In this document: in pieces, positions 1-64,000 of the stretch
Position numbering within the stretch: position 1 is the stretch's first letter
Layout of the letters: each line of letters opens with the position of its first letter
Assembly (NCBI GenBank): GCA_028284185.1
Contig: JANQSG010000018.1
Location: 241,642 to 305,641, forward strand
Origin: Kangiella sp.
GTDB taxonomy: Bacteria; Pseudomonadota; Gammaproteobacteria; Enterobacterales; Kangiellaceae
Reading direction: 5' to 3'
Length of the DNA stretch: 64,000 bases
Position numbers and translations under genes: made by a program
The notes under the pieces: model-generated
What the model was told of the DNA's origin: nothing
Seen by the model: the letters and a program-made list of their open reading frames with translations, nothing else
The model's database searches: none

Positions 1-1
1 T

Positions 2-376
2 CCTATTTATGAAGATGTAATAGCAGAGGTCGCTGAGTTTTTAACACAGAGAGTAGGAGCTTGCGAAAAAGCGGGTATTGCCAAGTCGAGAGTTTGTTTG
101 GACCCTGGCATCGGTTTTGGTAAGACATTGGAGCATAATTGTCAGCTATTGAAAGGTCTACAACGATTGTCTATTTTCGAGCTGCCTTTATTAGTGGGCG
201 TATCGAGGAAGAGTATGCTTGGGCAAATACTGAATATTGAGGTATCAGAACGGATGATTGCCAGTGTGGCGGCTGGTTTAATTTCAGTAACAAATGGTGC
301 TAAAATATTGCGAGTGCATGATGTTAAAGCAACACGTCAGGCGATTGATATTTATAAAGCGATTGAAAGTAAATAA
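2..376 (+). CDS. folP: Dihydropteroate synthase, C-terminal part (truncated by window start)
   Basis: Frame open from base 2; contains [14 protein letters not shown]; directly precedes glmM. Confidence 0.9.
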
Positions 377-399
377 TTTTAATAACTAAGGATAAGTGC

Positions 400-1728
400 A
401 TGAGAAAATATTTTGGTACAGACGGTATTCGCGGAACTGTTGGACAGTTTCCTATTACCCCTGAATTTGTACTTAAACTTGGTTGGGCGGCAGGCAAGGT
501 GCTGGCGCAAAATGGAAATGATCGCGGTAAAGTGGTTATTGGCAAGGATACTCGAATTTCAGGTTATATGTTTGAATCAGTGCTGGAAGCTGGTTTGACA
601 GCAGCTGGTGTTGATAGTTTATTGGTAGGGCCAATGCCAACTCCTGCGGTAGCCTATTTGACCCGAACATTTAGGGCTGATGCGGGAATAGTTATAAGTG
701 CTTCACATAACCCTTTTCATGATAATGGCATTAAGTTTTTCTCTAAAGATGGTACCAAGTTACCTGACGGAGTAGAGTTGGAAATTGAAGCTTTACTGGA
801 TCAAGAGATGGAGACTCTGCCTTCAGAGTTATTGGGTAAGGCTTATCGAATAGAAGATGCTGCGGCTCGCTATATTGAATTTTGCAAAGCCAGTGTGCCT
901 AATGATTTTTCATTAAAGGGTATGAAAATTGTGCTGGATTGTGCACATGGAGCGGCTTATCACATAGCGCCTTATGTTTTTAAGGAATTAGGTGCAGAAG
1001 TTATGAGCATGGGTACTAGCCCAGATGGCTTGAATATCAATTTAGAAAGGGGCGCTACTCATACTGGGCCATTAGCAGAAAAGGTGATCAAAGAAAATGC
1101 GGATCTAGGTATTGCTTTTGATGGTGATGCTGACCGGGTTATGATGATTGATGGTGAAGGAAACTTGGTCAATGGCGATCAATTGATTTTATTAATCGCT
1201 CAGGCTGCTAAGAGCTCAGGTGCTTTCAAGGGAGGAGTTGTTGGTACCTTAATGACTAATATGGCGGTAGAAAAAAAATTGAGTAAACTTGATATTCCTT
1301 TTGTCAGAGCTAAAGTGGGCGATCGCTATGTCATGGAAGAGTTAAAAGCCAATGGCTGGACATTAGGCGGGGAATCATCGGGCCATGTGATCTGCTTGGA
1401 ACACAATACTACAGGCGATGGAATCATTGCCGCACTGCAAGTGCTTAAAACTTTGAAATTTAATAAGTTAAGCCTTTTACAATGGACAAAACAAAATACA
1501 CTATTTCCGCAAACGCTTATTAATGTCAAGGTCAAAGAGGCTAAACCTGTGTTGGAGTCAAATAATTTGAAGGAAAAAGTTACGGAAGTAGAAAATGAAT
1601 TAAATGATGCAGGTAGGGTTTTAATTCGAGCATCTGGTACAGAGCCGTTGATTCGGGTTATGGTAGAAGCCGATACTTTGGACTTATCAAAGGACAAGGC
1701 TGAGAAAATTGCAGCGATAATACGATAA
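400..1728 (+). CDS. glmM: Phosphoglucosamine mutase
   Basis: [12 protein letters not shown] start, active-site ISASHNP motif, DGDADR motif. Confidence 0.97.
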
Positions 1729-1772
1729 ATCAATAAGTTAGTTTGTAAAATAGTTAAAAAATGGTACATATT

Positions 1773-1802
1773 TTGTACCTAAGTCATTGTTTCATGTATA
1801 AT
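1773..1802 (+). promoter_or_regulatory. Probable sigma70 promoter for the OmpA-family gene
   Basis: TTGTAC (1773-1778), 18 bp spacer, TATAAT (1797-1802), upstream of ORF at 1861. Confidence 0.5.
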
Positions 1803-1860
1803 AGTTGGCAGATTGTGATAAATTGGAACACTTCTACATATATAAGAGAGGGCAAATCAA

Positions 1861-3018
1861 ATGAAGAAGTTAATTTTAGGAGCATGCCTATTAAGTGCTA
1901 GCGCAGTAGGTTTTGCAGGTGATAATGAAGTTAAAGATCGTGAAGGCTTCTATGCCTTTGGTAGTTTGACAGATATGCATTTTGATAAAGCTACCCAGTT
2001 GGATAGTAGAGATATGTTAGGCCTAGGTTTGGGTTGGAGCTTTAATAAAAATTGGGGCGTAGAAGGTACATATATTGAAGATGATGTTCGTTATGGCCGA
2101 AACCAAATTAATCTAAATAACGGAAGTGATATACTGGCCTATGGTTTGGATTTAGTATATAACTGGACTGCTCTTTCTGGAACTACAACTTTTCCATACT
2201 TTAAAGTTGGTGCAGGCAAGTATGATATTCAGCTGGGAACAGATACGCCTCATGCCGATGCTTTAGATGCTGCTGAGGGAGAGGCCTTCTCCAAAGCTGG
2301 TGTTGGTTTACAGCATTTTTTTACTGATAATTTCTTTGGTCGAATTGGTGCTGAATGGACTGGTGGTAACCAAGTCCGAGACCACAAAAACTATTATGTG
2401 AATTTAGGCTTCTTTTTTGGAGACACTGATCGCGGAGCAGCAGCTTCAGCTCCAGTGAAAGCTCCTGCTAAAGCACCAAAAGATTCAGATGGTGATGGTG
2501 TGATTGATGCTAATGATCGTTGTCCTGGAACTCCAGCGGGCGCTAAAGTTGATAGTTATGGTTGTCCAGTAGATTCAGATGGTGATGGCGTATACGATTA
2601 TCAAGACGCTTGTCCAGGAACTCCAGCTGGTGCCAAAGTTGATGAAAAAGGCTGTCAAGTACAAGAAGCTGAAAAAGTGGTAATTGATATGCGTTTGAAC
2701 TTCGATAGCAACAAGTATGCAATCAAGCCAGAGATGGTCTCTGAAATTGCTAAAGTTGCTGAGTTTTTGCGTCAGTTCCCAAATGTAAGTGCTGAAATTC
2801 AAGGCCACACAGACAGCGTTGGTTCTTCTAGCTATAACCAGGGTTTATCTGAGCGTCGTGCTAACTCTGTAGTTAACTATTTAAGTAGCAACTTTGGTAT
2901 TGATGCTTCTCGTTTGAGTGGTGTTGGTTATGGTGAAGATCGTCCTATTGCAGACAATGCTACTGCAGAAGGTCGTGCCTTAAACCGTCGTGCAGAAGCT
3001 AATTTAGAATCTAAATAA
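1861..3018 (+). CDS. OmpA-family outer membrane protein (beta barrel, two TSP3-like calcium repeats, C-terminal OmpA peptidoglycan-binding domain)
   Basis: Signal peptide; DSDGDGVIDANDRCPGTPAG repeats; GHTDSVGSSSYNQGLSERRA motif. Confidence 0.93.
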   Translation: MKKLILGACLLSASAVGFAGDNEVKDREGFYAFGSLTDMHFDKATQLDSRDMLGLGLGWSFNKNWGVEGTYIEDDVRYGRNQINLNNGSDILAYGLDLVYNWTALSGTTTFPYFKVGAGKYDIQLGTDTPHADALDAAEGEAFSKAGVGLQHFFTDNFFGRIGAEWTGGNQVRDHKNYYVNLGFFFGDTDRGAAASAPVKAPAKAPKDSDGDGVIDANDRCPGTPAGAKVDSYGCPVDSDGDGVYDYQDACPGTPAGAKVDEKGCQVQEAEKVVIDMRLNFDSNKYAIKPEMVSEIAKVAEFLRQFPNVSAEIQGHTDSVGSSSYNQGLSERRANSVVNYLSSNFGIDASRLSGVGYGEDRPIADNATAEGRALNRRAEANLESK

Positions 3019-3044
3019 TTAGAATCTAAAACCTTTATAACAAG

Positions 3045-3066
3045 CCCGGCTTCTGCCGGGTTTTGT
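3045..3066 (+). terminator. Rho-independent terminator after OmpA-family gene
   Basis: CCCGGC-TTCT-GCCGGG followed by TTTTGTTTTT. Confidence 0.85.
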
Positions 3067-3183
3067 TTTTTATATCTGTAAAATCTCCCCTCTTCTTTTT
3101 TAAAGCTAAATAAGCTATTATCAAATCAATATTAGAAATATTTTAAGCAAAACAATAAGTTAAACTATGAAAAGGAGTCACGC

Positions 3184-3585
3184 ATGCTTAAATCTGTGAC
3201 GGTAAGAGATTATATGACCTCAGCCATGATTACCGTGGCCCCGGAAACTGATGTGGTGGAAGCTGCTCAAACGATGCTGGAATATCGTTTAACGGGAGCT
3301 CCAGTATTGGATGATCATAACCGTTTGATAGGTTATTTATCGGAAAAAGATTGTCTGCATACGGTTCTTAGTGCGATTTATCATGGTGACTTGGGTGATC
3401 GTGTGATGGATCGAATGACTAAGGAAGTTAAAACGGTCCACCCTGATGATAGCATTGCTGATGTGGCGGAGCGTTTCTTAAAAGATAGCTGTCGCATGTA
3501 CCCTGTGGTTGAGAAAAGTCAGCTGGTGGGTATGATTTCACGTCAGAGTATTTTGAAGGCACTGCAATATATCGGAGTTAACTAG
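3184..3585 (+). CDS. CBS-domain protein (two CBS motifs)
   Basis: VRDYMTSAMITVAPETDVVEAAQTMLEYRLTGAPVLDD and second CBS repeat. Confidence 0.85.
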   Translation: MLKSVTVRDYMTSAMITVAPETDVVEAAQTMLEYRLTGAPVLDDHNRLIGYLSEKDCLHTVLSAIYHGDLGDRVMDRMTKEVKTVHPDDSIADVAERFLKDSCRMYPVVEKSQLVGMISRQSILKALQYIGVN

Positions 3586-3600
3586 AAAAATAGATTCTGC

Positions 3601-3816
3601 CTAGTCTTCAATAATTTGTACATTTAACCGACGCTCGTTTCTGAGGCGGGCACGTTTTTTAGCACAGGGCTTTTCGCAATCGCAGGCTTTTTCAATACCT
3701 AAAGCATCTAAACCACCACAACTGCCGCTAATACGCTTGCGTTGCATTATATAGCCCACAGCCATAATCAGAATAACGCCCGCAAACAGTGAGAAAGCCA
3801 AAATAAAAGTGCTCAT
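3601..3816 (-). CDS. nqrM: Na+-NQR maturation protein NqrM
   Basis: Small TM protein with SCGGLDALGIEKACDCEKPC cysteine motif, adjacent to apbE/nqr. Confidence 0.85.
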   Translation of the reverse strand: MSTFILAFSLFAGVILIMAVGYIMQRKRISGSCGGLDALGIEKACDCEKPCAKKRARLRNERRLNVQIIED

Positions 3817-3859
3817 GAAACTCTCTTTTTAAGATATTAGCCATATTTTAACATAAGGC

Positions 3860-4882
3860 TTATTGGCTAATATATGCCCTAAATAGATTATTTTGTTGCG
3901 CGATGGCCTTACCATTTTTTTGCTGAATGGTGTAAATGGCTAATTGATGGGTATCTGCAAACTTGTAAGCGGCATCGGCTCCCATAACATTAAGCGCAGT
4001 TGCATAAGCATCCGCCATCATATTGCTTGGATGCAAGACCGAAATAGAGCTTAAATTGTGACTAATGGGATAACCGGTTTTTGGGTTTATGGTATGTGAA
4101 AAACGCTTACCCTTGTGCTCAAAATAGTTTCGGTAGTCACCGGAAGTGGCAATGGATATATCGATTAAATTTACAATAATTGACTGTTGGCGATGAAGGT
4201 TCCTGGAGGGTTTTTCTACCGCTATTTTCCAATTCTGATCATTGGATTTAAGTCCTTTAGCCTTAACTTCACCACCAATTTCGATCAGGTAACTGTTAAT
4301 TCGATAGTCATCTAAAATAGCAGCCAGTTGATCAACCGCATAACCTTTGGCAATAGCAGAAAGGTTAATGGTCATAGAAGGGAAGGCTTTGCTAATACAT
4401 TGCTGCTGTTCGTTAAATTGAAGCTTATCGGTTCCAGTGCTTGCTAATAGTTGTGTTATCTCTTCGTGAGTAGGAACCTTTTGTTCATATTCTTCGGCAC
4501 TAAATCCCCAGCGCGATATTAAAGGTCCTAGTGTTATATCAAAAGCACCATCAGTTTCTTCATAGATTTGCTTGGAGGCCAACAACACATGCCAACTTTT
4601 ATGCGAAAATTTAAAGCAAGAATTATCTGTGAGTTTATTAAATTGATTAATTTCTGAATCGGCAATATAGGTAGACATTAATTGATTAATATCCTTTAAC
4701 TCAGCTTCGATTTTTTGGTGGATCTGATGAATATCCTGGCCACTAATTTTTGCAATTACGCTATAGTTAGTGCCCATAGTGGAGCCAATAATCTTTTTAT
4801 AATCAGATTCTTGGTTGCAACCAATGAGAGCCACTAGTGTCAGAAGGAAAAATAAGCGCAGAATAGGCATAATTTCAGGCAA
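3860..4882 (-). CDS. apbE: FAD:protein FMN transferase (ApbE family lipoprotein)
   Basis: GSTMGTNYSV, INLSAIAKGYAVD, EIGGEVKAKG; lipobox; next to nqr operon. Confidence 0.92.
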   Translation of the reverse strand: MPEIMPILRLFFLLTLVALIGCNQESDYKKIIGSTMGTNYSVIAKISGQDIHQIHQKIEAELKDINQLMSTYIADSEINQFNKLTDNSCFKFSHKSWHVLLASKQIYEETDGAFDITLGPLISRWGFSAEEYEQKVPTHEEITQLLASTGTDKLQFNEQQQCISKAFPSMTINLSAIAKGYAVDQLAAILDDYRINSYLIEIGGEVKAKGLKSNDQNWKIAVEKPSRNLHRQQSIIVNLIDISIATSGDYRNYFEHKGKRFSHTINPKTGYPISHNLSSISVLHPSNMMADAYATALNVMGADAAYKFADTHQLAIYTIQQKNGKAIAQQNNLFRAYISQ

Positions 4883-4914
4883 AAAAATAGGCAGCTATAG
4901 TTGCTGCCTATTTT
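4881..4914 (-). terminator. Rho-independent terminator at the end of nqrABCDEF
   Basis: 12 bp perfect stem AAAATAGGCAGC/GCTGCCTATTTT with T-tract on the minus strand. Confidence 0.75.
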
Positions 4915-4952
4915 AACTGAACTTGGAGCTTTTTGTTAGGTTAGACTTTTCC

Positions 4953-6179
4953 TTAGCCGCCAAAATCATCCAGTAGAATGTTTTCACGCTCAACACCCAA
5001 ATCTTCAAGCATTTGGATTACAGCAGCATTCATCATGGGCGGCCCACACATATAGAATTCACAATCTTCTGGCGCCGGATGGTCTTTCAGGTAATTCTCA
5101 TAAAGCACATTATGAATAAAACCAGTATAACCTTGCCAGTTATCTTCAGGTTGAGGATCGGAAAGTGCTACATGCCACTCAAAGTTTTCATTCTCTTTGG
5201 CCAGCATATCAAAATCTTCCACATAGAACATTTCGCGCACCGAACGAGCGCCGTACCAGAAACTGATTTTGCGATCAGTTTTAATACGACGAAGCTGATC
5301 GAAAATGTGCGAGCGCATTGGTGCCATACCAGCGCCACCGCCGACAAAGACCATTTCCGATTCAGTTTCCTTCGCAAAGAACTCACCATAAGGCCCAGAA
5401 ATAGTTACTTTATCACCAGGCTTCAAGTTAAAGATGTAGGATGACATTTTACCAGCGGGCAATGACATATCGCGTGGCGGAGGTGTTGCAATACGCACGT
5501 TCAACATGATGATGCCTTCTTCTAGTGGATAGTTGGCCATCGAGTAAGCACGAATGGTTTCGTCTTTAACTTCTGATTCAATATCGAATAACTTAAAGCG
5601 ATTCCAGTCTTCGTGATATTCTTCTTCAATATCAAATTCAGAGTACTTCAACTTATAAGCTGGGGCTTCAATTTGAATATAACCACCAGCACGGAAAGGA
5701 ACGCTTTCACCATTAGGAATTTTCAGCTTTAATTCTTTAATGAAAGTTGCCTTGTTTTCATTCGAGATAACTTCACATTCCCATTTCTTCGTGCCAAACA
5801 CTTCTTCAGGCACTTCGATTTTCATGTCTTGCTTTACTGCAACCTGACAGGATAAACGATAGCCTTCAGCTGCTTCACGTTTGTTGATATGACTTTCTTC
5901 GGTAGGCAGAATTGAACCACCGCCTTCAGTTACTTTGCAGACACACTGGCCACAAGTACCACCGCCGCCACAGGCAGATGATACGAAGATGCCTGAGTCT
6001 GCTAAAGCGCCAAGTAGTTTACCGCCAGCTTGTACTTTAATGGCTTTGTCAGCATCACCATTGATATCGATAGTCACATCGCCAGTACTGACCAGTTGTT
6101 TGCGCGCTACCAAAATAACCAAAACCAGCGCTAGGATAACGGCTGTAAATAAAGTAACGCCTAAAATAATTTCATTCAT
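4953..6179 (-). CDS. nqrF: Na+-translocating NADH:quinone reductase subunit F
   Basis: 2Fe-2S motif [16 protein letters not shown] domains; operon context. Confidence 0.97.
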
Positions 6180-6190
6180 GAGCTTCCCCT

Positions 6191-6799
6191 TTACAGCTTA
6201 ATACCAGTAAATGACATAAAACCAAGCGCCATTAAGCCAACCACGATAAAGGTAATACCTAAACCGCGTAGGCCATCGGGTACATCTGAATATTTCATTT
6301 TCTCGCGAATGCCTGCCAAAGCTGCAATCGCCAATGCCCAACCGAAGCCGGAACCTAAACCAAATACTACTGATTCAGAGAAATTATAGTGACGCTCTAC
6401 CATAAACAATGATCCACCCATAATGGCACAGTTCACTGTGATCAATGGCAGGAAAATCCCCAGTGATTGGTACAGGGCGGGGAAGAACTTATCCAAAGTC
6501 ATTTCCAGGATTTGGACTACCGCTGCGATAACGCCAATATAAACGATTAAACCCAGAAAGCTTAAATCGGCTTCAGGAAAACCTGCCCAGGCTAAAGCAC
6601 CTTCTGCCAACAAGTTATGTAGTAGCAAATTGTTTACTGGAACGGTAATCGTTTGCACTACAACCACTGCGATACCCAGGCCAATTGCCGTTTGGATCTT
6701 CTTGGACACTGCCAGGAAGGTACACATTCCCAGCAGGAATGATAGCGCCAGGTTTTCAACAAAAACGGCGCGAACAAATAATGAGATATAATGTTCCAT
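6191..6799 (-). CDS. nqrE: Na+-NQR subunit E
   Basis: [34 protein letters not shown]; operon context. Confidence 0.97.
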
Positions 6800-7434
6800 T
6801 ATTCTTTACCCTCCACTTGATCTGTCTTCCAGGTACGTAAAGCCCAGATCAATAAACCGATAATAAAGAATGAGCTCGCTGGTAATAGTAGCAAGCCATT
6901 GGTTTGATACCAGCCACCATCAGAAATGCTTTGGAAGATGGTATAACCCCATAGTTTTCCAGAACCAAAGAGTTCACGGAAAAAAGCGACTACGATCAGC
7001 AGTACGGAATAACCTAAACCGTTACCGATACCGTCAAGGAAGCTCATAACAGGGCCATTTTTCATGGCATAGGCTTCGGCGCGACCCATTACAATACAGT
7101 TGGTAATAATCAAGCCGACGAATACTGAAAGCTGCTTGGAAATATCATAAGCATAGGCTTTTAATATTTGGTCAACCAAAATTACCAATGAGGCGATAAT
7201 GGTCATTTGTACGATAATACGAATACTGGATGGAATGTGGTTGCGGATCAAACTGATTAACAAGTTTGAAAAAGCCACAACCGCAGTTAAAGCTACACTC
7301 ATTACAAAAGCTGTTTCCAGCTTAACGGTTACCGCTAAGGCAGAACAGATCCCCAATACCTGTAGGGCGATGGGGTTGTTATTAAAAATCGGTGCAAATA
7401 AAACCGATTTAGCTTCTTGTTTATCAAAAGCCAT
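6799..7434 (-). CDS. nqrD: Na+-NQR subunit D
   Basis: NqrD-type membrane protein, [12 protein letters not shown]; operon context. Confidence 0.96.
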
Positions 7435-7435
7435 T

Positions 7436-8194
7436 TTAAATTTCCCCCGCTCTTAACTTGTCAAGGAATGGCCCAAAGCCATTATCACCTAACCAGAAGT
7501 GGATCATGTTTTGCACACCATTGGTGGTCCAGGTTGCACCTGAAAGTGCATCAACTTCGTTAGCGCTGTTGGCATCTGATTTAACCAATGTCAAAACTGG
7601 TTCGCCATTGGCATCCAGCACTTGTTTGCCAGGCCATTTAGCCAGCCAGTTGCTATTGTCAACTTCACCTCCCAAACCTGGCGTTTCACCATGTTCATAA
7701 TACTTAATGCCTTTAACGGTTTTTAAATCTTTATCCAAAGCGATAAAGCCGTATAAAGTTGAGAACAGGCCTTTACCATGTATTGGCAAAATGATGCTGT
7801 CCAATTGTCCATCTTTTTTCACGATATAAACATGGGCAATTTTCGAGCGAGCACCAATACCGCCTAAATCCTGCTCGGCGGTAAGCGCCACATTCATCGT
7901 TGGATCTTTAGCAGCTTTACGTTGATCGAATTTTGCCGGCACTTCGACAAATTCGCCGGTAGTTAAATCAACATACTTGGATTCTATTTGGCTGAAAAGC
8001 TCTTCAACGCTGGCAGAAGATTTTTCTTCCATCATGCCAGCGGCAACCAAAATATTACGCTTTTTATCTAACGCCTGATTTTTTTGTTGAATGGGCTTTA
8101 GCTTGATAGCCGCGGTTGAAACTACCACCGAGCAAACCAGGCTTAATAACAAAGCAACAATAATAGTTTTAGTAGGACTTTCTTTATTAGACAT
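7436..8194 (-). CDS. nqrC: Na+-NQR subunit C
   Basis: Start set at [12 protein letters not shown] attachment motif SGATWTT; operon context. Confidence 0.95.
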
Positions 8195-9392
8195 GACGAC
8201 GAGCCCTCCTTTTAATATTTGCCTGAACCACGAAATGATCAATCAGTGGCGCGAACAGGTTTGCGAATAGAATCGCCAGCATCATGCCTTCTGGGAAGGC
8301 AGGATTGACTACACGAATCAATACCACCATCACTCCAATTAAAGCACCAAAATACCATTTACCTTTATTGGTTAAGGCGGCTGATACGGGGTCGGTTGCC
8401 ATAAAGAACATGCCAAAAGCAAAACCACCGGTGACCAGATGCCAATACCAGGGCATGGCAAACATAGGATTGGTATCACTCGTGATAAAGTTGAATAGGT
8501 AAGAAGTTGCCACCATACCAAGCATCACGCCTAGCACGATACGCCATGAAGCAATACGCGCGGCAATGATAAATAGGCCACCAATTATGACTGCTAAGGT
8601 TGAGACTTCACCAATTGAGCCAGGAATAAAACCATAGAAAGCATCCCACCAGCTTTGGTTAATGCTGTAATCGGTGATAGAGCCCGCTGCCGCTGCTGCT
8701 AATGGAGTAGCACTTGAGAAGCCATCTACGGCTGCCCAAACTTCAGCACCGGAAATATCTGTCGGGTAAGCAAAGAACAAGAAGGCACGGCCTGCTAAAG
8801 CCGGATTCATAAAGTTCTTACCCGTACCACCGAAGATTTCTTTCGCAACCACCACACCGAAACTAATACCTAAGGCTACTTGCCATAGTGGAATTTCAGG
8901 CGGCACTATCAATGCGAATAAAATCGAGGTTACAAAAAAGCCTTCGTTGATCTCATGGCCGCGAATACTGGCGAATAGCACTTCCCAGAAACCACCGACG
9001 ATAAAAGTCGTGGCGTAAATCGGCAGGAAGAAACAGGAGCCATAGAACATTAGACCAAACCAGCCAGTTTCGGCAGTAATGCTGCCACCGAAAAATTCGA
9101 AGAAGCCTACTTGCCATACATCTGGCAGGCTTAAACCATTCATTATGCCAAGCTGTGCCTGATAACCGATATTCCACATACCGAAGAACATGGCAGGGAA
9201 AGTAGCGAACCAGACCATGATCATAATACGTTTCAAATCGATATTGTCGCGCACGTGTGCACCATTGGTGGTCACGTGGCCAGGAGTGTAGAAGATAGTC
9301 GCCGCCGCCTCGTAAAGTGCGTACCACTTCTCCCACTTACCGCCTTTCTCAAAATGCGGTTCGTATTTTTCAATTAATTTCTTTAAACCCAT
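8187..9392 (-). CDS. nqrB: Na+-NQR subunit B
   Basis: Start set at [17 protein letters not shown] motif SSATPLAAA; operon context. Confidence 0.95.
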
Positions 9393-9405
9393 ACTAACCT
9401 TCCCC

Positions 9406-10752
9406 TTACCCTTCTTTTTCAATCTTAGTCAGATTTTCACGAAGAATCGGGCCATACTCATATTTGCCTGGGCAAACAAAAGTACATAAAGCTAAATCTT
9501 CTTCATCCAGCTCCAGCGCACCAAGTTGCTGGGCTGTATCGGTATCGCCAGTGACTAATGCACGAATTAATTGTGTTGGTAAAATATCCATTGGCATCAC
9601 GCGCTCATACAAACCTATAGGCATAATGGCACGTTCAGAGCCTCCGGTAGTGGTAGTCATAGCGAATCGTTTCTTTGGCATAAAAGCTGAGATAAATGCA
9701 CGCGTTAACGAGAATTTATCTGAACCTGGCCTGACCCAACCGAAAAACTCTTTTTCACGACCTTCACGAATCACCGTTACTTGGTTGTGATAACGACCCA
9801 GGTAAGCACGTGACTCAATAGCGTGAAAGCCGTTTAATACTGAACCTGACAAATGACGGTTATCAGCATCTTTTTCTTTACCAGCTAATAACTCATCGAT
9901 ATTGGCGCCTACACGAGTACGAACCAGCTGTGGCTTTTTGATCATGGTGCCACCAATGGCTATTACTCGATCCGTATAAAGTTCACCAGTGGTAAATAAT
10001 TTGGCCAAAGCAATCACGTCTTGATAGCCAATATGCCATACAGCGTTATTCGCTGCCGCCGGGTACAAGAAATGAATATGAGTACCCACATTACCCGCAG
10101 GGTGAGGGCCAGCAAAAGATTCATATTGAACTTTGGGGTGCTCAAACTTAGCTAAGTTGCTACCATCTTTAGTCCCAACAAAAACCTTACCAGCCGATAA
10201 GCTAGTAAGCAGACTTAGACCCTGATTAAAAGTTTCTTCCTGTTCAGCAATGATGGCCTCTGGATCCGCCGCTAAAGGATTGGTATCCATAGCCGAAACA
10301 AAAATGGCTTTGGTCTCGCTATCAATGGTTGGAACTTTTGAATAAGGACGGGTACGCAGGGCAGTCCACAAGCCGGACTCCACCATCTGATCGACAATTG
10401 CCTGGCGCTCAAGGTCAGCTAGCTGATCGGCAGAATATTTATTAAACTTAACCACTTCTTCGGCTTCAGCGATTTCAACCACTACAGATAGTAGTTTTCG
10501 CTTGGCGCCGCGGTTAATGGCGGTAACGGTGCCTCCAGCAGGAGCTGTATATTTCACTCCGGGAGTTTTTTTATCGTCAAAAATTACCTGACCTTTTTTA
10601 ACCGAATCACCCACTTGTACACGCATGGTCGGTTTCATGCCAATATAATCTTCGCCGAGAATGGCAACGGTTTTAACCGTAGCACCGTTTGAGATCGTTT
10701 GCTCAGGCTGTCCTTCCAGGGGCAGATCTAAGCCTTTTTTAATCTTAATCAT
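9406..10752 (-). CDS. nqrA: Na+-NQR subunit A
   Basis: [18 protein letters not shown] start; operon context. Confidence 0.97.
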
Positions 10753-10794
10753 AGGTCGCTACTTATTTCTTGGTTAATCAACAAAAACATAAAG

Positions 10795-10997
10795 TCATTG
10801 GGTAGACCAATGAGTGAAAGGAACTTTTAATCAAACTTTAACAAGGCTCTCAGCGTAACTGGCCGATAACACATAGCAAAATGCTGAATGATAGTAAGTT
10901 ATCACCAGCATAAAACATCAGTATTTTTAGAGTTAAAACCCAAAAGTTCCTTACTAAGACCTGACACTTTATAAACCCCAAGCAAAAGGCCTTAAAC
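10795..10997 (-). promoter_or_regulatory. Candidate structured 5' leader of the nqr operon
   Basis: 11 bp inverted repeat 10818-10828/10942-10952, inner GATAAC/GTTATC pairing, 7 bp hairpin 10795-10813; minus-strand TATAAT at 11005-11010. Confidence 0.45.
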
Positions 10998-11232
10998 GGC
11001 GCGTATTATACTTGGATCAAAGGGCTAAAATCCATGATTTTTATGGGGAAATAGCCGCTTTTGCTGTCAGTGCCCGGAAACGCTGCTAAAAAAGCAATAT
11101 TCTAGAGTTTAGAGCTTGTTTTCAGGCTTGTGCTCGGTTACTATTTGCGCCCTTTTGTAAAAAGGCCGAAATATACCCGAAGCTATAGCGGATGGTTGGC
11201 TTAACTAAAAGGAAAGCTTAAGCGAGGAAAGA

Positions 11233-11985
11233 ATGGCAAGACAAACACTGATTGCTGGAAACTGGAAAATGAATGGTACTACTGACTCAATTCATGAGCT
11301 GGTAATGGCTATTAATGCCCAATTAGAAAGTGATTGGCAAAGTGAAGTGTTAGTCTGTGCGCCAGCGGTTTATTTGCCTTTAGTGATTGATTTAACTAAA
11401 GATTCAGCCATTGAAGTGGGTGCACAAAACCTTTCCGAGCAAGCAGCAGGTGCCTTTACTGGCGAGATCAGTGGCAGCATGTTGGCCGATATTGGCAGCC
11501 AATATGTACTGGTAGGCCATTCCGAGCGTCGTAGCCTTTATGGCGAAAGTTCAGAATTGGTGGCTAAAAAATTCCAGGCGGCACTGGATAATGGCTTGAT
11601 TCCGGTACTTTGTGTGGGTGAAACCCTTGAAGAACGGGAAGCTGATGCCACTATGAAGGTAGTCAGAGCTCAAATTGATACGGTATTAGACTATGGCATC
11701 GATGTGCTAGGGCAGGGTGTTATTGCTTATGAACCCGTTTGGGCCATTGGCACTGGTAAAACAGCAACCCCTGAGCAGGCCCAGCAAGTGCATGCGGAGA
11801 TTAGAGCACATTTAGCTCAGTTAGATGTCGACGTAGCAGCCAAAATCCGAATTTTATACGGTGGTAGTATGAATCCTACTAACGCCGAACAACTTTTAGC
11901 GCAAGATGATATCGACGGTGGTCTGATTGGTGGTGCTTCGCTAAAAGCCGAACAATTTATTGCGATATGTAAAGCAGCAGGTTAA
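11233..11985 (+). CDS. tpiA: Triosephosphate isomerase
   Basis: AGNWKMNG, VGHSERR, YEPVWAIGTGKTATPEQ. Confidence 0.98.
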   Translation: MARQTLIAGNWKMNGTTDSIHELVMAINAQLESDWQSEVLVCAPAVYLPLVIDLTKDSAIEVGAQNLSEQAAGAFTGEISGSMLADIGSQYVLVGHSERRSLYGESSELVAKKFQAALDNGLIPVLCVGETLEEREADATMKVVRAQIDTVLDYGIDVLGQGVIAYEPVWAIGTGKTATPEQAQQVHAEIRAHLAQLDVDVAAKIRILYGGSMNPTNAEQLLAQDDIDGGLIGGASLKAEQFIAICKAAG

Positions 11986-11999
11986 AGCAGGATAAAAAC

Positions 12000-12572
12000 A
12001 TGCAATTATTTTTAATGATCAGTTTATTAGTTGTTGCCCTTTTATTAGTAGGCATCATTTTGATTCAACAAGGTAAAGGTGCCGAAATGGGTGCTTCTTT
12101 TGGTGCCGGTGCTTCCAACACCTTATTTGGTGCACCAGGTGCAGGTAACTTTTTAACTAAAAGTACCACTATCCTGGCGATTTTGTTTTTCGTGATCGCT
12201 TTGGCCATTACCTTTGTGAAAAACAATACTGCCGAAGAGTCGAATATTCTGGATGACGCAGCACAAGCGGCAGAAACGATTGAAACGTCAACAGACACCG
12301 GACTAGAAGCAATTCCAAGCGCTAATCAAGAAGCGGCTACCGAGATCCCAACAGCGGCTAAAGAAACTATAGGTACTGAAATTCCAACTGCCACGGATGT
12401 TAAAGATGCCGTCAAAGCTGAAGCGGATAAAGCCGCCGATGCTGCTGAAAAGAAAGTAGAAGAAATCAAGAAAGACACCGAAGCAAAATTTGAAGACATT
12501 AAAACTGATGCCGAAAAGAAATTAGAAGAAGCCAAAAAAGAACTTAAGAAAAAAGCTGACGGCGAACAATAA
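12000..12572 (+). CDS. secG: Preprotein translocase subunit SecG with long Ala/Lys/Glu-rich C-terminal extension
   Basis: IQQGKGAEMGASFGAGASNTLFG motif after tpiA; extended charged C-terminus. Confidence 0.93.
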   Translation: MQLFLMISLLVVALLLVGIILIQQGKGAEMGASFGAGASNTLFGAPGAGNFLTKSTTILAILFFVIALAITFVKNNTAEESNILDDAAQAAETIETSTDTGLEAIPSANQEAATEIPTAAKETIGTEIPTATDVKDAVKAEADKAADAAEKKVEEIKKDTEAKFEDIKTDAEKKLEEAKKELKKKADGEQ

Positions 12573-12587
12573 GCTGTCACTAGCTTC

Positions 12588-12674
12588 GCTCGGGTGGTGG
12601 AATTGGTAGACACGCTATCTTGAGGGGGTAGTGGCTGTATGGCCGTGTGGGTTCAAGTCCCACTCCGAGCACCA
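12588..12674 (+). tRNA. tRNA-Leu (anticodon GAG)
   Basis: 87 nt, GCTCGGG/TCCGAGC acceptor stem, TTGAGGG anticodon loop, GTTCAAGTC T-loop, encoded CCA. Confidence 0.95.
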
Positions 12675-12682
12675 AATGAAAA
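12652..12682 (+). repeat. attL core (3' end of tRNA-Leu)
   Basis: TTCAAGTCCCACTCCGAGCACCAAATGAAAA. Confidence 0.88.
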
Positions 12683-12685
12683 TTC

Positions 12686-12711
12686 AAAGACGTCTTAGGG
12701 CGTCTTTTTTT
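12686..12711 (+). terminator. Terminator downstream of tRNA-Leu, on the element side of attL
   Basis: AAAGACG...CGTCTTTTTTT. Confidence 0.7.
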
Positions 12712-12859
12712 GTGCCAAAAATAGTTTAAAAACAGTTGGTTATAGAATTTAGCGTCTAAAGGCGTATTTTAACGTCTTGCTAAATCCAGCGTTTAATGTA
12801 ACACTGAATGTCACATTTTGATGATAATGTTACATTGACTGGGTTAGGCGGGTGTTACA

Positions 12860-14119
12860 TTGGCAAATACTACAAGGCCACTAACGGACTTGGAAATCAG
12901 GAAAGCTCCTATCAAAGAAAAGGAATATAGCCTGGCTGACGGCAAGGGGTTGTTCTTAAGGGTTAAGCCCACAGGCTCAAAGATATGGATATTCAATTAC
13001 CAAAGACCATTTTCAAAGAAACGCGCCAATATGGGGCTAGGCGTTTATCCAGAAGTTACTTTGACCGAAGCCAGGGCATTGAGGGCTGAGTATCGAAAAT
13101 TACTAGCTCAAGAGATACCAGAAGATCCTCAGGACTACCGAAAGCAACAGCAGCAAGAGCAAGAAACCGTCCATACCAATACTTTTAAGGCTATCTTTGA
13201 TCAATGGACTGAGAGCAGACGAAATAGCATAACTGACGATCACCTAAAAAGAGTTTCGAGGTTATTAGAGAAATATGTATTTCCTGCTCTTGGTAACAAG
13301 CCAGTCCATTTAATTAAATCAACAGATTTCATTGCCTTGCTTCGTCCGCTGGAAGCGCAAAACAAATTAGAAACGGTTAAAAAGGCAATCCACAATATCA
13401 ATGGTGTAATGAACTATGCAGTGAATTATGGGCTAATTGATAACAACCCGGCTCATGCAATTAGAGAAGTCTTTAAAAAGCCACAGCGTACCCACATGGC
13501 GACTTTAGAGCCTGATCAACTGCCTGAGCTTATGAGCGCATTAAACTTTGCCAATATCAAGCTACAAACTCGCTGCCTGGTGGAGTGGCAATTACACACC
13601 ATGACCCGCCCCAGCGAAGCCTGTGGCGCAAGATGGGACGAAATAGAGTTAGAGCAAAAACTATGGGTTATCCCTGCTGAAAGGATGAAAGGACGAAAAG
13701 GCAAAAAGAAACAGCATATAGTCCCGCTTACTGAACAAACGATTGCTTTACTGGAAGTCATGCGCCCGATTAGCGGACAAAGAGAGCATATATTCCCTAA
13801 TGACCACGATCCTAAAAAACCTATGAATAGCCAGTCGGTAAACATGGCTTTAAAAAGAATGGGCTTTAAGGGACGTCTTGTCGCGCATGGTTTGAGAGCA
13901 TTAGCCAGCACCACCCTAAACGAACAAGGCTTTAATCCTGATGTGATTGAGGCGTGTTTAGCTCATGTGGGTGGTGATGAAGTTAGAAAAGCGTACAACC
14001 GTACCACCTACCTGGAGCAGAGAATTAAAGTCATGGCCTGGTGGTCAGACTTTATAAAGCAAGCCTCACAAGGCAACTTAAGCCTGAGTGGAGCTAGGAA
14101 CTTACGAATAGTCAAATAG
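12860..14119 (+). CDS. Tyrosine recombinase/integrase (N-terminal DUF4102-like, C-terminal phage integrase)
   Basis: LTDLEIRKA..YSLADGKGLFLRVKPTGSKIW; catalytic R (TRPSE), HGLR, LAHVGGDEVRKAYNRTTY; TTG start. Confidence 0.95.
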   Translation: MANTTRPLTDLEIRKAPIKEKEYSLADGKGLFLRVKPTGSKIWIFNYQRPFSKKRANMGLGVYPEVTLTEARALRAEYRKLLAQEIPEDPQDYRKQQQQEQETVHTNTFKAIFDQWTESRRNSITDDHLKRVSRLLEKYVFPALGNKPVHLIKSTDFIALLRPLEAQNKLETVKKAIHNINGVMNYAVNYGLIDNNPAHAIREVFKKPQRTHMATLEPDQLPELMSALNFANIKLQTRCLVEWQLHTMTRPSEACGARWDEIELEQKLWVIPAERMKGRKGKKKQHIVPLTEQTIALLEVMRPISGQREHIFPNDHDPKKPMNSQSVNMALKRMGFKGRLVAHGLRALASTTLNEQGFNPDVIEACLAHVGGDEVRKAYNRTTYLEQRIKVMAWWSDFIKQASQGNLSLSGARNLRIVK

Positions 14120-14136
14120 ACAAAGGAGTATGAAAT

Positions 14137-14385
14137 ATGAGTTATTCAATTGAAGAAATTCACGGTAACAGAAATCCTTTAATCGGTAATTGCGTAGAAG
14201 ATACACAATTGAATGTTGAAGCAGTTCTTGCTTACATGCAGTCGATTACATTAGTTGATGGTGGTGGTGAAGTAGATCTAGATGCTCGTCAGCTAACAGG
14301 GTTTTTCTATCTAATGGAGTGCACTAGAGCAGCCGTAGCTTACACTGGTTATGGTAAAGAAAATATCAAGGGGGTAGCACAATGA
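14137..14385 (+). CDS. Small hypothetical protein
   Basis: 82-aa ORF with upstream AAAGGAG; ATGA overlap with next ORF. Confidence 0.7.
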   Translation: MSYSIEEIHGNRNPLIGNCVEDTQLNVEAVLAYMQSITLVDGGGEVDLDARQLTGFFYLMECTRAAVAYTGYGKENIKGVAQ

Positions 14386-14612
14386 GCCAAAATAGCAATG
14401 CAATAGACGTCCTTGATATATTAAACCAGGCTCAAGACAGAGTTTGCCACTTAATGACTACTTTAGAAAATGAATATGAAGGTGATACTGGTGTGCCCAT
14501 CAAAGATGGAGCAAGGGCTGGTCGTGATTTGATTGTTCATGATATTTATAAAGAACTTGAGCAAGCTATTTCGATACTATATGAAAGTGAAGATAATAAT
14601 ACCCGGCAATAA
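14382..14612 (+). CDS. Small hypothetical protein
   Basis: 76-aa ORF, translationally coupled to the preceding ORF. Confidence 0.65.
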   Translation: MSQNSNAIDVLDILNQAQDRVCHLMTTLENEYEGDTGVPIKDGARAGRDLIVHDIYKELEQAISILYESEDNNTRQ

Positions 14613-14625
14613 TTTTTAACCCGAT

Positions 14626-14680
14626 TTAACCAGTCTAGGGTAGCTCCCGAAAGCCTAACGCCTATAGGTTGGCTGGTTAA
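14626..14680 (+). ncRNA. Candidate three-way-junction RNA in the leader of the 274-aa ORF
   Basis: Outer stem TTAACCAG/CTGGTTAA, hairpin GGG-TAGCT-CCC, hairpin AGCC..GGCT. Confidence 0.45.
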
Positions 14681-14708
14681 TACTTAGGCAGAACATGGAG
14701 GCAGTGTT

Positions 14709-15533
14709 TTGATTGATGATTTTGCTCAAATAGATTTAGATGAGCTCAGAAAACTAACCTCAAATATTGAGGAACATTATCTTGCAGATGAGCTTGAACA
14801 GTTGTTTAAAAGAGCATGCGTTCGTTATGCCAAAGCTTCATATAAATATGTAAATATAGATTCTCTATATGAAAATGGTGTTGATCCAACTGAAAGAGGG
14901 GCGCTATTTATTGCTATTTATAATGCTCTGAAATACAAAAAAGATAAATTGAACAAACTAACCAAAGTCGAGCTAAAGGATTTATGCAATGACATTTCAG
15001 ACAAGCTTCTGGAATCAGCAAGGTTTATAGAGCAAATTGGTGCAAATTATATTTTGCTTCCTTTAACACTTGAGATTTGTTGCGATAAAGATTTAGAGGG
15101 ATTGTTACACCATAGTTTTAAAGATGGACTTGTTTTTGAACACAATGAAGAGTTAACTAATGAAATAAGAAATGCATTGAGAATATATACAAGAAAGGTA
15201 AGAGCAAAAAATCAATTAAGAATTACTGAATTATTAACAGCATATTCTGAATTTATCAAAAAAATTCCAAGCAAATATACTAAAATTGTTTTAAAGCCTG
15301 GTTCAAAAAATGCAGAATTAACATTTTTTTGTAGAAAAATGAAGCAGTTTTTTATGTGCCAATATAATACTCCAAACCATGAAATAACATCTATATTGGC
15401 TAATATGTTTTTTGGAGATGAACATAAAAATTATGATGCAAATGAGATTCGACACATAACCCGTGGCTTTTTTGACGATTCTGAAGAATGTTTTTACGGG
15501 GATGTTTTTCTAGAAAAACGCTTAAAAAACTAA
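14709..15533 (+). CDS. Hypothetical protein (274 aa)
   Basis: TTG start with GGAGG at 14697-14701; no family recognised. Confidence 0.75.
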   Translation: MIDDFAQIDLDELRKLTSNIEEHYLADELEQLFKRACVRYAKASYKYVNIDSLYENGVDPTERGALFIAIYNALKYKKDKLNKLTKVELKDLCNDISDKLLESARFIEQIGANYILLPLTLEICCDKDLEGLLHHSFKDGLVFEHNEELTNEIRNALRIYTRKVRAKNQLRITELLTAYSEFIKKIPSKYTKIVLKPGSKNAELTFFCRKMKQFFMCQYNTPNHEITSILANMFFGDEHKNYDANEIRHITRGFFDDSEECFYGDVFLEKRLKN

Positions 15534-15605
15534 CTCCATAAAATAAACTTTTTCATCAATACTAATCCTGTATCAACTTAACTTGTTTAACAGGAGCTAT
15601 TTAGT

Positions 15606-15794
15606 ATGAATAAGATATTACGTTTACCAGAAGTTACTGCACGCACTGGTCTAAGTCGTGCAACCATTTATTTAAAAATCCAGAACAAAGACTTTCCCGA
15701 ACCAGTTTCTTTAGGTGCTCGCGCTATTGGGTGGAAAGAATCTGACATATCAGAATGGATTGAGTCTTTATCCACCACCAAGCAAAGCGCATAA
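15606..15794 (+). CDS. AlpA-family transcriptional regulator
   Basis: RLPEVTARTGLSRATIYLKIQNKDFPEPVSLGARAIGWKESDISEWI. Confidence 0.95.
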   Translation: MNKILRLPEVTARTGLSRATIYLKIQNKDFPEPVSLGARAIGWKESDISEWIESLSTTKQSA

Positions 15795-15804
15795 GGGGGA
15801 AGTG

Positions 15805-16119
15805 ATGAAACAAAAAAATACCCCTGCTCAGAACACTAAACAAGGGCATCAAAAGACTAAGTTCTATTCTACAAATGTTAACGCTCAACAGCAAAGGCTT
15901 TTAAAGGCTCTTGAAAATGCTGGCCCAGATGGAATTACTACCATTCAAGCCAGGCATGAGTTAGATATTCTTCACCCTGCTGGCCGCGTCTGTGAATTAC
16001 GGCACGATCACGGCAAGAACATACAAACCATATGGACAGTAGAAACTAACCCTAATGGTGGTGAACATCGAGTAGCCAGGTTTGTGTTATTGCCAGGAAA
16101 GTATAAGGCGGTAGCATGA
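15805..16119 (+). CDS. Small winged-helix/HTH-like protein
   Basis: LLKALENAGPDGITTIQARHELDILHPAGRVCELRHDHGKNIQT; start set at internal ATG 15805. Confidence 0.75.
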   Translation: MKQKNTPAQNTKQGHQKTKFYSTNVNAQQQRLLKALENAGPDGITTIQARHELDILHPAGRVCELRHDHGKNIQTIWTVETNPNGGEHRVARFVLLPGKYKAVA

Positions 16120-16280
16120 TGGACTGGTCACTGTATTTGGTGGCCGATAAAGCTTTAAATTTGCGGGTGGTGAGGTTATTGGCCTATAGCCATACTCATG
16201 CCAGGCAAACCATGCAAAGGCTTTATCAGATCCACCCTGAGCGTATTTCAATACTTTGTCATATCCCCCTTGTTGATTGA
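16116..16280 (+). CDS. Small hypothetical ORF (54 aa)
   Basis: ATGA overlap with preceding ORF; below the ORF-track cutoff; MMDWSLYLVADKALNLRVVRLLAYSHTHARQTMQRLYQIHPERISILCHIPLVD. Confidence 0.4.
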   Translation: MMDWSLYLVADKALNLRVVRLLAYSHTHARQTMQRLYQIHPERISILCHIPLVD

Positions 16281-16293
16281 GTAAGGGGGCTTT

Positions 16294-16698
16294 ATGGGAA
16301 AGCACGCTCAAGGGCGACCAGCCAAAAGGCAGGGAATGTGGTTTCCTGATCTTTTGTATGATGATCCAGTCTATATTCAATTATCTTTGAAAGCTAAAGC
16401 ATTACTATTGGATATGGGCAGGCAGTTTAATGGCCATAACAATGGCAACTTGAAACTAAACTCTACCTACATGGCGAAATATAGAGGTTTTAAGAAAAGT
16501 ACTGTTGAAAGGGCTAGAGATGAATTGCTAACTGCCAAACTTCTTGAAATCACTTATCAAGGGGGACTGAACATTGGTGCTTCTTGCTATGGATTTACCT
16601 GGCTTCCTATTAATGAATGCAAATCAAATATTCATATTCGAGAGGCAAAAACACCTTCTCGGCCACTAAGAAAATTAAATTCACTGACCTCAGGCTGA
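16294..16698 (+). CDS. Rep-like helix-turn-helix protein
   Basis: 134 aa; FPDLLYDDPVYIQLSLKAKALLLDMGRQFNG...YRGFKKSTVERARDELLTAKLLEITYQGG; overlaps iteron-like repeats. Confidence 0.65.
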   Translation: MGKHAQGRPAKRQGMWFPDLLYDDPVYIQLSLKAKALLLDMGRQFNGHNNGNLKLNSTYMAKYRGFKKSTVERARDELLTAKLLEITYQGGLNIGASCYGFTWLPINECKSNIHIREAKTPSRPLRKLNSLTSG

Positions 16699-16822
16699 GT
16701 ACTGACTGACCTCTCTGTGAGTACAGTGGAAGCTAAAATTAGCCAAAATTGCCCTTTCACTGACCTCAGGCTGAGTACGAGAGAGGCTTTTTTTTGCATT
16801 CACTGACCTCTCTCTGAGGTAC
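16681..16822 (+). repeat. Four iteron-like repeats (22-23 bp), candidate origin/Rep-binding region
   Basis: 16681-16702, 16703-16724, 16757-16778, 16800-16822; consensus TSACTGACCTCWSNSTGAG(G)TAC. Confidence 0.8.
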
Positions 16823-16967
16823 ATTTAATATATAACCATACCCTATACATAAAATAGCGTTTAGGTGATTAGTAATATTAAACACTAATCTAAGAAACTC
16901 CATTTCGATGATGACATTTAAATCAATCTAGTTAGAATAGCTTGAAACTCAAACAAGGATAACTGAA

Positions 16968-17846
16968 GTGATAAGAGTAATAGTTGTAGCATTATTTTTT
17001 TTAATTAGCTGTGATGCTAAAAAGCCTAAAATTGATAAAAGTGCATTTGAAGACTTAGATTTATATAAGTGTGTTTTAGAAAATTTGGAGAGAGTCGGCA
17101 CAGTTTCGTCAGATGCTACAAATAATAAAATCACAAATAAGTTTGATCATCTCAGCTGTACGGATAGTTATGAAAGTTATAAAGGATTAGAGCAACTAGA
17201 CGATCTGGTAGTGGTAATCCTTTCTCCTTATAAAGCTACGGACTTATCACCATTATCGGGTTTATCTAACTTAAAATCATTAACATTAATGGGGGGTAAC
17301 ATTGAAGATGTTACTCCTCTTGCACAACTTACCGAGCTTAAACATTTAAATATTAATTGGAATAATATTAAAGACATTTCGCCCTTAAGCGCACTTACGA
17401 ATCTAGAGAGCTTATATTTAGATAAAAATCAAATATCCGATATATCTGCCTTGAGTAATCTTCACAAACTTAAAATATTGCATTTAACTGATAATAATAT
17501 ATCCGAAGTCAAAGCTCTTCGAGGTTTGCTAGCGCTTGAGGAGTTATACTTAAATAGAAATGAAGTTGTAGGCGCGAACCCGATAAAAGATGCGACACCA
17601 CTTCTTCAGTTAAGTAACCTCAAAAAATTAGGCCTTATTGGCGATACTATAAACTGTGATCACAGAAAGCTTTTGAGAGAAACGTTTTCTAATATTGTTG
17701 ATATTCCTGGTAATGGCTGCCCTTCTAAGTTTCCCTGCACCGCAATGAAGGATATGCAGGAGCGTCATGGCGATGAATTAAAGTATGACTTTGAAGCTTG
17801 CACCGTTACCTTCCCGACCGAGGCAGAGAGCCTAAAACGAAATTAA
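16968..17846 (+). CDS. Leucine-rich-repeat lipoprotein (internalin/SDS22-like LRRs)
   Basis: Signal peptide with lipobox LISC; LRRs such as ISPLSALTNLESLYLDKNQISDISAL. Confidence 0.88.
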   Translation: MIRVIVVALFFLISCDAKKPKIDKSAFEDLDLYKCVLENLERVGTVSSDATNNKITNKFDHLSCTDSYESYKGLEQLDDLVVVILSPYKATDLSPLSGLSNLKSLTLMGGNIEDVTPLAQLTELKHLNINWNNIKDISPLSALTNLESLYLDKNQISDISALSNLHKLKILHLTDNNISEVKALRGLLALEELYLNRNEVVGANPIKDATPLLQLSNLKKLGLIGDTINCDHRKLLRETFSNIVDIPGNGCPSKFPCTAMKDMQERHGDELKYDFEACTVTFPTEAESLKRN

Positions 17847-17976
17847 GAGGTTTTTCCTCACTATAAAAAAGGGTAAGGTTACGGTAAGGTTCAATTCAAT
17901 TAATATCAGCCAAGTTAGCCCAATAACTACCTTATAAAACAAATACTTATGAGTTTTGCAACCAATACGCGCGCGT

Positions 17977-18045
17977 GAGTTTTCGGACACGTTAGAAAAA
18001 GAGTTTTTGGACACCTTAAAGAAGAGTTTTCGGGTGCCATAAAAG
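17977..18045 (+). repeat. Three degenerate ~24 bp direct repeats
   Basis: GAGTTTTCGGACAC.., GAGTTTTTGGACAC.., GAGTTTTCGGGTGC.. at 17977, 18001, 18024. Confidence 0.6.
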
Positions 18046-18306
18046 GACTTTCTCTTACACTATAAAAAGACAGGGGGGCTTGCTTCGTAACTTATTGATT
18101 TTTATTAAGAAAGAAGTCAACTGGGGGGCATATTTTGTAAGCTATTGATTGTAAAACCAAATCCCGTGATAACGATTAGACATTATAAGACAAGGGTTTT
18201 GATCAAAATAAGCCTTACCTATGGTTAGGTATTGCTTAAGGTGAGAAAGTGGCTTAAATGATCAGTTTAGTGTATTTTCAAGCAAATTATTAATATCCAA
18301 AAGCGA

Positions 18307-18948
18307 ATGACGACCATATTAAAAGCCAATCGGCTAAAAGGAGAATCTATTGAGTACCAATCAATATCAATGGTTTCATATTTTTTATGTTGGGCAGGAG
18401 AATACGCTAAAAAAGCTCTAGAACCTAAGCTTAATGATGAGCAGAAATTAAAATACTCAATTAGTTCAATAATGATGAACAGCTTATCACTAGAAGCTTT
18501 TATTAATGAGCGTGCCGAAAATGTCATTTCTGACGAAAACAAAATAAATTTTGATAGATGTAGAAAAGAGTTTGCTAATAAAACTAATTACAGCAATACG
18601 GTATGGAAACTAATATTTATATTTAACACTGAGCTTGATACTGATTTACCAAAAGAACTGTTAATAGCACTAGATAACTTAATGCAGTCCAGGCATAAGC
18701 TTGTGCATTACAAATGCGAAGAGTCTGCTAGAAAAATTAAACGGAGAGCGCCAAGTACAGATGACATGTTTTCAATCGATTTCTCGTCTGAACCATTAGA
18801 AGTTGAGCCTAGTTTAATCGAAAAAAACTTAACACCTACTAAAGCAAAAACTCATTATGAAGCCGTTCTAGAGTTAGCTAGAACCTATATTAGACTCAAT
18901 GATGGCGACTTGTCAGTCTTGGATGAATATCCTGCACTGAACCCATAA
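18307..18948 (+). CDS. Hypothetical protein with HEPN-like Rx4H motif
   Basis: Alpha-rich 213 aa protein with SRHKLVHYK. Confidence 0.6.
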   Translation: MTTILKANRLKGESIEYQSISMVSYFLCWAGEYAKKALEPKLNDEQKLKYSISSIMMNSLSLEAFINERAENVISDENKINFDRCRKEFANKTNYSNTVWKLIFIFNTELDTDLPKELLIALDNLMQSRHKLVHYKCEESARKIKRRAPSTDDMFSIDFSSEPLEVEPSLIEKNLTPTKAKTHYEAVLELARTYIRLNDGDLSVLDEYPALNP

Positions 18949-19023
18949 TGTAACACTGTTTGTAACATCGGATTAATGTGCTTTATTCTATATTTGTTAT
19001 AAAACAATTGGTTGCAGAACTAT

Positions 19024-19054
19024 TTCAAGTCCCACTCCGGCACCAAATGAAAAA
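19024..19054 (+). repeat. attR core (partial tRNA-Leu 3' end)
   Basis: TTCAAGTCCCACTCCGGCACCAAATGAAAA; single-base deletion relative to attL. Confidence 0.88.
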
Positions 19055-19082
19055 CCGTTAAATGAAGATTTAGCGGTTTTTT
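19051..19082 (+). terminator. Terminator immediately after attR, probably the original tRNA-Leu terminator
   Basis: AAAACCGTTAAA-TGAAGA-TTTAGCGGTTTTTT. Confidence 0.7.
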
Positions 19083-19134
19083 ATTGTGTCTAGTAAATAT
19101 AAGATAGTGATCTTGAATATGAAAATCTATCATT

Positions 19135-20166
19135 ATGTTCTTGTTTGATGTATTTATCAGATTTACTGGGCTAGGTTTTTTGCTAATTATGATTTTGGCT
19201 CTTTTGATTCAAAAGAAGTTTACACCTAGTTACTTTTTTTTGTTATTTTCTTGTTTTAGTCTATTTTGCTTATTATTGGGTTTTTCCCCTGAATATATAC
19301 AGTTGCCAAGTAATGTTAGATTTATAGTGAGGTTGTTTGATATACCTCATTTAGTATTTATTTGGCTATTTGCTTTATCCTTGTTTCAGCATAGCTTTCG
19401 GCTTAAAGTCTATCATGCTCTTATTATAATCGGTTATTGTTTACCAATTTTAGTAGTGCGTTTAGGGCAATTCGGCTTTTTGCCTGAGGCGCACTATTTT
19501 TGGTTCTTATTTTCAAGTTTGTTCTCCATAGGATTAATGATTCATTTAATAACAGTAACTCTTTATGGGAAAAAGGATGATTTAGTTGAAAAAAGAAGAC
19601 GAGCAAGGAATTACTTTGTAGTTCTTATTGGTTTTATAACTATTGGGGTAGCTATATCAGAAATTTTGTTGGTTAAAGATAACCTTAATCTTTTGTATAC
19701 AATAAAAGCCATGATTATTTGGGTAGGTATTCTTTGGGCTGCACTATGGTTATTAAAGTTAAACGAATCACCATTTAGTGATGCTATTAACAAAGCAAAT
19801 CATATCGACTTAACTCAGAGGGACCAGCAATTGATAGAACGGTTAGAAGAGCAGTTTACTGAGCATAAAATTTATTTAGATGCCAAACTTACGCCTGAAT
19901 TATTAGCTCAAAAAGTAGGGTTGCCCACCTATAAATTAAGAGAATTAATTAATAAAAAATTAGGTCATCAGAATTTTAGCAGTTATGTAAATAGCTATCG
20001 TATTGAAGCTGTAAAACGATTACTAAAAAACCCTTCTAAACGTGATATACCTATTTTAAGTTTGGCATTAGAAAGCGGATTCAGTTCTTTATCTCCTTTT
20101 AACAAAGCATTTAAGTCTAACGAAGGTATTACCCCTTCAGAATTTAGAAAGAATATAAGTTATTGA
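19135..20166 (+). CDS. AraC-family transcriptional regulator with N-terminal multi-TM domain
   Basis: Several TM segments then AraC-type HTH (LTPELLAQKVGLPTYKLRELINKKLGHQNFSSYVNSYRIEAVKRLL). Confidence 0.9.
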   Translation: MFLFDVFIRFTGLGFLLIMILALLIQKKFTPSYFFLLFSCFSLFCLLLGFSPEYIQLPSNVRFIVRLFDIPHLVFIWLFALSLFQHSFRLKVYHALIIIGYCLPILVVRLGQFGFLPEAHYFWFLFSSLFSIGLMIHLITVTLYGKKDDLVEKRRRARNYFVVLIGFITIGVAISEILLVKDNLNLLYTIKAMIIWVGILWAALWLLKLNESPFSDAINKANHIDLTQRDQQLIERLEEQFTEHKIYLDAKLTPELLAQKVGLPTYKLRELINKKLGHQNFSSYVNSYRIEAVKRLLKNPSKRDIPILSLALESGFSSLSPFNKAFKSNEGITPSEFRKNISY

Positions 20167-20271
20167 TATTTGAAGAATTGACTAGCTTTTGATGGTTTTT
20201 CGATAAGAGTCCGCTCTTATTTTATCGTAATGTTGTGGCTAGTATAATCTATCGTAAGAGATATAAACTTT

Positions 20272-21585
20272 ATGAGAGCTTTTATAACAATAGCAGCATT
20301 ACTATGCTTCTTTGCTTATACTCCGGTGAACTTTGCAACAATTAACAAAATCTACGATCCTGAGAGCTATAGAGAAGACATAGATCAATTAGTGACATCG
20401 GTTAAGGAAAATCATCCAAGACCGTTTATGTTTATTTCTGAAAAAGAATTTAATCAATTAGTTGATACCAAGAAAAATGAAATAACCAGTAAAACTACTT
20501 ATGGCCAATTTATATGGGATATGAGTGAGATTTTGGCTTCTATCGGTTGTGGTCATTCGAGCTTTAGATATTACTTTATTCAAGAAGACAATATCCTTCC
20601 TACCAATAGTCGTTTTCCAATGGATGTTAAGGTTTTTGGGGATAGATTATATATTACAGATCCTCTGATAAATTCTAAAAATTTGAGTAAGGGGCAAGAG
20701 ATTTTAACGATTAATGGTAAAGATACTCAGGTGATTTTAAGTGATATTTATACGCATATTTTTGCAGATGCAAACTTAAAAGGTAGTAAACGCTTTAACT
20801 TCAATGTATTTGCAAATAGCTATCTTGCCTATTACTTTGACCTCACGAATACTTACTCAGTGAAGGTTAGTGGCAACAAGGATGAAGTTAGGCTAACAAT
20901 GCTAACGGATTATAAACACAAACCAATGATTTCACCTAAAGATGGTTGCCAAGATCAATTGTGTCTAGAGTTTATTAACAGTAATACCGCCAAGCTTACG
21001 GTAAGAACATTTAATTATTACGGTGAACGTAGCAAAATATTTGAAGAATTTATTGATAAAAGCTTTGCTGAGATTAAGGCAAGAAAACCTCAAAACTTGA
21101 TAGTAGATATTCGTGGAAATGGTGGCGGAAACTCTTTTTCAGCAGCATATTTACTTGCACATATTGCAGATAAAGAGTTCATTTTTTATAAAGAATATGC
21201 CCCAGGAGCGGAAAGATTAAAGCAACCCATTGAGCCTTATCCGAATGCTTATCACGGAGATGTTTATGTAATAACTGATGGTAGTGATGGTTCTAGTGCA
21301 GGATTCTTTTTGTCTTTAGCTAAAAGTAATAGCTTTGCAGTAATAATTGGAGATGATTCAGGATCTAGTTTTTCAACAAATGCGGGTTATAAAGATCATG
21401 AACTTAGAAATACCGGTATTAAGTATCGAGTTTCAACGGTTATTATGGATACTAATGTTGATGGTTTAATTTATGGAAAGCCAATTAAGCCTGATTATAG
21501 AGCTGTTCAATCAATAGATGATTACCTAAATAATAAGGATACTATTCTAGACTTCACTATTCAGATGATAAACTCAAAGAATTAA
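20272..21585 (+). CDS. S41-family peptidase-like secreted protein
   Basis: Signal peptide; NLIVDIRGNGGGNSFSAAYLLA and TDGSDGSSAGFF motifs. Confidence 0.85.
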   Translation: MRAFITIAALLCFFAYTPVNFATINKIYDPESYREDIDQLVTSVKENHPRPFMFISEKEFNQLVDTKKNEITSKTTYGQFIWDMSEILASIGCGHSSFRYYFIQEDNILPTNSRFPMDVKVFGDRLYITDPLINSKNLSKGQEILTINGKDTQVILSDIYTHIFADANLKGSKRFNFNVFANSYLAYYFDLTNTYSVKVSGNKDEVRLTMLTDYKHKPMISPKDGCQDQLCLEFINSNTAKLTVRTFNYYGERSKIFEEFIDKSFAEIKARKPQNLIVDIRGNGGGNSFSAAYLLAHIADKEFIFYKEYAPGAERLKQPIEPYPNAYHGDVYVITDGSDGSSAGFFLSLAKSNSFAVIIGDDSGSSFSTNAGYKDHELRNTGIKYRVSTVIMDTNVDGLIYGKPIKPDYRAVQSIDDYLNNKDTILDFTIQMINSKN

Positions 21586-21633
21586 TATTAAGCTGCAGCC
21601 ATACTGTTTTAGCCTCTGGATTGAATCTACAAT

Positions 21634-22518
21634 TTAAATGATTTTAAGTTGCTTTAGCTTGGTTTGAACTTGTTGGAGCAGCTCTTGATCTAGGGACACT
21701 TTCTTATACCATTGGGTGGTATCTAGCCAAGTATGAACGTCTTCTAATTCCAACTGATATTGGCTGGCAATCAGTTTGGGAGTAATTTTTGATTTTTTGA
21801 GCTGCTTGGCTGTTCTTAACACGGTTTTCATCAGCTGTTTAAGCTGCTTGGGGTGTTTTTCCAGCACGGATTTTCGCACACAAGTGACAAAGCAAGACCA
21901 AGGGGTTGGGAAGTCGACAATTCGGCGCATTTCACCATGATCCACAAAGGGTTTGGTCATAAACTTTTCCCACAGGAAAACATAATTACCGCCTTGACGG
22001 AACAGTGCGCGGGCACCTTTAAGGTTATCAATGATTTCAAACTGTAAATTATGAATATCCAAACCCAGAGATTCTGCCAATAAATAGGCCATTAGATGCG
22101 AACCAGAGCCAAAACGACTAATGGCAAAAGTGGTATTTTTAAGATCTTGTAAACTGTGTAAGTCTGACTGAGTTGGAACATGCACACCCCAGATTAATGG
22201 TGTCTTGGTATAAAAAGCATAGAGTTCAAATTGAGCTTTAACTTCCGCCGAGTCGGCCACTGCCTTAATGGCGCCTTCAGTTAATAAAGTCGCTACATCC
22301 ACTTCATCATTATTCAGCGCTTGCACCATAGCACCCGTGCCGCTATGAAATTCTTTCCACTTGGCATCAATGCCGTGTTTTTTTAAAGCGCCAGAATTAA
22401 TGGCTAAACGCCAGGGTAGATTAAAGTGTTCGGGTACGCCACCGACTCGTAATTTGATCATGTTGGATTCAGATTTCATGTTGTGATTATAACAATGAGT
22501 ATAAAAATTTTTATACAT
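21634..22518 (-). CDS. NMT1/THI5-like substrate-binding protein (no evident signal peptide)
   Basis: LRVGGVPEHFNLPWRLAINSGALKKHGIDAKWKEFHSGTGAMVQALNNDEVDVATLLTEGA. Confidence 0.75.
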   Translation of the reverse strand: MYKNFYTHCYNHNMKSESNMIKLRVGGVPEHFNLPWRLAINSGALKKHGIDAKWKEFHSGTGAMVQALNNDEVDVATLLTEGAIKAVADSAEVKAQFELYAFYTKTPLIWGVHVPTQSDLHSLQDLKNTTFAISRFGSGSHLMAYLLAESLGLDIHNLQFEIIDNLKGARALFRQGGNYVFLWEKFMTKPFVDHGEMRRIVDFPTPWSCFVTCVRKSVLEKHPKQLKQLMKTVLRTAKQLKKSKITPKLIASQYQLELEDVHTWLDTTQWYKKVSLDQELLQQVQTKLKQLKII

Positions 22519-23516
22519 TAGTGATTCAGTGTTTTGACAATAAAATCATCAACCCAACTTTGCAATCTGGAATTTTTGATAAAGCCGCAATGACCACCGT
22601 ATTGGGAGGCATGAATTTTTAAATTGTTAGTTTGGGCAAGAGAAAAAGTGTCTTGATAGCCAATCACCGGATCATCTTTACTCATTAAAATGGTTACAGG
22701 TGTGTCCAGGTTTTTAAGATAATCACCACTTAAGGCATAACCATTAAAATAATCATCAGGTGTTGGATAGTCGCCAAACAGTTGCAGCAAATATTCCGTC
22801 ATTTGACGCATGGATTTCATGGGATAAACGTTATCAAAGTTGTAAGACTCAGGGAAATGAAACTGCTTTTTGCGTAAAGAACGTTTCCATTTTCTGATGA
22901 AATAGTTGTGATAAAAACTCAGGCCGGTTTCCAGTTTATGTAAAATATCAATGGGGTTTATGGCAGGGCAAATAGCGATAGTTTGTTTTAAAGCAATGCC
23001 ATTAGTTGTTGCCCAATTGGCAATACGAGTGGCGAAGTTGCCGCCAAGTGAGAAGCCAATCAGTACCGTTTCTTTAGGGGCTATAAGCTGTTGTGCAGTT
23101 TTAACTGCGTTGATCACTTCCTGCAATCGATTTGAATGAAAAATCTCTTCATTCAAATGGTGGCTGGTTCCATGATCCCTCAAATTTAAGCGTAGAACGC
23201 TATGGCCTTCTTTGTAGAGTCGATTAGCGGCAGATAATAAATAAAGCGATTCGTGGCTACCTTCCCAGCCATGAATTAAAATGGCCAAAGATTTTTTACT
23301 TTGCGGATGTTTGGAATAAAAGCTTTGTAATTGTACCCCATCGCCAGCGTCAAGAATCATTTCTTTATTGGTATTGAGCAGAGCTTTGGATTGTTTTAGC
23401 AACAGAGGCCGGCGAAATTTAATGGTAGCTAAGAGTGATTGTACGTGACAATTTCGAGCCCAGACTGGTGGATTAAAATTTTCTTCTATGATGGTTATAT
23501 TATGCTTATGAGACAA
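22518..23516 (-). CDS. Alpha/beta hydrolase, YheT-like
   Basis: LIHGWEGSHESLYLLSAANRL, IGFSLGGNFA, GGHCGFI. Confidence 0.87.
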   Translation of the reverse strand: MSHKHNITIIEENFNPPVWARNCHVQSLLATIKFRRPLLLKQSKALLNTNKEMILDAGDGVQLQSFYSKHPQSKKSLAILIHGWEGSHESLYLLSAANRLYKEGHSVLRLNLRDHGTSHHLNEEIFHSNRLQEVINAVKTAQQLIAPKETVLIGFSLGGNFATRIANWATTNGIALKQTIAICPAINPIDILHKLETGLSFYHNYFIRKWKRSLRKKQFHFPESYNFDNVYPMKSMRQMTEYLLQLFGDYPTPDDYFNGYALSGDYLKNLDTPVTILMSKDDPVIGYQDTFSLAQTNNLKIHASQYGGHCGFIKNSRLQSWVDDFIVKTLNH

Positions 23517-23597
23517 TTGGTCAGCTGGATTTGTTATTTGTTGCTATCATAGAAAAGTCTAAATTTGATTACAAGAAATTTGCCTGTCAGAATCGGA

Positions 23598-24908
23598 TTA
23601 GGCGGCAATATGTTGTTTAATAAACTGGCTCATTTCAATATTGATTTCTGTATCTGGAACGCTTCTAGCAATACGCAGTACTTGTCCTTTATATTTTTTA
23701 TCTTTAGCCAGATTAACCGCAATTTTTTGTTTTAATAGTGCTTTATTTTGATCCGCTATGATCTCTATGATGGGGGTGAGTTTACTGTCGGAATTGGCGG
23801 CTATTACTATGGCATAGAAGCCATTATTCAGCTGCACAAAGGAGCCAACCGGATAGACTCCAACCATTTTAATAAACTCTTTGACCAGGTATTCGTCATA
23901 ACGATGTTTAGTTTCTTTGTATAAAATGGCGGTGGTTTTTTCTGGTGGTATGCCTTTTCGATAACAGCGATCACTGGTCATGGCATCATAGCTATCTACA
24001 ATCGCAATAATGCGATCATAAAGACTAAGATAGGAGGCATCTAACTGGCGAGGGTAGCCATCGCCGATCAGGCTTTCATGGTGATTATAGGCGGCGGCAC
24101 AGACCTGTTCTTCGATACCGCCATGTTCCTTCAGAAAAACATAGCCTAAGACGGCGTGCTCTTTAACCATGTCAAATTCATCACTGCTCAAAGAGCCTGG
24201 CTTGTTGAGAATGGAACTGGGAACCTTCATTTTACCAACGTCATGCAGCATGCCACACAGCCCCAAAAGTTGTAACTCTTCCGGTGGAAGCTGCAAATGG
24301 CGACCAAAAGTAATGGCCAAAATGCCTACCCGCAGACAATGCTCCGCCGTATATTCATCTTGATTTTTGATTTTGGTAAGCCAAAACATGGCGCTGGGGT
24401 TTCCCAGAATACTGTTAACACAGCTGGCAACCAGCTCTTTGGACTTATCAATATCAATATGACCATTCTGCTGGACTTGTTGCATCACTTGCTGGATATG
24501 TTGGTTGGAGTTGTCGAAAGCTTTTTTGGCTTTGGGTAATTCTCGTTTTAGGTCGGCGCTGACTTTTTTAGCGGACTGTTGCTTGAGCTTATAACGGGTT
24601 TGGCGGCGCAAAATAGCAATCTGTTGTTCTTTTTGCAGCTTAAAAGATTCCTGGTCAATAAAAACGTACTGGCAGTATTGCTGAATTAACTGGATATCCT
24701 TATTATTTTTAATGGTAACTTCTTGAAACATAACTGGTAAATCAGTCCAGGGTCGATCCAATTCCACTATTGTCATGCCTATTTCCAGTTCATGGCTGGA
24801 AATTCTTTGCTTAACTACCTCAGAACGAGGCTTAACAGTAGCCTTGACAGCCGTTGGCGGCGCCTTCTTTTGCTTCTTCCTAGTAAAAAGTTTTGATAAA
24901 AAGTTCAC
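23598..24908 (-). CDS. HD-GYP domain phosphodiesterase with N-terminal DUF3391-like region
   Basis: EHCLRVGILA, HDVGKMKVPSSILNKPG, NHHESLIGDGYP. Confidence 0.92.
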   Translation of the reverse strand: MNFLSKLFTRKKQKKAPPTAVKATVKPRSEVVKQRISSHELEIGMTIVELDRPWTDLPVMFQEVTIKNNKDIQLIQQYCQYVFIDQESFKLQKEQQIAILRRQTRYKLKQQSAKKVSADLKRELPKAKKAFDNSNQHIQQVMQQVQQNGHIDIDKSKELVASCVNSILGNPSAMFWLTKIKNQDEYTAEHCLRVGILAITFGRHLQLPPEELQLLGLCGMLHDVGKMKVPSSILNKPGSLSSDEFDMVKEHAVLGYVFLKEHGGIEEQVCAAAYNHHESLIGDGYPRQLDASYLSLYDRIIAIVDSYDAMTSDRCYRKGIPPEKTTAILYKETKHRYDEYLVKEFIKMVGVYPVGSFVQLNNGFYAIVIAANSDSKLTPIIEIIADQNKALLKQKIAVNLAKDKKYKGQVLRIARSVPDTEINIEMSQFIKQHIAA

Positions 24909-25098
24909 CCTGATCTCCTAGTTACTATCATAATGATAAATAGATAATTATCAATTACTTAATGTCATTTTTAAGGTTGTGAATAATGACGGATTTCAGG
25001 ACTAGCCAAAAGACTTGTGTGCTGGTAAGGTTATTGCAAACTAGAATTATATAATTAATAAAGATTGGGGCGCGTACGTCTTAAATGACCAGGTAAGT

Positions 25099-25455
25099 AT
25101 GATTGCAGAATATGCACCAATACTCGTTTTTGTTTTAATTGGCCTCTTGTTTGGCGGTGGGCTGCTATTAGCAGGTTATTTTGCAGGCCCCAGCAATCCT
25201 TCCGAAGATAAAGAAAAACCCTTTGAATGTGGCTTTGATGCCTTTGAAGACTCGCGAATGAAGTTTGATGTGCGTTTTTATCTGGTGGCTATTCTATTTA
25301 TTATTTTCGATCTGGAAATCACCTTTTTATTTCCCTGGGCAGTAGTTTTCGATGAAATTGGCTGGTTTGGTATCGCGGCTATGGGCGTTTTTATTTTATT
25401 GTTATTAGTGGGTTTTCTCTACGAGTGGCGCAAGGGTGCGCTGGAATGGGAATAA
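25099..25455 (+). CDS. nuoA: NADH-quinone oxidoreductase subunit A
   Basis: YECGF-like EKPFECGFD motif; operon context. Confidence 0.96.
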
Positions 25456-25479
25456 GGGAAATAGGTTTAGGAGACGCTG

Positions 25480-26019
25480 ATGGGGATTGAAGATAAGCTG
25501 ACAAAAAACGGTTTCTTTACCACCAGTGTGCAGGAATTATTTGATTGGGCGCGTACTGGCTCCATGTGGCCCATGACCTTTGGATTAGCTTGCTGTGCAG
25601 TGGAAATGATGCACGCCGGTGCTTCACGCTATGATTTAGATCGCTTTGGAGTGGTGTTTCGCCCCAGTCCACGACAATCGGATGTGATGATTGTGGCTGG
25701 CACTCTGACCAATAAAATGGCGCCTGCATTACGTCGAGTTTATGATCAAATGCCGGATCCCAAATGGGTTATATCTATGGGTTCCTGTGCCAATGGCGGC
25801 GGTTATTACCATTACTCCTATTCGGTGGTGCGCGGTTGTGATCGCATAGTGCCGGTGGACATTTATGTACCAGGCTGTCCGCCAACCGCTGAGGCTTTGC
25901 TCTATGGCATCATCCAGCTGCAAAACAAGATCAAGCGTGGCAAGGTGATTTCGCGTAGTGATTCTGAGGCAATCGTCAAGCGGGATACTCAAAGCAATAA
26001 AGAGGTGGCACTTGGCTAA
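25480..26019 (+). CDS. nuoB: NADH-quinone oxidoreductase subunit B
   Basis: [37 protein letters not shown]. Confidence 0.97.
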
Positions 26020-26785
26020 AGACTCTGTTAAATCTCGCCACCAATCTCTATCAGAACTTATCAGCCAGTTGGGTAAGGTTTTTGGCGATCAGTTAATTGC
26101 CACTCATGGCGAATTTAGTGAAGTAACCATTGAAGTTGGTAAAGACGATTTATTCACCATTTGCCAGCAATTGCGCGATAACGATTATTTTGCTTTTGAA
26201 CAGTTGATCGATTTGACAGTGGTGGATTATTTACATTTTGGTCAGGACGAGTGGGCGACTGATGAGGCCTCCGGTTCAGGCTTTAGTCGTGGCCGCAGGG
26301 ATATTTCCCAAACCAAGCCAAAGTGGAAACGTGAGCGTTTTGCGGTGGTTTATCACTTGTTGTCGATTGCCTATAACCGGCGTTTACGAGTGAAATGTTT
26401 TATTGATGAGAATCGCCCGCAGTTGCCATCGGTAATTAATATTTGGAATGGAGTAGATTGGTTTGAGCGTGAAGCCTTTGATTTATTTGGGATTTTATTT
26501 GTAGGTCATCCAGATTTACGGCGCCTGCTGACCGATTATGGCTTTGTGGGCCATCCTTTTAGAAAAGATTTTCCTTTGATCGGCAATGTGGAAATGCGCT
26601 TTGATGCCAAGCAAAATCGCTGCGTTTATGAGCCAGTTTCCATTCAGCCGAGAGTGTTAGTGCCGAAAGTAATTCGTGCTGAGCAGGACGAAACGGTTTA
26701 TGTGGCCGATCCTGCTACACTCAAACAGGCACAGCAGGATCCAGCAAAGAATACACAGCGGGATAAAGGTGCTGACAATGGCTGA
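26012..26785 (+). CDS. nuoC: NADH-quinone oxidoreductase subunit C
   Basis: [11 protein letters not shown]-type motif; TTG start with upstream GAGGTGG inferred. Confidence 0.93.
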
Positions 26786-28031
26786 AATTCGTAACTATAC
26801 GGTGAATTTTGGCCCGCAACATCCAGCAGCGCATGGGGTTTTACGGCTGATCTTGGAAATGGATGGCGAAACGGTAGTCAGAGCCGATCCGCATATTGGT
26901 CTGCTACATCGTGCTACCGAAAAATTAGCGGAATCCAAGCCATTTAATCAGTCCATTGGTTATATGGACAGGCTCGATTATGTCTCCATGATGTGCAACG
27001 AGCATGCTTATGTACTGGCGATTGAAAAATTGATGGGTATTAAGCCGCCCAAGCGTGCTCAGTATATTCGTGTCATGTTCGCTGAAATTACCCGAATTTT
27101 GAATCATTTAATGTGGCTGGGGGCGCATGGTCTGGATATTGGCGCCATGACAGTCTTTTTATATGCCTTTCGCGAGCGCGAAAGTCTGATGGATGCTTAT
27201 GAAGCGGTTTCCGGTGCTCGGATGCACGCTACCTATTTTAGGCCCGGCGGCGTCTATCGTGATCTGCCAGATTCGATGCCACAATACAAGGTTTCCAGGT
27301 TTTCCAATCAGAAAAAGGTGGATGAGCTCAATGCCAATCGTCAGGGCTCTTTACTGGATTTTTTATGGAATTTTAGCGAGGCTTTTCCGGAGCGGGTGGA
27401 TGAATATGAAACCCTGCTGACTGATAATCGTATTTGGAAACAGAGAACCGTGGGGGTTGGCGTGGTTTCGCCAGATCGGGCGTTACAACTCGGTTTTTCC
27501 GGCCCTATGTTGCGTGGTTCGGGTATTGAATGGGATCTACGTAAAAAGCAACCCTATGAGGTTTATCCCGAGCTGGACTTCGATATTCCGGTTGGCTTAA
27601 AGGGCGATTGTTACGATCGCTATTTGGTACGGATCGAGGAAATGCGTCAGTCCAATCGAATTATTCGCCAATGTATTGAGTGGCTGCGTGACAATCCGGG
27701 GTCAGTGATGCTGGATAACCATAAGGTAACGCCGCCAAGCCGTGAAGCCATGAAAAATGATATGGAAGCTTTGATCCATCACTTTAAATTATTCACCGAA
27801 GGTTATTGTGTACCGCAGGGCGAGGTTTACCAAGCGGTAGAGCACCCGAAAGGTGAGTTTGGCATTTATCTGGTTTCCGATGGCGCCAATAAGCCCTATC
27901 GCTTGAAAATCCGGGCGCCAGGGTTTGCCCATTTATCGGCCATGAATGAGATGGTCAAGGGCCATATGCTGGCGGACGTGGTGGCGATTATTGGTACCCA
28001 GGATATTGTTTTTGGCGAGATTGATCGTTAA
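26778..28031 (+). CDS. nuoD: NADH-quinone oxidoreductase subunit D
   Basis: [31 protein letters not shown]; start set at ATG 26778. Confidence 0.96.
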
Positions 28032-28045
28032 GGGGTTATCAAAAG

Positions 28046-28540
28046 ATGAGCAAAGCGGATTTACCCCAATTATTATCGAGCAAAGCGATTGAGCAGATCA
28101 ATGACTGGCTCAAAAAGTATCCTGACAATCGCAGACGGGCAGCGGTGATTCCGGCTTTAACCATTGCCCAGGATGAGCTGGGTTATTTGGCACGAGAAAC
28201 GATGGATGCGGTGGCGGCTTATTTGGAAATTCCAAATATTGCGGCTTATGAAGTGGCAACTTTTTACTCCATGTTTTCGCTGGAGCCAAGAGGTCGCCAT
28301 GTGGTTTCTTTGTGTACTAATGTTTCTTGTATGCTGGCGGGTAGCGAAGAGTTGAAGCAATGGTTCAAAGATGAATTGGGCATTGCGCCAGGTGAGACCA
28401 CACAAGATGGTCGTATTACACTGAAAGAAGTGGAGTGTCTGGCCGCTTGTGGTGGTGCGCCGATGCTGGAAGTGGGTAAGCAGTACCACGAAAACTTGAA
28501 TGTGGAAAAACTTTTCCATTTGATTAAAGAATTGACTTAG
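28046..28540 (+). CDS. nuoE: NADH-quinone oxidoreductase subunit E
   Basis: ATFYSMFSLEPRGRH, VECLAACGGAP. Confidence 0.96.
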   Translation: MSKADLPQLLSSKAIEQINDWLKKYPDNRRRAAVIPALTIAQDELGYLARETMDAVAAYLEIPNIAAYEVATFYSMFSLEPRGRHVVSLCTNVSCMLAGSEELKQWFKDELGIAPGETTQDGRITLKEVECLAACGGAPMLEVGKQYHENLNVEKLFHLIKELT

Positions 28541-28561
28541 GATTTTAGGTATTAATAACTG

Positions 28562-29842
28562 ATGGCAAACGAAGTTTGTTTTAGAACGCTAGATCTTGAT
28601 AAGCCCTGGACGCTGGCGACTTATGAGTCGGCGGGCGGCTATCATATCTGGCGAAGAATCCTGAAAGAACAGACACCGCCAGAAGAAATTATTGATGAAT
28701 TAAAATTGTCTTGCTTGCGTGGGCGCGGTGGGGCCGGCTTCCCAACTGGCCTTAAGTGGAGTTTTATGCCGCGTCATTTGGATGGACAAAAGTACGTGGT
28801 GTGTAATTCTGATGAAGGTGAGCCGGGAACCTTTAAAGATCGCGATATTTTACGTTACAACCCCCATCAGTTGATCGAAGGCATGGCCATTGGTGGCTAT
28901 GTGATGGGTGCGACGGTGGGTTATAACTATATTCGTGGCGAGTTTTACGAGCCCATTGAACGTTTTGAACAGGCGCTACAAGAAGCCTATGCCGCAGGTT
29001 TGCTAGGTAAAGATATTTTAGGTTCTGGTGTGGATTTTGATTTGTACAGCCATATTGGTGCTGGTGCCTATATTTGTGGTGAAGAAACGGCGTTGATTGA
29101 ATCGTTAGAGGGCAAGAAAGGTCAACCACGATTCAAGCCACCATTTCCAGCGAATTATGGAGTTTTTGGCAAACCCACCAATGTTAATAACACTGAAAGT
29201 TTTGCTTCGGTACCAATGATTTTGGAAAAGGGCGGCCAGTGGTTTTTAGACTTAGGGATTCCGAATAATGGTGGCACCAAAATCTTTTCCGTGTCTGGCC
29301 ATGTCAATAAACCTGGCAATTATGAAATTGGCTTGGGTACACCATTTTCAGAATTACTGGCAATGGCCGGTGGTGTGAAAGATGATAAAAAGTTAAAGGC
29401 AGTGATTCCGGGCGGTTCCAGTGCACCAATCTTACCCGCTGATACCATGATGAAATTGACTATGGACTATGATGCTATTGGCAAGGCCGGTTCCATGCTG
29501 GGTTCGGGTGCGGTCATGGTGTTTGCTGAAGATACCGATATGGTTAAGGTACTGGCACGAATTGCTCATTTTTACTATGAAGAGTCCTGCGGTCAATGTA
29601 CTCCCTGCCGCGAAGGTACTGGCTGGATGTCGCGGGTGATTCACCGCATTGCGGAAGGGCATGGTCGCGCTGATGATTTGGACAAGCTGGATGAAATTGC
29701 TGGCAATATTATGGGCAGAACCATTTGTGCTTTAGGCGATGCTGCCGCTATGCCGGTACAAAGCTTTTTAAAACATTTTAGGCATGAATTTGAAGCAAAA
29801 ATTCCTGAACTTGCTGCTAAAAAGATTCAAAAAGCCAGTTAG
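28562..29842 (+). CDS. nuoF: NADH-quinone oxidoreductase subunit F
   Basis: [25 protein letters not shown]. Confidence 0.97.
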
Positions 29843-29867
29843 AGTAAAATTTAAAAGAGATAAATAG

Positions 29868-32087
29868 ATGGTAACAATTGAAATCAATGGTCAAAAAATA
29901 GAAGCCCGGCAGGGCGCTATGATTATTGAAGTGGCCGATGCCCATGGCGTCGAGATTCCCCGTTTTTGTTATCACAAAAAGCTCTCGGTGGCGGCCAATT
30001 GCCGTATGTGTTTGGTGGAAGTGGAGGGGCAGCGCAAACCCTTGCCAGCCTGCGCGACGCCAGTTGCCGATGGCATGATTATTAAAACCGAATCGGCTAT
30101 CGCCAAAGATGCGCAAAAGTCTGTGATGGAGTTTTTACTGATTAATCATCCGTTGGATTGCCCAATTTGTGATCAAGGTGGTGAATGTGAGCTGCAGGAC
30201 GTAGCGCTGGAATGTGGTAAAGATGTTTCGCGTTTTACGGAAAAAAAGCGAGTGGTGGAAGATAAGGATATTGGGCCCTTAATCGAAACCGAAATGACAC
30301 GCTGTATTCATTGCACGCGTTGTGTGCGTTTTGGTCGCGAAATCGCGGGAATTCGCGAAATGGGTGCAGTGGGTCGTGGTGAGCATACCGAGATCAGCAC
30401 CTTTATCGAAAAGTCAGTGGACTCGGAAGTTTCCGGCAACATTATTGATTTATGCCCGGTGGGCGCTTTGACTGCCAAGCCTTCGCGTTATCAGGCACGT
30501 GCCTGGGAAATGATTCAGTATGACTCTGTTTCGCCACACGATTGTATTGGTGCCAACTTACATGTACATACCCGCCATAACGAAATTATTCGAGTTGCAC
30601 CAAAGGAAAATGAAGCCACCAATGAGGTCTGGTTGTCGGATCGTGATCGTTATTCATATGAGGCTTTAACTAAAGGTAAGCGTTTGCTAGCTCCCATGAT
30701 AAGGCAGGACGGAAACTGGGTTGAAAGTGATTGGGAAACGGCGCTGGAAAAAACCGCCAGTAAGCTCAATGTGGTGGCGCAAACCAATGGTCCGGAGCAG
30801 ATTGCAGGCCTTGCCAGCCCAATTGCTACTACCGAAGAGCTCTATTTATTGCAGAAAATTATTCGCGGTTTGGGTTCTAACAATGTGGATCATCGCTTGC
30901 GAATCAGCGATTTCAGTAATCAATATTATGAGTCTCTCTATCCACAGTTGGGCATTCAGCTTTCCGAGTTGGAAGAACTGGATGCCTGTTTATTGGTGGG
31001 AACTAATTTGCGTAAAGAGCAACCGCTGGCGGCTTTAAGAATTCGTAAAGCCACTCGTTATGGTGATATGGCGACCATTAATGCCAGAAAAATTTATAAC
31101 AACTTTAAGGTAAAACACGAATTAGTTGTGGAGCCAAAAGATTGGGTTGTTGAGTTGGCTGGGGTGGCAAAATATTTATCCCAATTAGAGCAAAATCAGA
31201 AAAAACTGGCCAAGCTGGAAGGTTTGGCCGATTTGCTAACTGAGGTCAAAATTAGTGAAAAGCAACAAAAAATTGCCAAAATGTTGCTAAATTCAGAAAA
31301 CACTAGTGTGGTTTTAGGTGAAACGGCGGTTGAGTTTAGCCAGGCCAGTCAGTTGCGTATTTTGGCTAAAGCTATTGCACGACTTTCCCGTTCGAGCTAT
31401 GGCTTTTTGTCTCATGGCGGCAATAGTGCTGGTGCCTATCTGGCGGGTGCTATTCCCCATCGCGGTCCAGCGGGGGCGGATGTGGAAGCTGGTGGAGCTA
31501 ATGCGTATGAAATGCTCAACCAGGGTAAAAAGGCTTTTGTCTTGGTCAAAACTGAGCCTGGCAAAGATTCCATTCTGGGCGAAACTGCTAAACAAGCTGC
31601 ACACAATGCAGATTTTGTGGTGGCATTGACCTCTTTTGCTGATGATGAAGCTTTTGAATACGCCGATGTGGTTTTGCCCATTGCGGGTTATTTAGAGTCA
31701 GCTGGTTCTTACGTGAATGTCAATGGTCGCTGGCAGGACTTTGCTGCCTCTGTGACTGCGCCAGGGCAAGCCAAGCCAGCCTGGAAAGTCTTGCGAGTGC
31801 TTGGTAATCTGTTGAATTTAAAGAATTTTGATTATGTATCGGCACAGGATGTGATGCAGGAAGTGAAAGGTCGTATGGGTGCGGTAGGGGATAAAATCAA
31901 ATCCAAATGGTACTGTCCTGAGGCCCTGGCGGAGAATGGCTTCAGTCCGGATCCTGCCACTATTTACCAAACGGATGCTTATGTCAGACGCGCCAAAGCC
32001 TTGCAGCAAACGGCACTGGCCAAAGGTGAGGATGAATTAAAGCGTCCACCGTTAAGTCCCTTCCATAACATTGTCGGAGGGGTTTGA
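29868..32087 (+). CDS. nuoG: NADH-quinone oxidoreductase subunit G
   Basis: N-terminal 2Fe-2S and 4Fe-4S motifs ([24 protein letters not shown]). Confidence 0.95.
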
Positions 32088-33151
32088 TGGATCTGATGCA
32101 ACTGTTCATTGAAGGCTTTTGGGTTATCATCAAGATTGCGATGATTTTATTGCCTTTGGTGCTTGCTGTTGCCTACACCACTTACGCCGAAAGAAAGCTC
32201 ATCGGCTATATGCAAATGCGCCTGGGGCCTAATCGGGTAGGGCCTAAAGGCTGGTTGCAACCGATCGCGGATGTGGTCAAATTGCTGATGAAGGAAGTGA
32301 TTGTCCCTTCTGGTGCTAACAAGACACTGTTTTTACTGGCACCAATCCTGTTTATTGCACCATCTTTAGCAGCTTGGGCGGTAGTACCCTTCGACGCTGA
32401 GTTGGTGTTAGCAAATACCAATGCAGGTTTAATTTATTTATTGGCCATGACTTCGATTGCCATTTATGGCGTGATTATCGCTGGTTGGGCTTCCAATTCA
32501 CGTTATGCTTTGATTGGTTCTTTGCGTTCCGCTTCGCAAATCGTGTCCTATGAAATTGCTATGGGTTTTGCTTTGGTGGCGGTGTTAATGGCCGGCGGTA
32601 GCATGAATTTAGGGGATATCGTTGAAGCACAAAGCGGCAGTATTTTGCATTGGTTCTGGATCCCTTTGTTGCCCATTTTGGCGGTTTACTGGATTTCAGG
32701 TGTGGCGGAAACCAATCGTGCACCTTTTGATTTGCCCGAAGGCGAATCGGAAATTGTTGCTGGTTTTCACGTGGAATATGCGGGCATGGCTTTTGCACTG
32801 TTTTTCCTAGCGGAATACGCCAATATGATTTTGATTTCAGTGCTGACGGCTTTATTCTTTTTTGGTGGTTGGCTTAATCCGTTTCAAGGAGTTCCTTATC
32901 TGGAAGCTGCTACCAATTGGGTGCCAGGAACCATCTGGTTATTATTCAAAGCCGCTTTTTTCTTATTCGGCATGATTTGGCTTAGAGCCACTTTTCCCCG
33001 TTATCGCTACGATCAAATTATGCGCTTGGGTTGGAAAGTGTTTATTCCGGTTACGGTGATTTGGTTGATTATCCTGACTTTTTGGATCAAGTTTGAATGG
33101 GGTTGGTGGTTTGATGGGCGTGGTCTGGTGGCAACGCCGGGAGTGCTTTAA
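32087..33151 (+). CDS. nuoH: NADH-quinone oxidoreductase subunit H
   Basis: [34 protein letters not shown]; start ATG 32087. Confidence 0.96.
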
Positions 33152-33642
33152 TGAGTAAAGTTAAACACTTCTTTAAAACTTATTTCCTGACCGAGTTGCG
33201 TGCTGGTTTATGGTTGACCTGGAAGCATTTGTTCAAGCGCAAAGTGACGGTGCAATTTCCGGAAGAACAAACACCACAGTCACCGCGTTTTAGAGGTTTG
33301 CATGCTTTGCGTCGTTATCCCAATGGTGAAGAGCGTTGTATTGCTTGTAAATTGTGCGAGGCGGTGTGTCCAGCGGCAGCCATTACCATTGAGGCCGGCC
33401 CGCGTGAATCAGATGGTACCCGACGCACTACACGTTATGAAATTGATATGTTTAAGTGTATCTACTGTGGCTTTTGTGAAGAATCCTGTCCGGTCGATTC
33501 GATTGTGGAAACCCGAATTTTTGATTACCACTTTGAAAAGCGCGGTGACAATATTTTAACTAAAGAACAGTTATTGGCTATTGGTGATCGTTATGAAGTA
33601 ATGATTGCTGAAGATAAAGCCGCTGATGCTCAATACCGATGA
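33151..33642 (+). CDS. nuoI: NADH-quinone oxidoreductase subunit I
   Basis: Two 4Fe-4S motifs [12 protein letters not shown] and [12 protein letters not shown]. Confidence 0.96.
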
Positions 33643-33671
33643 TTGTAAATACTAACAGGAACCCATAAAAC

Positions 33672-34325
33672 GTGAATATAGAAGCTATCGTATTTTACCT
33701 TTTTTCAGCAATTACCATTATTGCTGCGATTGGTGTTATTACGGTAAAAAACTCAGTGCAGGCGGTGCTTTGTTTAGTGTTGACTTTCTTCTCGGCATCG
33801 GCTTTATGGCTATTGTTGGAAGCGGAATTTTTAGCCATAACACTGGTGCTGGTGTATGTAGGCGCGGTGATGGTGTTGTTCCTGTTTGTGGTGATGATGC
33901 TGGACGTGGATTTTGCTGCGCTTAAACAGGGTTTTGCCAAACAGCTACCATTGGGATTGCTTGTTGGTTTTGCTTTATTTGGTGCGGTCTATTGGGTCAT
34001 TCGTTCGCAAGTATTCGGTACGGATAAAATTCCGGAGCCTGCCAAACATGAGCAAGGCTATTCCAACGTAGAAGAATTGGGTCGCCTGTTGTATGGCGAA
34101 TATTTTTATCCATTCGAGATTGCAGGAGTAATTTTACTGGTAGCTATTATCGCCGCCATTAGTTTGACTTTTCGTGGCCGTCGCGAACGAAAAGGTCAGT
34201 CGGTGCGTGAGCAACATCGAGTGACCAAAGAAGAGCGTTTGAAAATTGTTTCAATGGATAGCGAAGAACAATATGCGGATATGGAAATAACCGATACCAA
34301 GCAGGATGAGGAGACCACTTTATGA
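33672..34325 (+). CDS. nuoJ: NADH-quinone oxidoreductase subunit J
   Basis: ND6-like membrane protein [19 protein letters not shown]. Confidence 0.94.
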
Positions 34326-34624
34326 GCCTAACTCATTATTTAACCGTCAGTGCAGTTTTGTTTGCCATCAGCGTAGTAGGTATCGTCATCAATCGTAAAA
34401 ACGTGATTACCCTTTTAATGTGTATCGAGTTAATGTTACTGGCGGTGAATACTAACTTTATTGCTTTTTCGCGTTATTTAGATGATTCAGTCGGTCAGGT
34501 TTTTGTATTCTTTATTTTAACCGTAGCGGCTGCTGAGGCTGCTATTGGTTTAGCAATTTTAGTGGTGCTATTTAGGACACATCGAGCCATTGATGTAGAA
34601 CAACTTGAGGAGCTAAAAGGCTAA
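34322..34624 (+). CDS. nuoK: NADH-quinone oxidoreductase subunit K
   Basis: ND4L-like [25 protein letters not shown]. Confidence 0.95.
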
Positions 34625-36642
34625 TGGCACTATTTAACCAGCTTATTATTATTGCTTTTGCACCTTTAGTTGGTGCAATCCTAGCTGGTTTCTTTGGCAA
34701 AAAACTCGGTAAAAAATGGACCCATAGAATAGCCATTGGGCTGGTGGCTGTATCTTTTGTCTTGTCGCTGAAATTCTTTCTGGCTTTCCTCTATGGTGCT
34801 GCTCAACCTATAAACCAAACCTTATATCAATGGGCCAGTTTTGCCGGCATCGATATTCAAGTGGGTTTCCTGGTGGATAGTTTGACTGCCATGATGATGT
34901 TGGTGGTGACTTTTGTCAGTTTAATGGTGCATATCTATTCCATCGGCTATATGCATGATGACAACGGTTATCAGCGCTTTTTCAGTTACATTTCACTTTT
35001 TACTTTTTCCATGTTGATGTTGGTGATGTCCAACAACTTCCTGCAATTATTCTTTGGTTGGGAAGCGGTGGGGGTAGTGTCCTATTTGCTAATCGGTTTC
35101 TGGTTTAAAAAAGAAACTGCCATCTTTGCCAACATGAAAGCCTTTTTAGTCAATCGGGTAGGTGATTTTGGTTTCTTGCTGGGTATTGGCGGCATCTTGT
35201 ATTTATTTGGTAGTTTCGATTATGCGCCAGTGTTCGACAAGATGGCACAAGCCAGAACGCTACAGGAATCCTTAACCGCTGGAGAGGTATCAGCTTTGTC
35301 AGCAGTGGGCTTGGAGAAAACCTTTAGCCCCTGGGGCGGTATTGAGTGGTCAGCCATCAGCTTTATCTGTATCTGTTTATTTATTGGTGCTATGGGTAAA
35401 TCGGCGCAGGTACCCTTGCACGTTTGGCTGCCCGATTCGATGGAAGGTCCGACGCCTATTTCAGCATTAATTCACGCGGCCACTATGGTTACCGCCGGTG
35501 TTTTTATGGTAGCCAGAATGTCGCCATTGTTTGAGTTTTCTGAAACGGCTCTAGCTATGATCACGCTGATTGGCGCTATAACGGCTTTATTTATGGGCTT
35601 AATCGGTATCGTACAAAATGATATTAAGCGCATCGTGGCTTATTCCACCTTATCTCAATTGGGCTATATGGTAGTGGCTTTAGGGGTTTCGGCTTATTCG
35701 GCTGCTATATTCCATCTGTTCACTCATGCCTTTTTTAAAGCCTTATTATTTTTAGCTGCGGGTTCGGTAATAGTAGCATTACACCATGAGCAGGATCTTC
35801 GCAAGATGGGCGGCCTGCGAAAAGCCATGCCGATCACCTATTGGGCTTCTTTAATTGGTACTCTTGCTCTAATTGGCACACCTTTTTTTGCCGGTTTTTA
35901 TTCCAAAGACGCTATTATTTCGGCGGTGGCAGAAGCGGATGGTTGGGGTTCAAACTTTGCCTATTTTGCGGTAATGGCAGGAGTGGTGGTGACTGCTCTT
36001 TACAGCATGCGTATGTTGATTTTAGTGTTCCATGGCGAATCCAGAGTGGAAGAGTCGGCTAAAGCTCATTTGCACGAATCACCTAAAGTGATTACCTATC
36101 CGCTGATTTTACTCGCCATTCCCTCTTTGATGATCGGTTGGCTAATGGCAGAACCGATGTTGGTTGGCGACTATTTTAAAGATGCCATAGTGGTGCATCA
36201 GGCGCATGATACCCTAGTGTACTTAAGAGAAATTTTTGGCAATGCTTTTGCTTTCGGTTTGCATGGCTTTGTCACCCCAGTATTCTGGTTATTACTAGCG
36301 GGTGCTGTAACAGCTTATATCTGCTTTGCCTGGAAGCCGCAGCTAGCACAAATGGCTTCCGGAATTTTTGCACCAATTAAAACCATTTTACAAAACAAGT
36401 ATTACTTTGATGATTTTAATCAAAAGTTTTTTGCCAAAGGTTCCTTGGGTTTAGGCCGTTTCCTATGGCGTTATGGCGATAAAGCTATTATTGATGATGG
36501 TATTGTTAATGGTAGCGCTCGAAGTGTTGCAAAAATAGCGGCAAAGGCGCGTAAATTACAAACTGGTTATTTATATCACTATGCTTTGTTGATGTTAGTT
36601 GGTTTATTAATACTAATTGGCTTCTTGCTATTAAGAGGTTGA
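34624..36642 (+). CDS. nuoL: NADH-quinone oxidoreductase subunit L
   Basis: ND5-like; GWEAVGVVSYLLIGFW, LIHAATMVTAGVFM. Confidence 0.96.
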   Translation: MALFNQLIIIAFAPLVGAILAGFFGKKLGKKWTHRIAIGLVAVSFVLSLKFFLAFLYGAAQPINQTLYQWASFAGIDIQVGFLVDSLTAMMMLVVTFVSLMVHIYSIGYMHDDNGYQRFFSYISLFTFSMLMLVMSNNFLQLFFGWEAVGVVSYLLIGFWFKKETAIFANMKAFLVNRVGDFGFLLGIGGILYLFGSFDYAPVFDKMAQARTLQESLTAGEVSALSAVGLEKTFSPWGGIEWSAISFICICLFIGAMGKSAQVPLHVWLPDSMEGPTPISALIHAATMVTAGVFMVARMSPLFEFSETALAMITLIGAITALFMGLIGIVQNDIKRIVAYSTLSQLGYMVVALGVSAYSAAIFHLFTHAFFKALLFLAAGSVIVALHHEQDLRKMGGLRKAMPITYWASLIGTLALIGTPFFAGFYSKDAIISAVAEADGWGSNFAYFAVMAGVVVTALYSMRMLILVFHGESRVEESAKAHLHESPKVITYPLILLAIPSLMIGWLMAEPMLVGDYFKDAIVVHQAHDTLVYLREIFGNAFAFGLHGFVTPVFWLLLAGAVTAYICFAWKPQLAQMASGIFAPIKTILQNKYYFDDFNQKFFAKGSLGLGRFLWRYGDKAIIDDGIVNGSARSVAKIAAKARKLQTGYLYHYALLMLVGLLILIGFLLLRG

Positions 36643-36690
36643 TGAGAAGTTATGGTTTGAGTAAGAAATAATGAAAGAGAATAAAACTTA

Positions 36691-38208
36691 ATGCTGACTC
36701 AAATACCAATTTTAAGTTTATTAATTTGGCTGCCATTAATCGGTGGCTTCCTAGTGCTGTTTGGTCCAGGCGATAAGTTGTTAGTTTGGAGTCAAAGAAT
36801 TAGCTTATTGGTATCAAGTGTTATTTTGCTGCTAACGGGCGTGTTGCTTTATCTCTATAACGGCAACTCAGGTCAAATGGAGCTAATCGAATTTTCCAGC
36901 TGGATTCCGTCACTAAACATTAATTATTCACTTGGAGTTGATGGTATTGCGGTGCCTTTGATTGCTTTAACGGGTTTTATTAATTTGTTAGTAGTGATCG
37001 GTGCCATTGGCAGTATTAAATTCCGCCGTGCTCAATATTTCTCAGCAGCTCTGATTATGACAGGCTTAATGAATGGGGTTTTCGCAGCACAAGATGCGAT
37101 CCTGTTTTATATTTTCTGGGAAGCTATGCTGATTCCCATGTTTTTGATGATAGGTGTTTGGGGTGGGCCTAACCGTATTTATGCCACCATTAAATTTTTC
37201 TTGTTTACCTTTTTTGGCTCGATTTTTATGTTGGTGGCCTTGATCTATATGGGGCAGGAAATTGGTTCTTTTGCGATTAACGATTTACAAAAAATGCCAT
37301 TAAGCATGACTGCACAGACCTGGGTTTTTGTGGCTTTTGTGGCAGCCTTTGCGGTAAAAATTCCAATGGTACCAGTACATACCTGGTTACCCGATGCACA
37401 TGTGGAAGCACCCACCGGTGGTTCGGTGATTTTAGCTGCTATCATGTTGAAAATGGGCGGTTATGGTTTTCTGCGTTTTGCTTTACCCATGACTCCCGAT
37501 GCTGCCAGTGAATATGCCTGGATTTTAGTGTTGTTTTCCTTAGTGGCGATTGCTTATATTGGTTTTGTGGCACTGGCGCAAGAAGACATGAAAAAGCTGA
37601 TCGCCTATTCCTCCATTGCTCATATGGGTTTCGTTACTTTAGGTATTTTTATTATTTTCAGTTTGACCGCCAGTCAGGCCAGCTCGATGGCTTTGCAGGG
37701 TGCTATGGTGCAAATGATTTCGCACGGTCTGATTTCCGGTGCTTTATTCTTTTCTATCGGTGTACTTTATGATCGGGTGCATAGCCGTAAAATTTCCGAT
37801 TATGGTGGCGTGATTAATTCGATGCCTGTTTTCGGTGCCTTGTTAATGCTGTTTGTGTTAGCCAATGCTGGTTTGCCCGGAACCTCTGGTTTTATTGGTG
37901 AGTTTTTTGTCATCCTGTCTTCATTTCAGGCAGATTGGCGCATAGCGGCAATAGCAGCGACCACTTTAATTCTTGGTGCCGCATACAGTTTATGGCTGTA
38001 TAAGCGAGTGGTGTTTGGCAAACCTTTGAACGAAACCATTGAGCGTTTGGAAGATATTAATCTGCGGGAAAAATTCGTATTAATCAGTTTAGCCATTTTA
38101 ATTTTAGCCTTGGGTCTTTACCCGCAGCCGTTAATTGAAATCATGCAACCATCCATTGAGCAACTGCTGGAAACCAGTCAATCAAAAATAGTGGAGGCTG
38201 TTGAATGA
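36691..38208 (+). CDS. nuoM: NADH-quinone oxidoreductase subunit M
   Basis: ND4-like; FYIFWEAMLIPMFLMIGVWGG, HTWLPDAHVEAPTGGSVILA. Confidence 0.96.
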   Translation: MLTQIPILSLLIWLPLIGGFLVLFGPGDKLLVWSQRISLLVSSVILLLTGVLLYLYNGNSGQMELIEFSSWIPSLNINYSLGVDGIAVPLIALTGFINLLVVIGAIGSIKFRRAQYFSAALIMTGLMNGVFAAQDAILFYIFWEAMLIPMFLMIGVWGGPNRIYATIKFFLFTFFGSIFMLVALIYMGQEIGSFAINDLQKMPLSMTAQTWVFVAFVAAFAVKIPMVPVHTWLPDAHVEAPTGGSVILAAIMLKMGGYGFLRFALPMTPDAASEYAWILVLFSLVAIAYIGFVALAQEDMKKLIAYSSIAHMGFVTLGIFIIFSLTASQASSMALQGAMVQMISHGLISGALFFSIGVLYDRVHSRKISDYGGVINSMPVFGALLMLFVLANAGLPGTSGFIGEFFVILSSFQADWRIAAIAATTLILGAAYSLWLYKRVVFGKPLNETIERLEDINLREKFVLISLAILILALGLYPQPLIEIMQPSIEQLLETSQSKIVEAVE

Positions 38209-39671
38209 GCACTTTGTTAGCCAGCTTAACAGCACCAACCATTAGCCATGATTTTTGGCCTTTATTACCGGAATTGTTTTTACTCACAGCGGCATCGATT
38301 TTGTTGATTGTCGATGTGTTTTCCACAGATATTGATCGAAAGCTGAGTTATAACCTGGCGCAATTAATTTTGATCTCAACTGGCGTTATTGTTTTATTTC
38401 AGTTTCCCACCAGTCAGGACTTTTTATATCATCGTCATTTTATCAACGATCCTCTGTCGGCCACTATTAAAGTGTCGGTGATTGTTCTAGCCAGCATTTC
38501 ACTCATGTTTGCTCGGCCTTATATATTGCAACGGAAAATACTGCGTGGTGAATACTATTTACTACACCTGTTTGCGGTGCTCGGCATGATGGTATTGGTG
38601 AGTGGCGCCAGTTTGTTAAGTCTATATCTCGGTTTAGAGTTAATGTCATTATGTTTGTATGCGCTAGTAGCTATGCGCCGCCGTGAAAAACTCAGCGCCG
38701 AAGCTGCAGTCAAATATTTTGTTATGGGCGCTATTGCTAGCGGTTTTATTCTTTACGGTATTTCTTTTGTCTATGGGGTTACTGGAAAAATCCACCTGGC
38801 CGATATTGCTGCTTATCTAACAGAGAATGAAGCCAGTCTGACTTTACGTTTTGCATTGGTATTTTTGGTCACAGGACTTGCCTTTAAATTTGGCGCTGTG
38901 CCATTTCAAATGTGGGTACCAGATGTTTATCACGGTGCGCCAACTTCGACTACTGTATTTTTAGCCTCAGCACCGAAAGTTGCAGCCTTTGGTTTAGCCA
39001 TTCGAATTTTGGTTTTTGGTTTTGCTGGAATCTTAGCGGACTGGCAAAGCTTGCTAATGATACTGGCGGTGCTCTCGATGTTAGTGGGTAACCTGGTGGC
39101 TTTGGCTCAGACCAATATCAAGCGGCTGTTGGCTTATTCGGCCATTGCTCATATGGGTTATTTCTTGTTGGGCTTAATTGCGGGTAATAGTGAAGGTTAT
39201 AGTGCTTCTTTCTTCTATATTCTAACTTATGCCATTACCAGTTTAGGCGGTTTTGGTTGTCTGATTTATTTAGCCAAAGGTCAGCAGGAAATTAACCAGA
39301 TTGATGACTTAAAAGGCCTGGGAATGCGCAACCCTTGGGCAGGTTTATTAATCAGCTTCCTGTTCTTATCTATGGCTGGTCTGCCACCTTTTGTTGGTTT
39401 CTGGGCAAAATTGGAAGTCATTAAAGCCGTTTTAAACAGCGGTCATATCTGGTTAGCTATTATCGCTGCCGCTATGTCCATTATTGGTCTTTTCTATTAC
39501 CTTAAAGTGGTTAAAGTTATTTTCTTCGATAAACCCGAAATTGAAAACCCTATCCGCGCTGAGCGCAGCTTACGCCTTGGTCTGGGAATTACTGGTATTG
39601 CAGTTGCTGTTCTGGGTTTATTCCCAGCCCAGCTTATGGATTTGTGCCAAAAAGTATTTCAGTATATTTAG
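38205..39671 (+). CDS. nuoN: NADH-quinone oxidoreductase subunit N
   Basis: ND2-like; LGLELMSLCLYALVA; overlaps nuoM by 4 nt. Confidence 0.96.
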   Translation: MSTLLASLTAPTISHDFWPLLPELFLLTAASILLIVDVFSTDIDRKLSYNLAQLILISTGVIVLFQFPTSQDFLYHRHFINDPLSATIKVSVIVLASISLMFARPYILQRKILRGEYYLLHLFAVLGMMVLVSGASLLSLYLGLELMSLCLYALVAMRRREKLSAEAAVKYFVMGAIASGFILYGISFVYGVTGKIHLADIAAYLTENEASLTLRFALVFLVTGLAFKFGAVPFQMWVPDVYHGAPTSTTVFLASAPKVAAFGLAIRILVFGFAGILADWQSLLMILAVLSMLVGNLVALAQTNIKRLLAYSAIAHMGYFLLGLIAGNSEGYSASFFYILTYAITSLGGFGCLIYLAKGQQEINQIDDLKGLGMRNPWAGLLISFLFLSMAGLPPFVGFWAKLEVIKAVLNSGHIWLAIIAAAMSIIGLFYYLKVVKVIFFDKPEIENPIRAERSLRLGLGITGIAVAVLGLFPAQLMDLCQKVFQYI

Positions 39672-39819
39672 GAAATAGATCTCCCTCTTTGATTCTTTTA
39701 AAGAACAAAAAAGAAAGCTTGAAAAGTTGTATGGTAGCGACATAGATGGATGCTTGCTATCACGTGAGAACTATGTGAGGTTAGTGTAGGTGCCAAAACT
39801 AAATTAGGTAGAGAAAAAG

Positions 39820-40278
39820 GTGAAGAATAATATAATGTCAAATCGAAACACGATGGGTAAGCTTTGGTTTGGTAGAGGTATCAAATTGCTACTAATAATT
39901 ATTTTTGCTCGAATGTTATTAGAGTTTGATGATTTTTATGAAATAGCTATGAACTTTAACTCGAACCCAAGTATATGGGATAACTATAGTATAGCTTGGT
40001 TAATACAATTCTCCCTTTTTTTATTTGTTGCATTACTGTTTTTCATAAATTCTAAAAAATACCATAAAGCTTTACACTACTTTTCTTTCGCTTGTTTTTT
40101 ATTAGGATTATGGGAAGTTTTTTTATTAAATGAAACGTTCAAGATACTTGGTGAAGAAGCTTTCTACTCTATTGGCAAGGTGAAGGCTTTTTTGAGGTAC
40201 TCACTTCCTTTTTTATGGACTGTTTTATTTTTCTTATGTTTCATGAATACAAAATATTATGAAAAAAGAAAAATATAA
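39820..40278 (+). CDS. Hypothetical multi-TM membrane protein
   Basis: 152 aa with about four hydrophobic segments; upstream purine-rich AAAGGTG. Confidence 0.6.
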   Translation: MKNNIMSNRNTMGKLWFGRGIKLLLIIIFARMLLEFDDFYEIAMNFNSNPSIWDNYSIAWLIQFSLFLFVALLFFINSKKYHKALHYFSFACFLLGLWEVFLLNETFKILGEEAFYSIGKVKAFLRYSLPFLWTVLFFLCFMNTKYYEKRKI

Positions 40279-40463
40279 AGGACGGTTTGAGCTATCCCCA
40301 TATAAAATGGGCACGGATTTAAGCAGTACTTTGCTAAAATTCCTCCAGCGCTTGTTAATTTGGCGTCTGATATCAAACTCTAGGAGCTTCTTTGCTGGAG
40401 TCGGCCAGCAATTTTAAGTAAACTGCTAAACCTCTAACACTCCTTTGGATTTTGTGAGCACCT

Positions 40464-42491
40464 ATGAAAAATATTGCCTTTTTGTTTTTGTCCCTCTTCC
40501 TAATCGCCCAGGCTGCGTTTGCCAATAATGCATCCGTTTTTAAGCCATTGGATGTGTTTGAAATGGAGTGGGTATCTGATCCGCAGATTTCGCCTGATGG
40601 TAAACAAATTGTTTTCAAGCGCAATGGTTTCGATATTATGACGGATAAGGCCGTTGCCAGTCTTTGGTTAATTAACAGTGATGGTAGCGGTTTAAGAAAA
40701 TTAACCTTAAGAGATACCAACGAATCCAGACCACAATGGTCACCGGACAGTTCGCGCATTGCCTTTACCAGTCGAGGAAAAAATGGTTCCGAGATTTTTG
40801 TGTATGATCTGGCAAGTCGCTCATTGAACCGTTTGTCTCAACTGGAACGTTCGCCCGGCAATCTCAACTGGTCGCCGGATGGACAGTGGATTGCCTTTAC
40901 CATGTTGGTGCCGCAAAAAGCCGTTAAGTTAGTCTTGCCACCTCAAAAACCCAAAGGTGCAAAATGGGCGGATACGCCGCGAGTGACAACGCGCCTAAAA
41001 CATGAAGCCGATGGCAGTGGTTATATAGAGCCTGGCTTTCATCATATTTTTGTGATTCCCGCACAAGGTGGAACTGCACGACAGATTACTTCAGGAAATT
41101 TTCATCATCGCTCCATGCCGCAGTGGTCACGTGATGGCAAACAATTAATTTTTTCTGCCAAGCGCCATGCCGACTGGGAATATAAATTCCGTAATTCTGA
41201 AATTTATAGTGTCTCTGTTAAGACAGGCGAGATTACTGCACTGACTAATCGCAATGGTCCTGACAATAGTCCGGTTATTTCACCGAATGGCCGCAAAATT
41301 GCTTATCTTACTTATGCTGACAAGGTACAGACTTATCAAATCAATGAACTTTATGTCATGGATTTGGACGGTAGCAATAAGCAAAAAGTTGCTATTAAGC
41401 TGGATCGAAATATTTCAAATATACGCTGGGATAAAAATGGCAAGGGTTTGTATTTTCAATACGATAATCATGGTAATGGTAAAATCGGTTACACCAGTTT
41501 GTCAGGCAAAACCAAACTGATTACACAAAATGTTGGTGGCACTAATATCAGTCGTCCTTATGGCGGCGGTCAATATTCGCTGTCAGGCTCAGGACAGATT
41601 GCTTATACTTTATCCAGCCCTTACCATCCTGCTGATCTGGCGCTGATAAAAAAAGGCGGCAAGTCAAAGCGACTGGTGCAACTGAATAATGATATTTTGC
41701 CGTTTCGCACTCTGGGAGAGGTTAAAGAAATTTGGTACAACTCTTCTGTTGATAAACGTAAGTTACAAGGTTGGGTTGTTACACCACCGAATTACGATGC
41801 CAAAAAGCAATATCCTCTGATCGTTGAAAATCATGGTGGACCTATTGCCAATTATGGTGATCGCTTCTCCGTTGAAATGCAGCTGTACGCAGCAGCTGGC
41901 TATATCGTGTTTTATCCCAATCCGCGCGGCAGCACCAGTTATGGCGAAGAATTCGGTAATCTGCTGTATCACAATTATCCTGGTGATGATTATCAGGATG
42001 TGATGGATGGTGTCGATGCCTTAATCAAACAAGGCTTGGCCCATGAAGGACAACTTTATGTTACTGGCGGTAGTGCAGGTGGCATTATGAGTGCCTGGAT
42101 GATCGGTAAAAATAGTCGCTTTAAAGCGGCGGCTGTTGTAAAACCTGTGATGAATTGGTTTAGTAAAACGCTTACCGCGGATAATTATTATGCTTATGCC
42201 CATACGCGTTATCCGGGGCAGCCCTGGGAAAACATGGAAACCTATATGAAGTTTTCTCCTATTTCATTGGTTGCCAACATCCAAACGCCTACTTTGGTTA
42301 TGGTGGGTATGTCGGATTTACGCACACCACTCTCTGAAGCCAAGCAGCTTTATCATGCGTTGAAATTGCGAAAAATTGATACTGCTCTAGTAGAAATTCC
42401 AGGCGCTTATCACTTTATTGGCAAACGTCCCAGCCAGCAAATTACCAAGATTGAGCATATTCTGGTTTGGTTTGAGAAATACAGGAAATAG
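40464..42491 (+). CDS. S9-family prolyl oligopeptidase-like peptidase (TolB-like propeller plus alpha/beta hydrolase)
   Basis: Propeller repeats SPDGKQIVF/WSPDGQWIAF; GGSAGGIMSAWM nucleophile. Confidence 0.93.
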   Translation: MKNIAFLFLSLFLIAQAAFANNASVFKPLDVFEMEWVSDPQISPDGKQIVFKRNGFDIMTDKAVASLWLINSDGSGLRKLTLRDTNESRPQWSPDSSRIAFTSRGKNGSEIFVYDLASRSLNRLSQLERSPGNLNWSPDGQWIAFTMLVPQKAVKLVLPPQKPKGAKWADTPRVTTRLKHEADGSGYIEPGFHHIFVIPAQGGTARQITSGNFHHRSMPQWSRDGKQLIFSAKRHADWEYKFRNSEIYSVSVKTGEITALTNRNGPDNSPVISPNGRKIAYLTYADKVQTYQINELYVMDLDGSNKQKVAIKLDRNISNIRWDKNGKGLYFQYDNHGNGKIGYTSLSGKTKLITQNVGGTNISRPYGGGQYSLSGSGQIAYTLSSPYHPADLALIKKGGKSKRLVQLNNDILPFRTLGEVKEIWYNSSVDKRKLQGWVVTPPNYDAKKQYPLIVENHGGPIANYGDRFSVEMQLYAAAGYIVFYPNPRGSTSYGEEFGNLLYHNYPGDDYQDVMDGVDALIKQGLAHEGQLYVTGGSAGGIMSAWMIGKNSRFKAAAVVKPVMNWFSKTLTADNYYAYAHTRYPGQPWENMETYMKFSPISLVANIQTPTLVMVGMSDLRTPLSEAKQLYHALKLRKIDTALVEIPGAYHFIGKRPSQQITKIEHILVWFEKYRK

Positions 42492-42561
42492 AAAAGATTC
42501 CGATGAAAGTGGAGTTATTTGAAGGTGTTTTATAATTATTACAATATAGGATAGGAATGAA

Positions 42562-43053
42562 ATGAGATTTATAGTTTGTGCTCTATTACTTTTTTTAAAC
42601 ACATCGCTAAGCGCTACTGTAAAGGTTGGAGAAATACCTCCTCAAATAGTTGGTATAACCTTAGGAGGTGAGCAGGTTAATCTTGCCAATTATCGCGGAA
42701 AAGTGGTAATCCTGACCTACTGGGCAACCTGGTGTCCTTATTGTTTAAAAGAAATGCCTATTTTGGCGAATATTCAGCAAAAGCTAAAAGACTATCCATT
42801 TCAAATTATTGCCGTAAATTTTAAAGAAGATAGAAAAATATTTAGAGATGTAGCAAGAAAAACCAAAAAATATGGCATGGTTATGGCCTGGGACAGGAAG
42901 GGAAAATACGGAGATGCATATGAAGTTACCGGTTTGCCGTTTCTTGTGATTATTAATAAAGACGGTACGATAGCTTCTAAATATAGAGGTTATGGTGAGA
43001 AAACATTGGGTAAGATCATAAACCGGTTAAATGAATTATTAACTCCTGGCTAA
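42562..43053 (+). CDS. TlpA/ResA-like thioredoxin-fold protein
   Basis: Signal peptide; YWATWCPYCLKEMP. Confidence 0.92.
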   Translation: MRFIVCALLLFLNTSLSATVKVGEIPPQIVGITLGGEQVNLANYRGKVVILTYWATWCPYCLKEMPILANIQQKLKDYPFQIIAVNFKEDRKIFRDVARKTKKYGMVMAWDRKGKYGDAYEVTGLPFLVIINKDGTIASKYRGYGEKTLGKIINRLNELLTPG

Positions 43054-43059
43054 AATTGC

Positions 43060-43087
43060 TTGTCACAACTAGATAAATAAGTATAAT
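43060..43087 (+). promoter_or_regulatory. Sigma70-type promoter upstream of the tRNA-fMet leader
   Basis: TTGTCA (43060-43065), 16 bp spacer, TATAAT (43082-43087). Confidence 0.65.
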
Positions 43088-43100
43088 TGCCCTTCGTCGA

Positions 43101-43198
43101 TGCGGGGAGGGACAGTTTGATAGTAAGTCGGGCTCCCAATCTGCAAGAGACGAAGGTCGCTACGACCTAAGGCTTTGAGCTTTTACCAGGGGTTCAAA
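43101..43198 (+). pseudogene. Degenerate tRNA-fMet-like sequence in the leader of tRNA-fMet
   Basis: Ungapped 28/39 identity to the first 39 nt of the downstream tRNA-fMet, then shared GAAGGTCG and GTTCAAA in the same order. Confidence 0.6.
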
Positions 43199-43222
43199 AG
43201 CTAAGAAGAATTTAAGTATTGT

Positions 43223-43299
<77 letters not shown>

Positions 43300-43370
43300 A
43301 ATAAAAAGTTAGTCGATAAAGTGTGGCGATTAACTAAGATATTGTGTTTTAACGGTATCTGATTATAATA

Positions 43371-43404
43371 ACAAGGCCCCTTTTTAAGGGGCTTTGTTTT
43401 TTGT
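43371..43404 (+). terminator. Rho-independent-type terminator after tRNA-fMet
   Basis: ACAAGGCCCCTT-TTT-AAGGGGCTTTGT then T-tract. Confidence 0.75.
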
Positions 43405-43475
43405 AACAAAAACTCAAGGTTTGTTGATTAGACTGGTAAACCTTTGTGGGACAGTGAAGCGTGCTATCTCATTGA

Positions 43476-43526
43476 CCCATCATAAAACTGTGTTATTTGT
43501 GATGGGCCTTAGGGGCCTTTTTTTGT
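43476..43526 (+). promoter_or_regulatory. Candidate attenuator in the rimP leader
   Basis: CCCATCA/TGATGGG stem overlapping GGCC-TTAGG-GGCC-T7 hairpin. Confidence 0.45.
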
Positions 43527-43576
43527 TTTTATTACAAGCAGTTAGGTGAATTTGAAGCATCAGGTAAGAGAGATTT

Positions 43577-44029
43577 ATGGCAAGAAATGCTGAATTAGAG
43601 AAAATTATTCGCCCAGCGGTAGAAGCGACTGGCTTTGAATTTTGGGGGTTGGAGTATTTGGCTCAGGGTAAGCATTCGGTTTTGCGCGTTTATATCGACC
43701 ATGAAAAGGGCATTGATGTGGATAATTGTGCAGAAGTCAGCCATCAGATCAGTGGTGTTCTGGATTTGGAAGATCCAATACAGGGCTATTACAACCTGGA
43801 GGTTTCTTCGCCTGGTATGGATCGCCCTTTGTTCACTGAGGAGCAGTTTGCAAGTTATCAGGGTGAAGAAGTGGAACTAAGAGTATCGATTCCGATTAAT
43901 GGTCGGCGTAAGTTTAAAGGCACCATTGAGCAAGTTGAAAATGGTGTGATGCATTTAGAAGCAGATGGTGAAACTTATGAAATCATCTGTCAACAAGTAG
44001 AAAAAGCGAATCTTGTCGCTAAGTTTTAA
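43577..44029 (+). CDS. rimP: Ribosome maturation factor RimP
   Basis: GLEYLAQGKHSVLRVYID, LEVSSPGMDRPL. Confidence 0.96.
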   Translation: MARNAELEKIIRPAVEATGFEFWGLEYLAQGKHSVLRVYIDHEKGIDVDNCAEVSHQISGVLDLEDPIQGYYNLEVSSPGMDRPLFTEEQFASYQGEEVELRVSIPINGRRKFKGTIEQVENGVMHLEADGETYEIICQQVEKANLVAKF

Positions 44030-44097
44030 TTAAGATTTTGAATAACCACTAGTAAAGGTTAATTGGTAAAAAGCTAATAGGTAAAAGGTTAATCGCT

Positions 44098-45594
44098 ATG
44101 AGCAATAAAGAAATTTTGTTAGTAGTTGAAGCTGTTTCAAACGAAAAAGATGTTAATCCAGAAGTGATTTTTGGTGCTTTGGAAGCAGCTTTAGCAACGG
44201 CAACGAAAAAGAAACATGGCACTGATATTGATGTGCGTGTGGATATTGACCGTGAAACTGGTGACTATGACACTTTCCGTCGTTGGGAAGTGATTGCAGA
44301 TGATGCTGAGATGGAAGAACCATTAGGCCAAATTACGCTTTCGGCAGCACAAATTGATGAGCCTGAAATTCAATTGGGCGAATTTGTTGAAGAGCAAATT
44401 GAATCGATTGAATTTGGCCGTATTGCGGCGCAGACCGCCAAGCAAGTGATTGTGCAAAAAGTGCGCGAAGCGGAGCGCGCAAAAACCGTTGATGCATTCC
44501 GTGATCGAGTTGGCGAGTTAATTACGGGTGTGGTGAAGAAAATTACCCGTGATTATATTTTCCTGGATTTGGGTAGCAATGCAGAAGCGGTGATTAAGCG
44601 TGATGAAATGATGCCACGGGAAACGGTTCGCGCAGGGGATCGTATTCGTGGTTTATTATATGAAATTAATGAAGAGCATCGTGGCCCGCAATTGTTTGTC
44701 AGCCGTACCAAGCCACAGATGTTGGTGGAATTGTTCCGTATTGAAGTACCGGAAATCGGCGAGCAGGTGATTGAAATTAAAGGTGCTGCTCGTGATCCAG
44801 GTTCACGCGCTAAAGTTGCAGTGAAAACCAACGATAAACGTATTGATCCGGTGGGCGCTTGTGTTGGTATGCGCGGTGCGCGTGTGCAGGCGGTAACAGG
44901 TGAGTTGAATGGTGAGCGTATCGATATCGTATTATTTGACGATAATCCGGCGCAATTTGTGATTAATGCGATGGCACCAGCAGAAGTCATTTCAATAGTA
45001 GTGGATGAAGACAGACAATCCATGGACATTGCGGTTGCTGAAGATCAATTGGCACAAGCCATTGGTCGTAGCGGTCAAAATATTCGTCTGGCCAGTGAGT
45101 TAACTGGTTGGGAGCTGAATGTGATGACTGAAGAAGATTTTACTGAAAAAAATCAGTCAGATTCTGATACGGTATTGGCAGCTTTTGTTAAAGATCTGGA
45201 TGTTGATGAAGAGTTGGCTGAGATTTTAGTACAGGAAGGCTTTACGACTTTAGAGGAAGTGGCTTATGTCCCATCTTCTGAAATGCTGGAAATTGAAGGT
45301 TTTGATGAAGGTTTGATTGATGCACTTAAAAACCGCGCTAAAGATGCCTTATTGACTAAAGCGATTGCCAGTGAAGAAAAGCTGGATAAAGCTGAGCCAG
45401 CGGACGATTTATTGAATATGGATGGTATGGATCGTCATTTAGCTTTCGTATTAGCAAGTAAAGGTATCGTGACTATGGAAGATTTGGCGGAGCTTGCGAT
45501 TGATGATTTAGTGGATATCGAAGATATCGACGAAGAACGTGCTGCAGAATTAATTATGACCGCACGCAAACCCTGGTTCGAGGACCAGGAATAA
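44098..45594 (+). CDS. nusA: Transcription termination/antitermination factor NusA
   Basis: S1/KH domains, [15 protein letters not shown]-terminal HhH repeats. Confidence 0.97.
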
Positions 45595-45612
45595 AGAGAG
45601 CGGGGTATTTGA

Positions 45613-48276
45613 ATGTCCGATATAACAGTAAAAAAATTAGCAGAAACGGTTAAGACTCCGGTCGAAAAATTATTGGAGCAATTGGCGGCGGCTGGCATAA
45701 AAGTTAAAGACGAAAATGCTTCTATTACCGATAAGCAAAAGAAAACTTTACTAGCTTATTTGCAAAAAAGTCATGGTGGTGAAGATGGCTCTACTAAACC
45801 ACAAAAAATTACTCTGCGCCGTACTCAAAAAAGTACCCTAAGTGTAACCAGCGCTGAAGGTAAGAAAAAATCGGTACAGGTTGCGGTTAAGAAAAAACGT
45901 ACTTTTGTTAAGCGTTCAGCAGAAGAGCTGGCCAAGCTGGCACAGGAAGAGGAAGAGCGCAAGCAACAAGAAGATGCTCGCCTAAAAGCAGAAGCAGAAG
46001 CGATCAAGAAAGCTGAAGAAGCAGCCAAGAAAAAAGCTGAAGAAACGGCTAAAAAGAAAGCTGAAGCGGAAGCCAGGAAAAAATCTGAAGTGGAAGCTAA
46101 AAAAGCTGCTGAAGAAAAAGCTGCAGCTGAAGCTCAGAAAAAAGCCGAAGAAGAGTTGCAACGTAAAATTGAAGAGTCCAAGCTTACAGAAGAAGAGAAA
46201 GCTAAGCGTGCTGAAGAAGCCAAAAAGAAAATTGAACAACAACTGGAAGAGAAGAAGAAAACTGCTTCTGATAAGCCAGTTGTAGTTAAGGCTGATCCTA
46301 CTGCTAAAGTTAAGCCTATGTCTTTGGCTGATTTTGAGGAGAAATCGGGGCAGCGTAAAAAGCGTAAAAAGAAAGGTAAGAAAAAAACTTCTGATGCTGA
46401 TCTGGTAGCTAATGCGGTAGCGGATGCTAATCAAAAAGGTGTAGTCATTGAACAGAAAGTGTATGAAGCCCCATCTGCTATGAAACAACACGGATTTAAA
46501 AAGCCTACCACTGAAATTATTCATGAGGTAGCCATTCCAGAAACCATTACTGTAGGTGAGTTGGCTAAGGCCATGACGGTTAAAGCACCGGAATTGATGA
46601 AAGCCATGATGAAAGTGGGCGTAATGGCAACGGTAAATCAGTCTATTGATCAGGAAACCGCTTCTTTGATTGTTGAGGAAATGGGCCATAAACCGATCAT
46701 GGTTAATGAGAATGAGGAAGAAGAAAAGGCTTTATCGGATGCGCTTTCGGAGGAAGGCGAAGTTCAATCTCGTGCGCCAGTAGTGACTATTATGGGCCAT
46801 GTTGATCACGGTAAAACTTCTTTGCTGGATTACATTCGTGCCAGTCATGTAGCCTCTGGTGAAGCGGGCGGCATTACCCAGCATATTGGTGCTTATCATG
46901 TAGAAACTGATAAGGGCATGATTACCTTTTTAGATACCCCTGGTCATGCGGCCTTTACCGCAATGCGCGCTCGTGGTGCTGAAGTGACCGATATCGTGAT
47001 TTTGATTGTGGCGGCTGATGATGGCGTGATGCCACAAACCATTGAAGCGGTGCAACACGCCAAAGCATCGGGCGTACCTATGATTGTGGCGGTGAATAAA
47101 GTTGATAAGCCTGAAGCAGATCCGGATCGTGTTAAGAACGAATTATCACAGCATGATGTGATCCCCGAAGATTGGGGCGGCGATGTGCAGTTTGTCCATG
47201 TTTCGGCTAAAACAGGTGAAGGTGTAGATGAATTGCTTGATGCAATTTTATTGCAATCAGAAGTTCTGGAATTAACGGCCGTGGCACAAGGTGCAGCCAA
47301 AGGCTTTGTGATTGAAGCACGCCTGGACAAAGGTCGCGGCGCTATTGCTTCGGTTTTGGTACAAAAAGGTGAGCTTAAAAAGGGCGATATCCTGTTGGCT
47401 GGTACTCATTATGGTCGGGTGCGTGCCATGCTTGATGAAAATGGTGAAACCATTGATGTGGCAGGCCCTTCGATTCCGGTTGAGATCTTAGGTTTGTCTG
47501 GTGTTCCGGTGGCCGGTGATGGAGCAATGGCGGTGGCTGATGAAAGAACAGCACGCGAAATTGCGGCAAAGCGTGAGCAAAAAGAGCGTGAAGATCGTCA
47601 GACTCGCCAGCAAAAGGCTAAGCTGGAAAATATGTTTGCCAATATGGGCGATTCCGAAGAAGCGCAACAGTTGAATGTAATTATTAAAGCTGATGTTCAA
47701 GGTTCGGTTGAGGCATTGAGTAAATCGTTAGTGGATTTGGCGCATGACGAAGTGGAAGTACGTGTGATTTCTAGTGGTGTCGGTGGTATTAAGGAAACTG
47801 ACGTAACACTGGCAGCTGCCTCTAACGCTATTATTATTGGTTTTAACGTGCGTGCGGATGGTGCTGCGCGTAAAACCGCTGAACAGGAAGCTGTTGAAAT
47901 TCGTTATTACAGTATCATTTATGAAGCTATTGACGAAGTCAAAGCAGCACTTAGTGGTATGTTGGCGCCAGAATTCAGACAAGACATTATCGGCCTGGCT
48001 GAGGTGCGTGATGTCTTCAAATCGCCAAAACTGGGCGCGATTGCCGGTTGTATGGTGGTTGAAGGTATTATTAAACGTAATAATCCAATCCGTGTATTGC
48101 GTGACGATGTGGTTATCTATGAAGGTGAGCTGGAATCACTGCGTCGGTTTAAAGATGACGTTAATGAAGTGCGTAATGGTATGGAATGTGGTATTGGCGT
48201 TAAGAATTATAATGACGTCAAAGTCGGCGACCAAATCGAAGTATTTGAAGTGGTTGAAGTAAAGCGTAGTCTTTAA
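45613..48276 (+). CDS. infB: Translation initiation factor IF-2
   Basis: [26 protein letters not shown]; charged N-terminal linker. Confidence 0.98.
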
Positions 48277-48302
48277 TGGTTTGATTTTTAAGGATTTTAT
48301 TG

Positions 48303-48680
48303 ATGGCTACTAGCTCTCGCGCGGCACGAGTTGCGGATCAGATCCAGCGGGATCTGGCAGTGCTGTTGCAGCGTGAAATGAAAGATCCGCGCTTGGGCAT
48401 TGTCACCGTTTCGGCGGTGGAAGTGTCCAGCGATCTGCAAAACGCTAAAGTCTTTGTGACTTTTCTTGGCAAAGAAGCAGCAGAAGAGATTGAGGCCGGG
48501 GTTGAAGTTTTGACCCATGCGGCAGGTTTTTTGCGCAGCCAATTGGCAAAATCAATTCGGATGCGTAGTGTGCCTAGCTTGAAATTCTTCTACGACAAAT
48601 CCATTTCAGAAGGCCAAAAAATGTCCTCGCTCATTGAACAGGCCATTTCATCTGACCAAGCTAATCACTCTGAGTCTTAA
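48303..48680 (+). CDS. rbfA: Ribosome-binding factor A
   Basis: RVADQIQRDLAVLLQREMKDPRLG; ATG at 48303. Confidence 0.96.
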   Translation: MATSSRAARVADQIQRDLAVLLQREMKDPRLGIVTVSAVEVSSDLQNAKVFVTFLGKEAAEEIEAGVEVLTHAAGFLRSQLAKSIRMRSVPSLKFFYDKSISEGQKMSSLIEQAISSDQANHSES

Positions 48681-48697
48681 TTCGCTGGAACCTTAAG

Positions 48698-49618
48698 ATG
48701 GCAAGACGTAAAAAACGTGGCCGCGACATTAGCGGTATTTTGTTGTTGGATAAACCAACTGGCATAACCTCGAATAAGGCTTTGCAGGATGTGAAATACC
48801 TTTATTTTGCAGCTAAAGCAGGTCATACAGGATCGCTTGATCCGATTGCAACTGGGGTTTTACCCATCTGTTTTGGTGAAGCCACTAAATTTTCTCAATT
48901 TCTGTTAAATGCTGATAAAAAGTATCAAGTAGTTGCTAAATTAGGTGAAAAGACTACTACGGCGGATAGGGAAGGTGAAGTGATTGAAACACATTCAGTC
49001 AATGTGTCGGAAAGTGAATTTGTCACGGTAATGCAACAATTTACAGGTACCATCAGTCAGGTTCCTTCGATGTATTCCGCTTTGAAACATCAAGGGGTAC
49101 CGCTTCATAAACTGGCTCGACAAGGTATTGAAGTAGAAAGGGAAGCAAGAGAAGTAACCATTTACTCACTAAATTTATTATCGTTCCAGGATAATATGAT
49201 AGAGATGGATGTGCATTGCTCTAAGGGAACTTATATCAGAAATCTTGTCGAAGATATTGGAGATGCTTTGGGCTGCGGCGCTCACGTTTTAGAGTTAAAA
49301 CGGACTGCGGTTGGCCAATTTGATTTATCCGAAACCATATCCATGCAACAGCTACGGCAAATGAAATCTGATGATTTGAAGCTGGAAATGGATCAGTTGT
49401 TATTGCCAATTGAAAACGCTTTACAAGGCTGGGCACAAATTATCCTTAGTGATAATGAGGCTTATTATTTAAAACAGGGCCAGCCAGTGCAGATTGCTGG
49501 CGCTCCATTAGAGGGTATGGTCTGTTTATTGGATAGTGATAAAAAGTTTCAGGGTGTTGGTAAAATTGATGAAGATGGCCGCGTCGCCCCCAGCCGTTTA
49601 TTGAAACAAGATAATTAG
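48698..49618 (+). CDS. truB: tRNA pseudouridine(55) synthase
   Basis: GILLLDKPTGITSN, GHTGSLDPIATGVLP. Confidence 0.96.
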   Translation: MARRKKRGRDISGILLLDKPTGITSNKALQDVKYLYFAAKAGHTGSLDPIATGVLPICFGEATKFSQFLLNADKKYQVVAKLGEKTTTADREGEVIETHSVNVSESEFVTVMQQFTGTISQVPSMYSALKHQGVPLHKLARQGIEVEREAREVTIYSLNLLSFQDNMIEMDVHCSKGTYIRNLVEDIGDALGCGAHVLELKRTAVGQFDLSETISMQQLRQMKSDDLKLEMDQLLLPIENALQGWAQIILSDNEAYYLKQGQPVQIAGAPLEGMVCLLDSDKKFQGVGKIDEDGRVAPSRLLKQDN

Positions 49619-49688
49619 GGATTATTAGTTATCTCATTGAAAAATAAGCAATAAAAAATGAATAAGGACAAAAATTTAGGTTGTGATT

Positions 49689-50294
49689 ATGCAAGAAGTG
49701 AAAGTGGTAATTGAACAAAAGCCTTTGGTAATTTTTTCACACGGTAAAGTAACAGGCCCTAACAGCAGTCGCATTAAAGCTTTATCGCAAATTGCTTTGC
49801 GTATGGGCTTTGAGGTGGAATCCTTGAATTATCGTCGTCTGCCTACTCATGAACGGGTGGATAAACTCAATCAGTATCTGGATGAACTGAGACGCCCTTA
49901 TATTCTAGTAGGCACCAGTATGGGTGGCTATGTATCAGCAGTTTCAGCTTTGTCACATGATCCTTTGGGGATCTTCTTGATTTCGCCTGCACTTTATTTA
50001 GATGGTTATGCGGAGGCGGAAGTGGAGAAGCTTGCTTGTCCGACTACGGTGGTACATGGCTGGAATGATGACATAGTGCCGGTTGAAAACGTGATCCGTT
50101 TTGCTAAATCTGCTGCTGCTAGTTTACATATATTTGCTGGCGGGCATCGTCTTCGCGACAAGTTGTCGGAGACAGAATCTTGTTTTGAGCAATTTTTACG
50201 AGAGTGTTTTATCAGCCCCCAAAATAATCCTGAGCTATTGCCGGATTTTGTGGAAAGGCTGGATAAAGCACCCACCCAAGCGATAAATCAGTAA
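49689..50294 (+). CDS. Alpha/beta hydrolase-fold protein
   Basis: VGTSMGGYVS nucleophile elbow, HGWNDDIVP, GGHRL. Confidence 0.82.
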   Translation: MQEVKVVIEQKPLVIFSHGKVTGPNSSRIKALSQIALRMGFEVESLNYRRLPTHERVDKLNQYLDELRRPYILVGTSMGGYVSAVSALSHDPLGIFLISPALYLDGYAEAEVEKLACPTTVVHGWNDDIVPVENVIRFAKSAAASLHIFAGGHRLRDKLSETESCFEQFLRECFISPQNNPELLPDFVERLDKAPTQAINQ

Positions 50295-50460
50295 CTTCCT
50301 CAAAAAACTGATCAATTCTTGCGATTTTCAAGGGGTTAGGGCTTGTTAAGGGCGCTTAACGCAGGTAAAATCGCGACTTCGTTTGATTGGCTGAATTAGT
50401 GATTGGCTGATCAGTGGTTAAAACAGACTCTTATATTTAGATAAGAATTGGAGTAGAAAT

Positions 50461-50730
50461 ATGTCACTAAGTGCAGAAGCGAAAGCTGATATCGTAAAAG
50501 AACATGGTCGCGGTGAAGGCGATACAGGTTCTCCAGAAGTACAAGTTGCTTTATTAACGGCACAAATTAATCATTTGCAAGGCCATTTTAAAGCACACAA
50601 ACATGATCACCACTCACGTCGTGGTTTGTTGCGCATGGTTAGCCAACGTCGTAAATTGTTGGATTATTTAAAGCGTAAAGACAATTCTCGCTACGCAGAT
50701 CTGATTAAGAAATTAGGTTTACGTCGCTAA
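50461..50730 (+). CDS. rpsO: 30S ribosomal protein S15
   Basis: [48 protein letters not shown]. Confidence 0.98.
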
Positions 50731-50736
50731 AATCTT

Positions 50737-50762
50737 AAAAGGGGCTTCAAGCCCCTTTTTTG
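50737..50762 (+). terminator. Rho-independent terminator after rpsO
   Basis: AAAAGGGGCTTCAAGCCCCTTTTTT. Confidence 0.85.
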
Positions 50763-50768
50763 TTTATG

Positions 50769-50822
50769 GCATCAAATCCTTGATGCTGTTGGAAAACTTT
50801 CAGACGAAATAGGTTCTGAAAG
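50769..50822 (+). promoter_or_regulatory. Structured pnp leader (two hairpins)
   Basis: GCATCAA/TTGATGC and CTTTCAGA/TCTGAAAG perfect stems between rpsO and pnp. Confidence 0.55.
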
Positions 50823-50848
50823 GGTAAATATGTAAAAGGTAAATTATT

Positions 50849-53005
50849 GTGGATTATATAAAAAAATCTTTTGAATACGGCGGTCGTACCGTCACTATGG
50901 AAACTGGTCGAGTAGCTCGTCAGGCATCTGGCGCGGTTATGATTGACTGCGAAGGCACTACTGCTTTTGTAGCCGTGACTGGTAAAAAAGAAGCTAAGGA
51001 AGGTCAAGATTTCTTCCCATTAACGGTTAACTATCAAGAAAAAACATACGCCGCGGGCAAAATCCCAGGTGGTTTCTTGAAGCGCGAAGGTCGTCCTGCT
51101 GACGAAGAAACTTTAATCGCGCGTTTGATTGACCGTCCGTTACGTCCTTTATTTCCTGACGGGTTCGTAAATGAAGTTCAAGTTATTATCACTATTGTTT
51201 CAATTAACCAAGATATCCCAACAGAAGTGATCTCAATGTTAGGTGCTTCTGCGGCATTAGCGATCTCGGGTATTCCTTTTGCTGGTCCAGTAGGTGCAGC
51301 ACAGGTTGGTTACCTTAATGATGAATACGTTTTAAATCCAACGGTTAGCCAATTAAAAGAGTCAAAATTGGACTTGATGGTTGCGGGTACTAACGATGCG
51401 GTATTAATGGTTGAGTCAGAAGCTGACGAATTACCAGAAAACGTTATGTTAGGCGCGGTAATGTATGGCCACGAAGAATCTAAGCGTGCCATCAAAGCAA
51501 TCTCTGAGTTTGCAGCAGAAGCAGCAAAAGAAGCTTGGGATTGGACAGCTCCAGAAAAAGACATGGCTTTATATGAAGCAGTGAAAGACCATTCTTTTGC
51601 CGCTATCGAAGAAGCCTATCAAATTGCAGAAAAAACCGAGCGTTACTCTAAAGTTCATGAACTTTCAGACGCGGCAGTTGAAGCTTTAGCGGGTGACGAG
51701 GAAGGTCAACCTTCTGCGGATGACGTTAAAGACATGTTCCACTCAATTGAAAAAGAAGTGGTTCGTTCTCGCATTATCAATGGTAACCCACGTATCGATG
51801 GTCGTGAGCCAGATATGGTTCGTGCGTTAGATATCCGTACGGGTGTTTTACCAAGAACTCACGGTAGCGCAATCTTTACTCGTGGTGAAACGCAAGCCTT
51901 AGTGGTTGCGACTTTAGGTACTGAGCGTGATGCACAGATCAAAGACAGCATCATGGGTGAATCAAAAGATCACTTTATGTTGCACTACAACTTCCCGCCA
52001 TACTGTGTAGGCGAAACTGGTTTTATGGGCTCGCCAAAGCGTCGTGAAATTGGTCATGGTCGTTTGGCCAAGCGTGGCGTTGCAGCAATGGCTCCTTCAA
52101 TTGCAGAATTCCCATACACCATTCGCGTAGTTTCAGAAATCACTGAGTCAAACGGTTCTAGCTCTATGGCTTCGGTTTGCGGTACTTCATTAGCATTAAT
52201 GGATGCAGGTGTACCAATGAAAGCGCCAGTTGCTGGTATTGCTATGGGTCTTGTAAAAGAAGGCGAGAAGTTCGTGGTTCTTTCTGACATCTTAGGTGAT
52301 GAAGATCATTTAGGCGATATGGACTTTAAAGTGGCGGGTACTAATGACGGTATTACTGCACTGCAAATGGATATCAAAATTGATGGTATTACTCAAGAAA
52401 TCATGCAACAAGCATTACACCAAGCAAAAGGTGGTCGTTTGCATATCTTGAGTGTAATGAACCAAGCAATTGATAAGCCGCGTGATGATATTTCTGAGCA
52501 CGCTCCGCGTATTACGACTATCAAGATCCCAGTAGACAAAATCTCTGAAGTGATTGGTAAGGGTGGTTCTACTATCCGTGCATTAACTGAAGAAACGGGT
52601 GCTACCATTGAGATCGAAGACGACGGTACCGTTAAAGTTGCTTCTAGCGATGCTGAAGGTTCAGCCGAAGCGATTAAGCGTATTGAGCTTATCACAATGG
52701 AAATCACTGCAGGTATGGAGTTTGAAGGCAAAGTGGTTCGCCTGGCAGATTTCGGCGCATTCGTTCAATTAACGCCTGGTAAAGACGGTCTGGTACATAT
52801 TTCACAAATCGCTCATGAGCGTGTGAATAAAGTGACTGACTACTTGAAAGAAGGTGATGTAGTTAAGGTAAAAGTACTAGAAGTGGATCGTCAGGGGCGT
52901 ATCCGCTTAAGTATGAAAGCATTAATTGAACCACCAGTTCAAGAAGAAGCTCCAACTCCTGAAGCTGCTCCACAAGAGTCTGCACCAGAAGCTGACGCTG
53001 AATAA
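50849..53005 (+). CDS. pnp: Polyribonucleotide nucleotidyltransferase (GTG start)
   Basis: RNase PH, KH ([18 protein letters not shown]) and S1 domains. Confidence 0.98.
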
Positions 53006-53036
53006 TCACTTTTTTTAAAAGAGTATGATTATAGAA

Positions 53037-53060
53037 AAAGGGAGCTTAGGCTCCCTTTGT
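53037..53060 (+). terminator. Terminator after pnp
   Basis: AAAGGGAGC-TTAG-GCTCCCTTT. Confidence 0.75.
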
Positions 53061-53528
53061 TATTACTACATCCAGTCATTCCCGAAAAGACAGGCGATCG
53101 AAGAAAGCTCCTGCGGTGAATCTATTAAGATAACTTAATTGATGTTTATTTTCTCTCTAAAGAGACTTCCTTTGGTCGTTTGCTTGTCCAAAGAAAACGA
53201 ACCAAAAGAAAAGATACCCCAGTTGCTTGGTCTGCGGCTACCTTGCGTTTCTCGCAATAATCGGCGCATTTGACAACTCGCTTCGCTCAAACATGCCAAA
53301 TGCTTTTTCCAATTATTACTGCGATACTCAGCAAGCTTTAAGGGGTAAGTGATGTTAACAAGTAGGTTAGAGTGAACTTGCGAACTCTAACTGTATTAAT
53401 CATTTTGCTGGAGTTTATAAATTCACTCCAAACTGCTTATACTATTCCGAAATAGTTATTTACAGAGATGATTTCCCCCTTTCAGTTAGCTTTAGTATGC
53501 TAAAGCAGTAAAATTTTATGGGGGATTT

Positions 53529-54044
53529 ATGAAGAAAATTATCTTTGTGTTACTAGCAGTAGTTTCAATACAAGCAAATGCTGCGCAACAACCAGTTCCA
53601 TGTTCAGCTAAAGAGTACCGCCAGTTTGATTTTTGGATTGGTGAGTGGGAGGTTTTTAATCCACAAGGTCAGAAGGTTGGCGAGAACAAAATTGAGAAAA
53701 TTTTAAATGGTTGCTCTCTAAAAGAATCGTGGCAAAGCACAACCGGCTATCGCGGCCATAGTTTTAATATTTATGACCAAACCAGAAAGAAGTGGCACCA
53801 AACTTGGGTTGATATTGGTGGCAGCTTATTGCAACTTGATGGTGGGTTAAAAGATGGTGCTATGGTAATGAGGGGTTTTACTCAAGGACAAAGTGGTAAG
53901 GTTCTAAATCGCATTACCTGGACGCCGGTAAAAGATGGTGATAAAACCCATGTGCGCCAAGTTTGGGAAACCACTACTAATTTAGGCAAAACCTGGCAAA
54001 CCTTATTTGATGGATTATATAAAAAGAAGCAATCATCAAAATAA
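53529..54044 (+). CDS. Secreted hypothetical protein (DUF1579-like appearance)
   Basis: Signal peptide; EYRQFDFWIGEWEVFNPQG. Confidence 0.7.
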   Translation: MKKIIFVLLAVVSIQANAAQQPVPCSAKEYRQFDFWIGEWEVFNPQGQKVGENKIEKILNGCSLKESWQSTTGYRGHSFNIYDQTRKKWHQTWVDIGGSLLQLDGGLKDGAMVMRGFTQGQSGKVLNRITWTPVKDGDKTHVRQVWETTTNLGKTWQTLFDGLYKKKQSSK

Positions 54045-54061
54045 TTTAGAGGAATAACACT

Positions 54062-54460
54062 ATGGGTAAGAAAATCTTAGCAGTAATTATTGGGTTGATC
54101 GTTGGTGGCTTGGTTATTATGGGCATCGAGTCGATTAATATATTGCGCTTTCCGTGGCCAGAAGGATTGAATTTGGAAGATAAGGATGCTTTTGCCGAAT
54201 ATGTACAAGGTTTGCCTGTCAGTGCCTTAATTACGGTATTACTAGCTCATATCGCTGGTGCCTTGGTTGCAGGGTTTTTAAGTACTAAAATTGCCGCAGC
54301 TAACAATTATACTTTAGCAGTAATTTGTGGAGTGATACTGTTAGCTGGTGCAGTAGTGAACTTATTTATGATTCCACACCCAGTCTGGTTTATGGTCGTT
54401 AATGTTTTAACCATTATTCCTGCGGCATTATTAGGTTCAAAACTGGCAATTAAAGAATAA
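54062..54460 (+). CDS. Hypothetical four-TM membrane protein
   Basis: 132 aa, hydrophobic helices; upstream AGAGGA. Confidence 0.75.
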   Translation: MGKKILAVIIGLIVGGLVIMGIESINILRFPWPEGLNLEDKDAFAEYVQGLPVSALITVLLAHIAGALVAGFLSTKIAAANNYTLAVICGVILLAGAVVNLFMIPHPVWFMVVNVLTIIPAALLGSKLAIKE

Positions 54461-54470
54461 AGAAGTTGAG

Positions 54471-54527
54471 CTCTCGAGCCAGAAGTTAGGGTATAGCTTG
54501 ATTTTAGGGGTAACCTTCTGGTCGAGA
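54471..54527. terminator. Large imperfect hairpin between convergent genes
   Basis: CTCTCGAGCCAGAAG / CTTCTGGTCGAGAG, no strong T-tract. Confidence 0.4.
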
Positions 54528-54588
54528 GTAAAGCGCTAAATCTTTTGCCATTTCAATAAATAAACACATCCTTGTGTTGTTGGGGAAA

Positions 54589-55080
54589 CTATTTTTTTGC
54601 TACTAATTCATTTTCATTGTTGGCTTCTATCAAAGGTAGATTCTGTTTTGCTGGAAAACCCATTACGCTGGCATGATAGGGCGAATCATCTACCAACTCA
54701 TATTTATAATTTACTGATAACTGATCATTCTCAGCTAAGGTTACGGTGGTGTCGGGCATATCATTACTGCTCTGAAAATCCGTGCTTAGTTGAAAATCTA
54801 ATAAATTACTGTTGTAAGGCAGTGGGAAAAAATATTCGCCATTAATGGTTTGTTGAGAGTTGTTAGTAAAAGACTGGCTAACTTTAACAATTGCTTTGTT
54901 TCTAAAGATTTTACTAATGATAGTGGTAGCACTAGCAACTTGTCGTTGATTTGCTCCGCCTTCTGCATAGTTTAAATGTCCAACCTCTTCTATAACGATT
55001 TTGTCAGCGGCTTTGCTGGTATTGATTACTAATGTGCTCACCAAAGCCATACTGGTAATTAAAAGATTTGATAATTTCAT
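54589..55080 (-). CDS. Secreted VIT-domain-like protein without VWA domain
   Basis: Signal peptide; VSQSFTNNSQQTINGEYFFPLPYNSNLLDFQLS. Confidence 0.6.
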   Translation of the reverse strand: MKLSNLLITSMALVSTLVINTSKAADKIVIEEVGHLNYAEGGANQRQVASATTIISKIFRNKAIVKVSQSFTNNSQQTINGEYFFPLPYNSNLLDFQLSTDFQSSNDMPDTTVTLAENDQLSVNYKYELVDDSPYHASVMGFPAKQNLPLIEANNENELVAKK

Positions 55081-55330
55081 AGTGTTCTCCAGGTGGTATT
55101 CGTTTTGCTTGATGCTATTAAAGCAATTGCTTATGGCTAAAATATCCTGGAAAAATTATGCAAAACTGCTAAATATGGCGAATTATGACTGGTGATTGAA
55201 AGTAGCTTTAGAGTGTATTTGTATTGTTCAAAAAATAATCGCTTAAATATGGCGGGAAATTCTGGTTTGAGCTATAATTCGCGCCCTTTTTTAAGATTTT
55301 TAACGGTTCTTAGTAAACGAGCGAGAGGCA

Positions 55331-56707
55331 ATGAGCGAGCAACTAGCCAGTCCAGTGACTGAATCAGCGACAAAGAAATTATTTATCAAGACCTGGGGTT
55401 GTCAGATGAATGAGTACGATTCGTCTCGTATGTCTGATCTGTTAAATAAAACCCACGGCCTGGAAGCGGCTGCCTCCGCGGAAGAAGCGGATGTGATTTT
55501 GCTGAATACCTGCTCGATCCGTGAAAAAGCTCAAGAGAAGGTATTTTCCCAATTGGGTCAGTGGAAAAATCTGAAAAATAACAAACCGGATTTAATTATT
55601 GGTGTTGGTGGTTGTGTCGCTTCCCAGGAAGGTCAGTTTATTCGCCAGCGTGCGCCTTTTGTCGATGTGATTTTCGGGCCACAAACTTTGCATCGTTTAC
55701 CCGAAATGATTAAACAGGCTGCTGGCCAAAAGAAAGTAGTTTTAGATATCAGTTTCCCGGAAATTGAAAAATTTGATCGTTTACCAGAGCCGCGCGCCGA
55801 AGGTCCCACCGCTTTTGTTTCAGTGATGGAGGGTTGCTCTAAATACTGTTCATTTTGTGTAGTACCTTATACCCGTGGTGAGGAAGTGAGTCGTCCTTTC
55901 GATGATGTATTGGCGGAGTGTGCACAGTTAGCCACTCAAGGGGTACGCGAAATCAATTTATTGGGTCAGAATGTAAATGCCTATCGTGGTGAAACTCACG
56001 AAGGCCATAAAGCGGATTTGGCTGAGTTAATTACTTATGTGGCAGCGATTGATGGCATTGATCGTATTCGTTATACCACTTCGCACCCGGTAGAGTTTTC
56101 GGAGCGCTTAATCGAGGTTTATGCTGAAGTTCCTGAATTAGTGAGTCATTTGCATTTACCCGTGCAGTCTGGTTCCGATCGTGTATTGGCGATGATGAAA
56201 CGTGGTCATACGGCGTTAGAATACAAATCGAAGATCCGCAAATTAAGAAAGATCCGTCCAGAAATTTCCATGTCATCAGATTTCATTATTGGCTTCCCAG
56301 GTGAAACCAATCAGGACTTTGAAGATACCATGAATCTGATTGCGGATATTGGTTACGATCATTCCTTTAGTTTTATTTATAGCGCCCGTCCGGGAACGCC
56401 AGCGTCTGATTTGGTGGACGATACGCCTGAAGAAACCAAAAAACAGCGGTTAAGTTTGTTGCAGCAACGCATTAACCAGCAAGCTTTTTCGATTAGTCGC
56501 AATATGGTGGGAACACGTCAAACGATTTTGGTTGAAGGTCCATCGAAAAAGGACCCGATGGAATTGCGTGGTCGTACTGAAAATAACCGCATCGTCAATT
56601 TTGTTGCACCACATAACCTGATCGGTAAGTTTGTGGAAGTGAATGTTACCGATGCTTTTCCGAACTCATTGCGTGGCGAATTTATTAGAGATGGTAAAAT
56701 TTATTAG
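55331..56707 (+). CDS. miaB: tRNA-2-methylthio-N6-dimethylallyladenosine synthase
   Basis: [11 protein letters not shown], radical-SAM [15 protein letters not shown]. Confidence 0.97.
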
Positions 56708-56734
56708 GCAGCATTCGCCTGAAAAAAGGATCTT

Positions 56735-57709
56735 ATGTCTGATTTAGCTCCTCAAGCTTTTGAATTATTGCCTGCCGATAATGATCGTATCTCGGCGTTG
56801 GTCGGTTATCTTGATGAACATTTGAAACACCTTGAGCGTCGTCTTGGAGTGGAAATTAATGTGCGTGAAAATAAAGTGCAGGTGATTGGTGAGTTAAAAA
56901 ATTCATCTGCTGCGCGTCAAGCTATTGAATCATTGTATGAGCAAACCAAGCGTAATCGTGATTTGGATAGCGCTGACGTACATTTGGCGATTCAGGAAGT
57001 CATGGCCGAGCAGGAATTAGCAAATACCACGAGTGATGATGTTAAATTGATCACTAAGCGTGGTTTGATTAAGCCACGTAGCCCTAATCAAAAACATTAT
57101 ATTAAGGCTATTAAACAGCATGATATTAGCTTTGGTATTGGCCCTGCAGGAACTGGTAAAACTTACCTCGCGGTTGCCAGTGCGGTAGATGCTTGGGAAA
57201 AGCAACAGGTGCGGCGTATTTTATTGACACGTCCAGCGGTAGAAGCCGGTGAGCGTTTAGGCTTTTTACCCGGCGATTTGGCACAAAAAGTGGACCCTTA
57301 TTTAAGACCTTTGTATGACGCCTTATATGAAATGTTTGGTTTTGATAAAGTGGCCAAATTAATGGAACGCAATGTTATTGAAGTGGCACCACTGGCTTAT
57401 ATGCGAGGGCGTACTTTAAACGATGCATTTGTGATTTTGGACGAAAGTCAAAATACCACACCTGAGCAGATGAAAATGTTTTTGACCCGGATTGGCTTTA
57501 ATTCCAAGGCGGTTATTACTGGTGATATTACTCAAGTGGATCTGCCGCGTGGTCAGAAGTCCGGTTTGCGTCATGTGGTTAATGTTTTAAAAGAGGTGGA
57601 TGCTATCAGTTTCACCTTTTTCCAGGCACAGGATGTAGTGCGTCATCCAGTTGTTCAACGAATTGTTCAGGCTTATGAAAGCTTCGAACAAGATTCATCC
57701 GATGATTAG
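56735..57709 (+). CDS. ybeZ: PhoH-like ATPase
   Basis: [33 protein letters not shown]; context miaB-ybeZ-ybeY. Confidence 0.95.
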
Positions 57710-58205
57710 TGCCGAGCAAATAGATTTAGATTATCAGCTAGCCTGTGATTTAGCTGATTTGCCAGCAGCTGGGCAAGTGGTAAACTGGATTGTTATGGCT
57801 TTATCTTATGAGGCACAACAACAAGGTTTGGCTAACCAGTTAAATTTACCCATCGAATTGACACTAAGAATTGTGGATAAGCAGGAAAGTCAGCAGCTAA
57901 ATAGTCTTTATCGGGGTAAAGACAAACCAACCAATGTATTGTCTTTTGTCTTTGAAAATCCTCCAGGTTTGGCCGAATCACTGCCAATTTTGGGTGATTT
58001 GGTCATTTGCGCGGAAGTTGTGGCGCAAGAAGCCATTGAACAAAATAAAAATTTAATGGCGCATTGGGCTCATATGATAGTGCATGGTAGCTTGCATTTA
58101 TTGGGCTACGATCATATAACGGATTCTGAGGCGCAGCAGATGGAGTCTTTGGAAATTGCTATCTTGGAGCAGTTATCAATTTCTAACCCTTATGAAATGT
58201 CATAA
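57702..58205 (+). CDS. ybeY: rRNA maturation endonuclease YbeY
   Basis: [15 protein letters not shown] zinc motif; ATG 57702. Confidence 0.95.
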
Positions 58206-58265
58206 GATGATGTGACTTGTGTTTACTGCCAGTTAATTAAAAGTAAGAGGCTAAAATAACCCGAA

Positions 58266-59120
58266 ATGAACGACGACAAACCTCCGTCGAGAAGTTTTTT
58301 TCAGAAAATCACTCAATTGTTCCAGTCGGAACCTCAAGACCGCCAAGAGCTTGTGGATGTTTTGCGCGGTGCCAAAGATGACGAACTAATCAAGCCGGAT
58401 TCACTTTCAATGATGGAAGGAGTGTTGCAAGTTGCAGAAATGCAGGTGCGCGACATCATGATCCCGCGCTCACAAATGAGCGTCATCCACGAAGATACCA
58501 AGCTCAAAGATATTTTGTCTTTAGTGGCTGAAACCAAGCACTCGCGTTACCCGGTGTTTGGCGAAAATCGTGATGATATTGAAGGTATTATGCTGGCTAA
58601 AGAATTGCTGGTTTATACTGCAGCGCATCACACCAATTTTGCAGAAGATGAACACAGTGATTTCGATATCCGCGATGTGCTAAGACCTGCGGTAGTAGTA
58701 CCTGAAAGTAAAAAACTGGATGTGCTGCTTAAAGAGTTTCGTTTGAATCGTAATCACATGGCGATAGTGGTGGATGAGTATGGTGGCGTCTCCGGTTTGG
58801 TGACGATTGAAGATGTGCTTGAGCAAATTGTTGGTGAGATTGAGGATGAGTTTGATATTGATGAAGACGAAGGCAATATCAAAGCTCATGCCAATGGCGA
58901 ATATATGGTCAAAGCACAAACAGAAATTGAGGATTTTAATGAGGAATTGAATGCCAAATTTTCCAATGATGAGTTTGACACTATTGGTGGTTTGGTGGTG
59001 AATCAATTTGGTCATATGCCACAAAGGGATGAGGTTATTGAAATGGGTGGCTTTAATTTTACTGTGCTACATGCCGATCAGCGCCGAGTCCATTTGCTAA
59101 AAGTAAAATCCTTAAAATAA
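58266..59120 (+). CDS. corC: CorC-type Mg/Co transporter-associated CBS protein
   Basis: CBS pair plus CorC_HlyC domain; between ybeY and lnt. Confidence 0.93.
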   Translation: MNDDKPPSRSFFQKITQLFQSEPQDRQELVDVLRGAKDDELIKPDSLSMMEGVLQVAEMQVRDIMIPRSQMSVIHEDTKLKDILSLVAETKHSRYPVFGENRDDIEGIMLAKELLVYTAAHHTNFAEDEHSDFDIRDVLRPAVVVPESKKLDVLLKEFRLNRNHMAIVVDEYGGVSGLVTIEDVLEQIVGEIEDEFDIDEDEGNIKAHANGEYMVKAQTEIEDFNEELNAKFSNDEFDTIGGLVVNQFGHMPQRDEVIEMGGFNFTVLHADQRRVHLLKVKSLK

Positions 59121-59126
59121 TTATTA

Positions 59127-60653
59127 ATGAATAGACTGGTTTCTAAACTGCAAGGCAGTGGCACTTATCTTTTTGCTTTAATTGTGGGTGCCATTTACCC
59201 TCTAGCTTTCGCACCTTTTGAAAGGTGGCCATTAGCAATTTTATCGGTGAGTGCATTTTGGTGGCTGTTAAAGGGAACTAGTCCTAAAACAGCATTTCGT
59301 TTAGGTTTTTGTTATGGGTTAGGCCTTTTTGCTGTAGGTATTTCTTGGGTGTTTGTTTCCATAAATACCTTTGGTAATGCTTCAGTTTCTTTAGCGGTAT
59401 TTTTGACGATTTTATTTATTGCTTTGTTAGCGTCATTGTTTGGACTATTAGCATGGCTATTTAGAAAATATTTTTCAGAATACTCTTTAGTTAGTCAAAT
59501 CATTATTTTTTCTTTGTTCTGGCTTGGTATCAATTTATTCCAAGGGTATAGCTTTATCAGTTTTCCCTGGTTGTATTTAGGATATAGCCAAACTGGCGGT
59601 ATCTTTATGGGGATTGGATCATTGCTTGGAGTGCATGGTATTAGTTTATATTTATTACCACTAGCGATTCTGACAGCAGAAGTGGCAACCGCAAAAACTA
59701 CTAGCAAAATAGTAGCGCTTGGTAGTTATTTAGTTTTGGGGTTAGGCCTTTCTTGGTGGGGACTAAGTGGTGAGACCAAACAGGAGAGTAGTTTAACTGT
59801 AGCTTTAGTCCAGCCAAATACCGATCAGCATAAAAAATGGGATCGCCAGTATTTTGCTGAAATCGTTAACGATATGTTGCAGCAAACGGAAAATTATTGG
59901 GGAGCTGATTTGGTGGTATGGCCGGAAGCGGCGATTCCTGCGATGGATTCTCAAGTCAATTGGTTGTTAGAGGATTTATCCAAGCAGGCGACTAACTCAG
60001 GTTCGACTTTTATTACCGGAATTCCGTTATTGTCTAATTCACAAGATAGTGATGAATATTATGCCGGCATTAAAATGTTAGGGGCTCAACAGGCCGATTA
60101 TCGCAAACAACAATTAGTCCCTTTTGGTGAATACTTGCCTTTGGGGTTTTTAAGAGGCTTAATCGAATTTTTTGATTTGCCTATGTCGAGTTTTACTCCT
60201 GGGTCTTCCAGACAGACAGGTTTTGATACTGACAAAGCGTATTTGATTCCGGCTATTTGTTATGAAATTGCCTTTTCCAGCTTGATCCAGGACTTATCGG
60301 CAAAATCAGAGAGTAAAACCAAACCTAAAGTTATTTTAACTATTAGTAACGATACCTGGTTTGGTCAATCTTGGGGGCCTTTACAACACTTTCAAATGGC
60401 ACAAATGCGAGCGATTGAAAATGGCTTGCCGGTTATTCGTGGCACCAACAATGGCCTAACCGCGTTAATTGACCATTATGGCCAGGTCATTGACCAGGAA
60501 GAACGTTTTGTAAAAGCGGTTTTAGCAGGTGTTGTTCCTTTAACGCAACGCCGTACCTGGTTCAGCCAGTGGGGCTATTGGCCATTGACACTGATCAGTT
60601 TGCTATTAGCGCTAGTGGCGATAGGGTTGCGTAAATCCAATAAATCTACCTAA
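59127..60653 (+). CDS. lnt: Apolipoprotein N-acyltransferase
   Basis: VWPEAAIPA, PFGEYLPLG, ICYEIAF, SNDTWFG. Confidence 0.96.
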   Translation: MNRLVSKLQGSGTYLFALIVGAIYPLAFAPFERWPLAILSVSAFWWLLKGTSPKTAFRLGFCYGLGLFAVGISWVFVSINTFGNASVSLAVFLTILFIALLASLFGLLAWLFRKYFSEYSLVSQIIIFSLFWLGINLFQGYSFISFPWLYLGYSQTGGIFMGIGSLLGVHGISLYLLPLAILTAEVATAKTTSKIVALGSYLVLGLGLSWWGLSGETKQESSLTVALVQPNTDQHKKWDRQYFAEIVNDMLQQTENYWGADLVVWPEAAIPAMDSQVNWLLEDLSKQATNSGSTFITGIPLLSNSQDSDEYYAGIKMLGAQQADYRKQQLVPFGEYLPLGFLRGLIEFFDLPMSSFTPGSSRQTGFDTDKAYLIPAICYEIAFSSLIQDLSAKSESKTKPKVILTISNDTWFGQSWGPLQHFQMAQMRAIENGLPVIRGTNNGLTALIDHYGQVIDQEERFVKAVLAGVVPLTQRRTWFSQWGYWPLTLISLLLALVAIGLRKSNKST

Positions 60654-60779
60654 AGCCTTTATTTACAGTTGTTGCAAGCTTTTATACAAGGTATCCTTGC
60701 CGCTTGAATTAAAGCTTTTCCAATGTCTGAAAAGCGATTAACCAATTTATGTAAGTTAGTATCCACAAGTATTCAAACA

Positions 60780-63395
60780 ATGCAGATGAACGAACATTAT
60801 CAACCTTCGGAAATCGAAGGCAAAGTCCAGGAATTTTGGCGTAAAAATAAGACTTTTAAGGCGCTTTCTCCACAAGAAGGGGGAGACACTTCTAAGGAGA
60901 AGTATTACTGCTTAAGCATGTTTCCTTATCCCAGTGGTCGCCTGCATATGGGGCATGTGCGCAATTACACCATTGGTGATGTGATTTCGCGCTTCCAGCG
61001 TATGTTAGGTAAGAATGTGATGCAGCCGATTGGCTGGGATGCATTTGGTTTGCCGGCAGAAAACGCAGCGGTAAAAAACAATGCTTCTCCCGCCCCCTGG
61101 ACTTACGAAAATATCGAATATATGAAAGGTCAGCTGCAAATGTTGGGTTTTGCTTACGATTGGGATCGGGAGTTAGCCACCTGTCAGCCGGCATATTACC
61201 GTTGGGAGCAGTGGTTTTTTACCAAGTTGTATGAAAAGGGCTTGGTTTACAAAAAGACTTCATCGGTCAACTGGTGTCCGAATGATGAGACGGTGCTGGC
61301 TAATGAGCAGGTGGTGGACGGTACTTGTTGGCGCTGTGATACCAAAGTTGAGCAAAAGGAAATTCCACAATGGTTTATTAAGATCACTGCTTATGCTGAA
61401 GAATTGCTAAATGATTTGGATACATTGAATGGCTGGCCGGAAATGGTTAAAACCATGCAGCGAAACTGGATCGGTCGCTCGGAAGGGGTTGAAGTTGATT
61501 TTGCAGTTAAAGTGGCTGGTTATAATGATGATGCGCTTCGCGTTTATACCACCCGTCCGGATACTTTGTTTGGCGTAACCTATGTCGCAGTGGCTGCAGC
61601 GCATCCGTTAGCGACTTTAGCGGCGAAAAATAATCCAGAATTGCAGGCATTTGTGGATGAATGTCGCAATAGCAAGGTTTCTGAAGCCGAAATGGCGACG
61701 ATGGAAAAGAAAGGGATGGCGACGGGTTTAAGCGTGACTCATCCGCTAACCGGTAAAGAAGTAGCCGTATGGGTAGCTAATTTTGTACTAATGGATTATG
61801 GCACTGGCGCGGTGATGGCAGTGCCAGCTCATGATCAGCGTGATTATGAGTTTGCTACTAAATACGCTATTGCTATTGATCCGGTGATTAAGCCCGATGA
61901 TGACTCTGAGCTGGATATTTCGACAGAAGCCTATACGGAGAAAGGTATTTTATTTAATTCAGCCGAATTTGATGGCATGGAATTTGCCGAAGCGTTTGAT
62001 GCCATTGCTGATAAATTAGAAGCTGAAAATAAGGGCAATAAGACGATAAATTACCGTTTGCGTGACTGGGGAGTTTCGCGTCAGCGTTATTGGGGTGCGC
62101 CAATTCCAATGGTCAATTTGCCTGATGGTTCGGTAATCCCTGCACCAGAAGATCAGTTACCAGTGCGTTTGCCGGAAGATGTAAAAATGGATGGTGTTAC
62201 CAGCCCATTGATTGCCGATAAAGACTGGCAAAAAACACAAGTTGATGGGGTTGAAGCTATTCGCGAGACGGATACTTTTGATACTTTTATGGAATCCAGC
62301 TGGTACTACGCCCGCTATTGTTGTCCGGATTTTGATCAAGGTATTTTGGATCCGGAAAAAGCCAATTATTGGTTACCCGTGGATCAATATATTGGTGGTA
62401 TTGAACACGCTACTATGCATTTGCTGTATTTCCGTTTCTTCCATAAGTTGCTGCGTGATGCGGGTTTTGTAAATTCTGATGAGCCAGCCAAGCGTTTGCT
62501 ATGTCAGGGTATGGTATTGGCCGATGCTTTTTATTATGTGGATGATAAAGGTTCTCGCCAGTGGGTTTCGCCATTAGAGGTCGAGGTTATCGAACGCGAC
62601 GATAAAGGTCATATTACTAAAGCAGTCGATGCGGCTGGTCGTGAGGTGACTCATGCTGGTATGACTAAAATGTCAAAATCTAAAAATAATGGTATTGATC
62701 CTCAGTCAATGGTGGACAAGTATGGTGCTGACACCATGCGTCTGTACACTATGTTTGCTTCACCGCCGGATCAAACCCTGGAGTGGCAGGACTCGGCTGT
62801 GGAAGGCTCTTTGAAGTTTTTGCGCCGCTTGTGGAAATTGGTTTATAGCCATTTGCAAAAAGACGCTGTGCTGTCGATTGATGCAGCCAGTTTAAATAGT
62901 GAGCAAAAGGCATTGCGTCGTAAGACTCATGAAACCATTGCCAAAGTGACCGATGACTATGATCGCCGCCATACCTTCAATACGGCTATTGCAGCGGTAA
63001 TGGAACTGCTAAATCATGCCGCCAAAGCGGAAGAGTCGAGTGCGCAGGATCGAGCAGTATTGCAGGAAGCGCTAGAAGCGGCAGTTTTATTGTTGTCGCC
63101 GATCACACCACATATCTGCTCTGAATTATGGTCAGCGCTGGGTCATGAAACTGAAGTGGTCAATGCGCAGTGGCCTGTGGCCGATAAAGCGGCTATGGTG
63201 CAGGATGAAAAACTGATCGTGGTGCAGGTGAATGGTAAGGTGCGCGCCAAAATGATGGTGGCGGCTGCGGCTACTAAAGATGAAATCGAAGCTTTGGCGT
63301 TGGATAACGATAATGCGAAGAATTTTATTGATGGCCTAACGGTACGTAAGGTGATTGTAGTTCCTGGCAAGTTGGTTAATATAGTAGCTAATTAA
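60780..63395 (+). CDS. leuS: Leucyl-tRNA synthetase
   Basis: [29 protein letters not shown]; start inferred near [20 protein letters not shown]. Confidence 0.97.
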
Positions 63396-63421
63396 TTATT
63401 GAATAGACTATTGGGTTGATA

Positions 63422-63913
63422 ATGAAAAAGCTTTGGTTAATTGGACTTTTAATAGCGGGCAGTTTGCTGGTTGTTAGCTGTGGTTTCCAGTTAAGAGGTC
63501 AAGGATTTGATTTGCATCAAACCCAGGTTTGGTTATTAACCAATAATCCTCATGCTAATTTTGAGCGTGCTTTGAAGCAGCGTTTAAAAACTCAGGGTGG
63601 TCAATGGGTCGATTTGGTTGAAGAGGCCGATCTGCAATTGGCGATTGACGAGTATTTTACCGAAGAAAGAGTCATTGCACGCGACAGTAATGGTCGTCCC
63701 AGCGAATTGGAGTTAATTTTCAAGCTAAATTACCGATTAAAATCTAATACAGATACTTCTGAGCAGTCTGATCAAGAGCTAAGCAGTCGGCGTGAATTTG
63801 CCTTTGATCGCAACTTAGAAACGGGCCAGGAAATGGAAAAACAGCGTCTGGTGAGTGATATGCAGCAAGAAATCATCAGTCGCTTGCTACTGCAAATGGC
63901 CAAACTGGATTAA
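63422..63913 (+). CDS. lptE: LPS assembly lipoprotein LptE
   Basis: Lipobox VVSCGFQLRG; between leuS and holA. Confidence 0.92.
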   Translation: MKKLWLIGLLIAGSLLVVSCGFQLRGQGFDLHQTQVWLLTNNPHANFERALKQRLKTQGGQWVDLVEEADLQLAIDEYFTEERVIARDSNGRPSELELIFKLNYRLKSNTDTSEQSDQELSSRREFAFDRNLETGQEMEKQRLVSDMQQEIISRLLLQMAKLD

Positions 63914-63943
63914 CGGCTGAATTAAGCTTGATAAGGCATTGTA

Positions 63944-64000
63944 TTGAAATTATATCCCGAACAATTAGCACAGAACCTACAAAGTCTGAAGCCAGTCTAT
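63944..64000 (+). CDS. holA: DNA polymerase III subunit delta, N-terminus (truncated by window end)
   Basis: (M)KLYPEQLAQNLQSLKPVY from TTG; follows lptE. Confidence 0.8.
   Translation, partial: MKLYPEQLAQNLQSLKPVY

Follow-up and report, generated by a model that had tools for sequence, protein, structure and literature searches.

A 6.37-kb island at tRNA-Leu(GAG) in Kangiella sp., probably a capsid-less satellite of the PICI lineage

Phage-inducible islands (PICIs) of Gram-negative bacteria carry int, alpA and a replication gene with the origin just downstream, use an RNA gene as att site, show damage to the tRNA fragment, lack lytic genes and possess a terS or capsid gene (PMC6092414, PMC10111431); in one study, damage to the displaced tRNA fragment was seen only in PICIs (PMC10111431). 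They typically measure 10-20 kb and have a primase. PICMIs, the phage-inducible chromosomal minimalist islands of Vibrionaceae, are about 6 kb long (6-7 kb), always occupy fis and have no capsid-remodelling genes; their order runs from a gene adjoining or overlapping int, through alpA and a replication gene, i.e., a primase (DUF3987 with DUF5906), to accessory or defence genes (PMC10803314). The tmRNA-targeting intY/alpA islands moved by a jumbo phage combine a tyrosine integrase, AlpA and defence cargo with YqaJ, RadC and Gp2-like genes (PMC12595487).

The island described here lies in a 64,000-nucleotide stretch of Kangiella sp. DNA (the window) and is inserted at tRNA-Leu(GAG). Its gene order, RNA-gene att site, tRNA-fragment damage and absence of lytic genes are those of Gram-negative PICIs, but it measures only 6.37 kb from att to att, has an initiator with downstream iterons in the primase's place, and lacks the terS or capsid gene. 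It resembles PICMIs in size, in gene order and in lacking capsid-remodelling genes, whereas its replication gene encodes an O-like initiator with iterons and its site is a tRNA gene. Unlike the intY/alpA islands, it carries no YqaJ, RadC or Gp2-like genes, although a tmRNA-type target occurs among its relatives, one of which (L180 in G015) is closer to those islands than the window island is. Finally, cf-PICI-like contigs (L101, L106, L117, L124 and others in IMG/VR) share int, AlpA, the O-like Rep family, iterons after rep and, in most cases, the winged-helix protein, but carry capsid, protease, portal, TerS, TerL and connector genes, of which the island—about half their size—has none. Without a primase and at half the size, the island falls outside the canonical PICIs; without capsid genes it is no cf-PICI, nor is it a PICMI, as it has no DUF3987/DUF5906 primase and does not occupy fis. 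Its features are the following:

12588..12674, + strand: intact tRNA-Leu(GAG), the target gene (ARAGORN; Rfam tRNA, 9.5e-8)
12652..12682, + strand: attL core, the tRNA 3' end, common to attR
12684..12714, + strand: element-borne terminator substituting for the original tRNA terminator; unlike those of four empty sites, matching the left end in G012
12797..12815, + strand: doubled arm motif TGTAACACTGAATGTCACA, 136 bp from the att centre
12860..14119, + strand: tyrosine integrase, 419 aa, with arm-binding, core-binding and catalytic domains (Pfam, 5e-28, 8e-24, 2e-22)
14137..14385, + strand: orf82, beginning 17 nt past the int stop, no family match
14382..14612, + strand: orf76, ATGA overlap with orf82, no family match
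14709..15533, + strand: orf274, between int and alpA, no family match
15606..15794, + strand: AlpA family excisionase/regulator, 62 aa (Pfam PF05930, 5.7e-20)
15805..16119, + strand: HTH_39 winged-helix protein, 104 aa (Pfam PF14090, 6.8e-15)
16116..16280, + strand: orf54, conserved in G015 and G019 (53-56% identity)
16294..16698, + strand: O-like replication initiator (Rep), 134 aa, signature RQ(Y/F)NGxNNG (PHROG DnaD/O-like, 6e-4, 2e-3)
16680..16821, + strand: four iterons, spaced 22/54/43 bp from start to start, or roughly 2, 5 and 4 helical turns
16822..16900, no strand: AT-rich stretch 3' of the iterons, 72-78% A+T, candidate unwinding element
16968..17846, + strand: cargo, leucine-rich-repeat (LRR) lipoprotein (Pfam LRR_4, 7e-20)
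18307..18948, + strand: cargo, helical protein with an RX4H (HEPN-like) motif, putative function (low-confidence model)
18949..18967, + strand: doubled arm motif TGTAACACTGTTTGTAACA, 82 bp from the att centre
19024..19053, + strand: attR, displaced tRNA 3' end without one A (acceptor-stem position 70)

The target gene sits downstream of secG. A first-pass annotation had described a compact block of ~6.4 kb bounded by a ~31 bp direct repeat of the tRNA 3' end, and both repeat and size are confirmed: 12652-12682 and 19024-19053 align over 31 columns with a single 1-nt gap (E=2e-8 in 22 kb), the sole significant copy there. Empty sites were looked for and found in four congeners (G010, G015, G016 and G017), in which an intact, unoccupied tRNA-Leu(GAG) is followed by its own terminator; in the window, this type of terminator is found to the right of attR. 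A tandem element at 19135-22518 was ruled out, no third att copy being found.

Between these limits, int, the two coupled small ORFs, orf274, AlpA, the HTH protein and the LRR lipoprotein are all as first annotated, int and alpA being co-oriented (Pfam matches on one strand). The structured RNA leader proposed 5' of orf274 was rejected, its fold being no more stable than shuffles (z -0.23) and without match in Rfam. Relatives have a weakly conserved ORF at the orf274 position, the HTH_39 protein has a 69%-identical counterpart in G019, and one congener combines a 62%-identical integrase with AlpA, a Lin1244-type initiator and a small terminase. The lipoprotein gene is single copy in the genome. 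As for the putative HEPN protein, the RX4H motif is present, but no family or PDB match was found, nor homologues in plasmids, and the single-sequence helical model (mean pLDDT 54.6) is too weak to assign a HEPN fold. For the island's cargo PADLOC gives no match to a known defence system, while some relatives' cargo does include such systems.

Phage structural or conjugation genes, which would mean a degraded prophage or ICE, were also looked for and none was found in the island. Its ORFs have no match to capsid, terminase, tail or relaxase families in Pfam and PHROGs, upholding the absences first reported, nor to mobilization or mating families, and a marginal PHROG terminase match on the integrase (E=0.07) was taken as chance. 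With cf-PICI proteins as tblastn queries, no capsid, portal or terminase gene was detected in the island, and no primase, DUF3987/DUF5906 included, has a Pfam-A match there up to E=1. Neither Terminase_6N nor Phage_capsid occurs anywhere in the host genome.

The Rep-like HTH protein with iterons likewise stands, as an O-like Rep followed by four iterons. Its matches to O/DnaD families are weak, the predicted structure is a winged-helix model (pLDDT 83.5) with fold matches to generic winged helices, and no helicase-loading domain is visible in its 134 aa. No plasmid relatives were found, and single-protein queries returned no close relatives of Rep or of the integrase in viral contigs; the Rep family matches 1 of 50,697 phage records, which makes it a marker of satellites and not of phages. 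At least four copies of a 10-mer occur 3' of rep in 21 of 36 elements (0/36 in upstream control or shuffled DNA), and origin sequence is common mainly to elements with similar Reps. A GAGGTA(C/T)ATTTAATATATAACCATA-type segment is also present in the G012 remnant, and the iteron set of G011/G019 is GTACAGAAnCTGTAC. This anatomy and the Rep-iteron co-variation suggest that the initiator would bind the helically phased iterons adjoining the AT-rich stretch—an arrangement for which lambda O at its ori is the model—and that the excised circle may replicate from its own origin.

Two signatures, read from sequence, tie the island to PICIs, i.e., attR damage and doubled arm motifs. Measured against the four empty sites, the attR tRNA fragment has a 1-nt deletion at acceptor-stem position 70, and deletions of this type start at that position in all six Kangiella cases (the window island and five others). 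The distances of the arm motifs, the left one of which has two occurrences within the 64 kb, resemble those of HE-PICIs (81 and 132 bp), and five elements share this geometry, with doubled motifs 80-84 and 128-140 bp from att. For G019, an attR at L045:14359 was dropped in favour of 14188-14203, which suits position-70 damage and arm geometry. Should the crossover fall 5' of position 70, the tRNA-Leu(GAG) that remains after excision would be broken, and element loss would be discouraged.

A search across genomes for the syntenic int-alpA-HTH-rep block recovered the island backbone, which consists of int, orf(s), alpA, winged-helix protein, short O-like initiator, iterons and AT-rich DNA. Four of 20 Kangiella genomes have it, as elements of 4.4-8 kb with differing cargo at tRNA-Leu, tRNA-Ser, tRNA-Met and tmRNA; among named genomes it occurs at 76 loci, mainly in Gamma- and Betaproteobacteria. 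At these 76 loci and at 18 class-level ones, rep is typically preceded by int at a distance of about 2-3 kb and by alpA at about 0.7 kb. Beyond the origin, the island has cargo and its relatives have capsid or defence genes: in IMG/VR contigs headed by the same backbone, capsid, protease, portal, TerS and TerL come after rep, and terminal repeats, a sign of circles, were not found in IMG/VR contigs. Along the Rep tree, the label for capsid genes, which rests on profiles built for this analysis, switches at least 15 times.

The first-pass annotation could not match the island to a named family, a view that has to be revised: backbone order and the Rep, AlpA and Int families match capsid-carrying PICI-type satellites, which, together with the PICI-type attR damage, points to a capsid-less branch of the PICI lineage. 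We consider it probable (roughly 0.7) that the island is a satellite of this lineage which can excise and replicate from its iterons but depends on a helper for transfer; backbone anatomy and absence searches uphold the satellite-like architecture, with a replication module and no self-transfer genes, first proposed for it. Integrase family and anatomy suggest that the integrase, with AlpA as excisionase, would recombine attL with attR. Since the island has no capsid, terminase or relaxase genes, a helper would have to move it; judging from the relatives, this helper would supply capsid and packaging. A virulent phage is the most likely candidate, given that the prophage markers tested are almost absent from Kangiella genomes. 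Counted against a satellite are the lack of a primase (required by Gram-negative PICIs and PICMIs), of a helicase-loading domain and of a close integrase relative in viral contigs, and the weak Rep match.

It is unlikely that the island is instead a small integrative mobilizable element, excised by Int/AlpA and transferred by a conjugative element's relaxase acting in trans on an oriT-like sequence. Mobilizable islands can also have Int, AlpA and a plasmid-like replicon, the best PDB sequence matches of the Rep profile are plasmid RepA_N initiators (weak), and repeats within the island at 17996-18041 could serve as cis site; however, no relaxase or mobilization family was found, the genes found in relatives are for capsid, portal and terminase rather than for mobilization, and the attR damage is PICI-type. 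Less likely still, the island is the decayed remainder of a cf-PICI-like satellite or prophage, left as a static defence/cargo island once the capsid module was gone. Its backbone is indeed common to capsid-carrying contigs, and G012 holds a true deletion derivative, but here every backbone ORF is intact, as are the two arm sites, the two att sites and the iterons; intact capsid-less forms of 4.1-8 kb exist elsewhere, both at further sites and in further genera, and the two separate Rep lineages of Kangiella are both capsid-less. The least likely of these alternatives, to which we give little weight, is an independent, convergent class of small islands, linked to satellites only through int, alpA and rep modules that are often exchanged, with natural transformation or generalized transduction as the means of spread: the four-gene block is indeed modular, and the prophage markers tested are nearly absent from Kangiella, yet gene order and spacing are kept across genera, and tRNA damage and arm geometry agree with PICIs.

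Beyond the island as a capsid-less PICI-lineage satellite, it is conceivable, though short of probable, that it represents an unnamed class of satellites, widespread and 4-8 kb in size, which have an O-like initiator and iterons of their own but no primase, terminase or capsid, which live off virulent phages, and in which a damaged tRNA/tmRNA copy makes excision costly and capsid modules plug in and out repeatedly. As this replicon differs from the primases used for satellite detection, primase-demanding satellite models would probably miss such elements. The island bears on the minimum number of genes for a phage satellite, the smallest delimited relatives (4.1-4.5 kb) being below the 6.1-kb PICMI; the shared backbone lets capsid gain and loss as a module be tested, and the position-70 damage offers a direct test of the tRNA-addiction idea in a marine bacterium outside the usual models.

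The compact tRNA-Leu(GAG) integrative element proposed by the first-pass annotation is confirmed in the host genome (G000; 2.5 Mb, 99.9% complete; window on contig C7), where a 31-bp repeat bounds 6.37 kb, and four congeners have empty sites.

Integration features in window coordinates
12588-12674, tRNA-Leu(GAG), downstream of secG
12652-12682 (attL) and 19024-19053 (attR), bounding direct repeat, 31 bp with a single 1-nt gap, enclosing 6.37 kb
136 bp right of the attL centre, left-hand copy of the doubled arm motif
82 bp left of the attR centre, right-hand copy of the doubled arm motif

Alignment of the tRNA and downstream DNA shows that at the empty sites (G010, G015, G016 and G017) the tRNA 3' end is intact and directly followed by a terminator, which at three of the four is of the type AACCG...GCGGTTTTTT and in the window lies right of attR. 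The DNA right of attL (ATTCAAAGACGTCTTAGGGCGTC) recurs in G012 and is element-borne; thus, the element carried in both a tRNA 3' end and a terminator of its own, displacing the originals. Between attR and a hydrolase gene, window 19135-22518 encodes an AraC-family regulator, an S41 peptidase and a substrate-binding-protein-like gene; the same hydrolase gene lies directly behind the tRNA in G010 and G015, marking a variable region, in which no att repeat was found. At the same tRNA-Leu, G012 carries a deletion derivative (L051, G012:C3, ~13620-15380) that has lost int through rep (~4 kb) but still has attL, the right end, a damaged attR, different cargo and part of the iterons and AT-rich origin.

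Compared with attL and the four empty sites, the tRNA fragment at the window attR is short of one A, at acceptor-stem position 70 (numbered by hand). This position is also affected by 1 nt in G015 (tRNA-Ser), G019 and G007 (both tmRNA) and the G012 derivative (tRNA-Leu), and by 2 nt in G011 (tRNA-Met); outside the genus, several members have a similar deletion (L160, L192, L193, L213, L227, L231). Other members are undamaged (L187, L199, L208, L235, L236). Acceptor-stem deletions are reported to begin at a specific site, the elements causing them in that set being all PICIs and no prophages, and are suggested to be perhaps adaptive, crippling the tRNA once the element leaves (PMC10111431), which for the present elements is purely hypothetical. 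The doubled motif TGTAACA-N5-TGTAACA, which varies between elements, has exactly two occurrences in the window; four further elements that were tested have it at 80-84 and 128-140 bp. In HE-PICIs the distances are 81 and 132 bp, for a doubled motif of another sequence, which their description did not find in other PICIs; arm-site geometry is common to both, sequence is not.

The integrase has arm-binding, core-binding and catalytic domains, and the AlpA and HTH_39 matches are clear. Rep matches DnaD/O-like PHROGs weakly; its model (64-sequence alignment, mean pLDDT 83.5) is a confident winged helix, with generic winged helices as its matches, including RepA_N initiators and DnaD, and a lambda O-like protein among viral models. 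In most members iterons lie behind rep: 21 of 36 elements have at least four copies of a 10-mer (one mismatch allowed) within 400 bp, compared with 0/36 in both upstream control and shuffled DNA. Spacings such as 22, 43 and 54 bp are close to whole helical turns. All eight Rep pairs above 70% identity share at least six nine-mers behind rep, whereas post-rep sequence is rarely common below that identity. This pattern would fit Rep binding its own iterons, and common descent alone would give part of it too.

Of 20 Kangiella genomes, four have Rep-bearing elements, as do 22 of 369 genomes sampled class-wide; such elements also occur at 76 loci of the named species-representative collection and in 58 IMG/VR contigs; the Rep family matches one of 50,697 phage records and none among plasmid records. 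PP003913.1 (L040; 16 kb), recorded as Pseudomonas phage vB_Pae_U1, carries int, cox, an O-like Rep and a primase with no structural gene annotations, and looks like a satellite-type island, not a phage. Delimited capsid-less members span 4.1-8 kb.

Sizes of delimited capsid-less members
Simiduia, 4.1 kb
Kangiella, 4.4 and ~4.5 kb
Marinimicrobium, 4.4 kb
Rhodanobacter, 5.2 kb
Pseudomonas baetica, 5.7 kb
Neisseria, 6.8 kb

Among delimited relatives, the slot behind rep holds TIR/SpbK-like and PDC-M72B proteins (G015), an MmeI restriction enzyme, PD-Lambda-2 and a HigB toxin; none of 30 ORFs scanned encodes a capsid, terminase or relaxase. Of the two window cargo products, an LRR lipoprotein and an RX4H-motif protein, neither matches a known defence system. 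Between their genes, in non-coding window 17964-18041, a GAGTTTT-GG-type repeat is present in about three tandem copies, possibly a cis site; a GGACAAATACGCGCG-like stretch is also present in G019.

In the IMG/VR contig L101, AlpA and the Rep family are followed by Phage_capsid, Peptidase_S78, portal, HNH, TerS-like, TerL and head-tail connector genes (Pfam), and about half of the IMG/VR contigs have such genes behind rep. On the Rep tree the capsid label, assigned with profiles built in this analysis that divergent capsids may escape (the Kangiella elements, being small, were inspected whole), changes 22 times, 15 of them forced by supported branches, against 25.6 expected from shuffled labels, indicating that the capsid module often joins and leaves the backbone. 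Capsid-bearing L149 and a capsid-less element in G137 have Reps that share 81% identity. The G009 tmRNA element (L179, G009:C1:556000-568000) encodes a 62%-identical integrase, an ORF, AlpA, a Lin1244-type initiator and Terminase_2 (3.7e-10), followed by a 1258-aa nSTAND protein; thus, this integration module also stands at the head of an element that has a small terminase of PICI type. A second tmRNA element in G015 (L180, G015:C3), with a related integrase and a YagK/REP_ORF2-G2P replication protein, resembles islands moved by jumbo phage.

PICMI models demand int, alpA, a DUF3987/DUF5906 primase and fis; the window element is alike in size and layout but departs from two of that family's defining features. 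Accounts of GN-PICIs demand int, alpA, pri and 10-20 kb, whereas the window element has no pri and lies outside this range. The earlier satellite-like reading was right about the kind of element and can be made more precise: the element is a variant of the PICI-type satellite backbone that has neither capsid nor primase, and would excise, replicate and depend on a helper. In a scan using the Terminase_6N family alone for terminases, one of 20 Kangiella genomes had Terminase_6N and one had Phage_capsid, and neither family was found in any element-bearing genome. Kangiella thus seems nearly free of Terminase_6N/Phage_capsid prophages, yet harbours several satellite-like elements; PICMI has a virulent helper (PMC10803314), and the helper of the window element, if a phage, would more likely be virulent.
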